Below are positions 1 through 64,000 of a stretch of DNA of 64,000 nucleotides, piece by piece. The notes beneath the pieces were generated by a model. The model made no database searches. It was not told where the DNA came from and worked only from the letters and a program-made list of their open reading frames with translations. The stretch's first letter is position 1. Each line of letters starts with the position of its first letter. A program made the translations under genes and the position numbers. The stretch is from Lewinellaceae bacterium (GTDB lineage Bacteria; Bacteroidota; Bacteroidia; Chitinophagales; Saprospiraceae), in contig CANJPT010000004.1 of the NCBI GenBank assembly GCA_947476195.1, positions 1-64,000 on the forward strand. Reading direction: 5' to 3'.

Positions 1-1295
1 CCTGTGGTCGGGTTGGGAAAAATTTGTATGGTTTCTTCCTTTGAAAGATTTGGGGTTGTTGTGCTGACCATTGGCGCGTTTATTCCAAGGGTATCGCAAG
101 TGCTGCCGGGTATATCGTAAAGGCGGTAATTTGGGTAGTTGGGGAGTGTACGAACAACGAAATTTGATAAATCAAAGCCTCTTTGTTGAAAGCCAATATT
201 TTGCTCATTCGGGGTGTTGATCACGTGATAAAACTTGCCCCTTCCTAAATTGCTAAGGTAAATCTTCCCGTCTGGGCCGTACTGCATTAGATGCAGACTG
301 GATCCGATAATATCAATTGAACCTACAATAGTGTCAAGATATGGTGTTGACTGGGTTAGGTCTGCCATTTGCACAGACAACTGGGTCGAGACCAGCAGAT
401 GGTTACCATCTTTGCTGAAAGCGACACCGCCGCCGCCAAAGGCATTGGGCGGCAATGGCAAAAACCGGTCATTTGAAAACTGCCCGGAACATCTATCAAA
501 ATCCATGGCCACCACTCCACAATGCTGTTGGCGGGCATATCGAATCCCATTGGGTGAAAATGCCGACGAGCCTATATACCGGCAGGATAGCGATTGCCCA
601 ATCAGTTGTACAGATTCTTCTTGCAGCCCTAATGCTGAGAATAAGAGCTTATGATACTTGTTTGTCCCATACTCCGGGAAAATCAACCACCAATCACGCC
701 CATTCCCATGTCGAACAGCAACAAAAGGCTCAAAGTTGCCATCGGCCACCACGTTGTTTTTTGAAATCACTTCGCCCTTACCTCCATCCAGGCTCATATC
801 AATGACGGTGTAATAAAATGGCCCATAATTCAACTTTCTTTCTAAGCCATATTTTACACCCATATGGAACAAATAGTACTGGCTTGGATGGTCTGGAAAT
901 GGAAGAATCATCGCACCCATTGGGGCGGCGTAGCCACTTGTAGGGCAGGTCCAATCGTTCATTTCTCCGGGATTTATGCCTGCGCCGTTTTGCATGGTGT
1001 CTCCAAGCGCATTGGCGATGTGGCACCCGTTGGTGTAGAAAAGGATATTGCCCATTGTATCAGGCATTACGGCCATCGTGCTTTCAAAGTTCATGTTCAA
1101 ATTCGTTTGAACAGTTGACACCTGGCCATTTTCGAACTTCAAATATGAATTGCCGTACCCGGGTTGACCAATAAAATCATTGATTCCATGTAGCCAGGTT
1201 TGATCTGGCAACACTTGTGCGAACAAGAAGCCCGGTAAAAAAAGTAGGGCAAGTACCTGACGCAAAGCTGTTCTTTTTTGTAGTGTTTGAATCAT
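1..1295 (-). CDS. Secreted FDFDRCSG-family protein with T9SS sorting domain (partial, 3' end outside window)
   Basis: The frame is open from the ATG at 1295 to the left edge, about 431 codons with no stop. A signal peptide is visible at the N-terminus (MIQTLQKRTALRQ, then a hydrophobic core ending FLFAQ). The middle contains HGNGRDWWLI, AMDFDRCSGQFS and NYPNYRLYDIPGSTCDTLGI, signatures shared with the neighbour at 1300-2751 and with the broken gene at 52596-54319. The last visible residues, IQIFPNPTTG, are the start of a type A T9SS C-terminal sorting domain, so secretion across the outer membrane is expected. The repeated short beta-like segments suggest a beta-propeller, which is inference. 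It starts 4 bp after the stop of the upstream paralogue and is probably in the same operon. The molecular function is unknown. Confidence 0.85.
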   Translation of the reverse strand, partial: MIQTLQKRTALRQVLALLFLPGFLFAQVLPDQTWLHGINDFIGQPGYGNSYLKFENGQVSTVQTNLNMNFESTMAVMPDTMGNILFYTNGCHIANALGDTMQNGAGINPGEMNDWTCPTSGYAAPMGAMILPFPDHPSQYYLFHMGVKYGLERKLNYGPFYYTVIDMSLDGGKGEVISKNNVVADGNFEPFVAVRHGNGRDWWLIFPEYGTNKYHKLLFSALGLQEESVQLIGQSLSCRYIGSSAFSPNGIRYARQQHCGVVAMDFDRCSGQFSNDRFLPLPPNAFGGGGVAFSKDGNHLLVSTQLSVQMADLTQSTPYLDTIVGSIDIIGSSLHLMQYGPDGKIYLSNLGRGKFYHVINTPNEQNIGFQQRGFDLSNFVVRTLPNYPNYRLYDIPGSTCDTLGINAPMVSTTTPNLSKEETIQIFPNPTT

Positions 1296-1299
1296 GATG

Positions 1300-2751
1300 C
1301 TAATCGTGTTTAGGTTCTGGTTGTGAAGAAGGCGTTAGCGTGGGTTGTCGCCTTCTTTCCTGTTCTTTTAGCATCAATATTTTCATATTCAAAGGGTTGT
1401 AGTCTGGTGGGTAGGGCTGCCCATCCGAAGCAGGGATATAAAAACCTGGCGGTAGTTTCAGCACTTTTATTTCTTCTGGTGATTCTATTCTTTGACCTCC
1501 AGGCCAAGCCACGTCCTTAAAGCCATTACCTGGTGGTGAGGTGAATCCAAGCGTATCGCAGGGCGAACCCGTCCACTTGCCGAGGCGATAATTTGGGAAA
1601 TAACACCGTGTAAGATCGTTATGGCGTGGTAGAATAAGTCCCCGTTGTGCCATGTCGTTAGCCAATAAAGGCAGATTCGGCCGATTGATGACATGAAATG
1701 CCTTTGAATAATTGAAAGTCGTGTAATAAATTTTATCGTCGGGAGCCAACTCAGGTAAAAGGAAATGAGTGTAATATGGCGGGGCCGGGCTTGCCCCATA
1801 CTCGTACCGACCGATGGTATCGAATGTAATATATGTGCTGTCAATTGTTTGCAAATCCAATTGATAGACGACCAAGTGTGTTCCTGCATAGAAAAAACTC
1901 CCATCAGGTGAAAACGCATTGGTCGCCGTCCAAAACACTGGAGGCTGATATGGCAACACGCGAGGATGGCTTAATAGTCCACTACAACGATCAAAATCAA
2001 AAATCCAAAGCCCAGTACTGTCGTCATTGCTAACGAAAATGCTACCATCTGGGGAGGCTTTTGCTAAACCATAATGTGTAAGCGATTGGGGAGCAATACT
2101 TTGCTGTTGTAACATATGTATACCTCCTGGGTCGATTAGAAACGTGAAGTATTTTTGTGAAATCCTATCTCCGGCAATCAACCACCAATCACGTCCATTA
2201 CCATGCTTAATAATGACTGGGCTATAAATATCTCCTTCAGCCAAGATATTATTTTTTGATATTACTTTGCCAAGTCCTCCATTTTGGTTCATGTCTATCA
2301 AACTATAATATAGAATGGGGTAAGGAACTGAAAAATCATAGCTACTGGATGTATGGATAAGGTAGTAATGATTTTTCAGCCCTGGGGCAGGAACAGATAA
2401 GCCGCTTCCAAGACTTGGATAATCATTAGGATAGTCACTCCAAATAGGCCCTGGGTTTATAGTATCCCCACCTTCCATAATATTGTGAAGGTGGTTTCGG
2501 ATTTGCCTGCCATTTGTGTGAAAAAGCAGATTGCCTGTGGAATCGCTGCAAATGATACAATATAGCCCAAAATCATGCTTTACATTTTCTAAGGTGAACT
2601 CTGGATAGCCATGCTCAAAGTGAAGCAATGTGCCGTTATTATTGCTTGGCGAATCGTAGTTGAACCCAAAAATCCAGTTGTTGTCGTGCATTTGGGCGGA
2701 GGCAAGGGGCAGGAAAGCACAAAATAGCAAGAGTGTGTAGAGTTTGCGCAT
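1300..2751 (-). CDS. Secreted FDFDRCSG-family protein without sorting domain
   Basis: This 483-residue protein starts with a clear signal peptide (MRKLYTLLLFCAFLPLASA, cleavage before QMHDN). I chose the ATG at 2751; a TTG two codons upstream would only lengthen the N-terminus. It carries the family signatures HGNGRDWWLIAGD, IFDFDRCSGLLS and YFPNYRLGKWTGSPCDTLGF in the same order as its paralogues at 1-1295 and 52596-54319. Unlike them it has no FPNP-type T9SS domain after the CDTLG motif. Instead it ends in about 80 residues rich in Pro, Lys, Arg and Glu. It may therefore stay periplasmic or be exported in another way; this is inference. It lies between the beta-helix gene upstream and the partial paralogue 4 bp downstream. 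No enzymatic motif was recognised. Confidence 0.85.
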   Translation of the reverse strand: MRKLYTLLLFCAFLPLASAQMHDNNWIFGFNYDSPSNNNGTLLHFEHGYPEFTLENVKHDFGLYCIICSDSTGNLLFHTNGRQIRNHLHNIMEGGDTINPGPIWSDYPNDYPSLGSGLSVPAPGLKNHYYLIHTSSSYDFSVPYPILYYSLIDMNQNGGLGKVISKNNILAEGDIYSPVIIKHGNGRDWWLIAGDRISQKYFTFLIDPGGIHMLQQQSIAPQSLTHYGLAKASPDGSIFVSNDDSTGLWIFDFDRCSGLLSHPRVLPYQPPVFWTATNAFSPDGSFFYAGTHLVVYQLDLQTIDSTYITFDTIGRYEYGASPAPPYYTHFLLPELAPDDKIYYTTFNYSKAFHVINRPNLPLLANDMAQRGLILPRHNDLTRCYFPNYRLGKWTGSPCDTLGFTSPPGNGFKDVAWPGGQRIESPEEIKVLKLPPGFYIPASDGQPYPPDYNPLNMKILMLKEQERRRQPTLTPSSQPEPKHD

Positions 2752-2767
2752 CAGCAAAATATGAAAT

Positions 2768-2802
2768 CCCTATGCTGCTGGCAACGCGCCAGCAGCATAG
2801 GG
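2768..2802 (-). terminator. Hairpin between beta-helix gene and downstream paralogue
   Basis: A perfect 15 bp inverted repeat (CCCTATGCTGCTGGC and its complement) with a 5 nt loop sits between the stop of the 2819-5668 gene and the start at 2751. There is no long T-run on the minus strand, so it may be an intercistronic mRNA-stabilising or partial attenuating hairpin and not a full terminator. The equivalent spot in the second module (54330-54356) also holds a hairpin. Confidence 0.6.
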
Positions 2803-2818
2803 GTAGTAAGAAAAGTAG

Positions 2819-5668
2819 TTAATGGTTGAAAACAATCTTGCTGCGAGTCAAGACATGGCCTTGTTCCAGCACTTCGAGGAGATACACTCCTGCGGAGACA
2901 TTGGCTTCTCGAACATTCAGAACATCACCTGAGAATTTCCAATTGCCAAGTATTCGCCCTTGCAAATCTACCAAATGTACTGTGGCATTTTGGAGGCTGC
3001 GGTCAAGCTGTAGACTAAAAGCCTGTTCTGCTGGATTAGGGAAAACGGTGGCATTCACAAGATGGGGAGATTCTTGATCGCTGCGATCGCCACTTTCTCC
3101 TCTTCCAAGGTTCGAAGGGCAATCACCTACTCTTTGACTAGATTGGCCTAATGCCAATCGCGCCATTACTACTCCGCTACCTCCTTCATATCGGCACTGA
3201 TCAGCAATATATGTCAGGTCCAAAATTTGTTGAGGGGTAAGTGGTGATCCACCCCCGCTTATTTGCAATTCCAAGAAAATTCGCAAAACAGTCTTCAGGT
3301 TTTGCTCGTAGGTGGTATTTACGACAGTGGCGTTTAGATCAGAATACAATTGCGTAGTGGTAGCTGTGGGCGCATCTGAAGTTAGCGAGACAAACCCATC
3401 GAAAACCCGATGAAGTTTTCCTAAATTACTAGGATAGTTACTCGCATACCAAGTAGCCTCTATGCTACCTTGAGGCCTTAAACTGGCATCTTCAGTCATC
3501 CGTTGGTAGAGCAAAAATGCTGCGTCCCAAGTATTGGCAGCATAGCCTTTCCAGGGCGTGAAAGTGCCATCCACGATGCCTTTTTCCCCATAGTCCAGTT
3601 TGGGGTCATCACCGTTTAGTGTTTCCGCAGGACACAAATTTACTGTAGGGGGTGTTGGTGTTATAGGTGCGACAAACCAGTTGGGATCATTACCGCCACC
3701 GCTAGAAACCCCAACTATTCTTGGGTTAGCCCAATAACCACTATTTTGATTAGATGTTTGAATGATGAATTGGGACTTTTTGACTTTATCCGCATCAAAT
3801 ATAGGATTGTAGTTCGGAAAGTACATAAAGGCCTCAGTATCTCCAGGATTACCACCCCAAGTGTTGTACTTCTTGAACTGACCGCCAATGACGGTGCCTT
3901 CGACATTTAGGTAAAGCCCTTTTGAGAAGTGGTTATTAAAGCTGTTTTGGTATAGGCTGGAAGCACCACACATGCCGCTAAAGTTCATCCCGATCCCCAT
4001 CCCGCTCAAGTAGTTGCAATTGTAAATACAGTTGGGAGACTCGTTAATGATAAAGCTTTGGTCTGGCTGACCTTCACTGTTTATTCCAATTATATCATTG
4101 TTAGCCCAGCGAAACCCATTGCAACCTTGCATTTTTATAGCTTCTGCCAGCCCCTCATCCCATTCATCATAAAACTCGTTGTTCTCACCAACCCCTTTGA
4201 ACAAGTTTGTGATTTCAAATCCAATCATGACGAGAGTAGGGTTGAAAGAACTGCGATCTCTAAAATAGAGTTTATTATTGTTTATCTTAACTGTCTCGCC
4301 TGAAGCGGCGGCTTCGGATGAGACCCTAACAGCCGTTCTAACGCCTAACAAGTGTATATCATCATCAAAAACACAGTTTTGTACTTCAAATGCACTTAAA
4401 TTAATTGCATTGGCCGCCTCTCTTTTTGCAATAATCCCGTTTCGTAAAAATCCTTTAAATCTACAATTTGTTGCTTTTACATATCTTGGAGAGTTTCCTA
4501 AGTTTTGTATGTGAACAATGCACTCATTAACAGTGCTAAACTTTGCATTGGATACATCGGTGCTTGAGTTTGAAAGGTACACCCCTGATTTGCAAGAAAG
4601 AAAAGTGCTGGTAGAGTTTTCTCCAGCCCCTAAACCCTGAACGGCAACCGTACTACCTTGAACCGCTCCTGTTGCACCATCGTCTTGCTGCGTAGAATTA
4701 AAGGCAATAAACTCAAATCGTGAATTGCGGACAGTAACATCTGAGTTACTGATTGAGATACCCCGGCAATCCACAGCATAAGGAGGGAAATTCTCAAACG
4801 AAGTAAAAAGGTTTTGACCTCCGGCCCAGCTACCAATATTGATATTGTCGACCCCGGCAATTAACATGCCATTTGTTGGTCTGCTACCAACAAATGGAGC
4901 CTTGAGCCCCTCTAAGCCGCTAAAAGTATTACCCCATATACCGCCTCCAGGGCTGAAACTAAGCGGTTCTTGTACATTATAGTTTGTAGAGCCTAAGTAC
5001 ACCGCCAGTAAATTTCTGTCAAAGAAGTTGTTAGTAATGGATATTTTCGAGTTTTTAAGTGCTTCGATGCTAGTATAGCCATCACGTATCTGGCACTGAT
5101 TTTCCACTATAAGCGTTGCCCCTGGCTGGGCAGATATTCGTTTCCACATGTCAGAACATCCATGTACGGACGTTTTATTCAGCTTCAAGCTATTGCCATT
5201 GGTAATCACGATTTCGCTTAATTGATCTGCGAAAACAATCTCTGAATCTGTGAAGAAAGTATAGCCGCCTGACGAAGTACTGATATCAACAATTAAGGTA
5301 CCCTTTATCACGATACGTTGAGCCGTGTTTGCAGCTTGTGCTTGTGGTAACAGAAGGGTTGAAATATTGGGGTCTGGGTCGTTGAGCAAAGCTGAGATGC
5401 TTATTGGCCCAGTGATACACTTGTAGGTGGTTGGCTCAGAAGGATGGTCAAGACAGGCTGTCGTGACATTATGGCAAGGGAGCTGCGCATTGCTTTGGGT
5501 GGGGAGAAGAAATGCGATGAAGAGCATTGCAAATGCACTGAGCGCATTAGGAATCCTGGCTTGCCATAAAAATTGAACTTGGGAGGCTCTGCTGCTCCCC
5601 GCAAACAAGGTCGGAGATTTTGGACAATTTGTGTTTTGAGGTCTTAGAAAATTGAGTACTTTTTTCAT
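2819..5668 (-). CDS. Secreted right-handed beta-helix protein with T9SS sorting domain
   Basis: This 949-residue protein has an unusually long N-terminal leader: the hydrophobic segment AFAMLFIAFLLP ends near residue 57, before SNAQLPC. Residues about 110-600 contain many repeated short strands with Asn/Gly/Ser turns (for example ISITNNFFDRN, ISISNSDVTVRNSRF), typical of parallel beta-helix (pectate-lyase-like) surface proteins. After a Pro-rich linker near residue 660 comes an alpha-rich segment. The last about 75 residues (VNATVFPNPAEQAFSLQ to KIVFNH) are a type A T9SS sorting domain. It heads a minus-strand set with the two FDFDRCSG-family genes downstream. A second beta-helix protein at 54375-57584 has the same architecture and the same neighbour type. 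No catalytic residues were recognised; adhesion or polysaccharide binding is only a guess. Confidence 0.85.
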   Translation of the reverse strand: MKKVLNFLRPQNTNCPKSPTLFAGSSRASQVQFLWQARIPNALSAFAMLFIAFLLPTQSNAQLPCHNVTTACLDHPSEPTTYKCITGPISISALLNDPDPNISTLLLPQAQAANTAQRIVIKGTLIVDISTSSGGYTFFTDSEIVFADQLSEIVITNGNSLKLNKTSVHGCSDMWKRISAQPGATLIVENQCQIRDGYTSIEALKNSKISITNNFFDRNLLAVYLGSTNYNVQEPLSFSPGGGIWGNTFSGLEGLKAPFVGSRPTNGMLIAGVDNINIGSWAGGQNLFTSFENFPPYAVDCRGISISNSDVTVRNSRFEFIAFNSTQQDDGATGAVQGSTVAVQGLGAGENSTSTFLSCKSGVYLSNSSTDVSNAKFSTVNECIVHIQNLGNSPRYVKATNCRFKGFLRNGIIAKREAANAINLSAFEVQNCVFDDDIHLLGVRTAVRVSSEAAASGETVKINNNKLYFRDRSSFNPTLVMIGFEITNLFKGVGENNEFYDEWDEGLAEAIKMQGCNGFRWANNDIIGINSEGQPDQSFIINESPNCIYNCNYLSGMGIGMNFSGMCGASSLYQNSFNNHFSKGLYLNVEGTVIGGQFKKYNTWGGNPGDTEAFMYFPNYNPIFDADKVKKSQFIIQTSNQNSGYWANPRIVGVSSGGGNDPNWFVAPITPTPPTVNLCPAETLNGDDPKLDYGEKGIVDGTFTPWKGYAANTWDAAFLLYQRMTEDASLRPQGSIEATWYASNYPSNLGKLHRVFDGFVSLTSDAPTATTTQLYSDLNATVVNTTYEQNLKTVLRIFLELQISGGGSPLTPQQILDLTYIADQCRYEGGSGVVMARLALGQSSQRVGDCPSNLGRGESGDRSDQESPHLVNATVFPNPAEQAFSLQLDRSLQNATVHLVDLQGRILGNWKFSGDVLNVREANVSAGVYLLEVLEQGHVLTRSKIVFNH

Positions 5669-6020
5669 AATTGAAAAACATTGGTTGGTAAAAGGTAAAA
5701 GATTGCACTCTGCCTGTCAATACCAACTGACAAAACTTTTCACGAAACCACTGCAAGTAAGGGTGCTGTTGAAGCGATTAAAAAACCCGTTATAGCTAAA
5801 GCTGCGATATGGGCTAACCCGCTTTTGCCGAGACTACGGCGGGTAAAAAGGATTAAAAGCAGATCTGCAAGTTCACTCCTGTGTACACATTTGAGAAATA
5901 TCAGAGCGAAACTTGATACAATAGTATTAAACAATTCTCAAACGGCCAAACTATATACTTAAATTTAACATTCGTCAAAGTGTCTGAAAATTAAAAAATA
6001 GATTTCAAAGGCTCAAGCGG
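5669..6020. other. Gene-free intergenic region
   Basis: The 352 bp between the beta-helix gene start and the esterase stop hold only short ORFs with no signal peptide or recognisable motif. I see no long inverted repeat here and no convincing TAnnTTTG motif next to the beta-helix start. The promoter of the 2819-5668 gene must lie here because both flanking genes are on the minus strand. Confidence 0.5.
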
Positions 6021-6875
6021 CTATTTTTTTGCCAGCCACCATCCCAAAAAATCCGGCATAGCCTCACCCCAGGTCCTCGGCTCATGTCGCCCGTTTTCGA
6101 TCTCCAGGTAGCGCACATTTTTTTCAGGAAAACCTTTTTCGTGTAGATCGCGGATAAGGTCGAGGGTATCACCTATGGAATCAATGATGCCATTGTTGTT
6201 GCGGTCGTCTTCCTCATCGAGGGTGCCGCATTGAAACCAAAAGCGCTGGTTTTTGTCAAATTTTGTCGCCTTTTGGATGATCTCGTGCATGATCCGATCG
6301 GCATTCGGGGCGTCCGGGCGGACGTCCACAGAACGCCACCAAAAGGAGCCGGAAAAAACACCGGCGGCCCCGAAAACTTCCGGATGCGCCCAGGCAATAT
6401 CCATGGCAGAAAGCCCACCCAGCGAAAATCCGGCAAAGGCATTGTCTTTGGGCTTTACGGACAAACAGAACTGTTCCCGCAAATGGGGCAACAATTCCTC
6501 CAGAATAAAACGGCTGTATTTCGGGGCGAGGTCTCCCCGGCCTTTGTAATCGGCTTGTGAGGCGGTGCCATATTCGCGGATCCGGCGTTCGTTGCAGTGG
6601 ATGCCGATGGCGATGAAGGGAGGTTTTTTTTTGCCGGAGGTCTGATCTTCGAAGATCTCCGCAAAATGCATTCGGGGCAGGTCCTGTCCGTCGTTAAAGA
6701 GTACCAGCGGGTGTTCATGCCCGGTCGCAGGGTCGTAACCTGCCGGCAGATAGGCGTCGTAAGGAAGATCCCGTGCCAGCACAGCGGAATGAAAACGAAA
6801 GTGGTGTATTGACGGAGCCGTCTCCGCAGCGGAATGGCCAAGGATCCTGGCAACGGTTTTATTAAAAAAATTCAT
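6021..6875 (-). CDS. Esterase of the enterochelin esterase / esterase D family
   Basis: A 284-residue alpha/beta hydrolase. The nucleophile elbow is visible as GFSLGGLSA around residue 150, and the region NGRHEPRTWGEAMPDF near the C-terminus supplies the expected catalytic histidine. The opening segment (RDLPYDAYLPAGYDP) and LVLFNDGQDLPRM match the layout of the putative-esterase family (PF00756), which hydrolyses ester bonds in siderophores, acyl-glutathione or trehalose-like substrates. A DRNNNGIIDS segment near residue 225 resembles a Ca-binding loop, an addition I do not know from characterised members. No signal peptide is present, so it is probably cytoplasmic. It stands alone, with palindromic repeats upstream. 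The substrate is unknown. Confidence 0.85.
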   Translation of the reverse strand: MNFFNKTVARILGHSAAETAPSIHHFRFHSAVLARDLPYDAYLPAGYDPATGHEHPLVLFNDGQDLPRMHFAEIFEDQTSGKKKPPFIAIGIHCNERRIREYGTASQADYKGRGDLAPKYSRFILEELLPHLREQFCLSVKPKDNAFAGFSLGGLSAMDIAWAHPEVFGAAGVFSGSFWWRSVDVRPDAPNADRIMHEIIQKATKFDKNQRFWFQCGTLDEEDDRNNNGIIDSIGDTLDLIRDLHEKGFPEKNVRYLEIENGRHEPRTWGEAMPDFLGWWLAKK

Positions 6876-6888
6876 CTTGAAAAAACAA

Positions 6889-7222
6889 ACCCGTCCCTAG
6901 GCTTCGAGCCCTCCGGTATGCACGCAAATTGAACGAAAAATTAATGAATGAGCGCGGGGATGACTGTTTTTTTGACAGGATGAACAGGATTTACAGGATG
7001 GTGTCGGCTTCGCCGACAGTGAAACGTGGAAAATTGTCACAAGCCTCCGTCTAGTAAACGACTAAATCAAATATTGCAGCACGTCGGCAAAGCCGACGTC
7101 ATCCTGTAAATCCTGTCAAAAATAATATCACATATCCGCTAACCTAAAGGAATGAGGTTTTAAATACCCTTGAATATCAAGCATATTTGTGCATAAACCT
7201 AGGCTTGAGCCAAGGGACGGGT
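6889..7222. repeat. Nested palindromic repeat island (ACAGGAT family)
   Basis: An outer imperfect inverted repeat (ACCCGTCCCT at 6889-6898 and AGGGACGGGT at 7213-7222, each with flanking GGCT..GCC matches) encloses an inner one. The inner repeat runs from about 6966 to 7123. Its left arm is TTTGACAGGAT followed by an ACAGGAT repeat and the hairpin TGTCGGCTTCGCCGACA; its right arm is the reverse complement, with one fewer 9-nt unit. A related element lies at 25722-25800. This fills most of the 381 bp gap (6876-7256) between two minus-strand genes, and no coding sequence is seen there. Confidence 0.75.
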
Positions 7223-7256
7223 AGTCCAGTCCAAAATCCAATTCCCGAACAAGCAA

Positions 7257-8942
7257 TTAGTTTCCTAATTCGCCCTTTTTCTTTTCCTGAGGCACATTGG
7301 GTGTAATCCGTTCCGGACGATTGGCTGCTTCCCAGGCCACATAAAAGGCGAGTTGTGCACGTTTAGCCAGCGCGTCAAAATTGATCTTGTCTGCCGTGTC
7401 TGTCGGGCGGTGATAATCAGGGTGTGTGCCGTTGAAATAGAATACGACGGGGACGCCCTTTTCAGCAAAATTGTAATGGTCAGAACGCTCATAGTAATGG
7501 TTTGGATCGTCCTTGGCATTGTACTTATAATCGAGCTCGAGTTTGGTGTGTTCTGCATTCACCATTTCACTGATGTCGTGGAGCTGTGTGCTTATGCGGT
7601 CGTCGCCGATGACATAGATATAGTCGGCGTTGGTAGTATGCTTGTCATCTACCCGTCCGATCATGTCTATATTGATGTCCACAACGGTTTTATCGAGTGG
7701 GAAAAGTGGAAATTCTGTGTAGTATTTTGAGCCGAGGAGCCCTTTTTCTTCGCCACTGACCAGCATACACACCACGGTGCGTTTTGGGCCAGCCCCTTTT
7801 GCTTTAGCCTCTGCGAATGCCCGGGCAATCTCAACGACCCCTGAAGTGCCAGACGCATTGTCGTCGGCGCCATAATAGATTACGGTACTGTCGGACATGC
7901 CTAAGTGATCGTAGTGGGCCGAAACGAAAACATATTCTTTTTTGAGTTTTTCGTCAGAGCCTTCGATCACAGCCAGCACATTGGAGCCTTCGAGCAGTTT
8001 GCTCTCCTTATCCATCCGAAGTTCAATTTTGGATTTTACTTTAACAGGCTTGAACTTATGGCCTTCCTGTAGATCTGACAGTTCGTTTTCAACTTTTCCA
8101 GCTTTTTCGCCCAAAATAGCTTTTGCCAGCGCGGGTGAAATGAAGAAATGGGGAATATAAAAATTTGTAACGGTAGTGGCATCGGAGCCCACGGGTTGCC
8201 AACCGTAGGTAGAAATTCCCTTTCGGTTTTTCTTTAGATTTTCCTCAAAATTGGGGTCAATGATGAACACCGCAGTCGCTCCTTTTTTCTTCGCCAGTTG
8301 TACTTTTTTGCGCCAATCAAGACTCCAGCTGGTGCGGAATTCTGTTTTGGTAATCAGTGACTTTCCTTCTTTGGTTAGTGGCTCGCCATTGTAAAAAATG
8401 ACTGCCTTACCAGATATATCAGCCATCCCGTAATCATTGTATTGTTCATCTTCAATACCATACCCTACAAATACGACCTCGTCCAAGGCTAAAAGCGGCA
8501 AATCAGGACAAAATGCTGGAAAAACATAATAATCCGTTCGGTTTTTAAATTCCTGATCAGCTACCTTAAGGCCAAGATCTTTCCAGGTCTGGCTTTGGAG
8601 CATAATTTTTTGGAAATACCCCTTGTCACCTTTAGGGGGTAGGCCAGCATCTTTGAATTGCTTGGCGATAAAATTTGCGGCCATCCGTTGCCCTGCCTGG
8701 CCTGTTTCGCGGCCTTGCATTGAATCGGATGCCAAAGTAAACAAGAGCGCTTTCAAATCTTCCGCATTAATGCCCGAAGCGAAGGAAGTTCCGTCATTTT
8801 CGAGCTTATAATTGCGTGTAGGATCGACTTTTTGCGCTGCGGCTGCAACCGGAATCGTCGGTGGAGCCGGAGGGGTGGGATCCGACTGAGCTGACAGTGT
8901 CAAGCCAGACAACAAAAAGAGATTAAGCAGTTTAAATTTCAT
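7257..8942 (-). CDS. Secreted M28 family metallopeptidase
   Basis: A 561-residue protein with a signal peptide (MKFKLLNLFLLSGLTLSAQS). Residues about 340-500 hold the M28 aminopeptidase core, and the di-zinc ligands are recognisable in order: His in SAHYDHLG, Asp in YGADDNASG, Glu pair in VSGEEKGLLGS, Asp in NIDMIGR and His in FNGTHPDYHRPTDTAD. The region before it (about 150-300) fits the PA insert domain seen in such peptidases. Family members remove N-terminal residues from peptides outside the cytoplasm. There is no T9SS sorting domain; the C-terminus is a short Lys-rich tail. It is monocistronic, with palindromic repeats on both sides. Confidence 0.92.
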   Translation of the reverse strand: MKFKLLNLFLLSGLTLSAQSDPTPPAPPTIPVAAAAQKVDPTRNYKLENDGTSFASGINAEDLKALLFTLASDSMQGRETGQAGQRMAANFIAKQFKDAGLPPKGDKGYFQKIMLQSQTWKDLGLKVADQEFKNRTDYYVFPAFCPDLPLLALDEVVFVGYGIEDEQYNDYGMADISGKAVIFYNGEPLTKEGKSLITKTEFRTSWSLDWRKKVQLAKKKGATAVFIIDPNFEENLKKNRKGISTYGWQPVGSDATTVTNFYIPHFFISPALAKAILGEKAGKVENELSDLQEGHKFKPVKVKSKIELRMDKESKLLEGSNVLAVIEGSDEKLKKEYVFVSAHYDHLGMSDSTVIYYGADDNASGTSGVVEIARAFAEAKAKGAGPKRTVVCMLVSGEEKGLLGSKYYTEFPLFPLDKTVVDINIDMIGRVDDKHTTNADYIYVIGDDRISTQLHDISEMVNAEHTKLELDYKYNAKDDPNHYYERSDHYNFAEKGVPVVFYFNGTHPDYHRPTDTADKINFDALAKRAQLAFYVAWEAANRPERITPNVPQEKKKGELGN

Positions 8943-9103
8943 GTTCTATAATTTCAGATTTATGGTCCAAAGGTCTAAACCCCGGTATTTATAAAAGCAG
9001 GTTTTCGCGTAACATGCTCACTTTTGCCTTAAAGAGCAAAAATGATGCCCGGCTATACGCCCAATGGCCTGCAAATTTCTGAACAATCTCGAAGTGATTG
9101 ATA

Positions 9104-9140
9104 TTAAACCTCGTAGGTTTAAAAAACCTACGAGGTTTAG
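9104..9140. repeat. Palindrome AAACCTCGTAGGTTT / complement
   Basis: Two 15 bp arms, AAACCTCGTAGGTTT (9106-9120) and AAACCTACGAGGTTT (9124-9138), form a perfect stem with a 3 nt A loop. Each arm is itself nearly palindromic. Weaker relatives occur at 44090-44116 (CCTATGAGGTTTT..AAAACCTATGG) and inside the hairpin at 52549-52598. Confidence 0.7.
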
Positions 9141-9253
9141 GTGTCGAAAATGATTTTAACAACAGAATCATTGAATTCAAAAGATTTGATTGACACAGTT
9201 TTCTGAACACTCCCAAAAACAGCACTGTTCGGTGGGAAGATTTCAATGTCTGA

Positions 9254-9287
9254 TTTGGTTTAAGTTTTTGTAAATTTTGTATCTTCG
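9254..9287 (+). promoter_or_regulatory. Candidate promoter for DUF4153 gene
   Basis: TATCTTCG at 9280-9287 matches the Bacteroidota -7 element TAnnTTTG at seven of eight positions, and TTTG at 9254-9257 lies upstream at a slightly long spacing. The predicted start of transcription is about 70 nt before the ATG at 9364. Confidence 0.35.
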
Positions 9288-9363
9288 AGCCGGAATTTTT
9301 ATTGTTTATTGAAATAATCCGTAGCCCGCTCGGGTCCAACACTTTCATCAAATACCTTCTACC

Positions 9364-11145
9364 ATGCAACTCCCTACTCCCGGCTTTTTGCTGACAGCTT
9401 TTTTGCAAGTTTGTCGCCGTTTTCCCGGCCCTATGATTTCCACCTTTTTGGCCACTGCTGCATGCTTTCTATTAATCGACAGCACTGGAGCCCGTGAAGA
9501 TGCGGATCTGGTTGTCCGGACCTGGATGACCAGCCAACTTGGTTTACCTTTCCTGACGGCACTCATCGCATATTCAGAATCCAAAAATTGGAGCGAAAAC
9601 CGGGCTTGGCTGATCCAGTTATTTGGTATTGCGGCACTGGTAGGATGCTGGTTTTGGCTAGATAACAAAGCTGAAAATTTTGAAACCCAAATTCTGCCAC
9701 AGTACGTTGCATTGTTCCTTGTACTGCATTTGTCTGTGGCGTTCGCCCCATACCTCAACTGGCGTTCTGTGCGGAATTTTTGGGAATACAACCGCCAACT
9801 TTTTGCCAATATTGTGGTCGGCGCAGCCTTTACCCTGATCTTGTTCGCCGGACTAGCGTTGGCGATTCTGGCCGTCGATAATTTGTTTGATACCCATGTA
9901 CCTGACCGGGTTTACCCTAAGCTCTTTGTATTGCTGGCAGGTATCTTTAATACAGCTTTTTTCCTCTTTCATTTCCCTGAAAAGTATAGTTTAGACACCT
10001 CAGAAGGTGGTTACAACCTGATTTTCAGAAACCTGTGTAAGTTCATCCTGATCCCGATTGTCCTTTTATACTTCGTAATTTTATACGCTTACGGTGCAAA
10101 GATCGGGATACAATGGTCGCTTCCGAAAGGCTGGGTAGGTTCATTGATCCTGGGTTTTTCTGTTGCTGGGATATTTACCTATCTACTCAATTTTTACCTG
10201 GCAGAAGAAGACAACAGCTGGATCGTCAAAAATTTCAAGCGATGGTTTTGGTGGGTGTTATTGCCGCTCACGGGATTGCTTTTCATCGCTATTGTCAGAC
10301 GAATCAGTGATTACGGAGTAACGGAACTTCGATTTCTGGTGGCTGATCTGGGTATATGGCTTGCAGCTGCCTGCCTTTATTTTTTGTTTTCAAAAAACGA
10401 CAACATCAAGTTTATACCAATCTCATTGGCACTTTTTGCACTGGTTTGGGCCTTTGGGCCACTCAACGCTTTTTCGGTATCAGAACGAAGCCAAAAAGGT
10501 CGTTTGACAGAAATACTGGAACGCAGCGGACGCTTTGAAAATGGCAAAATAAAGCCTGGAACCACGTTGCTGACCGAGCCTGAATACGATCAGGTAAACG
10601 CTGCCCTCATTTATCTTGAAAATCGCAAAGCCCTGTCTGACCTGCTACCCAATCCCCTGGACAGTGCTTTGTTGGAGCACGGTGTGCTCATGAGTTGGCT
10701 CAAAATTGAATCAGATAGCACAAAAGAATCTAAACATCTGAGCATAAATCAAGAAACAGATGATGAGCCGATCGAAATACATGGATATGATCTGGCCTAT
10801 AAACTGGAACTAAACGCAGGTGCTGCCTATGAAAGGAGTCAGCCCGGCAATTATTTCACGTTGTCAGAAAATGGGAAGATGCTGCAATGGCATCAATGGA
10901 AGGATGGCAAACTCAACCTCGTTGAAGTGTACAGTTTGACACCTACAATTGAAAAATGGTGGGAAAATCAGCAGGCAAAAGAGTCCTATACATCCGTTTC
11001 TTTACCCATACAGGAACGAACACTCAATTTGTCAGGGCATAAAAATCCGATCCGAGTGATTGTGGATAGCGCTGAGATCGAAATGAAGGGGCAGGAGAAA
11101 CAGCTAAACTTTCTGAGTTGTTGGGTGCTGATTCAACAAAGGTAA
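9364..11145 (+). CDS. DUF4153-like multi-pass membrane protein
   Basis: A 593-residue protein. Residues about 1-375 hold roughly ten hydrophobic segments (for example FLATAACFLLID, LIQLFGIAALVGCWFWL, FANIVVGAAFTLILFAGLALAILAV), and the rest is a soluble C-terminal domain of about 220 residues. The arrangement and the internal Tyr/Gly-rich membrane motif (LLYFVILYAYGAKIGIQWSLPKGWVG) match the DUF4153 family of Bacteroidota inner-membrane proteins, whose function is unknown. The C-terminal part contains RSGRFENGKIKPG and TLLTEPEYDQVNAALIYLE, which I also associate with that family. It is a single-gene unit with a candidate promoter at 9254-9287. There is no sign of disruption. Confidence 0.75.
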   Translation: MQLPTPGFLLTAFLQVCRRFPGPMISTFLATAACFLLIDSTGAREDADLVVRTWMTSQLGLPFLTALIAYSESKNWSENRAWLIQLFGIAALVGCWFWLDNKAENFETQILPQYVALFLVLHLSVAFAPYLNWRSVRNFWEYNRQLFANIVVGAAFTLILFAGLALAILAVDNLFDTHVPDRVYPKLFVLLAGIFNTAFFLFHFPEKYSLDTSEGGYNLIFRNLCKFILIPIVLLYFVILYAYGAKIGIQWSLPKGWVGSLILGFSVAGIFTYLLNFYLAEEDNSWIVKNFKRWFWWVLLPLTGLLFIAIVRRISDYGVTELRFLVADLGIWLAAACLYFLFSKNDNIKFIPISLALFALVWAFGPLNAFSVSERSQKGRLTEILERSGRFENGKIKPGTTLLTEPEYDQVNAALIYLENRKALSDLLPNPLDSALLEHGVLMSWLKIESDSTKESKHLSINQETDDEPIEIHGYDLAYKLELNAGAAYERSQPGNYFTLSENGKMLQWHQWKDGKLNLVEVYSLTPTIEKWWENQQAKESYTSVSLPIQERTLNLSGHKNPIRVIVDSAEIEMKGQEKQLNFLSCWVLIQQR

Positions 11146-11362
11146 TCTGTAGAATCCTGCTTTGGAGGGTAATTTTCCAGGCCTCGTTATACCAGGCTTG
11201 ATGAGTAAGCCTATACAATGGGGGCGAAAATCCGTGGAGCCATATTTTCAGGTCTTCATTTTCGGGTGAGTGGTTACGGTGGTCAAAGTGGAGGAAGAAG
11301 ACACTGATTTGATGGAGGGCTTTTTGAAACGAGCTCCTTTTTCAGATCAAAAAAATTGGGAA

Positions 11363-12301
11363 TCACTTCCCTCCACATCCCTCGCGTATCGCCTTGGCAA
11401 GGTCCGGATCCTTTAACAATTGAGCATAGGATTCAAGATTATGGCGTCCGTTTTCATCGGGCGTTTTATCCTGAAAGATAAAATTAGCCAGGCAGGGCCA
11501 GCCCATTTTCTCTGCAGCGGTCAGTACGCGGCAAATATTTTTTTCACGCGAAACAGCTGGGTTGTTTTTTTGCTCTGCCAGGGTGGCCAGACGCAGATAA
11601 GTGGTGGTAGTGGATCGGGTTGGCTGAAAAAAGTCTACCCGATGTACCAGCGGGTCAGTAGGGAGGTATGCAGCCTCAAATTCATCGCCCTCGCTGAATG
11701 GGAAACCGTTGGGCAAAAGGATGGGATCCATTTTGCCCATGGTAAAATCACCTTGTTCCATGAGGCTGTCAACCGCGAGCAGGGTATAAGTGATTTTTCC
11801 TTCTCCGGGTTTTTCGCCCAGTGCAAGGTGTAGCCTTGCCACCGTACGCTTGCCTTCACTGGCAAGTCGTTCCATGTTTTTGCGGCTATATTTGCTTACA
11901 ATGCTGGTGTATGCCAAGCGTTTGGCATCCTGCTCCTTGCCAAACCATTGAAGTCCAAAAAATGCAATGGCCAACACCATCACCAACCCGCCTACGATAA
12001 GGGTTATCTGTTTTCGGTTCTTTCCTTCAGCTATCCGCCGGACCTTGTTCCGTGGGGTATCCACATTTTTATTGACCCGAAATTCGTAGCCAAACATACC
12101 ATCCTTCTTATCCAGTATGATTTCGATGAGCTCGTCTTCGATAAAAAACGAGTACATCTTACTGTCTTCTACGGAGAAATCAACCTGCATCACCTTCAGA
12201 TTGCAATGGATCATTACATGGCCCGAACGGTCGCCATGGTACAGACCCACCTTATGCCTGCCTCCGAAATCATCGAGAAAAACCCAGTTGATTTGAGCCA
12301 T
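11363..12301 (-). CDS. Hypothetical single-pass membrane protein
   Basis: 312 residues, function not recognised. Residues 1-90 form a soluble beta-rich N-terminal region (INWVFLDDFGGRHKVGLYHGDRSG), followed by a basic stretch and one transmembrane helix at about 100-120 (TLIVGGLVMVLAIAFFGLQWFG). A mostly beta C-terminal domain of about 190 residues follows, ending with KAIREGCGGK. There is no signal peptide, so the N-terminal part is probably cytoplasmic and the C-terminal part periplasmic. It is transcribed alone, 98 bp from ugd on the same strand. The short N-terminal domain could be a sensor or scaffold; this is speculation. Confidence 0.7.
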   Translation of the reverse strand: MAQINWVFLDDFGGRHKVGLYHGDRSGHVMIHCNLKVMQVDFSVEDSKMYSFFIEDELIEIILDKKDGMFGYEFRVNKNVDTPRNKVRRIAEGKNRKQITLIVGGLVMVLAIAFFGLQWFGKEQDAKRLAYTSIVSKYSRKNMERLASEGKRTVARLHLALGEKPGEGKITYTLLAVDSLMEQGDFTMGKMDPILLPNGFPFSEGDEFEAAYLPTDPLVHRVDFFQPTRSTTTTYLRLATLAEQKNNPAVSREKNICRVLTAAEKMGWPCLANFIFQDKTPDENGRHNLESYAQLLKDPDLAKAIREGCGGK

Positions 12302-12331
12302 GGCGAGAACATTTGCAATTTATGAAGGACG

Positions 12332-12398
12332 ATTTACGATTACTAAATTGCTTTTAGGGCAAATTTTAGATTTGAACGAATCGATGAAAATCGTAAAT
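12332..12398. repeat. Inverted repeat ATTTACGATT (ATTTACGAT family)
   Basis: ATTTACGATT at 12332-12341 and its exact complement AATCGTAAAT at 12389-12398 flank a 47 nt spacer between ugd and the downstream minus-strand gene. Related inverted repeats with the same core lie at 41494-41525 and 63015-63096. Confidence 0.55.
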
Positions 12399-12399
12399 A

Positions 12400-13722
12400 T
12401 TATTTTTTGCCCTTAACCTTTGGCCTGCCAATACTAACATACTGAAAACCCAGATCTTTCATTTGTTCCGTGTCGTATAAATTTCGTCCGTCGAAGATGA
12501 TTGATTCACTCAGGGTTGCGGCCATGTGCCCAAAATCCGGAGTCCTGAATTCATTCCATTCCGTCATGATTGCCAAACAATCTGCCCCTTCCAGCACATC
12601 GTACATTTTGTCGCAGAGCGTGATTCGGTTGCCGTAGATGGCGCGGACGTGTTCCATGGCTTCCGGGTCGAAAGCACGAATTTTTGCGCCCATAGCCAGT
12701 AGTTCATCGATGATGACCAATGCAGGAGCTTCCCTGATATCGTCGGTATTGGGTTTGAACGCCAGCCCCCAAACAGCAATTGTTTTACCAGCAAGGTCGT
12801 TTTTGTAGTGTTTCTTTATTTTTTTGGTCAATACGCCTTTTTGTATTCCGTTGACTTTCATCACCGATTTTAGGATCTTGAAATCGTAGGAATATTCTGA
12901 AGCAGTTTTGGCCAGAGCCTGTACGTCTTTTGGAAAACAGGAACCGCCATAACCGATACCAGGGAATAGAAAGCGTTTACCAATGCGAGAATCAGAGCCC
13001 ATACCAATGCGCACCTGATCCACATTTGCACCTACTTTTTCGCAAAGGTTTGCAATCTCATTCATGAATGAAATACGCGCAGCCAGGTAAGAATTGGCAG
13101 CGTATTTGGTCATTTCGGCACTGCGCTCATCCATGAAATAAATTGGATTACCCTGACGCACAAAAGGTTCGTACAGTTGGCGCATAACCTTACGGGCGCG
13201 CTCGCTTCGGGTACCTACCACGACGCGATCGGGCTTCATGAAGTCATCGACAGCCACGCCTTCCCGTAAAAATTCGGGATTGGACACCACGTCGAACATC
13301 TTTTTGGAGAGTTTTTCCACCATGATAGCGGCCACTTTTTCAGCAGTACCCACGGGAACGGTGCTTTTATCCACGATCACTTTGTAATCGGTGATAATGC
13401 CACTCAGGTCTTTTGCCACCCCCATGATATAGGAAAGATCGGCAGAGCCATCGTCGCCGGGAGGCGTAGGGAGGGCAAGGAAAATGATGGTCGCTTGTTC
13501 AATGGCCTCGTTGAGGTTGGTGGTGAAATGCAGACGGCCTTCTTTGGTGTTTCGCTCAAAGAGGATATCCAGCCCAGGCTCAAAAATGGGAATTTTGCCT
13601 GCTTTCAGGCTTTTTACCTTTTCGTGGTTGTTGTCAACACAAATGACATTGTTGCCAGTTTCGGCAAAACAAGTTCCAGTGACAAGCCCAACGTAGCCGG
13701 TTCCAACGACAGCGATATTCAT
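12400..13722 (-). CDS. ugd: UDP-glucose 6-dehydrogenase
   Basis: A 440-residue enzyme that oxidises UDP-glucose twice with NAD+ to UDP-glucuronate, a precursor for acidic exopolysaccharides. The N-terminal Rossmann motif is VGTGYVGLVTG at residues 5-15. The catalytic cysteine lies in GIGYGGSCFPKDVQAL near residue 260, and the central helix region contains the usual KYAANSYLAARISFMNEIANL. The C-terminal domain holds VWGLAFKPNTDDIREAP and GRNLYD. Length and motif order are normal for the UDP-glucose/GDP-mannose dehydrogenase family. No glycosyltransferases are adjacent; the other sugar-nucleotide gene here, rfbB, is 11 kb away. Confidence 0.96.
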   Translation of the reverse strand: MNIAVVGTGYVGLVTGTCFAETGNNVICVDNNHEKVKSLKAGKIPIFEPGLDILFERNTKEGRLHFTTNLNEAIEQATIIFLALPTPPGDDGSADLSYIMGVAKDLSGIITDYKVIVDKSTVPVGTAEKVAAIMVEKLSKKMFDVVSNPEFLREGVAVDDFMKPDRVVVGTRSERARKVMRQLYEPFVRQGNPIYFMDERSAEMTKYAANSYLAARISFMNEIANLCEKVGANVDQVRIGMGSDSRIGKRFLFPGIGYGGSCFPKDVQALAKTASEYSYDFKILKSVMKVNGIQKGVLTKKIKKHYKNDLAGKTIAVWGLAFKPNTDDIREAPALVIIDELLAMGAKIRAFDPEAMEHVRAIYGNRITLCDKMYDVLEGADCLAIMTEWNEFRTPDFGHMAATLSESIIFDGRNLYDTEQMKDLGFQYVSIGRPKVKGKK

Positions 13723-13953
13723 GTAGGAGTAGAGTTTGAGTGGTGTTCCGAAACGTTGTTCCGGGAAATCTGTTTTTTTAATCGTATCAAGTCAGCGGTC
13801 AATTAATGACCTTCTGAACAGCATTCCAAATTATGTTCTGCAATTGAATGGCAAAGGTAGGGAGCGATCACCGAAGCATTAGGGTAGATTGCGAATTTTA
13901 AACACGTCGATTCAAATACATGTTTTTTTAAATATGGTTTTGCTGAAACCACC

Positions 13954-13961
13954 TACTTTTG
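13954..13961 (+). promoter_or_regulatory. -7 promoter element for OmpA gene
   Basis: TACTTTTG is a perfect match to TAnnTTTG, 18 bp upstream of the ATG at 13979. A start of transcription about 7 nt downstream would exclude the longer ORF start at 13889. The -33 element is not obvious. Confidence 0.45.
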
Positions 13962-13978
13962 GCAAAGTTAGATTTGAT

Positions 13979-15121
13979 ATGCAAACACCCATAATTTCTT
14001 TTGTTTTCACATCGATTGCACATAAAAAGGTAGCCTTCTCGGTCATTTTTTTTCTGACGATCTATGGGTCGACTGCCCAAAAAACTACGACTAATATCGT
14101 GCCTAACCCGGGCTTCGAGCGCTTTTCTGCTTCACCCATTGGTTGGTCATACAAGGGTGCCTTTTTTGGGGATGTCGTGAAATACTGGTTCAGTGCCACA
14201 ACGGCCAGTCCTGATATTTATGGTCCAGCGATACACGTGCCAATGGACTGGGCAGAAAAAGGGTTTGGCCAACAAAAGCCGCGTTCCGGGAAGAATATGG
14301 CAGGCCTAACCCTTTTTGGTTGTACCAACGGGAAGCCGCATTGTCGTGAGTTTGTGGAGATCCAGTTGGCGGAACCCCTGGTGATCGGGCAGGCGTATTA
14401 TGTAGAATTTTGGGTGAGCCACCTCGAAAAATCCCTCCAGATCAACAATCTAGGCGCTTATTTTAGCATCAGCGAGATTAAACGCCAAACGGATGAGGTT
14501 CTAATACGGGAGGCACAGGTGAGCGCGAAAGACATTGTGCCAGCCCCAAACGGCAAATGGGTGAAAGTGAGTGGTCAGTTTGTGGCAAAATACGAGGCGG
14601 AATATATGGTCATTGGCAATTTCAAGGACGACTTCAACACCCTATCTGTAGCGCCCAGGGAGGATTGTTTCAACTACGCCTATTACTATGTGGACGATGT
14701 TTTGGTGAAAAAGATCCCGCCCTTCAAACCCGTACCCGTCAAGCCAGACGATTTGACGAAACAGAAATTAGAGCCGGGGAAGATCATTCAACTCAAAAAT
14801 ATTTATTTCGAGTTTGATAAAGACGAACTAATGCCACGTTCTTTTGTGGAGTTGAACAAGTTGCTGAAGATCATGCAGGATAATCCCAGGCTGGTCATCG
14901 AGATCATGGGCCACACCGATGCGTTGGGGGAGGATGATTACAACCTTGACCTTTCTCGCCGCCGCGCGGAATCCGTGCTTCAATTTTTATTCGAAAATAA
15001 GATCAGCAAAAGCAGGCTGCTCTCCCATGGGGAAGGGGAGGGGAAGCCAATTGCTTCGAATGAAACGGATGAGGGTAGGGCGCAGAATCGGCGGGTGGAA
15101 TTTATTGTGGTAAAAAAATGA
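13979..15121 (+). CDS. OmpA family protein
   Basis: 380 residues. The signal peptide is the hydrophobic run KVAFSVIFFLTIYGSTAQ, cut before KTTTN; I start at the ATG at 13979 because a -7 promoter element lies just upstream. Residues about 35-250 form a beta-sandwich-like domain opening with NIVPNPGFERF, common in secreted Bacteroidota proteins. The C-terminal OmpA domain begins near YFEFDKDELMP and contains VIEIMGHTDALGEDDYNLDLSRRRA and AQNRRVEF, the residues that bind the diaminopimelate of peptidoglycan. It therefore probably links the envelope to peptidoglycan. It is divergent from ugd and has no operon partner. Confidence 0.92.
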   Translation: MQTPIISFVFTSIAHKKVAFSVIFFLTIYGSTAQKTTTNIVPNPGFERFSASPIGWSYKGAFFGDVVKYWFSATTASPDIYGPAIHVPMDWAEKGFGQQKPRSGKNMAGLTLFGCTNGKPHCREFVEIQLAEPLVIGQAYYVEFWVSHLEKSLQINNLGAYFSISEIKRQTDEVLIREAQVSAKDIVPAPNGKWVKVSGQFVAKYEAEYMVIGNFKDDFNTLSVAPREDCFNYAYYYVDDVLVKKIPPFKPVPVKPDDLTKQKLEPGKIIQLKNIYFEFDKDELMPRSFVELNKLLKIMQDNPRLVIEIMGHTDALGEDDYNLDLSRRRAESVLQFLFENKISKSRLLSHGEGEGKPIASNETDEGRAQNRRVEFIVVKK

Positions 15122-15272
15122 AAATCATTATACTAAATCAACATTCAGACTGTCTGGGAGCCTATTGTTAATCAGGATTGACTGGTTTAGGTCCTTACTA
15201 CTCGTGGATCGGTTGAAATGCTTGCGGCGCGACACAGTACCCGATCGCTTCCAGCATGATGCACTTAGGAAG

Positions 15273-15806
15273 CTAAAAATTCCGCCACATCATGCTCTCC
15301 ACCGGCTTATCCGTCTTTTCATTGTATTTGGCGTTCTGCTTCTTATTGTAATAATTGGCAATGTCGCCATCCACCAGGAAGTAGATGAGCTGTCCGATGG
15401 GCATTCCAGCGTACACACGCACAGGCATCACACAGGAGATCTCCAGCGTCCAGTGGTTGCAAAAGCCCACATCGCCTTTCCCTGCGGTGGCGTGAATGTC
15501 GATCCCGAGCCTACCGATGCTGCTCTTGCCCTCGAGAAAAGGAACCGAGTTGTGGGTTTCGGTGTATTCCTCCGTTACGCCGAGGTAGAGTGTGCCGGGT
15601 TGCAGCACATAGCCATCTTCTGGAATTTCAAATGTATTGATCTTATTATGGCGTTTGGAATCCAGTGCATGATCCTGATATACACCGAAGTAACGGCCCA
15701 AATGCACATCATAAGAGTTGGTGCCCAGGCATTCGGGGCGAAAAGGTTCAATAACGATCTGTCGGCTTTCGATGGCCTCAAGTATCTTTTTATCGGTTAG
15801 TATCAT
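15273..15806 (-). CDS. dcd: dCTP deaminase
   Basis: 177 residues. It deaminates dCTP to dUTP in the pyrimidine deoxynucleotide pathway. The motifs GTNSYDVHLG, VPFLEGKSSIGRLGI and GFCNHWTLEI are all present; the Glu in the last is the catalytic residue of the family and the Ser-Ser-Gly segment binds phosphate. Length is close to the usual 180-190. It is a single gene lying convergent to the OmpA gene. The adjacent genes suggest no functional link. Confidence 0.95.
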   Translation of the reverse strand: MILTDKKILEAIESRQIVIEPFRPECLGTNSYDVHLGRYFGVYQDHALDSKRHNKINTFEIPEDGYVLQPGTLYLGVTEEYTETHNSVPFLEGKSSIGRLGIDIHATAGKGDVGFCNHWTLEISCVMPVRVYAGMPIGQLIYFLVDGDIANYYNKKQNAKYNEKTDKPVESMMWRNF

Positions 15807-16031
15807 AGTTGAAAAGGCCCCTGTTTTCTGAAATTTTGGGATGAATGCGGTTATAAATCCTGCTAAAAAGCCCGCAAAAGTATCTCAGCCAGCCTAACTA
15901 TTTGCCAAAACCGGTGTTTCTCTTTTTGGATATTTGACTTTTAGACATTTGACATTGGACTCGCCTCGCTCTTTTCGGGTATCAGGGGTCTAATAATCGA
16001 GATGTCTAAAGTCGTGCAGTTCAATATTAAT

Positions 16032-16391
16032 ATGAAAAAGACACTCGTCCTCGGTGCCACGCCCAATCCGGAACGCTATGCTTATCTCGCCACCAGGCGC
16101 CTCACCCATTATGGCCATGAAGTGGTTCCAGTTGGTATCCGAAAAGGCGAGATCGGAGACCTTCAGATCCTGGAAGGAAAGCCTGAGGTAGAAGACATAG
16201 ATACGGTAACGCTCTACATAGGTCCAGACCGTCAATCTGAATATTACGACTACATTTTTTCCCTGCAGCCCAAACGGATTATCTTCAATCCAGGTACTGA
16301 AAATCCTGAATTAATGCGGCTAGCTGCAGAGCACGGCATTGAAACGGTGGAAGGTTGTACGTTGGTTATGCTTTCTATTGGGGGGTATTGA
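16032..16391 (+). CDS. CoA-binding (YccU-like) protein
   Basis: 119 residues from the ATG at 16032; an in-frame ATG at 16002 would add ten residues with no family resemblance. The Rossmann-type CoA-binding domain is seen in TLVLGATPNPERYAYLA, GHEVVPVG and IIFNPGTENPEL, ending in EGCTLVML. Members bind CoA in vitro, but their physiological role is unclear. It is a stand-alone gene between dcd and carA. Confidence 0.88.
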   Translation: MKKTLVLGATPNPERYAYLATRRLTHYGHEVVPVGIRKGEIGDLQILEGKPEVEDIDTVTLYIGPDRQSEYYDYIFSLQPKRIIFNPGTENPELMRLAAEHGIETVEGCTLVMLSIGGY

Positions 16392-16539
16392 AGTAGGGTG
16401 TTCCAGGCATCCGAAGAATTTTGGAGCTTGTTGTTAATGCACCGGGCTCTATGAAATGATGGATCAGCAGTAGGAATTTAGCTCAAAACTAATGTCCGAA
16501 CAAGCTTTAAATTTCTGCGTTTTTGCCAGACGTTCATTT

Positions 16540-17622
16540 TTACAACATCCCTACAAACGAATCAAACAGATACCGTGAATCATGTGGACCAGGGCTGGCC
16601 TCCGGGTGATACTGAACACTGAAGGCCGGACTGTTTTTTAGTCGGATACCTTCTATGGTGTTATCGTTCAGGTTGAGGTGGGTGGCTTCTACAATGCCAG
16701 GCGAATCGTATACAGCTTGCTCGAGCACACCGAAGCCATGATTTTGGCTGGTAATCTCGCTAAGGCCAGTCACCAGATTTTTCACTGGATGGTTGAGCCC
16801 ACGGTGACCGTGGTGTAGTTTGTAAGTAGGTAATCCGACAGCCCGTGCTAATAATTGCTGACCGAGACAGATGCCAAAAAGAGGCTTGCCATCGGCGAGC
16901 ATTTTCTTGACGGTATCTACCGCGTATGACATAGAAGCCGGGTCGCCAGGACCGTTGGAGAGGAAGTAGCCAGAGGGTTTCCAGGCTTTTACCGTTTCAA
17001 AATCAGTTTTGGCCGGAAAAACCTGTAGATAACAATCCCGCTGATCAAAGCAGCGCAGGATATTCTTTTTTACGCCAAAATCCATCACTGCGATGCGGTG
17101 TTTGGCTTCCGGATTGCCCATGAAATATGACTCAGGGGTACTGATGCGGCTTGAGAGCTCCAGTCCTTCCATGCTGGGGGTTTCGGCCAATCGTTTGCGC
17201 AATTCTTCCAAGTCTTCGATCTCGGAGGAAATGATACAGTTCATTGCACCGCGTTGACGGATATGTTGCACAATGGCCCGGGTATCGAGGTCACAAATGG
17301 AGACCAATCCTTCCTGTTCAAAATATTCCTGAATACTGCGATGGGCATTTTGGCGACTGAAGGGCACATTAAAATTGCGGCACACAAAGCCTGCGATCTT
17401 AATGCCATTACTTTCTATTTCTTCATCATGAATGCCATAGTTGCCGATGTGGACGTTGGTGGCAACCAAAATCTGGCCAGTGTAGGAAGGGTCGGTGAAA
17501 ATCTCCTGATAACCCGTCATGCCTGTGTTGAAGCAGATCTCACCAGTGGTAGTGCCAATTTTTCCGGCAGCTGTGCCGTGGAAAACGGTGCCGTCTTCGA
17601 GCAGTAATATCGCTTTTGTCAT
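16540..17622 (-). CDS. carA: Carbamoyl-phosphate synthase small subunit
   Basis: 360 residues, full length. This glutamine amidotransferase subunit releases ammonia from glutamine and channels it to CarB for carbamoyl phosphate, needed for arginine and pyrimidines. The N-terminal CPSase domain shows GEICFNTGMTGYQEI. The class I amidotransferase triad is present: Cys in LFGICLGQQLLA, His and Glu in FSVQYHPEASPGP. carB is not adjacent, which is common in Bacteroidota. It is divergent from the TIGR02757 gene. Confidence 0.97.
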   Translation of the reverse strand: MTKAILLLEDGTVFHGTAAGKIGTTTGEICFNTGMTGYQEIFTDPSYTGQILVATNVHIGNYGIHDEEIESNGIKIAGFVCRNFNVPFSRQNAHRSIQEYFEQEGLVSICDLDTRAIVQHIRQRGAMNCIISSEIEDLEELRKRLAETPSMEGLELSSRISTPESYFMGNPEAKHRIAVMDFGVKKNILRCFDQRDCYLQVFPAKTDFETVKAWKPSGYFLSNGPGDPASMSYAVDTVKKMLADGKPLFGICLGQQLLARAVGLPTYKLHHGHRGLNHPVKNLVTGLSEITSQNHGFGVLEQAVYDSPGIVEATHLNLNDNTIEGIRLKNSPAFSVQYHPEASPGPHDSRYLFDSFVGML

Positions 17623-17768
17623 GGTTATGTTTTGGGCGCCAAAGGTCAGGCAAAAACACGGGATTTTATAGGAGATAATTGCGAAAGGGAAGGATAATTT
17701 CTCCTGATGCTGCCGGAGACTGATGTACCTTGTTTTTTTTCTTAGTTGACTAAAGTCCAGCTTAAATT

Positions 17769-18608
17769 ATGCCACAACGCTTGCGTTCGAATACCCCTGA
17801 GCTAGAGGATCTGCTTGATGCTGCCGTAATACGGTACAATAGAGCTGATTTTATTGCGGCAGACCCGATCTCCATCCCACATCGTTTTACAAAGCCACAA
17901 GACCGCGAAATTATGGCCTTTTGGGCGGCCACACTTGCCTGGGGACAACGCAAAACCATCATTCAAAGCGCCAACCGTTTGGCTGAACTGATGGACAATG
18001 CGCCATACGATTTCATGCTAAACCACATGGAATCAGATCGTGCCAGGTTCGAATCGTTCAAGCACCGCACGTTTCAGGCCACCGATACCCTTTGGTTTTT
18101 GGAATTTTTTCAAAGTTATTATCGAAAAAATTCATCCCTGGAAACAGCTTTTGCACGCCACCTAAGCCCCGAAGACCCAACGATTGAAAATGCTCTTCGT
18201 GGGTTTCATCATGATTTTTTCGATCACCCTTATGCGCCGGAACGCACCCGAAAACATGTGGCCACGCCTGCCCGGGGCAGTACCTGCAAACGACTCAATA
18301 TGTTTCTTCGTTGGATGGTGCGAAAAGACGACGCTGGAGTGGATTTCGGTATCTGGCAAAAGATTAGCCCCGCACAGTTGCTCATTCCGCTCGATGTGCA
18401 TGTGGAGCGGGTAGCACGCCAACTCGGGCTTTTACAACGCCAACAAACAGACTGGAAAACTGTACTTGAACTCACTGAAAATCTCCGTGCTTTTGATCCT
18501 GCCGATCCGGTGAAGTACGATTTTGCCCTTTTTGGAATGGGGGCCTTGGATGCAGGCGTACAAGCCCTTGCAAGTTGGACAGTTGGAGCTTGGAGAACGG
18601 ACCGTTAG
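17769..18608 (+). CDS. TIGR02757 / DUF2400 family protein
   Basis: 279 residues. It shows the family hallmarks DPISIPHRF, REIMAFWAATLAWGQRKTI near the N-terminus, RLNMFLRWMVRK in the middle, and LIPLDVHVERVARQLGLL towards the end. These proteins resemble helix-hairpin-helix DNA glycosylases in layout, but no activity has been assigned to my knowledge. A Cys-containing segment (STCKRLNMF) precedes the conserved Arg-Trp-Met. It is transcribed alone, divergent from carA. Confidence 0.85.
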   Translation: MPQRLRSNTPELEDLLDAAVIRYNRADFIAADPISIPHRFTKPQDREIMAFWAATLAWGQRKTIIQSANRLAELMDNAPYDFMLNHMESDRARFESFKHRTFQATDTLWFLEFFQSYYRKNSSLETAFARHLSPEDPTIENALRGFHHDFFDHPYAPERTRKHVATPARGSTCKRLNMFLRWMVRKDDAGVDFGIWQKISPAQLLIPLDVHVERVARQLGLLQRQQTDWKTVLELTENLRAFDPADPVKYDFALFGMGALDAGVQALASWTVGAWRTDR

Positions 18609-18729
18609 GCGAGGCCTTCAGTACAGCAATTAAATTTTTCTGATAGCGTGTAACCTCTTTTCCAACAAGCCTGTCATAGTCAGCATTGGACACGGAAACC
18701 AATTTTCATTCACGAAAAAGAATTTTATA

Positions 18730-19083
18730 ATGCAAGAATTTACTATTCCAATCTTCATCAGCCTTGGCGCATTTCTGATGGTCGTTGCCCTTCGGTATCT
18801 TCAAAATAAAGAAAATATGGCTATGATCGAAAAAGGTATGAACCCCGATGAAAACAGGCGTAACCGCCGTCAGGCCAATCCCTCGCAAACTTTGAAAAAC
18901 GGTTTGCTCTTTGTGGGCGCCGGCTTGGGCCTGCTTCTCGCGATCATCATTACCAACACCTTGCATTTGGAAGGTGATAGCAACACGGGGATATTTTTTG
19001 CGCTGATCGCCATCTTTGGTGGCGCGGGTCTGTTAGGGGCCTACCTCTACGAGCGAAAAAACCCGCCTCCGCCAGTCGAATAA
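18730..19083 (+). CDS. Small DUF6249-like membrane protein
   Basis: 117 residues with three hydrophobic segments: IFISLGAFLMVVALRYL at the N-terminus, GLLFVGAGLGLLLAIIIT in the middle and GIFFALIAIFGGAGLLGAYLYE near the end. The loop after the first helix carries MAMIEKGMNPDE, a motif common in small Bacteroidota membrane proteins often found beside sigma factors, which are absent here. A Pro-rich tail ends the protein. A strong terminator follows at 19117. Confidence 0.75.
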   Translation: MQEFTIPIFISLGAFLMVVALRYLQNKENMAMIEKGMNPDENRRNRRQANPSQTLKNGLLFVGAGLGLLLAIIITNTLHLEGDSNTGIFFALIAIFGGAGLLGAYLYERKNPPPPVE

Positions 19084-19116
19084 TCTAAAAGATCCTTTAG
19101 TGCTAAGGTGTTGTTT

Positions 19117-19157
19117 CCCCCGATTTGTTGCAATTGCAGCAAATTGGGGGATTTTTT
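19117..19157 (+). terminator. Rho-independent terminator
   Basis: A 15 bp stem (CCCCCGATTTGTTGC paired with GCAGCAAATTGGGGG, two G-U pairs) with an AATT loop is followed by a T-rich run. It closes the 18730-19083 gene. Confidence 0.8.
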
Positions 19158-19205
19158 GTTTAAAATACCTCCTTAGCTGTATACCTTCGCCCACCTTTTT
19201 GGCAT

Positions 19206-19255
19206 GTTGGTGATTGGCATGTTGCTTCTTGGAAGCACCCAAACCAATCACCAAC
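19206..19255 (+). promoter_or_regulatory. Stem-loop in the leader of the GH3 gene
   Basis: A perfect 12 bp inverted repeat, GTTGGTGATTGG and CCAATCACCAAC, encloses 26 nt that contain a second small hairpin (GCTTC..GAAGC). It lies 36 bp before the GH3 start codon and is not followed by a T-run, so an mRNA leader structure or operator is more likely than a terminator. Its function is unknown. Confidence 0.45.
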
Positions 19256-19290
19256 AAACCAACCCCTAAAAAACCGCTACCCTTCCGCTC

Positions 19291-20829
19291 ATGTCCTATA
19301 TCATCGGCACTATCATCCAACAAAGCGCAAAGATCGGCGCGTTCGTAGGCCAGCCACGCCAGTCGCCCATTCAACTTCAAGAACAACAGTTACGGGATCT
19401 TCTTTGGGAAGCCCGTCATACAGCCATTGGCCTGGAATATGACTTTAAAGGCATTTGGCGGAACGAAGATGTGCAAAGGGCTTTCAAAAAGGCAGTCCCG
19501 GTCATGGATTATCAAATGCTTTATGATCGTTGGTGGTCAAGAGCACATCTGGACGACGAGCCGGATGTATGCTGGCCGGGTATCGTACCCTATTTTGCAC
19601 TATCGAGCGGAACCAGTCAGGCATCTACCAAATATCTTCCGCTTACCGAGGATCTTTTGCGTGGTATGAAGCGCGGTTCGCGGCGGCTTTTTTATGACAT
19701 GACCAAATACTACGGTCTTGCACCGGAGCATTATACCAAGCAAATGCTTATGGTAGGCTCCTGCACTCAGCAAAAACGGGTGGGTTACCACTGGGAGGGC
19801 GATCTTTCGGGTATTATGGGAATGAACCGCCCCCGGATCATTGAGCGTTCTTACCGCCCTGGGCGCCATATCACTGACTTGCCTGAATGGGGTGAGCGTA
19901 TTGAACGTATTGCCGAAGAAGCCCCGCAGTGGGATATTGGTTTTTCCGTCAGCAACCCGATGTGGCTACAACTGATCCTGGAAAGGATCATTGAAAAACA
20001 CAAACTGGCACATATCAACGAAATATGGCCCTCCTTCAACGTACTCATTCATGGTGGTGTGCCTATTGAGCCATACAAACCCACGCTTGAGCCTTTGTTT
20101 GGGAAGCCCATTCTGTACATGGATAGTTATGGGGCTTCAGAAGGATTCCTTGCTTATCAGGAGCGCCCCGATCACCGACCCATGAAAATGCTCAACGATT
20201 GTGGTGCTTACTGTGAATATGTGCCGTTTGATGATGAGAACTTTGATGAAAATGGTGAGTTGCGTACGAATCAACCCCGAAGCCTCGACCTCTCGGAAGT
20301 TGAAACAGGGAAACATTATGCCATCATACTCAGCACTGTTGCAGGTGCATGGCGTTATCTTTTGGGTGATACCGTTCAATTCACGGACACCGAAAAAGCT
20401 GAAATTCGGATCACTGGACGTACCAAGCAGTTTCTCTCTGCTTGTGGAGAACATATTTCCATTGATAACCTTTGTGATGCAGTGCGGGCCGTTGATGAAC
20501 GCCTTCATGCAGGCATAGGAGAATTTGCCGTCACGAGCCTTCGGGAGGGAACATTCTGGACACACCAGTGGTATCTCTCTGCCGAAAATCATTCGCTTAC
20601 CAGTGAAACCCTGGTCAAGGCTTTGGATGAAGAATTGTGTAGACTCAACGAAGATTATGCGGTAGAACGCAAATACGCACTTCGCAATGTGCGCGCCCAG
20701 ATAATCCCTAATCAGGTATTCATCGATTGGCTAAGCCAGCGTGGCAAATTAAATGGTCAGGCCAAAATACCGCGGGTGCTAAAAGGTGCTCAATTGGCTG
20801 ATTTTGAAACGTTTATAGGAAAGAAGTAA
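19291..20829 (+). CDS. GH3 family protein (adenylate-forming, auxin-responsive GH3-like)
   Basis: 512 residues. The ATP/AMP-binding motif of GH3 enzymes is visible as FALSSGTSQASTKYLPLT near residue 108, followed by YMDSYGASEGFLAYQ and YRYLLGDTVQF-type segments (WRYLLGDTVQFTD). The C-terminal part contains RTKQFLSACGEHISIDNL, matching the GH3 C-lobe. Plant GH3 enzymes conjugate amino acids to auxin or jasmonate via an acyl-adenylate; the bacterial substrates are not established. A hypothetical gene follows after 4 bp and is probably co-transcribed. Confidence 0.9.
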   Translation: MSYIIGTIIQQSAKIGAFVGQPRQSPIQLQEQQLRDLLWEARHTAIGLEYDFKGIWRNEDVQRAFKKAVPVMDYQMLYDRWWSRAHLDDEPDVCWPGIVPYFALSSGTSQASTKYLPLTEDLLRGMKRGSRRLFYDMTKYYGLAPEHYTKQMLMVGSCTQQKRVGYHWEGDLSGIMGMNRPRIIERSYRPGRHITDLPEWGERIERIAEEAPQWDIGFSVSNPMWLQLILERIIEKHKLAHINEIWPSFNVLIHGGVPIEPYKPTLEPLFGKPILYMDSYGASEGFLAYQERPDHRPMKMLNDCGAYCEYVPFDDENFDENGELRTNQPRSLDLSEVETGKHYAIILSTVAGAWRYLLGDTVQFTDTEKAEIRITGRTKQFLSACGEHISIDNLCDAVRAVDERLHAGIGEFAVTSLREGTFWTHQWYLSAENHSLTSETLVKALDEELCRLNEDYAVERKYALRNVRAQIIPNQVFIDWLSQRGKLNGQAKIPRVLKGAQLADFETFIGKK

Positions 20830-20833
20830 GACT

Positions 20834-21325
20834 ATGAAAAAATTATTTTTCCATGATTTTCTCGCCAAATTTCCACCGGTACCTATGCCGGTAACCCTAG
20901 GCGAAGACACACACCATACCTTCGGCACAGAAAACGACCCACTCTCTGATGAGCTGATCGCTCAGTTCATCCACCCAACCGAATCTGTGGCTGCCGACGA
21001 TGAATTTACCGAATATGTACCTTGCTTTTCTATTGATAATACCGACCAGTTCATCGGGTTAGTGTGGTGGAAAGCGGAACTTTTGAACTACGAATATGTG
21101 CTGGCGACCTTCAATGATAAAGGTGAACTCATTGGCCGCAGTGTGATCGCAGGCACCACCCTAAAAGACGGTGTAGTGACCCGCTCGGTGGCCGTCATAA
21201 ATGAAGAATGGGAGATTACCGTCGGCGAAGGCACTTCTCCGGATGGGAATCAAATTTTTGACCCGACTACTTCCAGGACACGGCACCTGGAAATTCTGAT
21301 CAATGGGCAGATCGTAGAAGGATAG
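20834..21325 (+). CDS. Hypothetical protein downstream of GH3
   Basis: 163 residues, not recognised. It has no signal peptide or membrane segment. The sequence is acidic and beta-rich (FIGLVWWKAELLNYEYVLAT, GRSVIAGTTLKDGVVTRSVAVI). It begins 4 bp after the GH3 stop codon, which argues for co-translation and a linked role. A long inverted repeat at 21346-21441 closes the unit. Confidence 0.7.
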   Translation: MKKLFFHDFLAKFPPVPMPVTLGEDTHHTFGTENDPLSDELIAQFIHPTESVAADDEFTEYVPCFSIDNTDQFIGLVWWKAELLNYEYVLATFNDKGELIGRSVIAGTTLKDGVVTRSVAVINEEWEITVGEGTSPDGNQIFDPTTSRTRHLEILINGQIVEG

Positions 21326-21345
21326 GAAATCTCTTAGACGAATGG

Positions 21346-21441
21346 CCAAGGTCCAAGTAGGTGCTGTGTCTGAGGTTTGTTGTACTTTATTACCACAATT
21401 TCAACGTGCGTGCGTAAGCGCAGCCCCTACTTGGACCTTGG
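21346..21441. repeat. 16 bp inverted repeat between convergent genes
   Basis: CCAAGGTCCAAGTAGG at 21346-21361 and its exact complement CCTACTTGGACCTTGG at 21426-21441 are separated by 64 nt. The repeat sits between the convergent ends of the 20834-21325 gene and the TonB-receptor gene, consistent with a bidirectional terminator or a dispersed repeat. No other copy was seen in the window. Confidence 0.65.
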
Positions 21442-21450
21442 ACATTTATA

Positions 21451-23670
21451 TTACCATGTGGTGCGCAACGTCAGCCACAAATTCCGTCCCGGGGCATTGA
21501 TGCCCGAAGCAAAGTTGCGGTATTGCATATCCAGCATATTGTCAACCCCCGCTTGCAAGGTCAGGTATTTACCCAACCGATAGCTTGCGCGCATGTTAAA
21601 CGTCACCCAGGCAGGCATACCGTTGGCAGGCGCATATTGCAAATTATCTTCGCCTTCAAGGTTGTAATCTTCCAGATATTTTTTCCCATTGAAAAGAATG
21701 GTGCTTTCAAATGAAACCTGATTAGTGTGCCAGCGTGCACCCACCCGACCATACGTCGGCGGAATGTGGTCAAGCGGCGAGGTTTTGCTGGTGCCATTCT
21801 CCTCCAGTATTTTGCCTTGGGTAAAACCAATTGAAGCAAATACAGCCATTGTCTCTGTAGCGTCTGCTTCCAGCGTAGACGTGAATCCATGAAGTTGGGC
21901 ATTGCGTTTATTCTGACTGGCCAGCACCCGACTCATTACCCCGTCGTATTCGATGGAATCCTGTCCGTTAAACTGAAAAACATCGGTCACAATGGCATCG
22001 CGGAAAAGGGTACCCCAAAGCACGTTTTCCCAACGCAGGCGATCGGTTACCTTATAGGTAAGGTTGAGGTCAAGATTGTAGGTCTTTTCTGGTTTAATAT
22101 CCGGGTTGGGAACTACCACACTACCTTTTTGAGAATCAAAAACTTTGGTCAGATCGTCCACATTCGGCATTCGAAAACCCGAGGAGGCGTTGATGGCAAA
22201 GCGCCAGCTCTCAGATCCATTCCATGCTGCACCGAGGCTCCCCGACACAACAGGGCTGTTTTGTGCTACTTTTTCAAAGGGGAAGGGATAAAATTCCCGG
22301 CTTACAAATTTTGAGCTCAGGCTCGAATACCCACCGCGAAGGCCTTCGTTCATGACCCAATCCCCACATTCCCAACTGTGTGTGACATATAGCGCAGCAT
22401 TGCTCATCTGGCTGCCGCCATCCGGGTAGCGGGAACTTTGCGTTGTCACCTCCGATGTATTGACATTGAAACGGCTGGCTTCAGAGGTTACGTCATTGTA
22501 TTGTCCATCGAACCCGAGGTGTAGTATATTGCTTTTCCCCCAGGTTTTAGCACCATCTACGGTAAGGCCAAAAACTTTTACCGTTTCTGTACGGTCCGTG
22601 CGGCGGGTAGCACCAAAACTGCGACTGTGTCGGCTCTCTTCAATATCCTGGACGCTGGCCGTTGCCTGCAGCCCTTGATTGAAAAAGCCTGCTTCGCTCA
22701 GGCTCAAGGTATAGGCAGCCATCAGGCGTTTTTGTGGACCATAATACCATTCAGCAGAGGCTAGTCCCGTGCCTGATCCATTAGGATCCGTGAGGCGGTC
22801 GTACCGTGGGATGTTGGAAGAATTGCTGTATTGTAGGTTCAGGGTATGCCGCAGGTTGCTATTTTGCTGAATGACTATTTTTTCCAATAAATCATATTGT
22901 GTGAATCCTGTAAATTTCTGGAGGTATGGATCGGAATTGTGGACAAGCGAATCTTTACCGTTGAAGCGTTCGACATAGGTAAGGCGTTTGCCAAAAGAGC
23001 CTTCAAAGTTCGGTTGTTTACCCATGCGTAAATCACCGAAATCGCTGTAGGTGAAGGAGGTCAATGCAGCGATCTTTTTCCCACCCAGGCTAAAATCTAC
23101 ATGGCCGGTTTTTTCTTTATTCACTGAACCATAGCGTGCAAAAGCACTGCCGGTAGTCTTGAATCCACTTTCTGCAAGCACGGGATCTTTGGTAAATAAA
23201 CAGATTGCACCCCCCAAGGCATCGGTTCCATATACCGTTGAGGCCGGTCCAAAAAGTACCTCAGCCCGATCCAGTGCGGCATTGTCCGTCGTGATCACAT
23301 TCTGAAGGTGGCCTGCGCGATAAATGGCATTGTTCATGCGTACGCCATCCACTACAAGCAAGATACGGCTAGCTTCAAAGCCCCGCAATACGGGACTACC
23401 GCCTCCTTGCTGACTTTTTTGCACAAATACTGCCCCGGAATTTTGCAACAAGTCAGCGGTAGACTGGGCATTGAGTCGTTCTATTTCTGAACGGCGTATT
23501 ATGTGGATATCCTGTGCTACAGAAGCTCGGATTTGACTTGTCCGATTGGCAGAAATGACCGTTTCGTTGAGGAGCACTGCTTTTTGGGTGCTATCCAGTG
23601 TTGTGGTTTGTGCAGCCAAAGCGCCAACAAAAAGGAAAAGTATGATTGAAAAGACGTTTATCTTTTTCAT
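21451..23670 (-). CDS. TonB-dependent outer-membrane receptor
   Basis: 739 residues from the ATG at 23670, which gives a clean signal peptide (INVFSIILFLFVGALAAQ). The plug domain follows: VLLNETVISANRT, RLNAQSTADLLQNSGAVFVQ, GGGSPVLRGFEASRILLVVDG and AEVLFGPASTVYGTDALGGAI. The remainder is the 22-strand barrel, ending in an aromatic C-terminus (LWLTLRTTW). The plug most resembles haem or siderophore receptors and lacks the carboxypeptidase-like domain of SusC proteins, so iron or haem uptake is the likeliest role; this is inference. A hypothetical protein is encoded upstream on the same strand, with a palindromic repeat between them. Confidence 0.93.
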   Translation of the reverse strand: MKKINVFSIILFLFVGALAAQTTTLDSTQKAVLLNETVISANRTSQIRASVAQDIHIIRRSEIERLNAQSTADLLQNSGAVFVQKSQQGGGSPVLRGFEASRILLVVDGVRMNNAIYRAGHLQNVITTDNAALDRAEVLFGPASTVYGTDALGGAICLFTKDPVLAESGFKTTGSAFARYGSVNKEKTGHVDFSLGGKKIAALTSFTYSDFGDLRMGKQPNFEGSFGKRLTYVERFNGKDSLVHNSDPYLQKFTGFTQYDLLEKIVIQQNSNLRHTLNLQYSNSSNIPRYDRLTDPNGSGTGLASAEWYYGPQKRLMAAYTLSLSEAGFFNQGLQATASVQDIEESRHSRSFGATRRTDRTETVKVFGLTVDGAKTWGKSNILHLGFDGQYNDVTSEASRFNVNTSEVTTQSSRYPDGGSQMSNAALYVTHSWECGDWVMNEGLRGGYSSLSSKFVSREFYPFPFEKVAQNSPVVSGSLGAAWNGSESWRFAINASSGFRMPNVDDLTKVFDSQKGSVVVPNPDIKPEKTYNLDLNLTYKVTDRLRWENVLWGTLFRDAIVTDVFQFNGQDSIEYDGVMSRVLASQNKRNAQLHGFTSTLEADATETMAVFASIGFTQGKILEENGTSKTSPLDHIPPTYGRVGARWHTNQVSFESTILFNGKKYLEDYNLEGEDNLQYAPANGMPAWVTFNMRASYRLGKYLTLQAGVDNMLDMQYRNFASGINAPGRNLWLTLRTTW

Positions 23671-23780
23671 GAAATTGTATTTAACCCACGCGGCTATGGC
23701 CTGCGTAGGAGGGTGATTGTAGGACTTGGAAGTCCCGCAAAATTGATCTTGAAATGTATGGGCGCAGTGCGCCAGGGAAA

Positions 23781-24003
23781 CAGGAGTCGTCCCGAATTTT
23801 GAAATTGACCTCGGAGAGGTCCAACATTGGTAGATGTTATGATAAAGCACAAGGACCTCGGAGAGGTCTAACATAAATATTTTCGTGGATTAGATTTACA
23901 AAGGTTAGACCTCTCCGAGGTCCATCCAAAATCTAAATTCCATTTTCTACCAATATTAAGCCTTTCCGAGGCCAAGGACTCCCAAAATTCGGGATGACTC
24001 CTG
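23781..24003. repeat. Long palindromic repeat element, copy 1 (CTCGGAGAGG family)
   Basis: The 223 bp element is an imperfect palindrome: it begins CAGGAGTCGTCCCGAATTTT and ends with the complement AAAATTCGGGATGACTCCTG. Internal arms carry ACCTCGGAGAGGTC repeats and ATTGGTAGA. It ends 5 bp after the stop codon of the 24009-24584 gene (minus strand). A second copy is at 59971-60196 with the same order of sub-repeats. The 338 bp gap 23671-24008 holds nothing else that I can recognise. Confidence 0.85.
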
Positions 24004-24008
24004 GTTGC

Positions 24009-24584
24009 TCACAACTCCGGAGGCGGCGCAAAAGTCCCAGGCGCAAACTGCGCAGCAAAATGGAATGAAGTAAAAACCTGCATTTGAAGCGGATTATCTA
24101 TGCTGGCAGAAACAACCGGTCTTTCGGGCACAATAAACGCCGAACCAAGCCATTTGGCTAACCAAAGTGCCACTGGCGCATTAGACGAATTGCTTTCTTT
24201 TTGCACAGATTTAAATACCTGACCAAGGGCCTTGAACAGCGTCTGTTCGGGATGATCAAGATATAAGGTCACCACGATCGAATCGCCGGTTTCTGCCAGG
24301 ATCCGGTAATCAAAAAGTTGTCCGTTTTGGACAATTTCTTTTTTTCCGGCAACCTTTAATGATTCAAAAAAGCCTTTGTGAAATGTTTGCTGACTGAGCA
24401 GATTATCTGTGCCGGCAATGTTTCCATGGGAGTCTTTCACTTTCAAAAGAACCCCTTGCGCCTCAAAATGTGCCGCTACTTGCAGCCCTTTCCACGCCAA
24501 AAGCCAGCCCACTGATTGGAAGGCAAGCGTAGCTGAAAGGAGCAGCGCTGTAAAACGGAGCCGTTTTTGATAGGAGCAAACCAT
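24009..24584 (-). CDS. Hypothetical exported protein next to TonB receptor
   Basis: 191 residues, not recognised. An N-terminal hydrophobic segment (FTALLLSATLAFQSVGWLLAW) serves as signal anchor or signal peptide. The body holds LLSQQTFHKGFFESL, GDSIVVTLYLDHPEQ and a Pro-rich end. It is encoded upstream of the TonB-dependent receptor on the same strand, separated by a palindromic element. Such small proteins often accompany metal or haem receptors, but no metal-binding motif is visible beyond scattered His residues. The role is unknown. Confidence 0.65.
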   Translation of the reverse strand: MVCSYQKRLRFTALLLSATLAFQSVGWLLAWKGLQVAAHFEAQGVLLKVKDSHGNIAGTDNLLSQQTFHKGFFESLKVAGKKEIVQNGQLFDYRILAETGDSIVVTLYLDHPEQTLFKALGQVFKSVQKESNSSNAPVALWLAKWLGSAFIVPERPVVSASIDNPLQMQVFTSFHFAAQFAPGTFAPPPEL

Positions 24585-24627
24585 TGGCGGGCGAAAGGTA
24601 CGGCGGCAGCTCGCATATTTTTCAGCC

Positions 24628-25677
24628 TTATTCCCCGTATTGCTGCTCGTAATACAGCTTGTACTCGCCAGAACTGACCCGCAGCAGCCATTCTTCGTTT
24701 TTCAGATACCATTGTACGGTTTCGCGGAAGCCTTCTTCTGCACGAATTGAAGGATTCCAGCCCAATTCGTTTTTTAATTTGGAAGCATCAATGGCGTAGC
24801 GCCGATCATGTCCGGGGCGGTCTTTTACGAATGTGATCAAACGCCGAGAGGAACCAGGCTCCCGACCTAAGTATTCGTCCATGATGTTGCAAAGCACTTC
24901 CACCAGGTCAATATTCTTCCATTCATTGTTGCCGCCTATGTTGTAGGTCTCACCTACCCTGCCTTCGTGAAAGATGGTGTCAATGGCTGAGGCATGGTCT
25001 TTTACCCAAAGCCAGTCGCGGGTGTATTTCCCATCGCCGTATACTGGGAGCGGCTTTTCTTCTTTTATGTTCTTGATGATCAGAGGAATGAGTTTTTCCG
25101 GAAAATGATTGGGGCCGTAGTTATTGCTGCAATTGGAGAGTACTACCGGCAGCCCGTAGGTATGAAAATAGGCCCTTACAAAGTGATCACTCGCTGCCTT
25201 CGAGGCTGAGTAGGGCGAGCGCGGATCGTAGCGGGTCTCTTCGGTAAAAAAGCCTTCTTCCCCAAGCGAACCATACACCTCATCTGTACTGACATGGTAA
25301 AAACGCTTGCCTTCCAGGTCGCCGGCCCAAAGATTTCGGACGGTATTGAGCAGGTTTACCGTGCCAATCACATTGGTTTCAACAAAAGCCATTGGATTAG
25401 CAATGGAGCGGTCCACATGGCTTTCCGCAGCGAGGTGGATGACGCCGTCCGGGCAGTGTTTTTCAAAAATATTTTTGAGTTCTGCCGCATTCGTAATGTC
25501 TCCTTTTTCAAAGACATAATTGGGTGAAAGCTCCACATCACGCAGGTTTTCGAGGTTGCCGGCATACGTGAGCGCATCCAGATTTACGATCTTGTAATCA
25601 GGATATTTCTGGACAAAATGGCGAACGAGGTGAGAGCCGATAAAACCGGCGCCACCGGTGATTAGAATGGTTTGCAT
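24628..25677 (-). CDS. rfbB: dTDP-glucose 4,6-dehydratase
   Basis: 349 residues. It converts dTDP-glucose to dTDP-4-keto-6-deoxyglucose, the second step of dTDP-rhamnose synthesis. The NAD-binding motif GGAGFIGSHLV is at residues 7-17. The active-site region YHVSTDEVYGSLG and the YSASKAASDH motif (Tyr and Lys of the SDR triad) are present, as are YGPNHFPEKLIP and RDWLWVKDHA. The other rml genes are not adjacent. It is 43 bp upstream of the 24009-24584 gene on the same strand. Confidence 0.96.
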   Translation of the reverse strand: MQTILITGGAGFIGSHLVRHFVQKYPDYKIVNLDALTYAGNLENLRDVELSPNYVFEKGDITNAAELKNIFEKHCPDGVIHLAAESHVDRSIANPMAFVETNVIGTVNLLNTVRNLWAGDLEGKRFYHVSTDEVYGSLGEEGFFTEETRYDPRSPYSASKAASDHFVRAYFHTYGLPVVLSNCSNNYGPNHFPEKLIPLIIKNIKEEKPLPVYGDGKYTRDWLWVKDHASAIDTIFHEGRVGETYNIGGNNEWKNIDLVEVLCNIMDEYLGREPGSSRRLITFVKDRPGHDRRYAIDASKLKNELGWNPSIRAEEGFRETVQWYLKNEEWLLRVSSGEYKLYYEQQYGE

Positions 25678-25721
25678 ATTTTAGGTCCAGATTTTGAATT
25701 TTATGTTGGTTGCTCTACTTG

Positions 25722-25800
25722 CTTTTTTTGACAGAATTAACAGGGTTTTTTCTTCGAAAAAGTGTTTAAATCCTGTTAATCTTGTCTATCCTGTCAGAAA
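25722..25800. repeat. Inverted repeat of the ACAGGAT family
   Basis: The left arm (TTTTTTTGACAGAATTAACAGG) and the right arm (AATCCTGTTAAT..ATCCTGTCAGAAA) are imperfect complements around a short A/T loop. They resemble the inner arms of the island at 6966-7123. It lies between two minus-strand genes (amidohydrolase and rfbB). Confidence 0.65.
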
Positions 25801-25819
25801 TAAATCTTGTTGGGATGTC

Positions 25820-27097
25820 TCACTGCCGATAAACTTTTCCATCCTTCATCACAAAAACAACCCTGACCATGGCACGGATGTCTTCCATAGGGTTGCCTTC
25901 CACGGCAACGATGTCGGCAAGTTTACCCACTTCGAGTGTGCCAATGCGATTGGCTATGCGCAAAAGTTTGGCCGCATCCAGGGTAGCTGCACGCAAGATG
26001 TCAGCATTTTTCATGCCTATCTCTGCCATCAGCCCAAACTCCAGGTTGTTCGTGCCGTGTGGCGACACACCAGAATCTGTACCTAAAACGATTTTTACGC
26101 CTTTTTTGTAAGCTTTAGCGGCGGTTAATTTGATTTGTGGGCAGACTTCCAAGGCTTTTTTGCGCACCACTTCCGGGAAAAATCCTTTGGCAAAGCTGGC
26201 ACTATCACTTACGGCCTGTGCAGCAGTAAGGGTCGGCACGAAGTAGGTGCCGTGTTTGATCATAGCATCCATCGTGGCTTCACTCATAAAGGTTCCGTGT
26301 TCTATGCTTACCACTCCAGCTTCCACGGCACGTCGAATGCCTTCGTCGCCGTGTGCATGCGCCGTCACATCGATGCCCATATCCCGGGCGGTCTGGACAA
26401 TGGTATTTAGTTCATCCTGGGCATAATGGGGCAAAGTTCCGTCGCGGGCAAGCGAGGTCACTCCGCCGGTGGCACAAACTTTAATGCAATCAGCACCGCG
26501 TTTGATCTGTTCACGCACCGCAGCACGGCATTCATCCGGACCGTCTGCAATACCCATTTCGGGTCCTGGAGGGTCAAAAAGATCCCATTTCGCTCCCGTG
26601 GTTGCATCTGCGTGTCCGCCGGTGATGCTGAGTGCGCGGCCAGCCGTTAGGATCCGGGGCCCAATGGCCCAGCCCGAATTGATTGCATTTCGCAACGCAA
26701 TGTTCACCCCGGTACCGCCGAGGTCTCGTACCGTGGTGAAGCCGATGTCTAGGGTTCGCCGGGCATACACGGCGGCCCGGTAAGCGATATCAGCGGGATT
26801 TAGGGTAAATCGTTCGTTGTATGAACTGCGATTTAGCTCCCACTCCATGTGTACATGACAGTCGATCAGGCCAGGAAGCACCGTTTTATTTTTCAGATCA
26901 ACCACTTCTGCGCCTGTTGGAGCCCGCGAAAAACCGGGTTCAATGCGGGCGATCTTATTGCCTTCAACTACAATAGTAGCATTCAGGATCGCTTCGCCGC
27001 TGATAGGGAGGATTCGGCCACAATAGAGGTAGGTGGTTTGAGCTGAGAGGGTTTTTGCAATAAAAAAGAAAAGAATGGAAAGTTTTAGTTGGTGCAT
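25820..27097 (-). CDS. Secreted metal-dependent amidohydrolase
   Basis: 425 residues with a signal peptide (LSILFFFIAKTLSAQ). The amidohydrolase metal ligands are present: HVH in LPGLIDCHVHMEW, Lys in CIKVCATGG, His in TAHAHGDEGI, His in SIEHGTFM and Asp in KIVLGTDSGVSPHG. The C-terminal strand LEVGKLADIVAVEGNP is typical of the imidazolonepropionase-like / Xaa-Pro dipeptidase subgroup. It probably hydrolyses peptides or cyclic amides in the periplasm. Monocistronic. Confidence 0.92.
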   Translation of the reverse strand: MHQLKLSILFFFIAKTLSAQTTYLYCGRILPISGEAILNATIVVEGNKIARIEPGFSRAPTGAEVVDLKNKTVLPGLIDCHVHMEWELNRSSYNERFTLNPADIAYRAAVYARRTLDIGFTTVRDLGGTGVNIALRNAINSGWAIGPRILTAGRALSITGGHADATTGAKWDLFDPPGPEMGIADGPDECRAAVREQIKRGADCIKVCATGGVTSLARDGTLPHYAQDELNTIVQTARDMGIDVTAHAHGDEGIRRAVEAGVVSIEHGTFMSEATMDAMIKHGTYFVPTLTAAQAVSDSASFAKGFFPEVVRKKALEVCPQIKLTAAKAYKKGVKIVLGTDSGVSPHGTNNLEFGLMAEIGMKNADILRAATLDAAKLLRIANRIGTLEVGKLADIVAVEGNPMEDIRAMVRVVFVMKDGKVYRQ

Positions 27098-27199
27098 TAC
27101 AGGCTTAAATATTGATCAGTATAGGGGAAAAGTCCGGCCTTAATCAAATCAAGGCGTTCTAAAATGCGGCTCGACGTATTGTATCGGGAATGTTCCGAC

Positions 27200-27454
27200 T
27201 CATGATTGATACTGAGATAGCCTCAGTCGAGCGCGAGATTTGGCTAAGCGAACGATGTGCTCCAGGATAAAATAGTGCTCCAACTCATCGGCTTCTTTTT
27301 CAGAAATGCTGTCCGTTGCTTTTTTCTCAAGAAAAAATTCGACACGACTTTGGATATCCTGCGGTGCGTGAAAAGCCAAGACCTTTTTGTGGTCCATACC
27401 CGCCATCAATTCTGCCAAACTATCGTAAATATTTGGATAGGCGATCATTAGCAT
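27200..27454 (-). CDS. Small conserved hypothetical protein
   Basis: 84 residues from the ATG at 27454 (another ATG two codons later is possible). A TTG further upstream lies within the -7 promoter element and is excluded. The sequence is almost all helical (NIYDSLAELMAGMD, KVLAFHAPQDIQSRVEFFLE, EKEADELEHYFILEHIVRLAKSRARLRL). I recall this pattern from small proteins often encoded next to an HNH nuclease, but none is adjacent here. Function unknown. Confidence 0.7.
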   Translation of the reverse strand: MLMIAYPNIYDSLAELMAGMDHKKVLAFHAPQDIQSRVEFFLEKKATDSISEKEADELEHYFILEHIVRLAKSRARLRLSQYQS

Positions 27455-27467
27455 CGTTTTAGTCGAA

Positions 27468-27475
27468 CAAAGATA
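27468..27475 (-). promoter_or_regulatory. -7 promoter element for small hypothetical gene
   Basis: Read on the minus strand this is TATCTTTG, a perfect TAnnTTTG match, 13 bp upstream of the ATG at 27454. It rules out the longer reading frame that begins inside it. Confidence 0.45.
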
Positions 27476-27598
27476 GGTCAAAATATGTAGGGGCGAACTA
27501 CGTCCCTTTTATTATTCATGTCCTATTTGGATATTGTCCAAATTATGCCCACAATTCCGCCTTTACAAAGGCATGACAGTGCCAGGAAAGCCCGCAAT

Positions 27599-27606
27599 TA
27601 CTTTTG
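27599..27606 (+). promoter_or_regulatory. -7 promoter element for hemA
   Basis: TACTTTTG matches TAnnTTTG exactly and lies 36 bp before the hemA ATG. No good -33 element is visible at the usual spacing. Confidence 0.35.
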
Positions 27607-27642
27607 CCAGGCTTTTAGTGCAAAGAATCAGATATCAAAATC

Positions 27643-28899
27643 ATGTTAGACGGTTATCACATTCTCACCCTGACCCATCGCGACGCTTCGCTTGATGCAC
27701 TGGTCAATACCATCGCTCCCAGCCAAAATACGGCTTCCGCACTTCAGGATCTGAAAGCCGAAATGGGCTGGGAGGAATTGCTTTATCTCGCTACCTGCAA
27801 CCGCGTCACCTATATTTTTTATTCCCCCAACCCTGTAGCTGAAACGATTGCAGCACAAATGCTCTCCGTACTTCGGCCTGACCTTAGCGGATTTTTGATG
27901 CAAAAAACAGCTGCCCAAATGCGTCTGATACATGGCTCTGAAGCTGTAGCCCACTTACTCGAAGTGGCTTCATCCATGGATAGTCTTGTGATTGGCGAAC
28001 GGGAGATCATTCGTCAACTCCGTCAATCCTACGATCAAAGCCGCGCATGGAGCCTTACCGGGGATCATCTTCGCTTACTTATGGGCTTTACCATCGAGAC
28101 TGCTAAAGATATTTATACGCATACGGGTATTGGTCGCCGGGCGCTTTCCGTGGTGGCGCTTGCCTTTGGCGAGCTGTTAAAAACCGGCCTACGTCCCGAG
28201 GCCCGAATTTTAATGATTGGAGCAGGTGAGACCAATGCCTTGTTTGCTAAATTTTTGGTCAAGGCCAAATTTAACAACGTTACAATATTCAATCGCACCT
28301 TTGAAAAAGCACAGGTTTTAGCACAGGCCAATGGCTGGCGTGCATTTTCACTGGACGAACTGGCTTATTATTCCGAAGGCTTTGATGCCTTGCTGGTCTG
28401 TACCGGATCTACAGAGGCCATTATTACGCCAGGACTTTATGAAAAGCTTTTGGCTGGTCAACCATCAAAAAAAGTAGTTGTAGATCTTTCCATTCCATAC
28501 AATGTAGCGGGCGAAACCGTAGCAGCATTCCCCATGCAATACATTGAAATTGAAAGCCTAAAAGAAACGGCCAGCGAAAACCTCGCCTACCGGGAACAAG
28601 AACGTGACCTCGCAGAAGGGCTGATCCAACAGCGCGTACGGACGTTTCGGGAACGCTGGCATGAACGGCAGGTGGAACGCTTGCTCGCCCATATCCCCGA
28701 TGAGGTGAAAGCAGTAAAAGACCGTGCTATTCAGGAAATATTTGGCAAAGAATTTGCCCAACTCGACCCAGCTGCTCAGGACCTTGTACAGCGGATGCTC
28801 GGTTACATGGAAAAAAAATGCGTGGCGATCCCAATCAAAACTGCCAAGGCGATCGACTTACACGGAAAAAAGAGAATGGAGACCCAGATTCAGCAATAG
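27643..28899 (+). CDS. hemA: Glutamyl-tRNA reductase
   Basis: 418 residues. It reduces glutamyl-tRNA(Glu) to glutamate-1-semialdehyde, the first step of C5 haem biosynthesis. The catalytic cysteine is in YLATCNRVTY near residue 52. MDSLVIGEREIIRQ is the substrate-domain motif, and ARILMIGAGETNALFAKFL is the NADPH-binding motif. The C-terminal dimerisation helix is long and charged (YREQERDLAEGLIQQRV). Length is normal. It is followed at 25 bp by the CotH-type gene, which appears to be separate in function. Confidence 0.95.
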   Translation: MLDGYHILTLTHRDASLDALVNTIAPSQNTASALQDLKAEMGWEELLYLATCNRVTYIFYSPNPVAETIAAQMLSVLRPDLSGFLMQKTAAQMRLIHGSEAVAHLLEVASSMDSLVIGEREIIRQLRQSYDQSRAWSLTGDHLRLLMGFTIETAKDIYTHTGIGRRALSVVALAFGELLKTGLRPEARILMIGAGETNALFAKFLVKAKFNNVTIFNRTFEKAQVLAQANGWRAFSLDELAYYSEGFDALLVCTGSTEAIITPGLYEKLLAGQPSKKVVVDLSIPYNVAGETVAAFPMQYIEIESLKETASENLAYREQERDLAEGLIQQRVRTFRERWHERQVERLLAHIPDEVKAVKDRAIQEIFGKEFAQLDPAAQDLVQRMLGYMEKKCVAIPIKTAKAIDLHGKKRMETQIQQ

Positions 28900-28923
28900 G
28901 TTTTTTTTCTCATCTTTGCCAGT

Positions 28924-30555
28924 ATGAAAAATCTGGTCGCTTTGCTGCTTTGCTGCGCTCCCTTTTTTGCGCTCGCACAAATCAATTTTGATTCCTCATA
29001 TCTACCCATTGTGATCTTAAACACCAATGGGCAGGTAATTCCAGATGAACCAAAACTGGATGCTACTATGCAAGTGATTGACAACGGTCCCGGCCAGATC
29101 AATCACCTCAGCGATCTGCCCAATCATTTCAATGGTTCTATTGGTATTGAGCGACGAGGCAGTACCTCCGATTGGCTTTCTGATAAAAAACCATATGCCA
29201 TCGAGATCCGTGATGCAGCTGGTGTAGACTTAGAATTTCCGCTACTGGGCATGCCCAAAGGATCTGATTGGGCATTTCTTGCCCCTTTCAATGATAAAAG
29301 TCTCGTACGCGATGCATTGATGCTCGGCCTTGCCGCCAACATTATGCCATGGGCTTCTCGCTGCCGGTTTGTTGAACTCGTGCTCAATGGCGAATACGAA
29401 GGTATTTACCTGGTAACAGAAAAGATCAAACGTGATAAAAACCGTGTAGACATCAGTAAACTAAAGGCCGATGATACCGCAGGTGATTCGCTCACGGGCG
29501 GATATATTCTTAAAATTGATAAAACTACGGGCGCATCCAATGAGGGTTGGATTTCCCCGTATGTTCATACCCCTGGTGCCTGGCAAACGACTTTATGGCA
29601 AGTTGAATATCCCAAACCCATTGATTTACAACCCGCTCAAAAAGCCTATATCCAGCAATGGATCACAGCATTTGAAGGGGCTATGGCTTCGCCCAATTTT
29701 GCTGATTCAACCGTTGGCTACCCTAAATACATTGATGTTTCCTCTTTTGTAGATTTTACCCTGCTCAACGAACTGGCAAAATGCGTGGATGCTTACAGGA
29801 TCAGCACTTTTTTTTATAAAGACAAGGATAGCAAAGATCCTTACCTCCATGCCGGGCCAGTATGGGATTTTAATATTGCACTCGGAAATGCTGGTTACTG
29901 TAACGGTGAAAAACCTGAAGGTTGGATGATTGATTTCAACGAGATCTGTCCAGATGATACTTGGATCACACAATTTTGGTGGAAAAAAATGTGGGAAGAC
30001 CCCAATTACCGGCACCGTTTGCAAGACCGATGGACGGAACTTCGCTCCGGTGCGCTTTCTAACGATCATATTTTTCATCTGCTCGATTCACTTACGACGA
30101 GCGTAGAGGAGGCCCAGGTACGCAATTACAAACGTTGGCCGGTGCTCAATACTTGGGTTTGGCCCAATGTTTTTTGTTGTGGCACGTATGCAGACCATAC
30201 TGATTTTTTGCGCAAATGGTTGATAAAACGCTTAGAATGGATGGATAATGCTGCAAAAACGCTCTATATCGGCAAATACGAACCTAAAAAACGCTTTGAA
30301 ACTAGGGCGTTCCCAAATCCAGTTTCAACAGGAATTTTGAGATTCGACTGCTATACGCATTACAACGATGCGGTGTTGATCCGGGTATATGATGCAATGG
30401 GAAGGTTTGTCCAGGATATCAAATTTGAACCGGAATTTAACGGAAAAAACACCTTTGAATGGCAATATGAGTCACTACCAAGAGGCGTGTATGTCTACGA
30501 AGTATTATTTAATGGCCAGCGAGAATCAAGTGGGCGCATTGTAGTAGCAAAATAA
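28924..30555 (+). CDS. Secreted CotH-kinase-like protein with T9SS sorting domain
   Basis: 543 residues. A signal peptide (LVALLLCCAPFFALAQ) is followed by a CotH-type kinase domain at about 20-430: IERRGSTSDWLSDKKPYAIE, GMPKGSDWAFLAPFNDKSLVRDAL, YEGIYLVTEKIKRDKNRVDIS, GGYILKIDKT and PVWDFNIALGNAG, which contain the Lys, Asp and Asn residues expected for ATP and Mg binding. The C-terminal about 80 residues (RAFPNPVSTGILRFD to GRIVVAK) form a T9SS sorting domain. CotH kinases phosphorylate spore-coat proteins in Bacillus; the targets of secreted Bacteroidota members are unknown. The stop codon overlaps the start of the next gene (TAATG). Confidence 0.9.
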   Translation: MKNLVALLLCCAPFFALAQINFDSSYLPIVILNTNGQVIPDEPKLDATMQVIDNGPGQINHLSDLPNHFNGSIGIERRGSTSDWLSDKKPYAIEIRDAAGVDLEFPLLGMPKGSDWAFLAPFNDKSLVRDALMLGLAANIMPWASRCRFVELVLNGEYEGIYLVTEKIKRDKNRVDISKLKADDTAGDSLTGGYILKIDKTTGASNEGWISPYVHTPGAWQTTLWQVEYPKPIDLQPAQKAYIQQWITAFEGAMASPNFADSTVGYPKYIDVSSFVDFTLLNELAKCVDAYRISTFFYKDKDSKDPYLHAGPVWDFNIALGNAGYCNGEKPEGWMIDFNEICPDDTWITQFWWKKMWEDPNYRHRLQDRWTELRSGALSNDHIFHLLDSLTTSVEEAQVRNYKRWPVLNTWVWPNVFCCGTYADHTDFLRKWLIKRLEWMDNAAKTLYIGKYEPKKRFETRAFPNPVSTGILRFDCYTHYNDAVLIRVYDAMGRFVQDIKFEPEFNGKNTFEWQYESLPRGVYVYEVLFNGQRESSGRIVVAK

Positions 30556-31763
30556 TGAACATAGCCATCATAGGCGGTGGGGCAGCTGGTTTTTTCGCTG
30601 CCATCACTTGTGCTGAAGCCAATTCTGCCTGCCGTGTCACCATTTTTGAACGGGGAAAGTCCGTACTCGAAAAAGTACGCGTGAGCGGTGGCGGTCGCTG
30701 CAATGCTACCCATAAATGTTATGATCCCCGCGAATTGGTAAAGTATTACCCCCGCGGCAGCCGGGAGTTGCTGGGGCCATTGATGCAATTTGGGCCGGAG
30801 CAGACCGTAGCCTGGTTTGAGCAGCGCGGCGTGCAGCTTAAGACCGAGGCGGATGGGCGCATGTTTCCCATTACGGATGATTCTCAGACCATTGTAGATT
30901 GTCTCAGCCGCGCTGCGCAGCAGGCAGGCGTCCGGGTTTTAACCAGTACCAGGGTGGATAAAATAGCCAGCGAACCGGGCAAACCCATAGCTCGTTGGCG
31001 CATAGGCTCGGAAATTTTTGACAAGATCATGCTTGCCACCGGAAGCAGTACTACTGCCTGGGAATGGTTGCAGGAACTCGGACATGCCATTGTTGCACCA
31101 GTGCCTTCGCTGTTTACATTCAATACGAAGGACACCCGTTTGCGCGATTTAGCGGGCGTGTCTGTACCCATGGCTTCGCTTCGGATTCCTGGCACAAAGT
31201 TGTCAGCAGAAGGTCCACTGCTCGTTACGCATTGGGGCCTAAGCGGTCCGGCGGTATTGCGTATTTCGGCTTGGGGGGCCAGAGATTTGCACGAAGCAGG
31301 GTATAAGTTTTCCTTAGAAGTTAATTTTTTAAGCGAAAAAAAACCGCAAATGGCTGCAGCATTTTTGAGCCAAATTAAACTCGAAAGCGGAAAAAAACTT
31401 GTGATGGCCAATACACAAATGAATCTTCCTACGCGCCTTTGGCAACGACTTGTTGAAGCTTCTGGTATAGCTCCAGAACGCCGTTGGGCAGATGTAGGTA
31501 AGCTGGAATTACAGGCATTAACCGCACAAATCACAGCAGCAGAATTTCAAATTACAGGTAAAAGTACTTTCAAGGAAGAATTTGTGACCGCGGGTGGTGT
31601 GTCGCTTAAAGAGGTGAATTTCAAGACCTTCGAAAGCAAAATCTGCCCGGGGCTTTTCCTTGCAGGCGAGGTTCTGGATATCGATGCCATCACCGGTGGT
31701 TTTAATTTTCAGGCAGCCTGGACCGGTGGTTGGCTGGCTGGGCGGGCGATGGCAAATGGGTGA
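30555..31763 (+). CDS. HI0933/YhiN family FAD-dependent oxidoreductase
   Basis: 402 residues. The FAD-binding motif IIGGGAAGFFAAITCA is at the N-terminus, and the family signature KVRVSGGGRCNATH follows near residue 40. The C-terminal block TAGGVSLKEVNFKTFESK and GLFLAGEVLDIDAITGGFNFQAAWTGG is diagnostic of the HI0933 family. The physiological substrate is not established. The start codon overlaps the stop of the CotH-type gene, so translation is likely coupled. Confidence 0.93.
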   Translation: MNIAIIGGGAAGFFAAITCAEANSACRVTIFERGKSVLEKVRVSGGGRCNATHKCYDPRELVKYYPRGSRELLGPLMQFGPEQTVAWFEQRGVQLKTEADGRMFPITDDSQTIVDCLSRAAQQAGVRVLTSTRVDKIASEPGKPIARWRIGSEIFDKIMLATGSSTTAWEWLQELGHAIVAPVPSLFTFNTKDTRLRDLAGVSVPMASLRIPGTKLSAEGPLLVTHWGLSGPAVLRISAWGARDLHEAGYKFSLEVNFLSEKKPQMAAAFLSQIKLESGKKLVMANTQMNLPTRLWQRLVEASGIAPERRWADVGKLELQALTAQITAAEFQITGKSTFKEEFVTAGGVSLKEVNFKTFESKICPGLFLAGEVLDIDAITGGFNFQAAWTGGWLAGRAMANG

Positions 31764-31832
31764 TTGGGAAAGCTAAGGTCTGACACAGTTTTCGGTACGC
31801 CTGCGAAATACTTTGGCTCTGCAAATCACCAA

Positions 31833-32981
31833 CTATCCTTTCCGCCAACTCAAATAAACCCAGCCCAGTAAACTTGCTATCGCTGCAAAGTAAAATACCC
31901 TGGAAAGATGCCCGGAGAACCAGCCCGCTATCAACGCACCCCCTCCAATAGCAATCTCCAAAGAAATATACATCGTTGCCAATGCACGGCCTTTACGGCC
32001 CGGGTCTCCAAGATCTACTGTCCAGGCATTGATGGCTGGTGAAAAAATGCCATTGCCCAGGCCAAATAGTATTGAAGCGAGATAAAGCAGAGGCCTGGAA
32101 TCGGCCAGTGCAAATGCAATCATGGCAATTGCAATCAGAATAGCAGAAGCTTTTAATACTGGTACACGCCCCAGACGGTCCGATATCTTTCCTGCCGAAA
32201 AGCGCGTGGATACACTCGACAGGGTGAAAAGGGTAAAAAATGTGGCCCGGTTTTCTACCCCTAAATTGTCGCTCAGATCCGGCACCAGTGTCAGAATAAC
32301 CCCATAACTGATGTAACAACAGATCATGACTACAGCCGCGGGAAGCGCCAATGGATCGAATACATCGTTTCTGCCAACTTTTAAAAGAGATAAATGGAAG
32401 GCTTGTTTTTCCCGTAGCGTTTCAGTCAAATTCGTCAAAATAAGCATCGAAAGCACTGCCAATACCGCCGAAGCATAAAACATGGCATTGATGTCGTACG
32501 ATTTTACCAGCCAGCTACCCAGGATCGGGGAGGCGCTGGCACCCAGACTCAGGCAAATACCCAGTGTGCCCATCGCTTCTCCCCGGCGCCCATCAGGAAC
32601 TATATCTGCAACATACGCGGAGGTACCTGTGGGTTTGAACCCAGTAGAAAATCCGTGAAAGAACCGTAGCGCCAAAAAGCCTGATACAAAGGCCAGTTGC
32701 GGATAAAGCAGACTGCAAACGACACAGGCAAAAGTGCCAATGTACATGACTGGTAGCCGGCCGATTGTGTCGGCAAGTTTGCCACTAAAAGGCCGGGAAA
32801 AACCTGCAGTGAGCGTGAAAAGCGCGATAATGAGCCCCTTATGCTCACCTCCTCCGAGCGATGTGAGGTATGCCGGCAACTCCGGGATCATCATGTTGAA
32901 ACTGCCCGCAAACAGGGCGTGCGAAAGGCAAAGAAGTAGGAAGGGGCGGGTGTAGAGGGCTTCGTCGGGAGTAAAATTCAT
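31833..32981 (-). CDS. MFS transporter
   Basis: 382 residues from the ATG at 32981; the 45 residues in frame upstream are unlike a transporter N-terminus. About twelve hydrophobic segments are seen, with the MFS loop motif between helices 2 and 3 (GKLADTIGRLPVMYIGT) and its counterpart in the second half (GKISDRLGRVPVLK). It fits the drug/metabolite efflux group by its even 12-helix layout, but the substrate cannot be read from sequence. It lies 197 bp downstream of the uridine kinase gene on the same strand. Confidence 0.9.
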   Translation of the reverse strand: MNFTPDEALYTRPFLLLCLSHALFAGSFNMMIPELPAYLTSLGGGEHKGLIIALFTLTAGFSRPFSGKLADTIGRLPVMYIGTFACVVCSLLYPQLAFVSGFLALRFFHGFSTGFKPTGTSAYVADIVPDGRRGEAMGTLGICLSLGASASPILGSWLVKSYDINAMFYASAVLAVLSMLILTNLTETLREKQAFHLSLLKVGRNDVFDPLALPAAVVMICCYISYGVILTLVPDLSDNLGVENRATFFTLFTLSSVSTRFSAGKISDRLGRVPVLKASAILIAIAMIAFALADSRPLLYLASILFGLGNGIFSPAINAWTVDLGDPGRKGRALATMYISLEIAIGGGALIAGWFSGHLSRVFYFAAIASLLGWVYLSWRKG

Positions 32982-33178
32982 GTAAAGGGGCTGCTCTGTC
33001 GCAGCATTTTTTTCAGAACAGTCGAGAACCCAGCAATAACATTTGAATGTGCTGTAGTGATCCCTTTGCATTTTTGTACAGAGACGAATTCGTTTTTGAA
33101 TACCGATACATTTCACTGGATAATTACACAGCTATTTCCTGCCGTGAAAACTCGGGAGAAGGCGGTATAGTCAAAAGT

Positions 33179-33805
33179 TTATTGAGGAATTAGTGCCAAT
33201 TTGGATTTTAAAAACCCTTCCAGCACGGCTAATCCGCGCTCAAAATCCTGGTTATTATTCACTACCAGGTCGGCCTCTTCCTTATATGGCATAATGAAAC
33301 GTTCATAAGAAGGAAGTACATGATGTTGGTATTGATAAAGTACATCATCCAGTGGATAGCCGCGCTCCACCTGATCACGCACGATCCGGCGGATGATCTT
33401 GAGGTTTTCCTTCGCATTCACAAACACTTTCAGATCCAGTTTTGCGGCAATTTTTTTGTAGTGAAAAACAAACAGTCCTTCAATGATGATAATTGGAGCG
33501 GATTTGAAAGTTAAAATTTTCGGCTTCTTGTCTGGATTATTAAAAACATGTTCCTCGCGTTGGATGGTTTCTCCGGCAAGGAGCAGTTCCATATCCTGCC
33601 GAAATGCCTTTTTGTCTATGGATTTAGGCAGGTCAAAATTTTGCCGGCCATTCTTATCCCGGGGTTGCTGTCCAATAGGAAAATAATAATCATCCTGAGA
33701 AACGATACACAGTTGGTCTTCCGAAAAAACCTCTCGCAAGCGGTGGATAAAACTTGTTTTACCGCTCCCGCTCCCGCCACAAACTCCGATAAGAAAAGGC
33801 TTCAT
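33179..33805 (-). CDS. udk: Uridine kinase
   Basis: 208 residues from the ATG at 33805. The Walker A motif GVCGGSGSGKTSF is at residues 5-17. The uridine-binding segment VSQDDYYFP follows, then NFDLPKSIDKKAF and the Walker B-like IIIEGLFVFHY; RRIVRDQVERGYP is the lid. It phosphorylates uridine or cytidine in pyrimidine salvage. It is divergent from a nucleoside transporter gene (33958), 152 bp apart, which together form an uptake and trapping pair. Confidence 0.92.
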   Translation of the reverse strand: MKPFLIGVCGGSGSGKTSFIHRLREVFSEDQLCIVSQDDYYFPIGQQPRDKNGRQNFDLPKSIDKKAFRQDMELLLAGETIQREEHVFNNPDKKPKILTFKSAPIIIIEGLFVFHYKKIAAKLDLKVFVNAKENLKIIRRIVRDQVERGYPLDDVLYQYQHHVLPSYERFIMPYKEEADLVVNNNQDFERGLAVLEGFLKSKLALIPQ

Positions 33806-33957
33806 TGAATATAAAATTTGTTGATTGACAAATAGACACAAGATATTTATTGCGGCTTAGAAAAATGCGAAAATACGTGTTCGCTCAAAATTCCCTCTGA
33901 AACAAACCGGTCGCGTACATTGCAGCGCATTTTGATTCAATCTAAAACCTTTTTTAC

Positions 33958-35262
33958 ATGGACCGTTTTATTGGACTCGTTGGTATCGTTGTTATCCTTG
34001 GTATTGCATTTATGCTTTCCAATAACCGCAAAGCTATCAATTACCGCACCGTAGGTATGGGGCTTTTGCTGCAAGCTGGCTTGGCTGTGTTTATTTTAAA
34101 GACCTCCCTTGGACAAGCTATTTTTGGCTGGTTGGGCAAAGCTGTAACCAAGGTGCTCGACTTTTCTGTGGAAGGCGCCCGTTTCGTTTTTGGTGTTTTA
34201 GCTGATGATAAAGCTTTTGGAAAGGTCATTGAAGGTACTGAAAAGACCATGGGCGCACAGCCCTGGAATGTAGATGGACTCGGCGGTCCGGTCTTTGTAA
34301 GCGGGTTTATTTTCTTTTTTAAAATTATCCCTACGATCATTTTTGTGGCCTGTCTGGTGAATATTTTTTACCACATCGGCCTGATGCAGTGGATCGTGGA
34401 AAAGCTCGCTAAAGGACTGAACTACATCATGAAAGTGAGCGGAGCGGAAGCCTTGAGTAATATTTCAAGCGCCTTTGTAGGTCAGGTAGAAGCCCAGATC
34501 ATGATCAAACCGTACCTGAAAGGTATGACCATGTCTGAGCTTATGGCCTCTATGACGGGCAGTTTTGCCTGTATTGCCGGCGGGGTGATGGCGGCGTATA
34601 TTGCATTCGGTGTAAAAGCAGAATACCTCATTGCAGCCAGTGTCATGGCTGCGCCGGGAGCACTCGCCATCGCCAAGATTATGTGGCCCGAAACAGAGGA
34701 GTCTGAAACACAAGGAATTGTGAAACTAAAAGTTGGCAAACAGCACTCCAATATCGTAGATGCTATTTCTGCTGGTTGCACCGATGGTCTGAAGGTCGGC
34801 CTTAATGTATTGGCCATGTTGGTCGGTTTTCTTGCCCTTATCGCGCTGATCAATTATATTTTAGGATCTGCAGGTAGTTTTGTCGGATTCCAGGGTTTTG
34901 GGTTGAACAGCATTCTGGGAGGACTTTTTTCCGGGTTTGCTTTTGTAATGGGCGTTCCCTGGCATGAAGCCTCACAGGCTGGCGCGCTAATGGGCACGAA
35001 GCTCGTCGCCAATGAATTTGTAGCATATCTTCAGCTCAAACCGATCATTGAGAACCATTTGCTTTCAGAGAAAACCATTGCTATTGTCAGCTTTGCACTC
35101 TGTGGGTTTGCAAATTTTGGCTCTGTGGGTATTCAGATCGGCGGTATTTCAGCGTTAGAGCCAAGTCGCCGCGCGGATCTGGCAAAACTGGCTTTCCGGG
35201 CACTAATTGCTGGCACTTTGGCGAGCTATTTGTCGGCTACTTTGGCGGGACTTCTGTTTTAA
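33958..35262 (+). CDS. Concentrative nucleoside transporter (NupC/CNT family)
   Basis: 434 residues with about ten membrane segments. Family motifs are visible: FFFKIIPTIIFVACLVNIFYHIG, GAEALSNISSAFVGQVEAQIMIKPYL (the nucleoside and sodium site region), MTGSFACIAGGVMAAY and LCGFANFGSVGIQIGGISAL. These proteins import nucleosides with Na+ or H+. The adjacent divergent uridine kinase supports pyrimidine nucleoside uptake. Confidence 0.94.
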   Translation: MDRFIGLVGIVVILGIAFMLSNNRKAINYRTVGMGLLLQAGLAVFILKTSLGQAIFGWLGKAVTKVLDFSVEGARFVFGVLADDKAFGKVIEGTEKTMGAQPWNVDGLGGPVFVSGFIFFFKIIPTIIFVACLVNIFYHIGLMQWIVEKLAKGLNYIMKVSGAEALSNISSAFVGQVEAQIMIKPYLKGMTMSELMASMTGSFACIAGGVMAAYIAFGVKAEYLIAASVMAAPGALAIAKIMWPETEESETQGIVKLKVGKQHSNIVDAISAGCTDGLKVGLNVLAMLVGFLALIALINYILGSAGSFVGFQGFGLNSILGGLFSGFAFVMGVPWHEASQAGALMGTKLVANEFVAYLQLKPIIENHLLSEKTIAIVSFALCGFANFGSVGIQIGGISALEPSRRADLAKLAFRALIAGTLASYLSATLAGLLF

Positions 35263-35295
35263 ACCGATAGCCAGGACTTCGGTTGCGGGAATATT

Positions 35296-35326
35296 TTTCT
35301 AAGACAGGCGTTTCTTTATACTTTTG
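35296..35326 (+). promoter_or_regulatory. Promoter of DUF1460 gene
   Basis: TTTC (35296-35299), 19 nt, then TACTTTTG (35319-35326) match the Bacteroidota -33/-7 consensus. Transcription would begin near 35333, so the start codon at 35354 is favoured over an upstream in-frame TTG that overlaps the promoter. Confidence 0.55.
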
Positions 35327-35353
35327 GGAAAAGAGGGAAGTAAAACAAACACT

Positions 35354-36274
35354 ATGAGAAAACAAGCTTTTCTCCTCGGCACAATGACTTTAGGATTGGC
35401 ATTTTGGGCCATGGGGCCTTCCATGCCCGTCAAGAATATGTCAAGCGCGATCGGGTATTGTACCGACGGTTTTAATGGAATTGAGTACTCCGGATCCACA
35501 ACGGCAGCCCCGGCAGTTTTCACAGAAAACGACTCCCTCCTTTTCCTCGAAAAGCAAAAAATCGCCCTGGCAGAAACCACGACTCCGGCTAAAACCCTCG
35601 CGGTGGCACTCAGCTTCATCGGCGCACCTTATGTACACGGATGCCTGGACCAAACTGCTCAGGAATGCCTGGAGGTCAATCTTTGCGAACTTGATTGCTG
35701 GACCTTTGTCGAAAACAGCCTTGCCATAGCACTCGCGACACCGGGTAATTTTTATGACTATAGAGTCCAATTACAAGAACTTCGATACTGGGGAGGTAAT
35801 ATAAATGGCTACGGCTCGCGTATCCATTATTTCTCAGGATGGTTGCTGCAGAACGAAAAACGCGGCATACTTCAAGACCTTACCGCTTTGATGGGCGGTA
35901 TTCCGTATAAAAAAACCATCGGTTACATCTCCGCCCGCCCGGCTAAATATCCGAAGATCAAGGATCCTGAAAATCTTCGCTCGCTACGGGCTGCAGAGCG
36001 TCGGATCAATGCACATTCCTGGTTTTACATTCCTAAAAATCAGGTCGCTGACATGGAGCACCTTATTCAGGAAGGCGATATTATTTCCCTTACAGCCTGG
36101 AAGCCGGAGCTGGACATTGCGCATCAGGGTTTCGCAGTGAAGATCAATGGGCGCATACACCTCATGCACGCTTCTTCCCTCAATAAAAAAGTGATCATTT
36201 CCAAGCAGCCTTTGCCGGATTATATTGCTACTCAGGTTGGGCAAACGGGGATCATGGTGGCGCGATTGAAGTGA
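35354..36274 (+). CDS. DUF1460 family amidase-like protein
   Basis: 306 residues with an N-terminal hydrophobic segment (AFLLGTMTLGLAFWAMG). The NlpC/P60-like DUF1460 core starts at FIGAPYVHGCL. The likely nucleophile Cys lies in NLCELDCWTFVEN, followed by LRYWGGNINGYGSRIHYFSGWL; the partner His is in IAHQGFAVKINGRIHLMHAS. Members act as N-acetylmuramoyl-L-alanine amidase-like enzymes in peptidoglycan turnover, by structure of homologues. The gene converges with the broken gene at 36276, with one base between them. Confidence 0.88.
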   Translation: MRKQAFLLGTMTLGLAFWAMGPSMPVKNMSSAIGYCTDGFNGIEYSGSTTAAPAVFTENDSLLFLEKQKIALAETTTPAKTLAVALSFIGAPYVHGCLDQTAQECLEVNLCELDCWTFVENSLAIALATPGNFYDYRVQLQELRYWGGNINGYGSRIHYFSGWLLQNEKRGILQDLTALMGGIPYKKTIGYISARPAKYPKIKDPENLRSLRAAERRINAHSWFYIPKNQVADMEHLIQEGDIISLTAWKPELDIAHQGFAVKINGRIHLMHASSLNKKVIISKQPLPDYIATQVGQTGIMVARLK

Positions 36275-36275
36275 A

Positions 36276-37478
36276 TCATTCAGGCAGTTTTACTGCAAAC
36301 CAGTTTTTATAATCGGAACAGAAAACGGTTTTCCCATCAGAACTTACCGTCAATTGAGCAACAAGTTGTTCTCCATTAGGTGAAGCTTGCTGACTTTGAT
36401 AGCATCCTGTTTCAATATCAAGGCTTACCAGCTTATAGTTCTCTACAAAATAAAGACGTCCATTCCGGACAAAACTGCTCATCAATTCTGAAAGATAGTC
36501 GGTGGTAATGCTACTATTCCAGTACTTTTCTCCACTTAATGGATTAAGTGCTTCTATAAATGTATTCCCTTTATAAGCAAAGAGATGCCCTTCCCTCAGA
36601 ATTAACTGGGTTGCTAAGGCATAAGGCTTGCTCCAAATTACATTGGCTGTTTTTGCATCCAAACAATTTACCCTTTCTTCTAATGGGAAATATACCCGTC
36701 CATCTTTAAGAATTACATTTCCTGCGTCTCTTCGGTAATACGTCCTTGTTTTCGAGGCCGGCGTAGTTACAGTCAGTCCGCTTTTAATTTCATGGCAAAT
36801 CAGCCTGTAATCCTGATTTCCTATCGTTGTACTATAAGCAGATTCCATGCAACAAAAAAGAGTATCGCCATTGGGCAAAGTTTCTGTCACAGGATCTGAT
36901 AATGGTCGAAGTGAAAATAGTATTTTTGTCCGCCGTCGGAGTATTTCCCGAAATTTATTTTCTTGTAAACTAAGCAGATAAACATATGAATCCACAGAGT
37001 CTATGGCTGTCGTGTTCGACTTTGCTAAGACAATAGCATACCCTTCCCCTAAGGCGAATACAGGATCAAGTACTACTTCTGCAGGCAGCTTACAGATTGC
37101 CTTTTCTTCAAGCGTATTTAGGTCAAACTCAAAAAACGTATTGCTTCCCAAAGCCAGGTAGAAAAGATTCGATCCTGAAATTTGCGCATAATTATCCAAA
37201 AGGGATGCAGAGATGGTTTTCTACCAGAGTAATTCACCTGTTTTGCTGTCAAAGCAATTCAGTTTGTTGCTTGCATTCGATGAAGTCTGTTCTCCTGCTA
37301 CCAAGATTTTATCTTCAAAGGCAATCGGGGAATGGGTGTACATGTTCTTTGACCAAAGCGAAGAGAGTATCGATTGGTCTATGGTTATTCCTTCGCAAGG
37401 AGCCTGAGGCGCTTCCATTTTTTTGCATGAAGCGGAAAAGAGTACTGTAAGTAACAACCAAAAAATAAGGTATCTCAA
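36276..37478 (-). pseudogene. PQQ-like beta-propeller lipoprotein interrupted by an in-frame amber codon
   Basis: The frame is continuous from a TTG start near 37478 to the stop at 36276, except for a TAG at 37221-37223. The part before the TAG has a lipoprotein signal (LLLTVLFSASC) and the first propeller blade (KLNCFDSKTGELLW). The part after it continues with KTISASLLDNYAQISG and further blades such as VNCLDAKTANVIWSKPY and LNPLSGEKYWN, typical of PQQ-binding-like repeat proteins. Residues on both sides are in the same frame, so only one base change separates it from an intact gene of about 400 codons. The start is uncertain: no ATG fits, and a promoter motif lies at 37526-37533. Sequencing error is possible. 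Confidence 0.75.
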
Positions 37479-37525
37479 AATGGTAATTAATTTAATGGGT
37501 GATAGTCCTGGTGTCGGTTTTTTTT

Positions 37526-37533
37526 CAAAGATA
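37526..37533 (-). promoter_or_regulatory. -7 promoter element of the interrupted propeller gene
   Basis: The minus strand reads TATCTTTG, a perfect TAnnTTTG. It lies 47 bp before the TTG at 37478, which supports an internal start and not the longer reading frame upstream. Confidence 0.4.
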
Positions 37534-37752
37534 GTAAATGATCTGCCCAAATATGCCTATTTGCCAGTCCCCGCTTCTTTTTCCTGACAAATTTTTACTT
37601 TCCAGGCCACTTGATTCTGCCATTCCGTCAGATTTCTCTGCATGGCACAACGATTGATAATCACCCATTGTCTACTTAAAGTTAACTAGTGGCTGAATCA
37701 AATAAATACGTAACACCAATCAACCAATCACTAAAATCTATTCAGACAAAAC

Positions 37753-39684
37753 ATGGGAAAGATAATTGGCATTGACCTCGGTACAACCAACTCCTGCGTC
37801 TCCGTAATGGTAGGCAATGAACCTACCGTGATCGCCAACGATGAAGGCGCACGTACCACCCCTTCTGTAGTTGGCTTTATGGACAATGGCGAGCGCAAAA
37901 TAGGCGCACCTGCCAAACGCCAGGCCATCACGAATCCTACCCGTACAGTTGCTTCTATCAAGCGCTTTATGGGTATGCGTCACAGCGAATCAACTTCTGA
38001 AATAGGCCGTGTGCCGTATAAAGTTGTAAAAGGCGAAAACGACACCATTCGGGTCGATATCGACGGGCGACTCTACACACCGCAGGAAGTGAGCGCAATA
38101 ACCCTGCAAAAAATGAAAAAAATTGCCGAAGACTACCTCGGCGAAACCGTTACCGAAGCAGTCATCACCGTGCCTGCTTACTTCAACGACTCTCAGCGCC
38201 AGGCAACGAAAGAAGCGGGTGCCATTGCAGGTCTTGATGTAAAGCGGATCGTGAACGAACCTACAGCAGCTGCGCTGGCTTATGGCCTCGACAAACGGGA
38301 CAAAGACATGAAGATCGCTGTGTACGACCTGGGTGGTGGCACCTTCGACATCTCGGTGCTCGAACTCGGCGGCGGTGTTTTTGAAGTAAAATCTACCAAT
38401 GGTGATACACACCTGGGGGGCGATGATTTTGACCAGACCATCATTGAATGGCTGGCGGATGAATTCAAACGTCAGGAAAATATTGACCTACGCAAAGACC
38501 CAATGGCGCTCCAACGCCTGAAAGAAGCGGCTGAAAAAGCTAAAATCGAACTTTCAAGCGGTGCAGAAACCGAGATCAACCTGCCTTATATCACGGCCGT
38601 GGACGGTGTGCCAAAGCACTTGGTGGTAAAACTCAGCCGTTCTAAATTTGAGCAGATGACCGACGCACTCGTACAACGTACGTTGGAGCCTTGTCGCAAA
38701 GCACTCAAGGACGCCGGCATGAAACCGAACGAAGTGGATGAGGTGATCCTCGTAGGCGGTTCTACCCGTATCCCACGAATCCAGGAAGAAGTAGAGAAGT
38801 TTTTTGGCAAAAAGCCTAACCGCTCTGTGAACCCGGATGAAGTGGTAGCCATCGGTGCAGCCGTACAAGGTGGTGTACTTAGTGGCACTGTTACAGATAT
38901 ACTCCTACTTGACGTGACCCCGCTTTCGTTGGGCATCGAGACCATGGGTAATATCTACGACGTGGTGATCGAAGCCAATACAACGGTACCAACCAAGAAA
39001 TCAAAAACCTACTCTACGGCTTCAGATAATCAGCCACAGGTTGAGATACATATCTTGCAAGGCGAACGTCCAATGGCACGCGATAACCGCTCAGTGGGTC
39101 GTTTCATCCTCAATGATCTTCCCCCGGCCCCTCGAGGTATTCCGCAGATTGAGGTCATTTTTGATATGGATGCAAACGGTATCCTGAGCGTAACGGCAGT
39201 GGACAAAGGCACCGGCAAACAACAGAATATCCGCGTTGAAGCCAGTACAGGTTTGAGCAAAGAAGAAATTGCACGAATGAAGGCTGAGGCTCAAGCCAAT
39301 GCTGAAACCGATCGCGAAACCCGCGAACGGGCTGAAAAGCTCAACGCAGCAGACTCGCTAATTTTCCAGACAGAGAAGCAACTCAAGGAATTCGGCGATA
39401 AAGTATCGGCCAACCACAAGGAAACCATTGAAAAAGCACTCAATGATCTCCGCGAGGCACATAAATCCCAGGACATCGCTCGTCTTGACACGGCGCAAGC
39501 CGCACTCACAGAGGCCTGGAACGCTGCAAGTCAGGAAATCTATGCCGCACAGCAAGCCTCCGGTGGTGGCAACCCTGCTGAAGGTGGTGCAGAAAATCCT
39601 TATGGTTCAGCCACGGGAGGCCCGGGTGGAGGTGCTGCTGGAACGGAGGCGCAGGACGTGGAGTTTGAGGAAGTGAAGAGCTAA
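37753..39684 (+). CDS. dnaK: Molecular chaperone DnaK
   Basis: 643 residues, full length. The ATPase domain shows [14 protein letters not shown] at the N-terminus, [16 protein letters not shown] near residue 195 and [13 protein letters not shown] near residue 335. The substrate-binding domain holds [13 protein letters not shown], and the Gly-rich C-terminus ends VEFEEVKS, a variant of the usual acidic tail. It folds and refolds proteins with DnaJ and GrpE; neither is adjacent. A terminator follows at 39715. No CIRCE-like element was recognised upstream. Confidence 0.98.
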
Positions 39685-39714
39685 GTTGATTTTAAGGCTT
39701 TTTGAAAATAACAG

Positions 39715-39745
39715 GCCGTCCGGAATACCATCCGGGCGGCTTTTT
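39715..39745 (+). terminator. Terminator of dnaK
   Basis: The stem GCCGTCCGG / CCGGGCGGC (one G-U pair), with an 8 nt loop, is followed by TTTTT. Confidence 0.85.
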
Positions 39746-39758
39746 CATTTCCGGGCGG

Positions 39759-39766
39759 TATCTTTG
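39759..39766 (+). promoter_or_regulatory. -7 promoter element of DUF6913-like gene
   Basis: TATCTTTG is a perfect -7 match just after the dnaK terminator. Transcription would start near 39773, so the ATG at 39786 is the start codon and the in-frame reading from 39702 is excluded. Confidence 0.5.
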
Positions 39767-39785
39767 TGCCTCAACAGACAAAACT

Positions 39786-40313
39786 ATGCTTGCACTGCTC
39801 CGCGCCTTTCTGTTCAAAAAAGCCCTTCTCGATTTGTTGGCTTCCCAAAAACGCAGCCGTCAGGTACACACGATTGACAGCGCACGCACGATAGGGGTTC
39901 TGTTTGATGCAAGTGCTGAATCAACACGCCGGGAAAGCCTGGAATTCCTAAAGTCACTCGAAAAGCAAGGAAAAAAAGTGTCTTCCCTTGGTTTTTTTAA
40001 TGAAAGTAAATTGCCTGAAAATCAGCCTTTTGACTGCTTTTCTAAAAAGGAATGTTCTTGGATCGACCAACCCAAAAGCGAAAAAGCTGCAGATTTTACC
40101 AAACAAAAATTTGACCTGCTGCTTATGCTAAATCCTGATAATCTTGCTCAGCTCGAATGGCTGGCAGCGCAATCACAGGCTGCGTTTAAAATTGGATTTG
40201 CTACCAGCCGCCCCAATGATTTTGATATTCAACTGGAAACACCAGAAGGTAAAGGCATTCGCTATTTTACGGAACAGCTTGCGCTTTATCTCGGAAAAAT
40301 TGTCTTGAAATAA
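39786..40313 (+). CDS. DUF6913-like hypothetical protein upstream of dapA
   Basis: 175 residues with no signal peptide. The sequence contains TIGVLFDASAESTRRESLEFLKSL, KFDLLLMLNPDNLAQLEWLAAQS and IGFATSRPNDFDIQLE. I associate this pattern with the DUF6913 family of Bacteroidota, which is often found directly upstream of dapA, as here (70 bp). The function is unknown; the context suggests a link to lysine or cell-wall precursor synthesis, but that is inference. Confidence 0.72.
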   Translation: MLALLRAFLFKKALLDLLASQKRSRQVHTIDSARTIGVLFDASAESTRRESLEFLKSLEKQGKKVSSLGFFNESKLPENQPFDCFSKKECSWIDQPKSEKAADFTKQKFDLLLMLNPDNLAQLEWLAAQSQAAFKIGFATSRPNDFDIQLETPEGKGIRYFTEQLALYLGKIVLK

Positions 40314-40383
40314 AAGTACCCCGGAATGTGCTTTCGGTAAACATAAATCAGCATCGGAACAGCCTTCCGGAATTTATTATGGT

Positions 40384-41274
40384 ATGAGCATACAACAAAA
40401 ACTGCGTGGCACGGGCGTTGCACTCGTCACACCTTTTAAAAACGGTGCGATTGACTGGGAAGACCTCGAACGTATCATCGAAAATGTCATTGCCGGAGGC
40501 GTAGAATTCCTCGTAAGTCTCGGTACTACGGGCGAATCCACCACGACCACAGATACCGAACATCGTCAGATTATCGATTTTTCTATCAAAGTCAACAGAG
40601 GAAGAGTTCCTTTTGTCGCCGGTATTTTTGGCGGTAACAATACCGCTGCCATGGTGGAAAAGATCAAAGGTTTCAATTTCGATGGCATTGATGCAATCCT
40701 TTCAAGCAATCCGGCATACAACAAGCCCGGTCAGGAAGGCATTTTTCAGCATTACATGGCCCTGGCGGAAGCTTCGCCCCTGCCGATCATTATTTACAAT
40801 GTACCCAGCCGAACCTCGTCGAATATGACGGCGGAGACCACACTCCGGCTGGCCCATGGCTCTGATAAGTTCATCGCGGTGAAAGAAGCCTCTGATGACA
40901 TTTATCAGATCATGAAGATTCTGAAGGGACGGCCGGATAATTTTCTGGTGTTTAGCGGAGATGATTTTATTACCCTGCCGCTGATTGCTGCCGGGGGCGA
41001 TGGGGTGATCTCTGTGATTGCGAATACCTTGCCTCGCCCGTTTACGGATATGGTAAGGGCTGCCTTGAGGCAGGACCTGGTCATGGCGCAAAAGTTGAAT
41101 TTCAAGCTGCTGGAGCTCTATAAGGTCCTTTTTGCAGAAGGGAACCCGGTTGGCGTCAAAGCAGCCATGGAATTACAGGGATTGTGTAACCGGGAGGTTC
41201 GGCTGCCACTGGTGCCTATGAGTGAACAAGGCGTTCATGCGATCATGGCGGAGCTGGAGAAGCTGGAACGATGA
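40384..41274 (+). CDS. dapA: 4-hydroxy-tetrahydrodipicolinate synthase
   Basis: 296 residues. It condenses pyruvate and aspartate semialdehyde on the way to lysine and diaminopimelate. The motif SLGTTGESTTTTDTEH is near residue 43; the catalytic Tyr is in IIIYNVPSRTSSN and the Schiff-base Lys in FIAVKEASDD; GDDFITLPLIAAGGDGVISV is the C-terminal signature. Length is normal. It follows the DUF6913-like gene on the same strand. Confidence 0.97.
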   Translation: MSIQQKLRGTGVALVTPFKNGAIDWEDLERIIENVIAGGVEFLVSLGTTGESTTTTDTEHRQIIDFSIKVNRGRVPFVAGIFGGNNTAAMVEKIKGFNFDGIDAILSSNPAYNKPGQEGIFQHYMALAEASPLPIIIYNVPSRTSSNMTAETTLRLAHGSDKFIAVKEASDDIYQIMKILKGRPDNFLVFSGDDFITLPLIAAGGDGVISVIANTLPRPFTDMVRAALRQDLVMAQKLNFKLLELYKVLFAEGNPVGVKAAMELQGLCNREVRLPLVPMSEQGVHAIMAELEKLER

Positions 41275-41299
41275 TTTTTTAGAAATATTAGGGCCTCGA

Positions 41300-41330
41300 T
41301 TTCGTAAAACGAATGGAAGCGATATCTTTG
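41300..41330 (+). promoter_or_regulatory. Promoter of tRNA-Leu
   Basis: TTTC (41300-41303), 19 nt, then TATCTTTG (41323-41330) match the -33/-7 consensus of Bacteroidota. The tRNA begins 27 bp downstream, leaving a short 5' leader for processing. Confidence 0.65.
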
Positions 41331-41357
41331 CACCCGCTTTGAAAAAAGCAAGTCACT

Positions 41358-41441
41358 GGCCACGTGGCGGAATTGGTAGACGCGCTACTTTGAGGGGGTA
41401 GTGTCCTTACGGATGTGCTGGTTCGACTCCAGTCGTGGTCA
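41358..41441 (+). tRNA. tRNA-Leu (anticodon GAG)
   Basis: The 84 nt sequence folds as a class II tRNA. The acceptor stem is GGCCACG with CGTGGTC (one G-U pair), the D-arm contains GAATTGGTAGA, and the anticodon loop is TTGAGGG between CTACT and GGTAG. A long variable arm follows, then the T-arm GCTGG-TTCGACT-CCAGT. The anticodon GAG reads CUC and CUU. The CCA end is not encoded. It has its own promoter and terminator. Confidence 0.95.
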
Positions 41442-41452
41442 CATTAAAAAGA

Positions 41453-41493
41453 AATAGGGCATCGCTGTTATCAGTGATGCCCTATTCTTTTTA
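41453..41493 (+). terminator. Terminator of tRNA-Leu
   Basis: A 15 bp stem (AATAGGGCATCGCTG / CAGTGATGCCCTATT, one G-U pair) with a TTAT loop is followed by CTTTTT, 11 bp after the tRNA. Confidence 0.88.
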
Positions 41494-41525
41494 ATTTACG
41501 ATATCCGATTTACGATATCGTAAAT
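41494..41525. repeat. Inverted repeat of the ATTTACGAT family
   Basis: ATTTACGATATC (41494-41505) and GATATCGTAAAT (41514-41525) are exact complements around an 8 nt loop, between the tRNA terminator and the convergent end of the glutaryl-CoA dehydrogenase gene. Confidence 0.6.
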
Positions 41526-41532
41526 CAAAAAA

Positions 41533-42729
41533 CTACTCATACGCGGCAATCCCCGTAATATCCTGACCCGTGATCAACAGGTGAATATCATGCGTGCCTT
41601 CATAGGTAAGCACCGTCTCAAGGTTCATCATGTGGCGCATAACAGGATACTCGTTCGTGATACCCATGCCGCCGTGGATCTGACGGGCTTCACGGGCCAC
41701 CTCAAGGGCCATCATGACGTTGTTGCGTTTGGCCATGCTGACCTGAGCTGGGGTGTGTTTGCCCACATTGGCCAGGGTGCCAAGGCGCCAGGCAAGCAAT
41801 TGAGCCTTGGTGATCTCCGTGATCATTTCCGCCAGCTTCTTCTGGGTCAACTGGAATCCGCCAATCGGACGTCCAAACTGGATCCGTTCCTGGGAATAGC
41901 GCAGGGCTGAATCGTAGCAATCCAGGGCTGCACCGATCGCTCCCCAGGCAATGCCGTAACGGGCTTTGGTGAGACAGGAGAGCGGGCCTTTGAGACCTGT
42001 GACGCCGGGTAGTATGTTTTTCTTCGGAACGCGCACGTCTTCAAACACGAGTTCGCCGGTGATACTGGCGCGGAGGCTCCATTTGCCGTGAATTTCGGGC
42101 GCTGAAAATCCTTTCATCCCTTTTTCGACGATCATGCCGATGATCCTTCCTTCTTCATTTTTGGCCCAAACCACCGCAATATCTGCTACAGGCGAGTTGG
42201 TGATCCACATTTTTGAACCATTCAGAATATAAGCATCGCCATCGTCTTTGATATTGGTCAACATGCCGTTGGGATTAGATCCCGCATCCGGTTCGGTCAG
42301 ACCAAAGCAGCCGATAAATTCCCCTTTAGCCAGTTTCGGCAGGTAGTGACGGCGTTGCTCTTCAGAACCAAAACGATAGATGGGGTACATGACCAGCGAA
42401 CCTTGCACTGAAGCCATAGAACGCACGCCAGAATCGCCGCGCTCCAGTTCCTGCATGATCACGCCGTAGGCGATCTCGTCCATACCACCACAGCCATATT
42501 CAGCAGGGAGAGAAGGGCCAAATGCCCCGATCTCAGCCAGGCCCTTGAATAAATGGGTCGGACAAGCGGCGCGGTTGGAGTAATCTTCAATAATGGGACT
42601 GACCTCGGATTTCACCCATTGACGCACCGCATCGCGGGCGAGCAGGTGTTCGGAAGTGAGCAGTTCGTCGACTCCGTAATAGTCGTGGTGTTGGTAGCGA
42701 TCTTCGCGTGCAGTGCCGGGCTTTTGCAT
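41533..42729 (-). CDS. Glutaryl-CoA dehydrogenase-like acyl-CoA dehydrogenase
   Basis: 398 residues. Acyl-CoA dehydrogenase motifs are present: CFGLTEPDAGSNPNGM, WITNSPVADIAVVWAK, the region ERIQFGRPIGGFQLTQ and QIHGGMGITNEYPVMRHM. The catalytic Glu lies in VLTYEGTHDIHLL. The N-terminal ERGDSGVRSMASVQGSLVM, with the Arg that holds the glutaryl carboxylate in known enzymes, points to glutaryl-CoA dehydrogenase, which oxidises and decarboxylates glutaryl-CoA to crotonyl-CoA in lysine and tryptophan breakdown. A good promoter is at 42772-42803. Monocistronic. Confidence 0.9.
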   Translation of the reverse strand: MQKPGTAREDRYQHHDYYGVDELLTSEHLLARDAVRQWVKSEVSPIIEDYSNRAACPTHLFKGLAEIGAFGPSLPAEYGCGGMDEIAYGVIMQELERGDSGVRSMASVQGSLVMYPIYRFGSEEQRRHYLPKLAKGEFIGCFGLTEPDAGSNPNGMLTNIKDDGDAYILNGSKMWITNSPVADIAVVWAKNEEGRIIGMIVEKGMKGFSAPEIHGKWSLRASITGELVFEDVRVPKKNILPGVTGLKGPLSCLTKARYGIAWGAIGAALDCYDSALRYSQERIQFGRPIGGFQLTQKKLAEMITEITKAQLLAWRLGTLANVGKHTPAQVSMAKRNNVMMALEVAREARQIHGGMGITNEYPVMRHMMNLETVLTYEGTHDIHLLITGQDITGIAAYE

Positions 42730-42771
42730 GGTATGGCTCAGGAAAAATATTGGTTATGTAAAAATCGAACG

Positions 42772-42803
42772 CAAAAGTAAAGAAAGTTGTTGGAGACACG
42801 AAA
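42772..42803 (-). promoter_or_regulatory. Promoter of glutaryl-CoA dehydrogenase gene
   Basis: On the minus strand TTTC (42803-42800), 20 nt, then TACTTTTG (42779-42772) fit the -33/-7 consensus. The leader to the ATG at 42729 would be about 36 nt. Confidence 0.5.
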
Positions 42804-42938
42804 TAGACAAAACCCGGCCAACACCCTCCAACCCAAATGTCATTGCATGTGAAGACAGTTTTCTAAAGAATCCTTACCTTTATACCAGATCACTCTTTTA
42901 CGCTTTACATTTATTCTATGTTTTAAAACACAACGGCT

Positions 42939-43679
42939 ATGAAAAATTTTCCGCAAAAATGGATGAGCGTCCTGCTCACATTTGCCTTCCCTGTTCTATT
43001 GTTGGCACAAAACAACGGACTTCACTACGAAGTAAACCGCATTTATCCCTATTTATCTGTTTCAAAAGAACAGCTGAAAGCAGCCAACACCATCGCCGGG
43101 TTTAATCGGCATTTTAACCCCAGTTGGGTTCGGTCGTATGAATCAGTTACCGTTTCTACTATCATTCAGGGCAAATTGCAACAAGCGGTGAGCAACTCCG
43201 GCGTGCTCACGCCAGCCCAAAAAGTCAATCTGGATCGTGCGGATGCTGGCACGGAGATTTCAGTGCTGGTTCGGTATTTGCCTGAAAACACTTTGCAACA
43301 AAATGATATTCAGGAATTTGATTTTACATTTTCAGTGAATCCCGACTACGAGGCAAGTTTTGCAGGAGGCCCGGAAGCCCTAATGCAGTATCTACAAGAA
43401 AAGGCCATTCAGTCCATTCCGGCAAATCAATTTCAGGGCTTTGATATGGCGGCTGTCAAGTTTTCGGTGAACCAATCGGGCAATATTGTGGATGTGAGTA
43501 TATTCCAGTCTACTAGATCAGCGGAAATGGATCAAATTTTATTGGAAGCCATTCGCCAAATGACCACTTGGAAGCCTGCCACTTATGCCAACGGCATGAC
43601 CGCACAACAGGAGTTTGCCCTCACCTTGGGCAACATGGAAAACTGTATGGTTAGCTTGCTGAATATCCGCAGGGATTAA
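42939..43679 (+). CDS. Secreted protein with TonB-C-like terminal domain
   Basis: 246 residues with a signal peptide (WMSVLLTFAFPVLLLAQ). The middle has no recognised domain. Residues about 165-230 (AAVKFSVNQSGNIVDVSIFQSTRSAEMDQILLEAIRQ, then MTTWKPATYANG) resemble the C-terminal domain of TonB-type energy transducers, but the protein lacks the N-terminal anchor and Pro-rich spacer, so it is not a functional TonB. The role is unknown. It is divergent from the glutaryl-CoA dehydrogenase gene. Confidence 0.75.
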   Translation: MKNFPQKWMSVLLTFAFPVLLLAQNNGLHYEVNRIYPYLSVSKEQLKAANTIAGFNRHFNPSWVRSYESVTVSTIIQGKLQQAVSNSGVLTPAQKVNLDRADAGTEISVLVRYLPENTLQQNDIQEFDFTFSVNPDYEASFAGGPEALMQYLQEKAIQSIPANQFQGFDMAAVKFSVNQSGNIVDVSIFQSTRSAEMDQILLEAIRQMTTWKPATYANGMTAQQEFALTLGNMENCMVSLLNIRRD

Positions 43680-43695
43680 AGTTTTGTAGCATTGC

Positions 43696-44031
43696 TTACC
43701 ATTCCCAACCTTCCATCCCTTCCAATGGATCAGGTTTAATGTTGAGCTTGGTTTCAACACGTTGTTTCTGGCGTTCCAGAACCAGTCGTGCCAGACCAAT
43801 GTGCGGCGGTTCAGGTGCATTGGGATGCATCACAGGACGGATCTTTTCCTCCAGCACATCCAGTCGATAGAGCAGGCTCAGGATGTAATCCGGGCGGTGA
43901 ATGAGCATTTCTTCAATGCGCTCAGCCAGCAAAGCCAATAATTCTGCTTCGTCGGCAGGTGGTGCGGCGGATTCCAGCTCGAAAGGACCCCGGACCAGCG
44001 CGGTGGTTTGTTGGAAAACATTGTCGGTCAT
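43696..44031 (-). CDS. Hypothetical small acidic protein
   Basis: 111 residues, not assigned to a family. It is mostly helical and charged (DEAELLALLAERIEEMLIHRPDYILSLLYRLDVLEEKIRPVM), with a conserved-looking segment ARLVLERQKQRVETK and an acidic aromatic C-terminus. There is no signal peptide. It converges on the 42939-43679 gene with 16 bp between them. Confidence 0.65.
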   Translation of the reverse strand: MTDNVFQQTTALVRGPFELESAAPPADEAELLALLAERIEEMLIHRPDYILSLLYRLDVLEEKIRPVMHPNAPEPPHIGLARLVLERQKQRVETKLNIKPDPLEGMEGWEW

Positions 44032-44161
44032 GGGGCAAAAGTACGGATTTTGGGGTTGTGTTGAGGAACAGGCACGAATTGGCCGCAGAACCTATGAGGT
44101 TTTAAAAAACCTATGGTATGTACAAAAGTCTACTTTCCCTGTTTCGAATACCCAAGCCTTG

Positions 44162-44449
44162 TCAAGCACAGATGAGATCTGAGGCTATTGATTTCAAAAA
44201 CCCGGGGCGCAGGTGTGGGCCATTTCTCAGAATATCTACGGAACGTCCAAGGTGCGTTTTAAGATATTGCTGCAAACGCATTAGGTTTGAAAAATTCGGA
44301 GGCATTTCAACAAAAATATCAATGTCGCTATTGGGCCTTGCTACTCCCTTGGCGTAAGAGCCAAAAAGTCCAATAGTTTGACCCCCCATGTTCTGCTGAA
44401 ACATAGCTTTATTGTCTTTCAAAAACTGAAGGATTTCGGCACTTCCCAT
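44162..44449 (-). CDS. Orphan minimal nucleotidyltransferase (MNT/MntA-like)
   Basis: 95 residues from the ATG at 44449; the upstream TTG overlaps the -7 promoter element. The nucleotidyltransferase signature GSYAKGVARPNSDIDIFVE, with its Gly-Ser and two Asp residues, is at about 30-50. In MntA-HepT toxin-antitoxin pairs such a protein adds AMP to the HEPN toxin, but no HEPN gene is adjacent, so it is an orphan or a remnant. A short palindrome (44090-44116) follows the gene. Confidence 0.82.
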   Translation of the reverse strand: MGSAEILQFLKDNKAMFQQNMGGQTIGLFGSYAKGVARPNSDIDIFVEMPPNFSNLMRLQQYLKTHLGRSVDILRNGPHLRPGFLKSIASDLICA

Positions 44450-44464
44450 GGGTTGAATTTTGTA

Positions 44465-44472
44465 CAAAAGTA
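44465..44472 (-). promoter_or_regulatory. -7 promoter element of the MNT gene
   Basis: The minus strand reads TACTTTTG, a perfect TAnnTTTG, 15 bp before the ATG at 44449. A TTTT-rich -33 region lies about 19 bp upstream, within the duplicated fragment at 44483-44649. Confidence 0.45.
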
Positions 44473-44482
44473 CAATATTCTT

Positions 44483-44649
44483 CTCAGATCAAAAACCGCC
44501 CATTCAAATAAATCCGCTCCCCATCCGCCCAGATCTCCCCGCCCTGGGTCATATCCGTGATCATATCCCAATGCACGGCAGATTCGTTTTTGCCGCCCGT
44601 TTGCAGGTAACTCTGCCCGACGGGTATGTGAATACTCCTGATCTTTTTT
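44483..44649 (-). pseudogene. Duplicated 3' fragment of the M29 aminopeptidase gene
   Basis: Bases 44483-44606 are identical over 124 positions to 48969-49092, the 3' end of the M29 aminopeptidase gene including its stop codon. The next about 43 bases are still similar, with six mismatches and a 3-base gap, and then similarity ends. In frame it still reads GQSYLQTGGKNESAVHWDMI and on to NGRFLI-stop. It is in the same orientation as the intact gene. The rest of the 306 bp gap 44450-44755 holds only the two promoter motifs listed. Confidence 0.92.
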
Positions 44650-44714
44650 TAAGCGCCCAAATGCTATTATTAGTCATTTCACGTTAAAGTTATTTTTAAT
44701 TGGATTTCGATTAT

Positions 44715-44722
44715 TACCTTTG
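44715..44722 (+). promoter_or_regulatory. -7 promoter element of the poly-C gene
   Basis: TACCTTTG matches TAnnTTTG exactly, 34 bp before the ATG at 44756. This supports that ATG as the true start and not the TTG at 44815. Confidence 0.45.
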
Positions 44723-44755
44723 AAATGAACTTTTTTATCACTTAAATCGATTTTT

Positions 44756-46305
44756 ATGAAACAATTTTCAATCACCCCCCCAATTTTAAAACAATAAGTA
44801 TCTTTATTGTTTTATTGAGTTGTACCCTTCACACCGTTTCCGCTCAGAATTACGATCCTTTCTTAGGTCAGCCATCACCGACGGGCGGTACTGGGTTTGG
44901 CCCACCTTCTATTTTAAGCGCTAGAGTTTTTAATTTCTCCCCGCTTGCCCCGCTTAATTTTAATGGCTTCAATGACGTTAATGTTAGTGCAACACAGAAT
45001 ACTCCAGGAGTTCCATTTTATAATCAGTGTCTGCGGGTTACCTCAACACAAAACATTCCAGGTATAGGAAACAGCGCTGGTTGGTATGTATGTGAATTCC
45101 TGAGGGATGACGATGGCAGTGATCTTATGCAATTTACATGGAATAACGACAACAATCCTATGGATGGCGTGACCACTTTCGATGTTGTTCAGATCCGAAT
45201 AGCGGCTGCTTCTCCTACACAACGTTTTGCAAATCCGTACTCGAATATTGCTGCAGATGTACTCGTAAATGGTGTTATTACTGCTCAGGGAATTAATTCT
45301 ATCCCCCCTGGAGATGCCGAACAAGTTGCAAGCTTTGTTCTTGGCATTATCCCTGATTTCCCTGAAGTTCCCTCTTGGCGTTTTGTTCCCACAGGACATA
45401 TTGCATATAATGCACCTTGGTTTGCCCAGTTTGTTGCCAATCCGTTTACAACCTCAACACCAACTTACCCTGGCTACTTAGGGAGTTACAATAGAATGCT
45501 TTTCTCTGCAAATCCTAGTTATTACTCTCCTGCCACAATGGAGCGAATCGGAGGAGCAGTGGGGGTTAAGATGGGTGATGTCAATTTTTCAAATAGTTAT
45601 GCCATTCCTTTTGCCCCGCCACCAGTAGATCGGTCTGAAGAAACGTATGCCGCTACACCACGAATGTTAAGAAAAGGCACCATTGTTCGCGTGACCTGTG
45701 CCCTGAGTGATTCCTTGCGAAATGTGGTTGCCTGGCAAACAGGATTGCACTTCGACAACAAAAAAGTAAACATTTTTGGCCTGGATGCAGGAGATCTGCC
45801 TGGGTTTGGCAAGAATAATTATAACATCATGGATGAAGCCGGCGAGCTTCGTGCGCTTTGGATACAGCCGGAGACCAAAGATATGGATCTTGCTAAAGGC
45901 ACACAAATGTTTGATGTGGTGCTGGAGCTTCAAAAGGATGTACAAGAAGGAGACGCCCTGCTCACCTGGGATGGTGCCATGGAAAAGGGGTTTTACCGCC
46001 TTGACGGGAATAGGATTCCAATGAATACTGAGCGTAAAGTGACGATACTTTCGGAGCCATTGGCCGTATCCACTAACCCAAACCCATTCAAAGATTTCCT
46101 GCTTGTAAAAGCCCTTGGAGGAGCGGACAATGCCCAAACAATTTTCACCTTGCTGGATGTGAATGGTCGGGAAGTAGCACAAAAGGTACTTGAGATCGGA
46201 CAAGCCGAAGCAAGTATACAAACCAATCAGTTGCCCGGCGGTATGTATCTTCTGAAGACTACTAACCTCCAGCAATCACAAGTGACGCCCCTTGTCAAAC
46301 TGTAA
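44756..46305 (+). pseudogene. T9SS-sorted protein with cohesin-like domain; frame broken at a C7 tract in the signal peptide
   Basis: From the ATG at 44756 the frame stops after 14 codons. Adding one C to the C7 tract at 44775-44781 joins it to the long frame and restores a full signal peptide (MKQFSITPP, then a core SIFIVLLSC, ending HTVSA before QNYDP). The restored protein would be 516 residues. Around residue 265 it has a dockerin-like VGVKMGDVNFSN. It then has a cohesin-like beta domain (VRVTCALSDSLRNVVAWQ, KVNIFGLDAGDLPGF) and ends in a T9SS domain (STNPNPFKDFLLVKALGG to TPLVKL). Without the correction only a TTG at 44815 would give a truncated signal. The gene is either phase-variable, newly broken, or affected by a sequence error. 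Confidence 0.8.
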
Positions 46306-46317
46306 GCCGATAGCCTT

Positions 46318-46355
46318 GGGGATATGCTCTGTACATTTGTACCGGGCATATCCCC
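46318..46355 (+). terminator. Hairpin between the two secreted-protein genes
   Basis: GGGGATATGC and its complement GCATATCCCC flank a smaller GTACA..TGTAC hairpin, 12 bp after the stop of the upstream gene. A TTTTT run follows a few bases later. It is probably a terminator or attenuator. Confidence 0.65.
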
Positions 46356-46388
46356 ATGCTTTTTACACCACTGATTTCCTTCCATCTT

Positions 46389-48956
46389 ATGAAAAAAGTC
46401 CTCATCCCCGCCATCGCACTGCTATGGATAGCGACCAGCAGTCTTGCACAACAAGTCATCAACGTAAAAGCAGACGCACAGGGTACCGGAAACGGCCTGA
46501 ATTGGGCCAATGCAATGCCCGACCTTCAAACAGCCCTGGCGCAAGCTACTTATGGGACGGAAATAAGGATCGCCTCCGGGATGTATCGACCTACTAATGG
46601 GACCAACAGAGACTCTACCTTTTCTTTGAAAAACGGCTATCGCCTACGCGGCGGGTTTGCAGGAACCGGGCCAACACCCGATATTCAAAACCCCGAGGTG
46701 TACGCTACCATTTTGAGCGGAGACATCGGGGTGCCGGGAGACAGTAGTGATAACTCCTACTCCGTGATGACCTCAAGCGGTAACATGGATGAAACAACGC
46801 TCCTAGAGGGACTCATTCTGGAAGCGGGTGCTGCTACCAGCACCGACCCCAATGATTTGTGGCTGAGCCCTCGAAAGGCCGGAGGTGGTTTTTATTGTAG
46901 AACAGGTAGTATCAATCGGCTCAAGTTAAAGCAATGTATTTTTCGCCGCAACTTAGCAATCACCGGCGCCCATGTTTTTATCTTTCAGCCAAACGGCCAA
47001 TCCAGTTTGAGGGTAGAAAATTGCCAGTTTCTGGATGGGATTGGTGGCTCAGGATTGCATGTCGTAGTTGATTCTCCGGATTCAATTTTTATTTCCCATT
47101 GCGCTTTCCTAAGACATCGAAGTTTCCCTGGATCTGGAGCAATTGTAGCGTTTATAAGTCCTTATAATAAGATAAAAAAAGGGGTATTAGAATACAGCCA
47201 ATTCAAGGATTGTGAAGTTGGAGACAGCTTAATGACAAACAATACTGTAATAGCTGGTATTGGTGGAGACACTGCTGTGATGAGAAACTGTATGTTTCTT
47301 AACAACATACATTCAGGAGGAGATCTGTTTTCAATGGGCGGTACCAGGGTTAATTTTGCAGATCAAGACACTTTTTTGAATAACACTAACAGGGTTGGCA
47401 ACAACTTGGGAAGTGTGCTTGTTTTGGGCGGTGATCCCCTAATTCAATCAAAGCAACAAATAAAAAATTGCATATTTGAAGGTAACAGAGAAAGCCAGCT
47501 ATTTAGGTCTAATTATTCAACAAATATTTCAAATTGTGTTTTTCGCAACAACGTACTTGACCGAGGCCTTTTTTTTGATCTTAATACTTCCGAATTCGCC
47601 AAGAAAACAACGGTAGAGCACTGCATTTTCGAACGCAATACTTATAAATCTCTGGTCGATTTTGAGACTTTTCAGGGAAATGTATACCCCACGGACAATA
47701 AGGGTTGGGTATTTAACCAAACCCTGATTCGGGAGAATACCGGCCTGCTTTTCGATACCCGAAAACACCAGCTTACCACCCATACATCTACCGCAAGCTG
47801 GAACTACTGTACATTTTCTGACAATCATTTCCCAAATGAGCACAACGGTGATACGCTTCCCTATTTGTTTGACCTCAGAAACATAGATTTAGCCACCTTT
47901 AACTCCTGTGTTTTTGACCAGTCCTTACAGGATTCGCTTAAATTGTTCTATGACTCTTTGTCCATCGTGCAGTTGAGAAACAATGTTTTTTTAGCCGACT
48001 CTTGTAGCCAGACGTACCAGTTTGGAAATGCCTTGCTTTGCGACTCATCCAATTTTTGGGGTGTATCACCCATCTTTGAAGATAAAGCGGCTGAAAACTT
48101 CCGCCTTTCAGGTTGCTCCCCTGGTATCAACAAAGGAGATGTTCAACTTGCTACCCAGCTAGGATTGAGCACGGACCTTAATAACAGTAGCCGGGTTGAA
48201 AATGGGCTGCCAGACATCGGGGCCTTTGAAAACAAACTCTTTTTGCAAGGCTCCGTGGTTCAATATAGTTGTTTTAAACCAGCAACAGGATCGTTGGCTT
48301 TTGGAGGGAATACATGCGGCCCATACACATTTGAATGGTGGAATGGAACCGAAGGCGGCACCTCGAATATGGATCTCCCGAGTAGCAAATATGAAGTCTC
48401 AGTTACTGATTTGCACGGTATTGTTTATCTGGACACCATATTTTTGCCCGAGTTCGAACCAGTTGTCATTGACACCATATTGCAGAACCCAACAAGTATT
48501 ACATCACAGGATGGCAGCATAGCGGTTCCTAATGTTTTCAACGGGTTGCCACCGTATCATTTTAACTGGAGTACCGGAGATTCAACCTCCATCATTGAGG
48601 AGCTTGGTGTAGGCCTTTATATTCTGACCATCACAGACCAACTGGGATGTCAAATCATTTTTCTTTTCCAGTTAACAGCCCCCACTATAGGTACCCAAAA
48701 CATAATTGAGGAGAAACCCCTGATTTATTTGATCCCAAATTTATTGAGTAAGGCATCTTCATCCAGATTGCTTTATCCTAAAGGATTTTCAGAAATAATG
48801 ATCGTAGATGCATTAGGAAGGGTGGCATGGTCAGAGCAAGTAAATGGCACGGAATTTATACTGCCCGCCATGGGGTATGGGGGTATTTTTTGGATTTTTG
48901 CAAGAGATTCTGAATCAGCCAATTGGTTGAAACCGCTGCGTTTGGTTGCTTTTTGA
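46389..48956 (+). CDS. Secreted beta-helix protein with SprB-type repeats and a T9SS-like end
   Basis: 855 residues from the ATG at 46389, which gives the signal peptide KVLIPAIALLWIATSSLAQ. It opens with VINVKADAQGTGNGLNWANA and contains LQTALAQATYGTEIRIASGMYRP, the signature of polymorphic, right-handed beta-helix surface proteins. Numerous NCIF/NCVF strand repeats run to about residue 600. Two SprB-like repeats follow near 690-765, the clearest being LPPYHFNWSTGDST and LYILTITDQLGC. The C-terminus (EIMIVDALGRVAWSE and GGIFWIFARD) fits a T9SS sorting domain, though the usual FPNP is replaced by LIPN. It is probably a cell-surface adhesin or gliding-related protein. Confidence 0.85.
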   Translation: MKKVLIPAIALLWIATSSLAQQVINVKADAQGTGNGLNWANAMPDLQTALAQATYGTEIRIASGMYRPTNGTNRDSTFSLKNGYRLRGGFAGTGPTPDIQNPEVYATILSGDIGVPGDSSDNSYSVMTSSGNMDETTLLEGLILEAGAATSTDPNDLWLSPRKAGGGFYCRTGSINRLKLKQCIFRRNLAITGAHVFIFQPNGQSSLRVENCQFLDGIGGSGLHVVVDSPDSIFISHCAFLRHRSFPGSGAIVAFISPYNKIKKGVLEYSQFKDCEVGDSLMTNNTVIAGIGGDTAVMRNCMFLNNIHSGGDLFSMGGTRVNFADQDTFLNNTNRVGNNLGSVLVLGGDPLIQSKQQIKNCIFEGNRESQLFRSNYSTNISNCVFRNNVLDRGLFFDLNTSEFAKKTTVEHCIFERNTYKSLVDFETFQGNVYPTDNKGWVFNQTLIRENTGLLFDTRKHQLTTHTSTASWNYCTFSDNHFPNEHNGDTLPYLFDLRNIDLATFNSCVFDQSLQDSLKLFYDSLSIVQLRNNVFLADSCSQTYQFGNALLCDSSNFWGVSPIFEDKAAENFRLSGCSPGINKGDVQLATQLGLSTDLNNSSRVENGLPDIGAFENKLFLQGSVVQYSCFKPATGSLAFGGNTCGPYTFEWWNGTEGGTSNMDLPSSKYEVSVTDLHGIVYLDTIFLPEFEPVVIDTILQNPTSITSQDGSIAVPNVFNGLPPYHFNWSTGDSTSIIEELGVGLYILTITDQLGCQIIFLFQLTAPTIGTQNIIEEKPLIYLIPNLLSKASSSRLLYPKGFSEIMIVDALGRVAWSEQVNGTEFILPAMGYGGIFWIFARDSESANWLKPLRLVAF

Positions 48957-48969
48957 GACCGCCGTTTCC

Positions 48970-50070
48970 TCAGATCAAAAACCGCCCATTCAAATAAATC
49001 CGCTCCCCATCCGCCCAGATCTCCCCGCCCTGGGTCATATCCGTGATCATATCCCAATGCACGGCAGATTCGTTTTTGCCGCCCGTTTGCAGATAACTCT
49101 GCCCGATGGCCATGTGGATGCTACCTCCGATCTTCTCGTCGAAGAGGATGTTTTTCGTGATGCGCTGGATGTCGTAGTTCGTGCCAATGGCCGCTTCGCC
49201 AAAACGACGGGTCCCGGGCAGACTAAAGATATAGTCCAGAAATTCCTTTCCGCGCCGGGCTTCCCAGCGTTCGATCAGGCCATCCTTCACCCAAAGTGTC
49301 ACGCCTTCCACCTCTGTGCCCTGATAGATGCAGGGATAGGAAAAATGGACCACGCCGTTCACGCTGTCCTCTACCGGGCTGGTATACACTTCGCCGGAGG
49401 GCATATTGGTCTGGCCATCGGAGTTCATCCAGATGCGGCCCTGCGTCTTAAATTCGATATCGGTGCCCTCGGCGCAGTAACGAACGGTTTCGCAGCCGTT
49501 CAGGTGATCCACGATATGTTGCTGACTGGCCCGTACGGCAAGCCAGGCCGCTGCTGGGTCTTCGTTGAAAAGCTTGCAGGCGCCAAAGACAAACTGCTCA
49601 TACTCACTCAGGCTCATACCGGCTTCCTGCGCGGAAGCATCGGTCGGATACTGGCACAGATTCCTGCGCAGCCGACGGTCTGCCGTGCGCTCAAAGTAGT
49701 TTTTGTTGATCGGTGCGAGCGCTTCATTGCGGACGTGTGCACTTTCGGCACTGGCGCCATTGCCCTCCCGGAGGTTGTAGGGTGCCCGAATGTTCAGATA
49801 ACAGTCAAAAGATTCCATCGCAAGCTGTTGAAGTATGGGTGGCGTGCGCAGCGCTTCTTCGTTAGCATTTTGAAAGAATAGCCGTTCTCGTTCCCGAAAA
49901 ACAAGATCGCATTCTACCAAAGAAGCCCCTGCTGCATAAGCTTCACGATACACCTCACGCACCAGAGGCTCGGCAAGCAATGTGCTGGAGATGAATACCT
50001 TGTCGCCAGGCCAGACCTGAAGGCAGTATTGAGTGAGTAGTTTGGCATAACGGTTAAGTAATATATTCAT
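48970..50070 (-). CDS. M29 family aminopeptidase
   Basis: 366 residues. Family M29 (thermophilic aminopeptidase) features are visible: SGEVYTSPVEDSVNG with the first metal-binding Glu, GTEVEGVTLWVKDG, and the C-terminal SIHMAIGQSYLQTGG followed by NESAVHWDMITDM, which supplies the His, Tyr, His and Asp ligands. It removes N-terminal residues from peptides using two metal ions and is cytoplasmic. Its last about 165 bp are duplicated at 44483-44649, but this copy is intact. It is divergent from recQ. Confidence 0.92.
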   Translation of the reverse strand: MNILLNRYAKLLTQYCLQVWPGDKVFISSTLLAEPLVREVYREAYAAGASLVECDLVFRERERLFFQNANEEALRTPPILQQLAMESFDCYLNIRAPYNLREGNGASAESAHVRNEALAPINKNYFERTADRRLRRNLCQYPTDASAQEAGMSLSEYEQFVFGACKLFNEDPAAAWLAVRASQQHIVDHLNGCETVRYCAEGTDIEFKTQGRIWMNSDGQTNMPSGEVYTSPVEDSVNGVVHFSYPCIYQGTEVEGVTLWVKDGLIERWEARRGKEFLDYIFSLPGTRRFGEAAIGTNYDIQRITKNILFDEKIGGSIHMAIGQSYLQTGGKNESAVHWDMITDMTQGGEIWADGERIYLNGRFLI

Positions 50071-50193
50071 TTTTCCAATTTTTATTTCGCGTAAGTATTG
50101 TTTTTTTTCGCTTCGCCAAATTATAAACGGAGGTCTTATGATTTATTTAAAAAAACAGATCAAAGATTGTGTGTTTTGTACCACTTATTTTTA

Positions 50194-50201
50194 TATCTTT
50201 G
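50194..50201 (+). promoter_or_regulatory. -7 promoter element of recQ
   Basis: TATCTTTG is a perfect TAnnTTTG match, with TTTG 15 nt upstream, slightly short of the usual spacing. It lies downstream of the longest possible in-frame start (50169), so translation must begin at 50322, leaving a leader of about 110 nt. Confidence 0.45.
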
Positions 50202-50321
50202 GCGGCTTTTTGGAAAGGGGGCACTGGCTCAAAATTTACGCCTCCTTACAGACTAATTTTTTCAGGGCCAAAAGTCGGGTTTACCCGATTAAAATACGAT
50301 ATTATTCAACGCACTAAGAAG

Positions 50322-52532
50322 ATGCCTGCAATTGCAACCGGCCATGACGCACTAATCGAGAGCCTTCAGAAATTTTTTGGATTTGATGCCTTTAAGGCAG
50401 ATCAGGCTGCTATTATCCAAAGTTTACTCGATGGAAAAGATACCTTTGTCATCATGCCTACGGGCGGTGGCAAAAGTCTATGTTACCAACTGCCTGCCCT
50501 GATGTTGCCAGGAACGGCTATCGTAATCAGCCCACTGATTGCCCTGATGAAAAACCAGGTCGATAGCATTCGCGGATACTCCGACGAAGATGAGGTTGCG
50601 CACTTTTTGAACTCTTCGCTGACCAAGGTTCAAATGAAAAAGGTAAAGCAGGACATAACAGATGGTCGGACCAAGATTTTGTATGTTGCTCCTGAAACCC
50701 TGACCAAAGAAGAAAATATAGAGTTCTTCCAAAATTCACACATTTCTTTTGTGGCGGTAGATGAAGCGCACTGTATCTCTGAATGGGGACACGACTTCCG
50801 CCCGGAATACCGCCGTATCCGTGTAATGCTTGATGCCGTGGCAAGTCATGTGCCAATCATGGCACTTACGGCTACCGCCACGCCTAAGGTACAACTGGAT
50901 ATCTTGAAAAATCTGGATATGACGGAGGATAGTACCTTCGTATCGTCGTTCAACCGCGATAACCTCTTTTACGAAATTCGATCGAAGGTTAAAAAAGAGA
51001 GTACCATCAAGCAGATCATTCAGGTCATCAAAGAGGAATTTGCCGGTGAGTCGGGCATTATTTATGTCCAAAATCGAAAAACAGCCGAAGACATCGCAGA
51101 GATGCTGATGGTCAATGATATCAAGGCAGCTCCGTATCACGCCGGTCTGGACCCCAAACTCCGCGCCAAGACACAGGATCAGTTCCTGATGGAAGATATC
51201 GATGTGATCTGCGCGACCATCGCTTTTGGTATGGGCATTGACAAGCCCGATGTGCGTTTTGTGATGCACTATGATATGCCAAAATCCATCGAAAACTATT
51301 ACCAGGAAACCGGCCGTGCCGGACGGGATGGCCTGGGCGGAAAATGTATTGCATTCTACAATTACAAAGACATCCTGCGCCTCGAGAAATTCTTGCGCGA
51401 TAAGCCTGTAGCTGAACGCGAAATGGGCGCCCAATTGATGCAGGAAGTAGTGGCTTATGCCGAAACTGCCGCTTGCCGCCGTCGATTCCTACTTCACTAC
51501 TTTGGCGAAGAATACGAAGAAGCGAACTGTCAGAAAATGTGCGACAACTGTAAAAACCCAAAGGAAAAACTGGAGGTGAAGGCAGAGGTTGTTGCAGTGG
51601 TGCAGTCTATACTCGACCTCAACGAGAACTACCTGATGAAAACCATCATGGATTTTGTGATGGGCAGGGAGACGAAAGAAATGAAGGACTTTCGTTTTGC
51701 AGAAATGGAAAACTTCGGGGTGGGCGACGACCGGGACGAAAATTTCTGGAGCTCAATTTTCCGCCACGCAATGATCAACAACCTGATCTACAAAGAAGTA
51801 GAGCAGTTTGGTATTCTGAAAGTTTCCCAGGCTGGACGCGATTATCTGAAAGATCCGCAGACCCTCTTTATCACAATCAACCACGATTTTGAGGACAATG
51901 AATACGATATCGACGATGAAAAAGGCGGTACAGCAGTACTGGACGAGCCTTTGATGCAGATCCTTAAAGACTTGCGTCGTCAGATCTCTAAAAAACACGA
52001 CCTCCCTCCATACGTTATTTTCCAGGATCCATCGCTGGAGGAAATGGCCACCAACTACCCGATCTCTATGGACGATATGTCCAAGATCGTGGGGGTTTCG
52101 CAGGGCAAGGCGCAGAAATATGGCGAGCCTTTTGTTACGGCCATTAAAAAGTATTGTGAAGAAAACGAGATCGAACGCCCGATGGACATTACCATCAAAA
52201 CGGTGGCAAACAGATCGAAGTCGAAGGTAAATATCATCATGGCCATTGACCGCAAGATCGGCCTGGACGAGATTTGCCAAACCACCGATGTAAGTATGCC
52301 CGATCTTTTGGAAGAACTGGATGGCATTGTACAATCAGGCACCAAACTACGGCTCGATTATTACCTCAATAAAGTGGTGGACGAATATGTGCGTGAGGCC
52401 GTGATCGAGTATTTCAAGGAAGCTGAATCAGACTCTATCGATGAGGCTTTTGCCGTCCTGAAAGATGATGAGATCACCTGGGAGGAGATTCAATTGATGC
52501 GACTGAAGTTTTTGAGCGACTACGCGAATTAG
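50322..52532 (+). CDS. recQ: ATP-dependent DNA helicase RecQ
   Basis: 736 residues from the ATG at 50322. The helicase motifs are in order: MPTGGGKSLCYQLPALM (Walker A), VAVDEAHCISEWGHDFRPEYR (motif II), LTATATPKVQ (III), IIYVQNRKTAEDIAE (IV) and YYQETGRAGRDG (VI). The zinc site of the RQC domain is seen as ETAACRRRFLLHYFGEEY followed by CQKMCDNC. A HRDC-like segment (LRRQISKKHDLPPYVIFQD) is near residue 550, and the extended C-terminus is typical of Bacteroidota RecQ. It unwinds DNA in recombination and repair. Confidence 0.97.
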   Translation: MPAIATGHDALIESLQKFFGFDAFKADQAAIIQSLLDGKDTFVIMPTGGGKSLCYQLPALMLPGTAIVISPLIALMKNQVDSIRGYSDEDEVAHFLNSSLTKVQMKKVKQDITDGRTKILYVAPETLTKEENIEFFQNSHISFVAVDEAHCISEWGHDFRPEYRRIRVMLDAVASHVPIMALTATATPKVQLDILKNLDMTEDSTFVSSFNRDNLFYEIRSKVKKESTIKQIIQVIKEEFAGESGIIYVQNRKTAEDIAEMLMVNDIKAAPYHAGLDPKLRAKTQDQFLMEDIDVICATIAFGMGIDKPDVRFVMHYDMPKSIENYYQETGRAGRDGLGGKCIAFYNYKDILRLEKFLRDKPVAEREMGAQLMQEVVAYAETAACRRRFLLHYFGEEYEEANCQKMCDNCKNPKEKLEVKAEVVAVVQSILDLNENYLMKTIMDFVMGRETKEMKDFRFAEMENFGVGDDRDENFWSSIFRHAMINNLIYKEVEQFGILKVSQAGRDYLKDPQTLFITINHDFEDNEYDIDDEKGGTAVLDEPLMQILKDLRRQISKKHDLPPYVIFQDPSLEEMATNYPISMDDMSKIVGVSQGKAQKYGEPFVTAIKKYCEENEIERPMDITIKTVANRSKSKVNIIMAIDRKIGLDEICQTTDVSMPDLLEELDGIVQSGTKLRLDYYLNKVVDEYVREAVIEYFKEAESDSIDEAFAVLKDDEITWEEIQLMRLKFLSDYAN

Positions 52533-52548
52533 ATCATTGGATGAAGTA

Positions 52549-52598
52549 TGATGGACACGTTTACGAAACCTGCTAGGTTTTCGTAAACGTGTCCATCA
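52549..52598. terminator. Bidirectional terminator between recQ and the broken secreted gene
   Basis: A stem of 23 bp with one bulge (TGATGGACACGTTTACGAAA and complement) and a GCT loop separates the convergent genes. The right arm contains the stop codon of the minus-strand gene. Confidence 0.75.
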
Positions 52599-54319
52599 AT
52601 TCCCCGCAACGCAGAGCATAGAAACCGCCAATCTCCTCCCTTCATCCGACAACACGGCCCAGTAAATGCCCGTGGCAATTCCTTCCAACGAAATAGTGCT
52701 TTCCTCTGACTTCAAGGGTGCTGCGTAAACCGTCTGCCCCAACACATTGATGAGAGAAAATCGGGCGGACGGCCTTGCGCCAGGATATTGAACGCTCACC
52801 GCTTCAAAGGCCGGATTTGGGTAAAGCAACATAGCCTGTCCTTCAGATTCCGGCTCCCCGGTAGCTATCGTTTTAATTTCAATATCCCGGCACATCGTAT
52901 CACAGCCATTGGTATTGCACACCGTCATGCAGACATGGTAGATGCCCGGCAGGGCAAACTGGTGTACGGGCTGGTGTCTGCGCTGGTTTGCCCGTCGCCA
53001 AAATCCCAGTGCCAGGTTTCGGGCTCGTAGGAAGAGTTGTCCGTAAAAACGATTTATAAAGCAGTGGTATCCTTGTCCCAACGCCACCAGGCCAGCGGGT
53101 GGTTGAGCAAGCCCAAAGAATCGCAGCCGCTGCCTTCCAGCGGGCCAAGGCGGTAGTTGGGAAAGTGGGGCATGGTGGCAAAATTCTCATTGGGGAAATA
53201 TACACCGCCCAATACCACTTCGCAGGCCTTGCCCTTTCGGTTGGGATACCGGATATAGTGGCCGTAATGCGTCCATGAAAAAGGCATAATGTATATCTTG
53301 CCGTCCATCATCAGATTCATAGTGGCAAATTTCGGATAAGGCCCCTGCCAAAGAACTACCGTATCGGCGGAAGTCTCAATGTCAGATGCCTGGAGGTCGT
53401 ATTGCACAACCCAGGAGGAGGAAGAAACATATAAAAACCGGGAGTTGGGTGATACGGCCGCCCCAGCCCCAAAAGACCAATGCTGTGGGAATTCTATAAG
53501 TACTGGGTTGGACAGCAGGCCGCTGCAACGGTCAAAATCAAAGATTCGGATGCCATTCCATGCGTCGAAGTCAATATACTTGCTACTATCTGGTGTAAAT
53601 ACATTTTGGCCACCACCGTCACGGTACTGAAACCAGGGAGGCTGGTACCCAATATGCTGGGTGTCTATTTGGGTAAAACCATTTGGGCCAAGCAGAGCGC
53701 GATAATAGGCATTTAAGGTATCATCTTGAGCCATGACCCACCAGTCGCGGCCGTTGGCGTGATGACAGGACGTAATCTCTTGTAGCAAAACTCCATTCCA
53801 CAATATGTTATTTTTTTTTGTAACCTTCCCTTTGCCATTATTGAATTTCACATCAATAATAGAATATAGTATTTTAGGGATTTTAGCACCAAAAACTGGA
53901 GCATATTCTTCTTCTGAATGAATCAGGTAAAAAACGGAATCTTCTTTTCCACATGGTAAACCAATCATTCCAAAAGCAACTGGATAGCCTTCAGCATACC
54001 ACTCCTTAGCTACTATTCCCCAACTTAAACTATCTCCATTTTCCAATTGTTCATGCTGGCTGTTCAAAACCTGAATACCATTAGAGTAGACCAACAATTC
54101 TCCTTTCTGATTGGATAAGGTAAGTGAAGAAACATATATCCCCATTTTCCCTTCAAACAATGATAAGTCGTATGGATATTCATTAAAATCAATCCGATTA
54201 CTGGGGGTAACAGGAGTACCTTCATACCCAGCACCGCTAATCCAGTTAGCATCATGATATTGACACTGAGCAAATAAAGGGCTAAGACAAGAAAATAAAA
54301 GCAATAAACATTTGATCAT
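52596..54319 (-). pseudogene. FDFDRCSG-family secreted protein with PKD and T9SS domains, broken by a stop and a frameshift
   Basis: From the ATG at 54319 a signal peptide (MIKCLLLLFSCLSPLFAQ) leads into the family signatures HANGRDWWVMAQDD, IFDFDRCSGLLS and HFPNYRLGPLEGSGCDSLGL. The frame then meets a TAA at 53054-53056. The same frame continues past it as IVFTDNSSYEPETWHWDFGDGQT, a PKD domain, until about 52968. There one base is missing, and the next frame continues with VHQFALPGIYHVCMTVCN and a T9SS domain (LYPNPAFEAVSVQYPG to MLCVAGN). Two changes thus separate it from an intact protein of about 574 residues. It is preceded by a beta-helix gene, as in the module at 1-5668. Confidence 0.88.
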
Positions 54320-54329
54320 ATGCAAAAAG

Positions 54330-54356
54330 CTGGGCTTTGCGAATAGCAAAGCCCAG
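54330..54356 (-). terminator. Hairpin between beta-helix gene and broken gene
   Basis: An 11 bp perfect stem (CTGGGCTTTGC / GCAAAGCCCAG) with a 5 nt loop lies between the stop of the 54375-57584 gene and the start at 54319. Its position equals that of the hairpin at 2768-2802 in the first module. It has no strong T-run. Confidence 0.55.
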
Positions 54357-54374
54357 TGGAATTCAGAAGTGAAA

Positions 54375-57300
54375 TTATCGTGTGAAGATTACTTTGCGAG
54401 TGGCTATCACCCTATCTCCGTTTAGGATTTGAGTAAAGTAAATTCCCGGCGCATAGCCTTTTAAGTCAATTGTTTCGGTATTTTGGGTCAATGGGACATC
54501 TAACCTAATTTTGCCTAAGACATCTACCAACCTGAAATGGGTATTGACATCAAGGTACTCACAACTAACTGTAAGATAATCGCTTGCAGGGTTCGGGCTA
54601 AGCTTAAATCCATAGTCTTGTGCGTTCGACTTGTTGTCAGACCGTTCGTGTACAGGCATACAATCGGCTTTTGGCACAATAGAATCCGTCAGCCAGGCAT
54701 AATAACTGCGGGCATCGTATACGGCCCAACCTGCGGATTCCGGGCAAGAGGCCGCGATGGAATACAGTTGATTCAACTCCGTGGTACTTGCTGTTGCTTG
54801 TGGAATAATCCGTTCCAACAAGATATGGTTGACAAATTTTTGGTTTAATTCCCATGGGTTGCTACTGGAGATGGCATTGTTTTGATTTACAATGGAAGCT
54901 AATGTGCTCGAAAAGTTTTGTTCAACCGGGAGTGCGGCCAGGCTAAAATCATTTTGAAGCACATCAAAGGCTTGGATATTTGTGTTCCGCAGGCTGATCC
55001 ATTGCTGGCGAGTAGTTTCGCTCAACGTGCTGTCTATTAAGATCGAATCAACGGCGGCGACTAATACGATACGGGCATGGATCAAGGCTGCAATAGAATC
55101 CAATCCATGTTGTTGACTCGTCGGAGTTTGGTATAATCCCCGGATAGATTTCTCTACCTGGTACAATTGCCCTATAGGCTGGTTGTCCCTGGCACTCACG
55201 AAGGATAGTATCTGTGACTCGCCTGTAGCGATGCCGGGGTTGTCTTTTACCTTGCGGTACAAGTAATAATCGTGCAACCACATATAACCTGAGGAGGTGT
55301 AAGCTTCCAGGCCAGTCTGTCCCGAAGCAATTTTGCGGTCGAGCAAACCAATATAAGGAGCTGTACAGGAGGTAGTTAGGTGTTCCGGGCAGACATAATC
55401 GTCCCAGTAAGCTTGGGCGTCTTGTTGGAACCACACACTTGGGTCAACACCCTGATCCATTTGATATTCAAACGGATTTTGACTGCTCCCGTAATTACCC
55501 GTTGGAGCAGTTGGAACTTTGTAGGGAGAAAGCAAGACGGTATTTAACCCTCCCTTATGCCTTGCTCCAATATACCCACCTACAGGCTCCCAATCATGGC
55601 CAAACCATTCGTTTCCTACACTTTTTATAGGGCTACCCTGGATGTATTGAATGCCAGTAATGCCATCCGGCTCATACACCAATCCAAAGTCATTGTGTGT
55701 CCAGGCGGTGAAGCGCACATTGCTTTCAGTGTTACAAATGCCCGAGAAACGAAGGCCATCAGAGGTGAACGAGGAGACGTTGTCGAACAGCAGGTTGGAG
55801 GGACTGTTGTCGAAAAGATAGTAGACAGATTGGTCATCTTCCCAACCGTTAACATTGTTACAGTCAATCAAATTAATGCTGCCTCCTAAAACGAGCACAC
55901 CTTCTATGTTTTTGCTGGAGCCGTAAGGACTACTCGAACTAAAGTTGTTATTAAAAACCCGGGAGTTTTTTGAGTTATCAAGATATACATCCTGAAGTTT
56001 TAAGGTAGAAACCTGAAATTGCCCTGGATAAAATTCGTTTTCCCTTATTTCAATGGAGTTATTGGGGTATGGCATTGAAGCCAGATTATTCAAATAAATC
56101 CCTTTACAGGTATAATTCGTGTTGCTTCCTGTATAAAAAGTTCCGGTCTGTATCTTCAAGGAATTTGGGCTGACCCCGGCTTGTATCCCATAAATACCAA
56201 AATTTTTGCAAAAGGTCTCGCCCGCAGTAATGTGTGAGTAATCAAATGGAGAAAGCGGATATCTTTTCAAGCCTTGAGAAAGTCTCAGCTGGTAAGCGGC
56301 CTTTGAAAAATTGGAACCGGCTATCCTGCTGTCAAAAAATGAAAGGCTGGCAGCGTTAGTCAAATCAATGCTGCTGTTGTCGCAGGTAGCAAAGGAGTTG
56401 GCTTTGTCCAGATTTCTGAACGTGGCAAGTCCGGAATTTGAGATTTTTATTCCGTTTCCGGTGTATTTATTAAGGTTTATATCGGAGCGCATCGCTGTAA
56501 AACTACAATTATTGATATTGGAATTGCAGTTTTTCATCCATATTCCATTGGCCAGGTATATGAATGTATTTTTTGTAAAAATGTTCAGCGTGGAGCCTTC
56601 CAGAAATATCCCTGCAAATGGCCGAACGGTCGAGTATGCAAGGCCAAAAATCTCATCCGTTATATAATTATCCAGTGACAAGGCCGGAAAATTTGGTGGC
56701 ATCGGGAAGAAACTGTTTTGCGGTCCTTTAAAGGTATTTCCTGAAATTCCGTTATTTATAAATTGCCCGTTAGCGGCCAGGCTCAAAAAGTTGTTTTCAA
56801 ATGTAGAACCGTTTAATGTTACCGCTGCTTCGGGGTGCCTAATCCTTACTGCAATAAGGGCACCTTTGATATGCGAATCTCCTGTTATCTGAAGATCTCC
56901 GGATCGCTCAACATCAATCCCTTGCCAGATTGGGCTGTTGTTCGTTTGGCTTATAAAAGCATTGTGTACTTTAGAATTATTTTTAATACTTAAACGATTT
57001 TTAGGTGAAGATGAAACGTTGTCTCCTACAATAAACCCGGTGCCTGGGTCCATACAAACATTGCAGTTATTGAAGGCTTGACTCAGCTTGTCAATTTGAA
57101 TTCTGCTTAACACAAAGAGATTCTTTTGCTGTACTAAATCAGCAAGTAATGGTTGCCCGTCATTACATCTGGTAAGGGTAGAAACTGGCAATACTAAACT
57201 GAAGTCACCCGCAATGCCAACAAAGATTCCTTGTGTTGTTAAGGTGTAAGGCAAGACAGCGTTATAGCTGTCGCCGCTGCAAATTATATTATGATGAACA

Positions 57301-57584
57301 GATATTACCGGATCCTGATAGGCGTCTATGTTGGATAAATAGAAAGAAACCGTAGTGCCGGTTAGTGTTTGGTTGGCCCCACACTGTCCAATATTCCAGG
57401 TATGTGTACAGTCCAAGCAGCCAATTGCGGTAAAGGTTACTTTCAATTTGCAATCTTCTAACTGTTCAGTAGTGGTAAAACTACCATTACAGGGGGCTGG
57501 TTCTCCTTGTGCAACCAGAAAACTGCTTGCGTAAAACAGGCCCAAAGAAGTAAGCCAGCATAAAATTTTACATTTGAAGTTCAC
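54375..57584 (-). CDS. Secreted right-handed beta-helix protein with T9SS sorting domain (second copy)
   Basis: 1069 residues. The signal peptide (CKILCWLTSLGLFYASSFLVAQ) is followed by a beta-sandwich segment rich in Cys (EDCKLKVTFTAIGCLDCTH). A beta-helix region from about residue 190 to 690 carries repeats such as SIKNNSKVHNAFIS and IWMKNCNSNINNCSF. The C-terminal helical region contains LNQLYSIAASCPESAGWAVYDARSYY, which resembles a segment in the 2819-5668 protein (DLTYIADQCRYEGGSGVVMAR). A T9SS domain (FKLSPNPASDYLTVSCEYL to KVIFTR) ends the protein. It is the first gene of the second module; a promoter candidate is at 57637-57668. Function unknown. Confidence 0.85.
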   Translation of the reverse strand: MNFKCKILCWLTSLGLFYASSFLVAQGEPAPCNGSFTTTEQLEDCKLKVTFTAIGCLDCTHTWNIGQCGANQTLTGTTVSFYLSNIDAYQDPVISVHHNIICSGDSYNAVLPYTLTTQGIFVGIAGDFSLVLPVSTLTRCNDGQPLLADLVQQKNLFVLSRIQIDKLSQAFNNCNVCMDPGTGFIVGDNVSSSPKNRLSIKNNSKVHNAFISQTNNSPIWQGIDVERSGDLQITGDSHIKGALIAVRIRHPEAAVTLNGSTFENNFLSLAANGQFINNGISGNTFKGPQNSFFPMPPNFPALSLDNYITDEIFGLAYSTVRPFAGIFLEGSTLNIFTKNTFIYLANGIWMKNCNSNINNCSFTAMRSDINLNKYTGNGIKISNSGLATFRNLDKANSFATCDNSSIDLTNAASLSFFDSRIAGSNFSKAAYQLRLSQGLKRYPLSPFDYSHITAGETFCKNFGIYGIQAGVSPNSLKIQTGTFYTGSNTNYTCKGIYLNNLASMPYPNNSIEIRENEFYPGQFQVSTLKLQDVYLDNSKNSRVFNNNFSSSSPYGSSKNIEGVLVLGGSINLIDCNNVNGWEDDQSVYYLFDNSPSNLLFDNVSSFTSDGLRFSGICNTESNVRFTAWTHNDFGLVYEPDGITGIQYIQGSPIKSVGNEWFGHDWEPVGGYIGARHKGGLNTVLLSPYKVPTAPTGNYGSSQNPFEYQMDQGVDPSVWFQQDAQAYWDDYVCPEHLTTSCTAPYIGLLDRKIASGQTGLEAYTSSGYMWLHDYYLYRKVKDNPGIATGESQILSFVSARDNQPIGQLYQVEKSIRGLYQTPTSQQHGLDSIAALIHARIVLVAAVDSILIDSTLSETTRQQWISLRNTNIQAFDVLQNDFSLAALPVEQNFSSTLASIVNQNNAISSSNPWELNQKFVNHILLERIIPQATASTTELNQLYSIAASCPESAGWAVYDARSYYAWLTDSIVPKADCMPVHERSDNKSNAQDYGFKLSPNPASDYLTVSCEYLDVNTHFRLVDVLGKIRLDVPLTQNTETIDLKGYAPGIYFTQILNGDRVIATRKVIFTR

Positions 57585-57636
57585 ATAATTGGTGACAATG
57601 GATGGTATCTTAAAGTATACGCCCTATTCTACATCT

Positions 57637-57668
57637 CAAAAATATAGGTATCCTGAGCCATAATCCAA
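57637..57668 (-). promoter_or_regulatory. Candidate promoter of the 54375-57584 gene
   Basis: On the minus strand TTG (57668-57666), 21 nt, then TATTTTTG (57644-57637) fit the -33/-7 consensus. The leader to the ATG at 57584 is about 45 nt. Confidence 0.4.
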
Positions 57669-57817
57669 TCATTATAGGTTAATTCATTATTACTTTACAT
57701 GAGTAACTTGAACAGACCTAATATTCGTTAGGAATTCCAGGTAGGTAGTCGCACCAAATACCCCTATACGCCCTACCTTTACCCCGTTTTTTCACAGATA
57801 AGTCAGCTCAAATCAAT

Positions 57818-59350
57818 ATGCAGCCAAAAGAGTTTCTAAAAAAGCTAGGCCTCCGCACCCGCAACCAGGGCGCGTCTACCGGCCAAAACGACATTTCCGG
57901 GAGCCGCCGATACATTGAGTCGCATTCTCCCGTAGATGGCCAATCCATTGGTTTTGTGAGTGTTACCACCAGGGAGCAATACGATCAGGTGGTGCAATCT
58001 GCCGAACAGGCTTTTAAGATCTGGCGCGATATGCCCGCTCCTAAGCGTGGCGTGATCGTGCGTCAATTCGGCGAAGTACTTCGCCAGTATAAAGAACCCC
58101 TTGGCAGCCTGGTCTCCTATGAGATGGGCAAAAGTCTGCAGGAAGGGTATGGAGAGGTGCAGGAGATGATCGATATCTGCGATTTCGCAGTGGGTCTGTC
58201 CCGGCAGCTCTACGGACTTACCATGCACTCTGAGCGTCCGGGTCACCGGATGTACGAACAATGGCATCCGCTGGGTATTGTAGGTGTCATTTCAGCTTTC
58301 AATTTTCCGGTGGCCGTTTGGTCCTGGAACGCTGCGTTAGCCTGGGTTTGCGGCGACGTTTGCATCTGGAAAGCGTCAGAAAAAACCCCGCTTTGTTCCA
58401 TTGCCTGCCAAAACCTTTTCCAAAAGGTATTGAAAGCCAACAATTTGCCGGAAGGGATCAGTTGCATCATCAATGGTGACTACAAGGTAGGCGAATACAT
58501 GACCAAAGACCACCGCGTGCCCCTCGTGAGTGCTACTGGTAGTACACGCATGGGCCGCATTGTGGGTCAGGCGGTAGCGGGTCGTTTTGGTCGCAGTATC
58601 CTGGAACTGGGCGGCAACAATGCCATCATTATTGCCCCATCTGCAGATATGAAAATGGTGCTGACGGGCGCCGTATTTGGCGCAGTGGGTACTGCCGGCC
58701 AACGTTGCACCAGTACCCGCCGACTCATTATCCATGAGAGCATATTTGAGCAGGTGAAAACCACCCTCGCCAAAGCTTACCCACAACTCCGCATCGGCGA
58801 TCCGCTGGACTCTAATAATCACGTTGGACCACTGATCGACCAGCAAGCGGTAACAAACTACCTCCACTCTATCGAGGAGATCAAAAAACACAACGGCAAA
58901 TTTGTCGTGGAAGGCGGTGTGCTCAGCGGACCGGGCTATGAAAGCGGTTGTTACGTGAAGCCTTGTATCGCTGAGGTGGAAAACTACTGGGACATCGTGC
59001 AGCACGAAACCTTTGCGCCGATCCTGTACCTGATCAAATACAACACCATCGAGGAGGCTATTGCCCTCCAAAATGCAGTCCCTCAGGGACTTTCCTCTGC
59101 GATCATGACGACCAACCTGCGCGAAGCCGAGCGTTTCCTTTCAGTGAACGGCTCAGATTGCGGCATTGCCAACGTGAATATCGGCACCTCAGGTGCTGAG
59201 ATCGGTGGCGCCTTTGGCGGCGAAAAAGAAACCGGCGGTGGCCGCGAATCCGGCTCGGATGCCTGGAAAGCGTACATGCGCCGGCAGACCAATACGATCA
59301 ACTATTCTGAATCTTTGCCTTTGGCGCAAGGGATCAAGTTTGATTTTTAA
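57818..59350 (+). CDS. Aldehyde dehydrogenase, ALDH7 (aminoadipate-semialdehyde) type
   Basis: 510 residues. Motifs: [14 protein letters not shown] with the oxyanion Asn, WKASEKTPL with the cofactor-binding Lys, [23 protein letters not shown] with the general-base Glu, and [14 protein letters not shown] with the catalytic Cys. The NAMEs of these segments, and [25 protein letters not shown] at the end, match the ALDH7 / antiquitin group, which oxidises alpha-aminoadipate semialdehyde in lysine degradation. It is followed by a strong terminator. The glutaryl-CoA dehydrogenase at 41533 may act in the same catabolic route. Confidence 0.92.
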
Positions 59351-59374
59351 ACGAGTCGGGGATCGACTTATGCA

Positions 59375-59405
59375 ATGGGGGTTCGACTTGAAGTCGAACC
59401 CCCAT
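59375..59405 (+). terminator. Palindromic terminator after ALDH gene
   Basis: ATGGGGGTTCGACTT and its perfect complement meet around a single G, giving a 13-15 bp stem. It lies 25 bp after the stop codon and is followed by TTTG. Confidence 0.7.
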
Positions 59406-59484
59406 TTGTCAATTGGTGAACTGAGTGGATCAAGTGCTGTTACATGGCGCACACACTTAAAATTCAACAAACAAAATCACATCC

Positions 59485-59964
59485 ATGCATCAGCAACAGA
59501 TTTTTACTCAAATGGCTTTACAGGCCTGGGAAATGCAGATCAGCAGAACAGGGAAATTTTTAGATTCCCAGACAGATGAGGAACTTTTGAAAGAAATCGC
59601 TCCAGGTAAAAACAGGAACCTCTATATCCTGGGGCATCTGATCGCAGTGAACGACGCCATGATCACACTTTTCGGTCTTGGCGAACGCGCTTATTCCCAT
59701 CTGGATGCGGCGTTTATCAAAAACCCCGACAAAGCAGGATTTGAGATGCCCGATGCTGCGGCATTGAGAACTGCCTGGAAAGAATCAAATACCCAATTGA
59801 GCGCGTTGTTCAATCAAATGTCGTCCGAAGATTGGTTTTCCAAACATACAGCCATAACCGACGAAGACTTTGCTAAAACGCCTGCACGGAATAAGTTGAG
59901 TGTACTTTTGAACCGAACTGGTCATGTGGCGTATCATTTGGGGCAAATGGTATTGGTGAAGTAA
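59485..59964 (+). CDS. DinB family protein
   Basis: 159 residues forming a four-helix bundle. The metal-binding His residues of the DinB/YfiT fold are seen in LYILGHLIAVNDAM near residue 50 and in the pair near the end, GHVAYHLGQMVL. The family includes thiol-dependent transferases and many proteins of unknown role. It is transcribed alone and is followed after 6 bp by the palindromic element at 59971. Confidence 0.88.
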   Translation: MHQQQIFTQMALQAWEMQISRTGKFLDSQTDEELLKEIAPGKNRNLYILGHLIAVNDAMITLFGLGERAYSHLDAAFIKNPDKAGFEMPDAAALRTAWKESNTQLSALFNQMSSEDWFSKHTAITDEDFAKTPARNKLSVLLNRTGHVAYHLGQMVLVK

Positions 59965-59970
59965 CTAAAA

Positions 59971-60196
59971 CATGAGTCATCCGAATTTTAAAATTGACCT
60001 CAGAGAGTTTAAATATTGGTAGATATTATGTTTTGATAGAGCACAAAAACCTCGGAGAGGTCTAATATAAACATTTTCGTGGATTAGATTTACCAATGTT
60101 AGACCTCTCCGAGGTCCATCAAAAATCCAAATTCCATTTCTACCAATATTAAGCCTCTCCGAGGCTAAGTACATACAAAATTCGGGATGACTCATG
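59971..60196. repeat. Long palindromic repeat element, copy 2 (CTCGGAGAGG family)
   Basis: A 226 bp imperfect palindrome beginning CATGAGTCATCCGAATTTT and ending AAAATTCGGGATGACTCATG. It shares with copy 1 (23781-24003) the order of ATTGACCTC, ATTGGTAGAT, ACCTCGGAGAGGTCTAA, TTTTCGTGGATTAGATTTAC, TTAGACCTCTCCGAGGTCC and ACCAATATTAAGCC. It lies between convergent genes, 6 bp after the DinB stop codon. Confidence 0.88.
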
Positions 60197-60212
60197 TTTA
60201 GCTTTTATCCTT

Positions 60213-61079
60213 CTATTCAGGGTTTTTTATCAAAGTCTCGTAGGACTTATACTCCGCTGGGAAAGCACAAATCTTATCCTGTTTGAACAGGTACTTTTCT
60301 CCGTTTCGATAGCGGTAGATATTACGGTCGCAGCACATGTTTTTGGGCTCCTCTATCCGATCGCACATTTGCACTTCAATTTCTTCCAGCAATTCCAGCT
60401 TGTTCCAATGCAAACGGTACTTTTCTGCACTCCAGACGCCTAAAGGGTTGTAATAACAGGTTACCACCCCTTCTTGAGGATAAAAATGGGGATTCATACC
60501 CATATTTTCGATGTAGTCGAGACTGTGCTGCCGGGGATTATACAGGTATACCTCGTTAAGGTGTTTTTCCTCGGTTCCTGATGCTCCATAACCTTCCAAA
60601 ATAAAATCCTTATTGCCGTCTCCATTTAGGTCTTTAAAAAGGACGCCCAGAGTCGTGATATCCGTTTCCAAGACAAGCAATTCGCTCCAGATAGTATCAC
60701 TATTCAATTCCCAAATGCTGTATTCGCCAAAATAGCCATCCCGGTTTCGGAGAAATAGCAAAAGGTGCGTGGCGTCTGAGCACAACAAGGGCCCTTTTTC
60801 AAAATAGAAGGAATCACTTTTAAAACGGGCGACCGACCGTGCCCGAAAGGTTTTGAGTTGATTGAAGGCTTGATTCAGGATCTTTTCTCTCCAAAGGCTG
60901 TCCAGGATGTTTTCTTGAATTCTGGCCAGGGCAACGCTGTCGGCCCGAAGACTATCCCGGTGGAGGATTGGCGTTTCTGCTATGGGGGTTTCTGTAACGG
61001 GTACTGCTGTTCCTGGAGCAGGATTTTGGCAGCCAAACCATAGTGCAAATAGAGAAAAAATCAGATAGATACGTTTCAT
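60213..61079 (-). CDS. Hypothetical lipoprotein
   Basis: 288 residues from the ATG at 61079 (an ATG one codon earlier is possible). The lipoprotein signal is MKRIYLIFSLFALWFGCQN. The body has a charged helix (ARIQENILDSLWREKILNQAF), then a beta-rich domain with a DLNGDGNKDFILEGYG segment that resembles an EF-hand / FG-GAP-type calcium loop. The C-terminus is Cys-rich (CDRIEEPKNMCCDRNIYRYR). It is located at the cell envelope; function unknown. A second lipoprotein gene lies upstream on the same strand. Confidence 0.8.
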   Translation of the reverse strand: MKRIYLIFSLFALWFGCQNPAPGTAVPVTETPIAETPILHRDSLRADSVALARIQENILDSLWREKILNQAFNQLKTFRARSVARFKSDSFYFEKGPLLCSDATHLLLFLRNRDGYFGEYSIWELNSDTIWSELLVLETDITTLGVLFKDLNGDGNKDFILEGYGASGTEEKHLNEVYLYNPRQHSLDYIENMGMNPHFYPQEGVVTCYYNPLGVWSAEKYRLHWNKLELLEEIEVQMCDRIEEPKNMCCDRNIYRYRNGEKYLFKQDKICAFPAEYKSYETLIKNPE

Positions 61080-61183
61080 CATGAAAAGAGAAAAAGAAAA
61101 CTCCGCGCCATCGCACAAGGCAATAGCGCGGAGCAAAAAACGAAAGAAACTGTGAATCATTTCACGTCTTTCCGGTTGTTACC

Positions 61184-62941
61184 TCACCAATCCCGCTTCA
61201 CCCGATAACTGCCACTGATGGTATGGCTTGTGCCAACAAAGTCCAGAATGGTACCGTCAAAAGTACCAATGATAAAGTCGCCTACATTGGTTGCAGCACC
61301 GGTTACTGTAGTGTTCAGGTTGCTTTGCTGGAGACTAAAATCAAAGTTGCTTGTGACGGATAGTTGTGTGATCGGGAAGATCCCGGTCTGAATCGCAGGA
61401 CTGTTGAAGCCAATATTGATGGATTTTACATTGCTTTGTGCCCCAATAGAGGTTAAATATCCTGTATTAGGGAAACTATCCTGAAGGCACCAGCCAGATG
61501 GACCTGTCAGGGTGGTTAATTCGCCATCCAGCGTGTACTGGATATACTCACTCAGCGCAGTACAAACCGTAAGGTCGCCCAAATTAACGGTGCCTGAATT
61601 GATGGCGAAGTTTTGCACGGTACTTTCTGTCAAATTGTCCATATCATACCCGATTGCCTCGCCGGTTTGTGGAATGGCACCACAGGTCGTATACAATTGC
61701 TGGAATTCGCCATTGGCATTGGTGTATGCAACGATTGGATTTAAACCAGCCAGGGTGATTTTGGCGTAACCATTTACCACAGCGTTTCCATTACAATCCA
61801 GCAAGCGACCGGAAAGTTCCAGTCCCTGTACGGTTACATTGCTGATGATGATATCCGGAATTATGACATCGGAAGAAAACGGACCAATGTTGGCGGTGTA
61901 TAGGGTAGCCATTCCACAACCTGGATCCCAGGTTAAAATCGTTATCTTCAGTGGCATATCCGCAGGAATTGCTCCGGAATAAGAACCATCGATATCTGTA
62001 GCGCCATGTCCGCAACCCCAGCCAATGCCCTGATTTTCAGGCCCTATCCACACTTGTACATCGGCTGCAGGATGCTGTAAATCATTGAAATACACCTTTC
62101 CACTTGCCAGTATACTTGGGTAAGTCGCGTCGTAATTCCACCAGGAGAAATGGCTGACCTTACCCACGTATTCATTGCCCACTTTTTGCGCTAAACCCTC
62201 CTCTTTCCAGTAAGCAATAGATGCTTCATAGTGCCAGAGTGGAATTTCTGCCGGGGCAGCAGCAACGATGCCAGGATCTATGGGGATACGTATCTCTACC
62301 TGTTGACCGCTGGCAATTTTCAGTTTTTGCCCTCCAGGCGAAGCCAGTTCCACTCCGATCATACCAAAAGTAGCAAGCGAACGCAATTCGCCTGCAGCAT
62401 TGATGGCGGTGAGATTGCCTGGCATGTTGATGGCAATTTCCGGTTTGGAAGGATCCAGATAACGGGCAAAAACGTTTACAGTACCCGAATAAGCCTGACC
62501 GTTTTCGTCGGTAATGGCGCCTGCCGGGAAATCAAGTTTTGCGCCGCCCTGCACATTGACCAACCCTCCAGCAGTGGCACTGACTGATCCGGAAAGTGTT
62601 TTTGTAAGCAATTGAATGCTAACGGTTTGCACTGCCTTATCTTGAACGATATAGGCACGGCTCAGGTCAAAATATCCGCTTTTGTGCACCGAAACAATGG
62701 CGTGGTCAGCAGCCATACGATTTGATTTCAGGCGGAAAACACCATTTTGATCAGAAATCGCAGATTCATCGCCGGCTTCCACGAATGCGCCGGCAATGGG
62801 CTCGCCATTTTCGGCGATAATGCGACCCGTGAAGGCGACATCGACCATTTTACTTGTTTGGAAAGGATCGTCTTCATGACAAGCCACGAAAAATACGCCG
62901 ATGAACAGCGCAAGGGGAAGAAGCCATTTTAGTTTTTGCAT
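61184..62941 (-). CDS. Lipoprotein with carboxypeptidase-regulatory-like domain
   Basis: 585 residues from the ATG at 62941. The signal LLPLALFIGVFFVACHEDD places a lipidated Cys near residue 21, followed by Asp-Asp-Pro, compatible with surface export in Bacteroidota. Next is a CarboxypepD_reg-like beta domain (AFTGRIIAENGEPIAGAFVEAGD, SDQNGVFRLKS). The middle includes LDFPAGAITDENGQAYSGTVNVFARYLDP, a pattern seen in large Bacteroidota surface lipoproteins. Further beta-sandwich segments (LSGRLLDCNGNAVVNGYAKI) follow. No enzymatic motif is visible. Confidence 0.85.
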   Translation of the reverse strand: MQKLKWLLPLALFIGVFFVACHEDDPFQTSKMVDVAFTGRIIAENGEPIAGAFVEAGDESAISDQNGVFRLKSNRMAADHAIVSVHKSGYFDLSRAYIVQDKAVQTVSIQLLTKTLSGSVSATAGGLVNVQGGAKLDFPAGAITDENGQAYSGTVNVFARYLDPSKPEIAINMPGNLTAINAAGELRSLATFGMIGVELASPGGQKLKIASGQQVEIRIPIDPGIVAAAPAEIPLWHYEASIAYWKEEGLAQKVGNEYVGKVSHFSWWNYDATYPSILASGKVYFNDLQHPAADVQVWIGPENQGIGWGCGHGATDIDGSYSGAIPADMPLKITILTWDPGCGMATLYTANIGPFSSDVIIPDIIISNVTVQGLELSGRLLDCNGNAVVNGYAKITLAGLNPIVAYTNANGEFQQLYTTCGAIPQTGEAIGYDMDNLTESTVQNFAINSGTVNLGDLTVCTALSEYIQYTLDGELTTLTGPSGWCLQDSFPNTGYLTSIGAQSNVKSINIGFNSPAIQTGIFPITQLSVTSNFDFSLQQSNLNTTVTGAATNVGDFIIGTFDGTILDFVGTSHTISGSYRVKRDW

Positions 62942-63014
62942 GATGTGTAGTAGTTTTTGTGATAATTTGTGTTGGTAACTACTACACGCAAAAGCTGCTA
63001 TCGAGGTTGGGTGG

Positions 63015-63096
63015 AACGATTTACGATTTACATTTTTTTTGATCCGAAGAATGGAAGATTCATCCATTCTTCGGATCAAAAAAAACGTAAATCGTT
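63015..63096 (-). terminator. Long hairpin after PBP gene (ATTTACGAT family)
   Basis: A perfect 23 bp stem (63033-63055 with 63063-63085) that starts with eight T and contains GATCCGAAGAATGGA, loop of 7 nt, is enclosed by a second arm pair AACGATTTAC (63015-63024) and GTAAATCGTT (63087-63096). On the minus strand it directly follows the penicillin-binding protein stop codon and ends in a T-run, so it is a strong terminator. The outer arms share their core with the repeats at 12332 and 41494. Confidence 0.8.
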
Positions 63097-64000
63097 ATCT
63101 TCCTCCGGGTAATTGATCTCCAAAACTGTCATCCGGCTTTTTGGGCTTCTTGGAATCCATTCCCGGGTCTATTTCATCGTTGTAAATATCCGGGGAAAAA
63201 TCTTCCTCATCGCCAGCGGGGCCCAGAGTACTTTCATAAGTGGCGCAATCAGTCTCAATACCCAGATCACCGGATGGTCGTACAAAACGGGCATTAAAAT
63301 CGTAACCTGATTTAGGGTCTTTTTCCAAACGACCAATAAAAGAAGCAAAAATAGGCCTTGCCATTCGGGATCCCTGTCCGTCGGCGAGGCTAAGGAATCG
63401 AATCCATCGGTCTTCTCCGCCAACCCAGGTTCCTACTACGAGGCGTGGGGTGACACCCATAAACCAGCCATCGGTATAATCATTGGTGGTGCCGGTTTTG
63501 CCGCCTACCTGGCTTTTGAGTGTATTGATTCCGGGAGCACCTTTCACGTTGTACTGCAACATTTCGAGCATTACCCAGTCCGCATTTTCAGCCAGGGCAG
63601 CGCGTTCTTCCGGCACTGAGCGGTAAAGGACCCGCCCGTATTTATCTTCTATTCGTTTGATTACGAAAGGCAACCCATACATTCCTTTGTTTGCAAATCC
63701 AGCGTAAGCACCAGTCATTTCAAAAGGCGTAAGATCAGCAGCGCCAAGGCACATAGAGGGCGAACCAGGCATGATTAGGTAGCGTCCATTGGATTGGCGC
63801 GAAGAGTCAATACCAAGCTTGTCGCATAGCCCGCGTACGGCTTCAGTGCCGCCTAATTGTTTCATTAGGTAAGCACTAACCGAGTTTACGGAGTTTTTCA
63901 AGGCCTCTTTCAGCGTGAGTTTTACACCAGAGTATTCTCCGGTAGAGTTTCTGGGGGTCCAATCCTCATAGTGCTGGAAATTCATGTATCGTCCGGGAAT
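63095..64000 (-). CDS. Penicillin-binding protein 1A, class A (partial, 5' end outside window)
   Basis: The visible 301 codons continue in frame to the right edge, so this is the C-terminal part only. It shows the transpeptidase motifs NSVNSVSAYL (SxN) and GGKTGTTNDYTDGWFMG (KTG), with the spacing and MTGAYAGFANKGMYG segment of class A enzymes. A Pro- and Asp-rich tail ends with GDQLPGGR. The enzyme cross-links peptidoglycan from the periplasmic side; the catalytic Ser and the glycosyltransferase domain must lie beyond the window. A strong terminator overlaps its stop codon. Confidence 0.95.
   Translation of the reverse strand: MPGRYMNFQHYEDWTPRNSTGEYSGVKLTLKEALKNSVNSVSAYLMKQLGGTEAVRGLCDKLGIDSSRQSNGRYLIMPGSPSMCLGAADLTPFEMTGAYAGFANKGMYGLPFVIKRIEDKYGRVLYRSVPEERAALAENADWVMLEMLQYNVKGAPGINTLKSQVGGKTGTTNDYTDGWFMGVTPRLVVGTWVGGEDRWIRFLSLADGQGSRMARPIFASFIGRLEKDPKSGYDFNARFVRPSGDLGIETDCATYESTLGPAGDEEDFSPDIYNDEIDPGMDSKKPKKPDDSFGDQLPGGR

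What the first reader, a model, noticed from the sequence alone, without database searches (positions are those of the whole stretch)
1..5668. Repeated two-gene surface module: beta-helix protein followed by FDFDRCSG-family protein
The arrangement beta-helix/T9SS gene, intergenic hairpin, then FDFDRCSG-family gene occurs at 1-5668 and again at 52596-57584, both on the minus strand. The two beta-helix proteins also share a C-terminal helical segment (IAxxC..GG/AG..V..AR). The three FDFDRCSG proteins share HxNGRDWW, FDFDRCSG and PNYRLG..GSxCD(T/S)LG in the same order. Conserved gene pairing in two places implies that the products work together at the cell surface. I recognise no described system with this pair.
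Basis: partly seen in the sequence, partly recalled or inferred. Interest (0 to 1): 0.6.

Follow-up and report, generated by a model that had tools for sequence, protein, structure and literature searches.

The report
Paired surface-protein genes with conserved hairpin
These bacteria carry many copies of a small gene cluster that puts a long coil-shaped surface protein first and a propeller-shaped partner second, nearly always with an RNA hairpin between them, which suggests an undescribed two- or three-part surface recognition system.

Summary
The genome has 29 propeller ("FDFDRCSG") matches, some of them pieces of one gene. The helical segment shared by the two beta-helix (BH) proteins marks a family whose genes lie just upstream of a propeller gene in 13 of 13 own-genome cases, 41 of 42 in five relatives and 26 of 29 best matches from other genomes of the order. 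Modules co-diverge within genomes.

New: (1) the BH-propeller gap holds a strong hairpin in 76 of 87 modules, against 21-31% in five control classes. (2) There are two subtypes. Window 1-5668 is a three-gene form, BH, PropA and PropB; PropA lacks a T9SS tail; well-supported clades hold most or all of each part. Window 52596-57584 is a two-gene form whose propeller frame is broken before its PKD/T9SS tail.

Best reading: BH is the faster-diverging recognition part and the propeller its lower-dose partner. Pairing is shown; interaction, dose and ligand are inferred. Paper searches found no description.

The parts
2819..5668 (-). BH gene, first module: right-handed beta-helix (about residues 118-615), helical domain (693-839), T9SS type A tail (873-947)
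   Evidence: ORF; tail; structure (mean pLDDT 82.4); fold match (4ozy Z 21.6, rmsd 2.6, 284 aligned)
2768..2802 (-). Intergenic terminator-like hairpin, 15 pairs, 16 nt after the BH stop and 16 nt before the propeller Met
   Evidence: (-32.4 kcal/mol, z -8.1); controls
1300..2751 (-). PropA: hydrophobic N-terminus, propeller (about residues 20-385), charged hydrophilic tail, no T9SS tail; member of the tail-less clade (Met at 2751; ORF listed from 2757)
1..1295 (-). PropB: propeller followed by what looks like the start of a T9SS tail (ends FPNPTT), cut by the contig start at base 1; too short to be recognised by a tail profile
   Evidence: clade with tailed relatives
54375..57584 (-). BH gene, second module: beta-helix-type protein with helical domain and T9SS tail
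   Evidence: its own structure was not predicted
54330..54356 (-). Intergenic terminator-like hairpin, 11 pairs, 18 nt after the BH stop and 10 nt before the propeller Met, followed by a T run
53054..54319 (-). Propeller of the second module, ended by an in-frame TAA before its tail (Met at 54319; ORF listed from 54349)
52596..53087 (-). PKD-like and T9SS-tail part of the same propeller gene, in another frame (broken gene or assembly error)

Best explanation
It is an amplified surface-protein operon of Saprospiraceae and other families of the same order. The first gene makes a right-handed beta-helix protein (BH) with a C-terminal helical domain and a T9SS tail. The second makes a propeller partner. 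In one old subtype two propellers follow, PropA without a T9SS tail and PropB with one. After Sec export, tailed members cross the outer membrane through the T9SS and stay at the surface or are released. BH, the faster-diverging protein, recognises a ligand, probably a polysaccharide or another surface. The better conserved propeller binds BH, most plausibly through the helical domain that marks these BH proteins, and acts as an adaptor or anchor. The hairpin between the genes lets only part of the transcription or translation reach the propeller, so that BH exceeds propeller. The richer genomes keep a dozen or more diverged copies as a recognition repertoire. Shown: gene order, domains, tails, hairpin conservation, co-divergence, amplification. 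Inferred: joint transcription, binding, dose, ligand, role in attachment.
For: Order and adjacency: 13 of 13 (in L072 a 93-residue ORF lies between, and in L061 the BH gene is split), 41 of 42 (the exception ends at a contig end), 26 of 29. From the propeller side, 68 of 90 non-edge propellers have a BH upstream. Hairpin in 76 of 87 modules against 8 of 26, 23 of 110, 27 of 110, 24 of 81 and 21 of 70 in controls; the same criteria gave 79 of 88 against 7 of 26 between propellers, and 36 of 36 in the own genome and five relatives against 43 of 51 in loci chosen by their propeller. Narrow spacing to the start codon (median 15 nt, IQR 12-17, 69 of 88 modules measured). Co-divergence within genomes r 0.86 against 0.50 permuted, 0 of 2000. 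BH tail most like its own propeller's tail in 17 of 35, expected 7.0, 1 of 5000 permutations. Tails: BH 27 of 28, propellers 52 of 70. Propeller better conserved than BH core in 21 of 24 module pairs chosen on helical-domain similarity alone (means 0.65 and 0.53). Predicted folds.
Against: No interaction, localisation or expression data exist here. The helical domain is little better conserved than the BH core (0.58 against 0.53; 0.38 each), so it is not marked out as a conserved interface. In L221 and L222 a BH with the helical domain is followed by a different T9SS protein, and L205 has no partner. 22 of 90 non-edge propellers lack a detected BH. Only 36 of 69 hairpins have a T-rich tail, so termination is uncertain. 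In related modules two-sided pair changes exceed a slid control (54 of 567 against 93 of 2283), but broken pairs are nearly as common as in the control (164 of 567 against 756 of 2283), since many gaps align poorly. The rank correlation is modest (0.38), so close copies carry part of the signal. A promoter-motif scan upstream of BH was uninformative. Several copies are broken, partly perhaps through assembly.
Confidence: 0.45

Rival explanations
1. The genes stay together only because the operon duplicates and spreads as one block; the two proteins act independently at the surface.
For: Modules are amplified and co-diverge; propellers without a detected BH exist, as does at least one BH without a propeller (L205).
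Against: Order is kept in 26 of 29 best matches across the order, while BH genes without a propeller next are rare (1 of 42 in five genomes, at a contig end); own-module tail similarity; the hairpin is kept between just these two genes.
Confidence: 0.25
2. It is a polysaccharide-processing pair: BH is a lyase, epimerase or hydrolase of the beta-helix class and the propeller a lactonase-like or carbohydrate-binding helper.
For: The BH model aligns best with alginate epimerases, polysaccharide lyases and tailspikes (4ozy Z 21.6, rmsd 2.6, 284 aligned). The PropA model aligns best with 6-phosphogluconolactonase-like propellers (4qrj Z 21.3, rmsd 3.8, 302 aligned).
Against: A shared fold shows no function, and the same list holds the adhesins PfbA and pertactin. 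No polysaccharide lyase or glycosidase family was matched by any of 28 BH proteins in Pfam at E 0.01 (one had a weak peptidase M43 match, 0.0058). Catalytic residues were not looked for.
Confidence: 0.15
3. The array is a recombination store for surface variation: extra propellers and BH remnants (helical domain plus tail only) are donor cassettes.
For: Short internal ORFs with only helical domain and tail between propellers (L100, L114, L117); 22-residue N-termini equal but for one position in two modules; contig C4 starts and C181 ends on the same tail, a shared repeat; tails similar within modules.
Against: No population data; no invertase or recombination site was searched for; remnants may be simple decay.
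Confidence: 0.12
4. The hairpin is an ordinary terminator that splits two separately transcribed genes.
For: Terminator-like in both window loci; a T-rich tail in 36 of 69.
Against: The gaps are mostly under 90 nt and leave little room for a promoter; the stem ends a median 15 nt before the start codon; other gene ends in the same loci carry such stems in only 21-31%.
Confidence: 0.15

Closest known systems
T9SS type A cargo proteins in general (Por_Secre_tail, PF18962 / TIGR04183)
   Same: BH (27 of 28) and most propellers (52 of 70) carry this tail
   Different: Fixed two- or three-gene module with a hairpin; PropA has no such tail (18 of 18 in its clade, at least one cut by a locus edge)
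PorZ of Porphyromonas gingivalis (PMC5121618; passages read)
   Same: Surface-exposed propeller protein with a T9SS tail and a proposed glycan-binding role
   Different: PorZ has two propellers and is a secretion component; here one propeller, many copies, and a BH partner
Gliding adhesins SprB and RemA (PMC10202324; passages read)
   Same: T9SS-exported surface adhesins of Bacteroidota; sprB lies in an operon with helper genes (title seen in its reference list)
   Different: The word propeller does not occur in the held main text of that review; no sequence comparison was run here
Surface beta-helix adhesins PfbA and pertactin, and tailspikes
   Same: Same fold class
   Different: Fold only; no sequence relation shown; other export routes (recalled)
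Archaeal surface-layer protein with YVTN propeller and PKD domain (1l0q)
   Same: Propeller fold (Z 20.3, rmsd 3.6, 278 aligned) and propeller-plus-PKD surface architecture; PKD in 24 of 70 propeller proteins here
   Different: No T9SS tail and no BH partner (recalled)
CS6 fimbrial operon of enterotoxigenic E. coli (PMC8923064; passages read)
   Same: Intergenic hairpin in a surface-structure operon, reported there to matter for expression
   Different: Unrelated proteins; as I read the passages, the hairpin lies between cssB and cssC

Membership tests
T9SS type A cargo | C-terminal sorting domain in BH and tailed propellers | tested here: met
   BH of both window modules; 27 of 28 BH; 52 of 70 propellers; second window propeller has it in another frame; PropB is cut at base 1 and could not be judged
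T9SS type A cargo | C-terminal sorting domain in PropA (1300-2757) | tested here: not met
   no match at E 1; all 18 members of its clade without it, at least one of them cut by a locus edge
T9SS type A cargo | N-terminal Sec signal peptide | tested here: inconclusive
   hydrophobic N-termini are read in the sequence; no signal-peptide program was run
Right-handed beta-helix proteins | beta-helix fold | tested here: met
   model of 2819-5668; matches; Pfam Beta_helix in 10 of 28 BH proteins, not in the window proteins at E 1
Lactonase/WD40-like beta-propellers | propeller fold | tested here: met
   model of PropA; Z 21.3 to 4qrj; profile matches; blades were not counted
6-phosphogluconolactonase | enzymatic activity | not testable with these tools
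   fold likeness only
PorZ | two tandem propellers plus T9SS tail | tested here: not met
   PropA model of 483 residues: matches span residues 20-385, one propeller, and no tail
Gliding adhesin SprB/RemA | sequence relation | not tested
   no comparison was run

The most novel reading that the evidence does not exclude
The three-gene form is a surface complex in which PropA, having no T9SS tail, crosses the outer membrane as a passenger bound to tailed PropB or BH. This would be hitchhiker export through the type IX system, with the intergenic hairpin setting the subunit ratio and dozens of diverged modules forming a combinatorial recognition repertoire.
Probability: 0.15. Interest if true: 0.8.

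Novelty: new variant of a known kind. Interest (0 to 1): 0.57.

Why it matters
Bacteroidota genomes encode many T9SS-exported proteins of unknown role. This work turns dozens of anonymous genes in the richer genomes into one testable unit with a fixed architecture, a shared RNA element, two subtypes and a clear partner prediction. If the pair binds, it names a receptor or adhesin system of environmental Saprospiraceae. If PropA reaches the surface without a tail, it asks a direct question about what the type IX system can carry.

Tried and rejected
Tried without result: Pfam and NCBIfam name no function; their matches were tail-related, PKD, beta-helix/NosD, propeller repeats and a few single weak ones. 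PDB sequence searches with BH and with the helical profile gave nothing below E 0.29, and the helical domain was not searched as a fold of its own. A Bacteroidota promoter motif (recalled) was not enriched upstream of BH (3 of 51 BH, 1 of 88 first propellers, 4 of 63 solo propellers, 28 of 538 other genes). None of 20 loci around solo propellers in four relatives held a helical-domain match; in five of them I read long upstream genes and judged them by eye to be other proteins (L080, L082, L083, L090, L094). Paper searches for this pair found no description, judged from their listings (for cargo without a tail). Aureispira ixotrophy was a lead from memory; only the search listing was seen and nothing there connects it to this module.

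Limits: the 80 named loci were chosen because they hold a propeller, so the count of 54 of 54 BH followed by a propeller is biased and is not used as evidence. 52 of the 88 modules behind searches come from those loci, 23 from the relatives and 13 from the own genome. The 63 module pairs were chosen on propeller similarity, which favours the propeller; one search repeats the comparison on pairs chosen by helical similarity. The phylum search (own genome only, 1 of 395) scored at most seven candidates per genome and is insensitive. Of 42 other genomes of the order with a match I examined the best match of 29. L113 and L195 are the same place and both count (L195 left out). Hairpin control classes over 110 genes were sampled at random to 110. 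Trees are FastTree trees rooted at the midpoint; 13 of 15 tail-less first propellers and 13 of 16 second propellers fall in the quoted clades.

Dropped rows: one search keeps 69 of 88 modules (stem below -15 kcal/mol and a readable start); one search keeps 75 distinct modules of 88; one search keeps 35 modules from seven genomes with at least three; one search uses 40 related module pairs, with 403 pairs kept, 164 broken and 166 unaligned.
Full report
WHAT IS THERE. On the minus strand the window holds two loci. Locus 1 (1-5668): a 949-residue beta-helix protein (BH), a hairpin, a propeller protein (PropA, 1300-2751), and 4 nt later a second propeller (PropB), cut at base 1. Base 1 is the start of contig C4 of the genome. 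Locus 2 (52596-57584): a 1069-residue BH, a hairpin, and one propeller whose frame is interrupted by TAA at 53054-53056 and a later change of frame before its PKD and T9SS tail. This is a decaying gene or an assembly error. The three propellers are relatives (34%, E 3e-60 and 3e-63). The BH pair share the helical segment and the tail (E 2e-6). That the genome is a Saprospiraceae bin is inferred: contigs of same-genus genomes have the lengths of named records, for example G018:C19 and G009:C3.

THE PAIRING IS NOT CHANCE. The propeller profile finds 29 matches in this genome, some of them pieces of one gene. The profile of the BH helical segment finds 14 matches in 13 genes, and all 13 lie just upstream of a propeller gene on the same strand (in L072 a 93-residue ORF lies between, and in L061 the BH gene is split). 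In five contiguous relatives, 48 pieces merge to 42 loci, of which 41 are followed within 318-667 nt by a propeller; the exception ends one base from a contig end. The 95 propeller places in about 30 million bases would by arithmetic give well under one such neighbour by chance. Across the order, 43 of 198 genomes, own included, hold the helical domain. Of the best matches of 29 other genomes, 26 have a propeller next; two have another T9SS-tailed protein and one has none. From the propeller side, 68 of 90 non-edge propellers in 80 named loci have a BH upstream. Many named relatives are Saprospiraceae bins; cultured Lewinella cohaerens carries a propeller but no detected BH at the place fetched.

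TWO SUBTYPES. Of 88 modules, 64 have one propeller (59 with a T9SS tail) and 24 have more. In 12 the order is BH, tail-less propeller, tailed propeller, and in one more two tail-less propellers precede a tailed one; the window's locus 1 and L059 belong with them but their last tails are cut by contig ends. Eight modules have two tailed propellers. A tree places 13 of the 15 tail-less first propellers with five other tail-less ones in one clade of 18 (support 0.99); at least one of these is cut by a locus edge. Their partners group too: 13 of 15 members of a second-propeller clade (0.99; 16 such propellers in all) and 12 of 14 members of a BH clade (0.998; 12 such BH in all). So locus 1 is an old three-gene form. 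PropA ends in a charged, mostly low-confidence tail.

THE HAIRPIN. Between BH and propeller a strong stem is present in 76 of 87 modules; controls: propeller to propeller 8 of 26, after the last propeller 24 of 81, other co-directional genes 27 of 110 and 21 of 70, convergent genes 23 of 110. In the own genome and five relatives it is 36 of 36, and in the propeller-chosen loci 43 of 51. It starts a median 14 nt after the stop and ends a median 15 nt before the start codon (69 of 88 modules). Sequences differ between modules. In related modules 54 of 567 aligned pairs changed on both sides and still pair, against 93 of 2283 when the partner is slid; broken pairs are almost as frequent as in that control (164 of 567 against 756 of 2283), so this test is only suggestive. 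The cleanest cases are window against L119 (four two-sided changes, none broken) and L114 against one L100 module (three two-sided, none broken). A T-rich tail follows in 36 of 69. I read the stem as a partial terminator or translation brake that lowers the propeller's dose; this is inference. The CS6 operon of E. coli is a precedent in which an intergenic hairpin matters for expression (PMC8923064, passages).

HISTORY. Within genomes, BH helical and propeller distances correlate at r 0.86 (rank correlation 0.38), against 0.50 when partners are shuffled, 0 of 2000. The T9SS tail of a BH is closest to that of its own propeller in 17 of 35 modules, expected 7.0 (permutation 1 of 5000, Wilcoxon p 0.04). 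In module pairs chosen on helical similarity alone the propeller is better conserved than the BH core in 21 of 24 (means 0.65 and 0.53; helical domain 0.58); one search showed the same but on pairs chosen by propeller similarity. Remnants with only helical domain and tail lie between propellers in three of the relatives' loci read.

STRUCTURE. The BH model (mean pLDDT 82.4) is a right-handed beta-helix, a helical domain and a tail. Its beta-helix aligns with alginate epimerase, tailspikes and the adhesins PfbA and pertactin. Solved T9SS tails such as 8glk_D and 8qb1 appear among its weaker Foldseek matches (E about 0.01-0.02). PropA is a propeller of the lactonase class (4qrj Z 21.3, rmsd 3.8, 302 aligned).

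HOW IT MOST LIKELY WORKS, AND WHAT IS KNOWN. See best explanation. Known T9SS surface proteins (SprB, RemA, PorZ) differ in architecture (passages of PMC10202324, and PMC5121618). Folded cargo passes the T9SS (passages of PMC9251779), so a bound passenger is conceivable, but nothing here shows it. Searches for the pair found no description; subscription papers and preprints are not covered.

Noticed in passing
window 1-40; L059 6150-6194: Contig C4 (the window) starts and contig C181 ends inside the same propeller tail (residues EETIQIFPNPTT), so the assembly broke at a sequence shared by two modules.
   Followed up: partly
window 52596-54319: Propeller gene with an in-frame TAA and then a frame change before its PKD/T9SS tail; other copies in this genome are also split (L060, L061, L062).
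   Followed up: partly
L100 7666-8349, L114 4583-5266, L117 9528-10016: Short ORFs holding only the BH helical domain and T9SS tail, with no beta-helix and no evident signal peptide, sit between propeller genes.
   Followed up: partly
L221 2079-3164 and L222 2124-3233: BH with helical domain followed by a different, non-propeller T9SS protein: a possible alternative partner in another family of the order.
   Followed up: partly
L097, L098 and places: The propeller profile also matches larger proteins (up to 2208 residues), several with endings like type B T9SS tails (recalled), so the propeller belongs to a wider superfamily.
   Followed up: no
window 5603-5668 and L059 177-242: Two modules on different contigs share a 22-residue N-terminus equal but for one position (MKKxLNFLRPQNTNCPKSPTLF) before diverged proteins, which hints at exchange of leader sequences.
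   Followed up: no
L112, L114, L116 (G009): Repeated short ORFs (VDKKKAQSLPDI..., LFHADECGVCLL...) beside modules look by eye like insertion elements in this relative.
   Followed up: no
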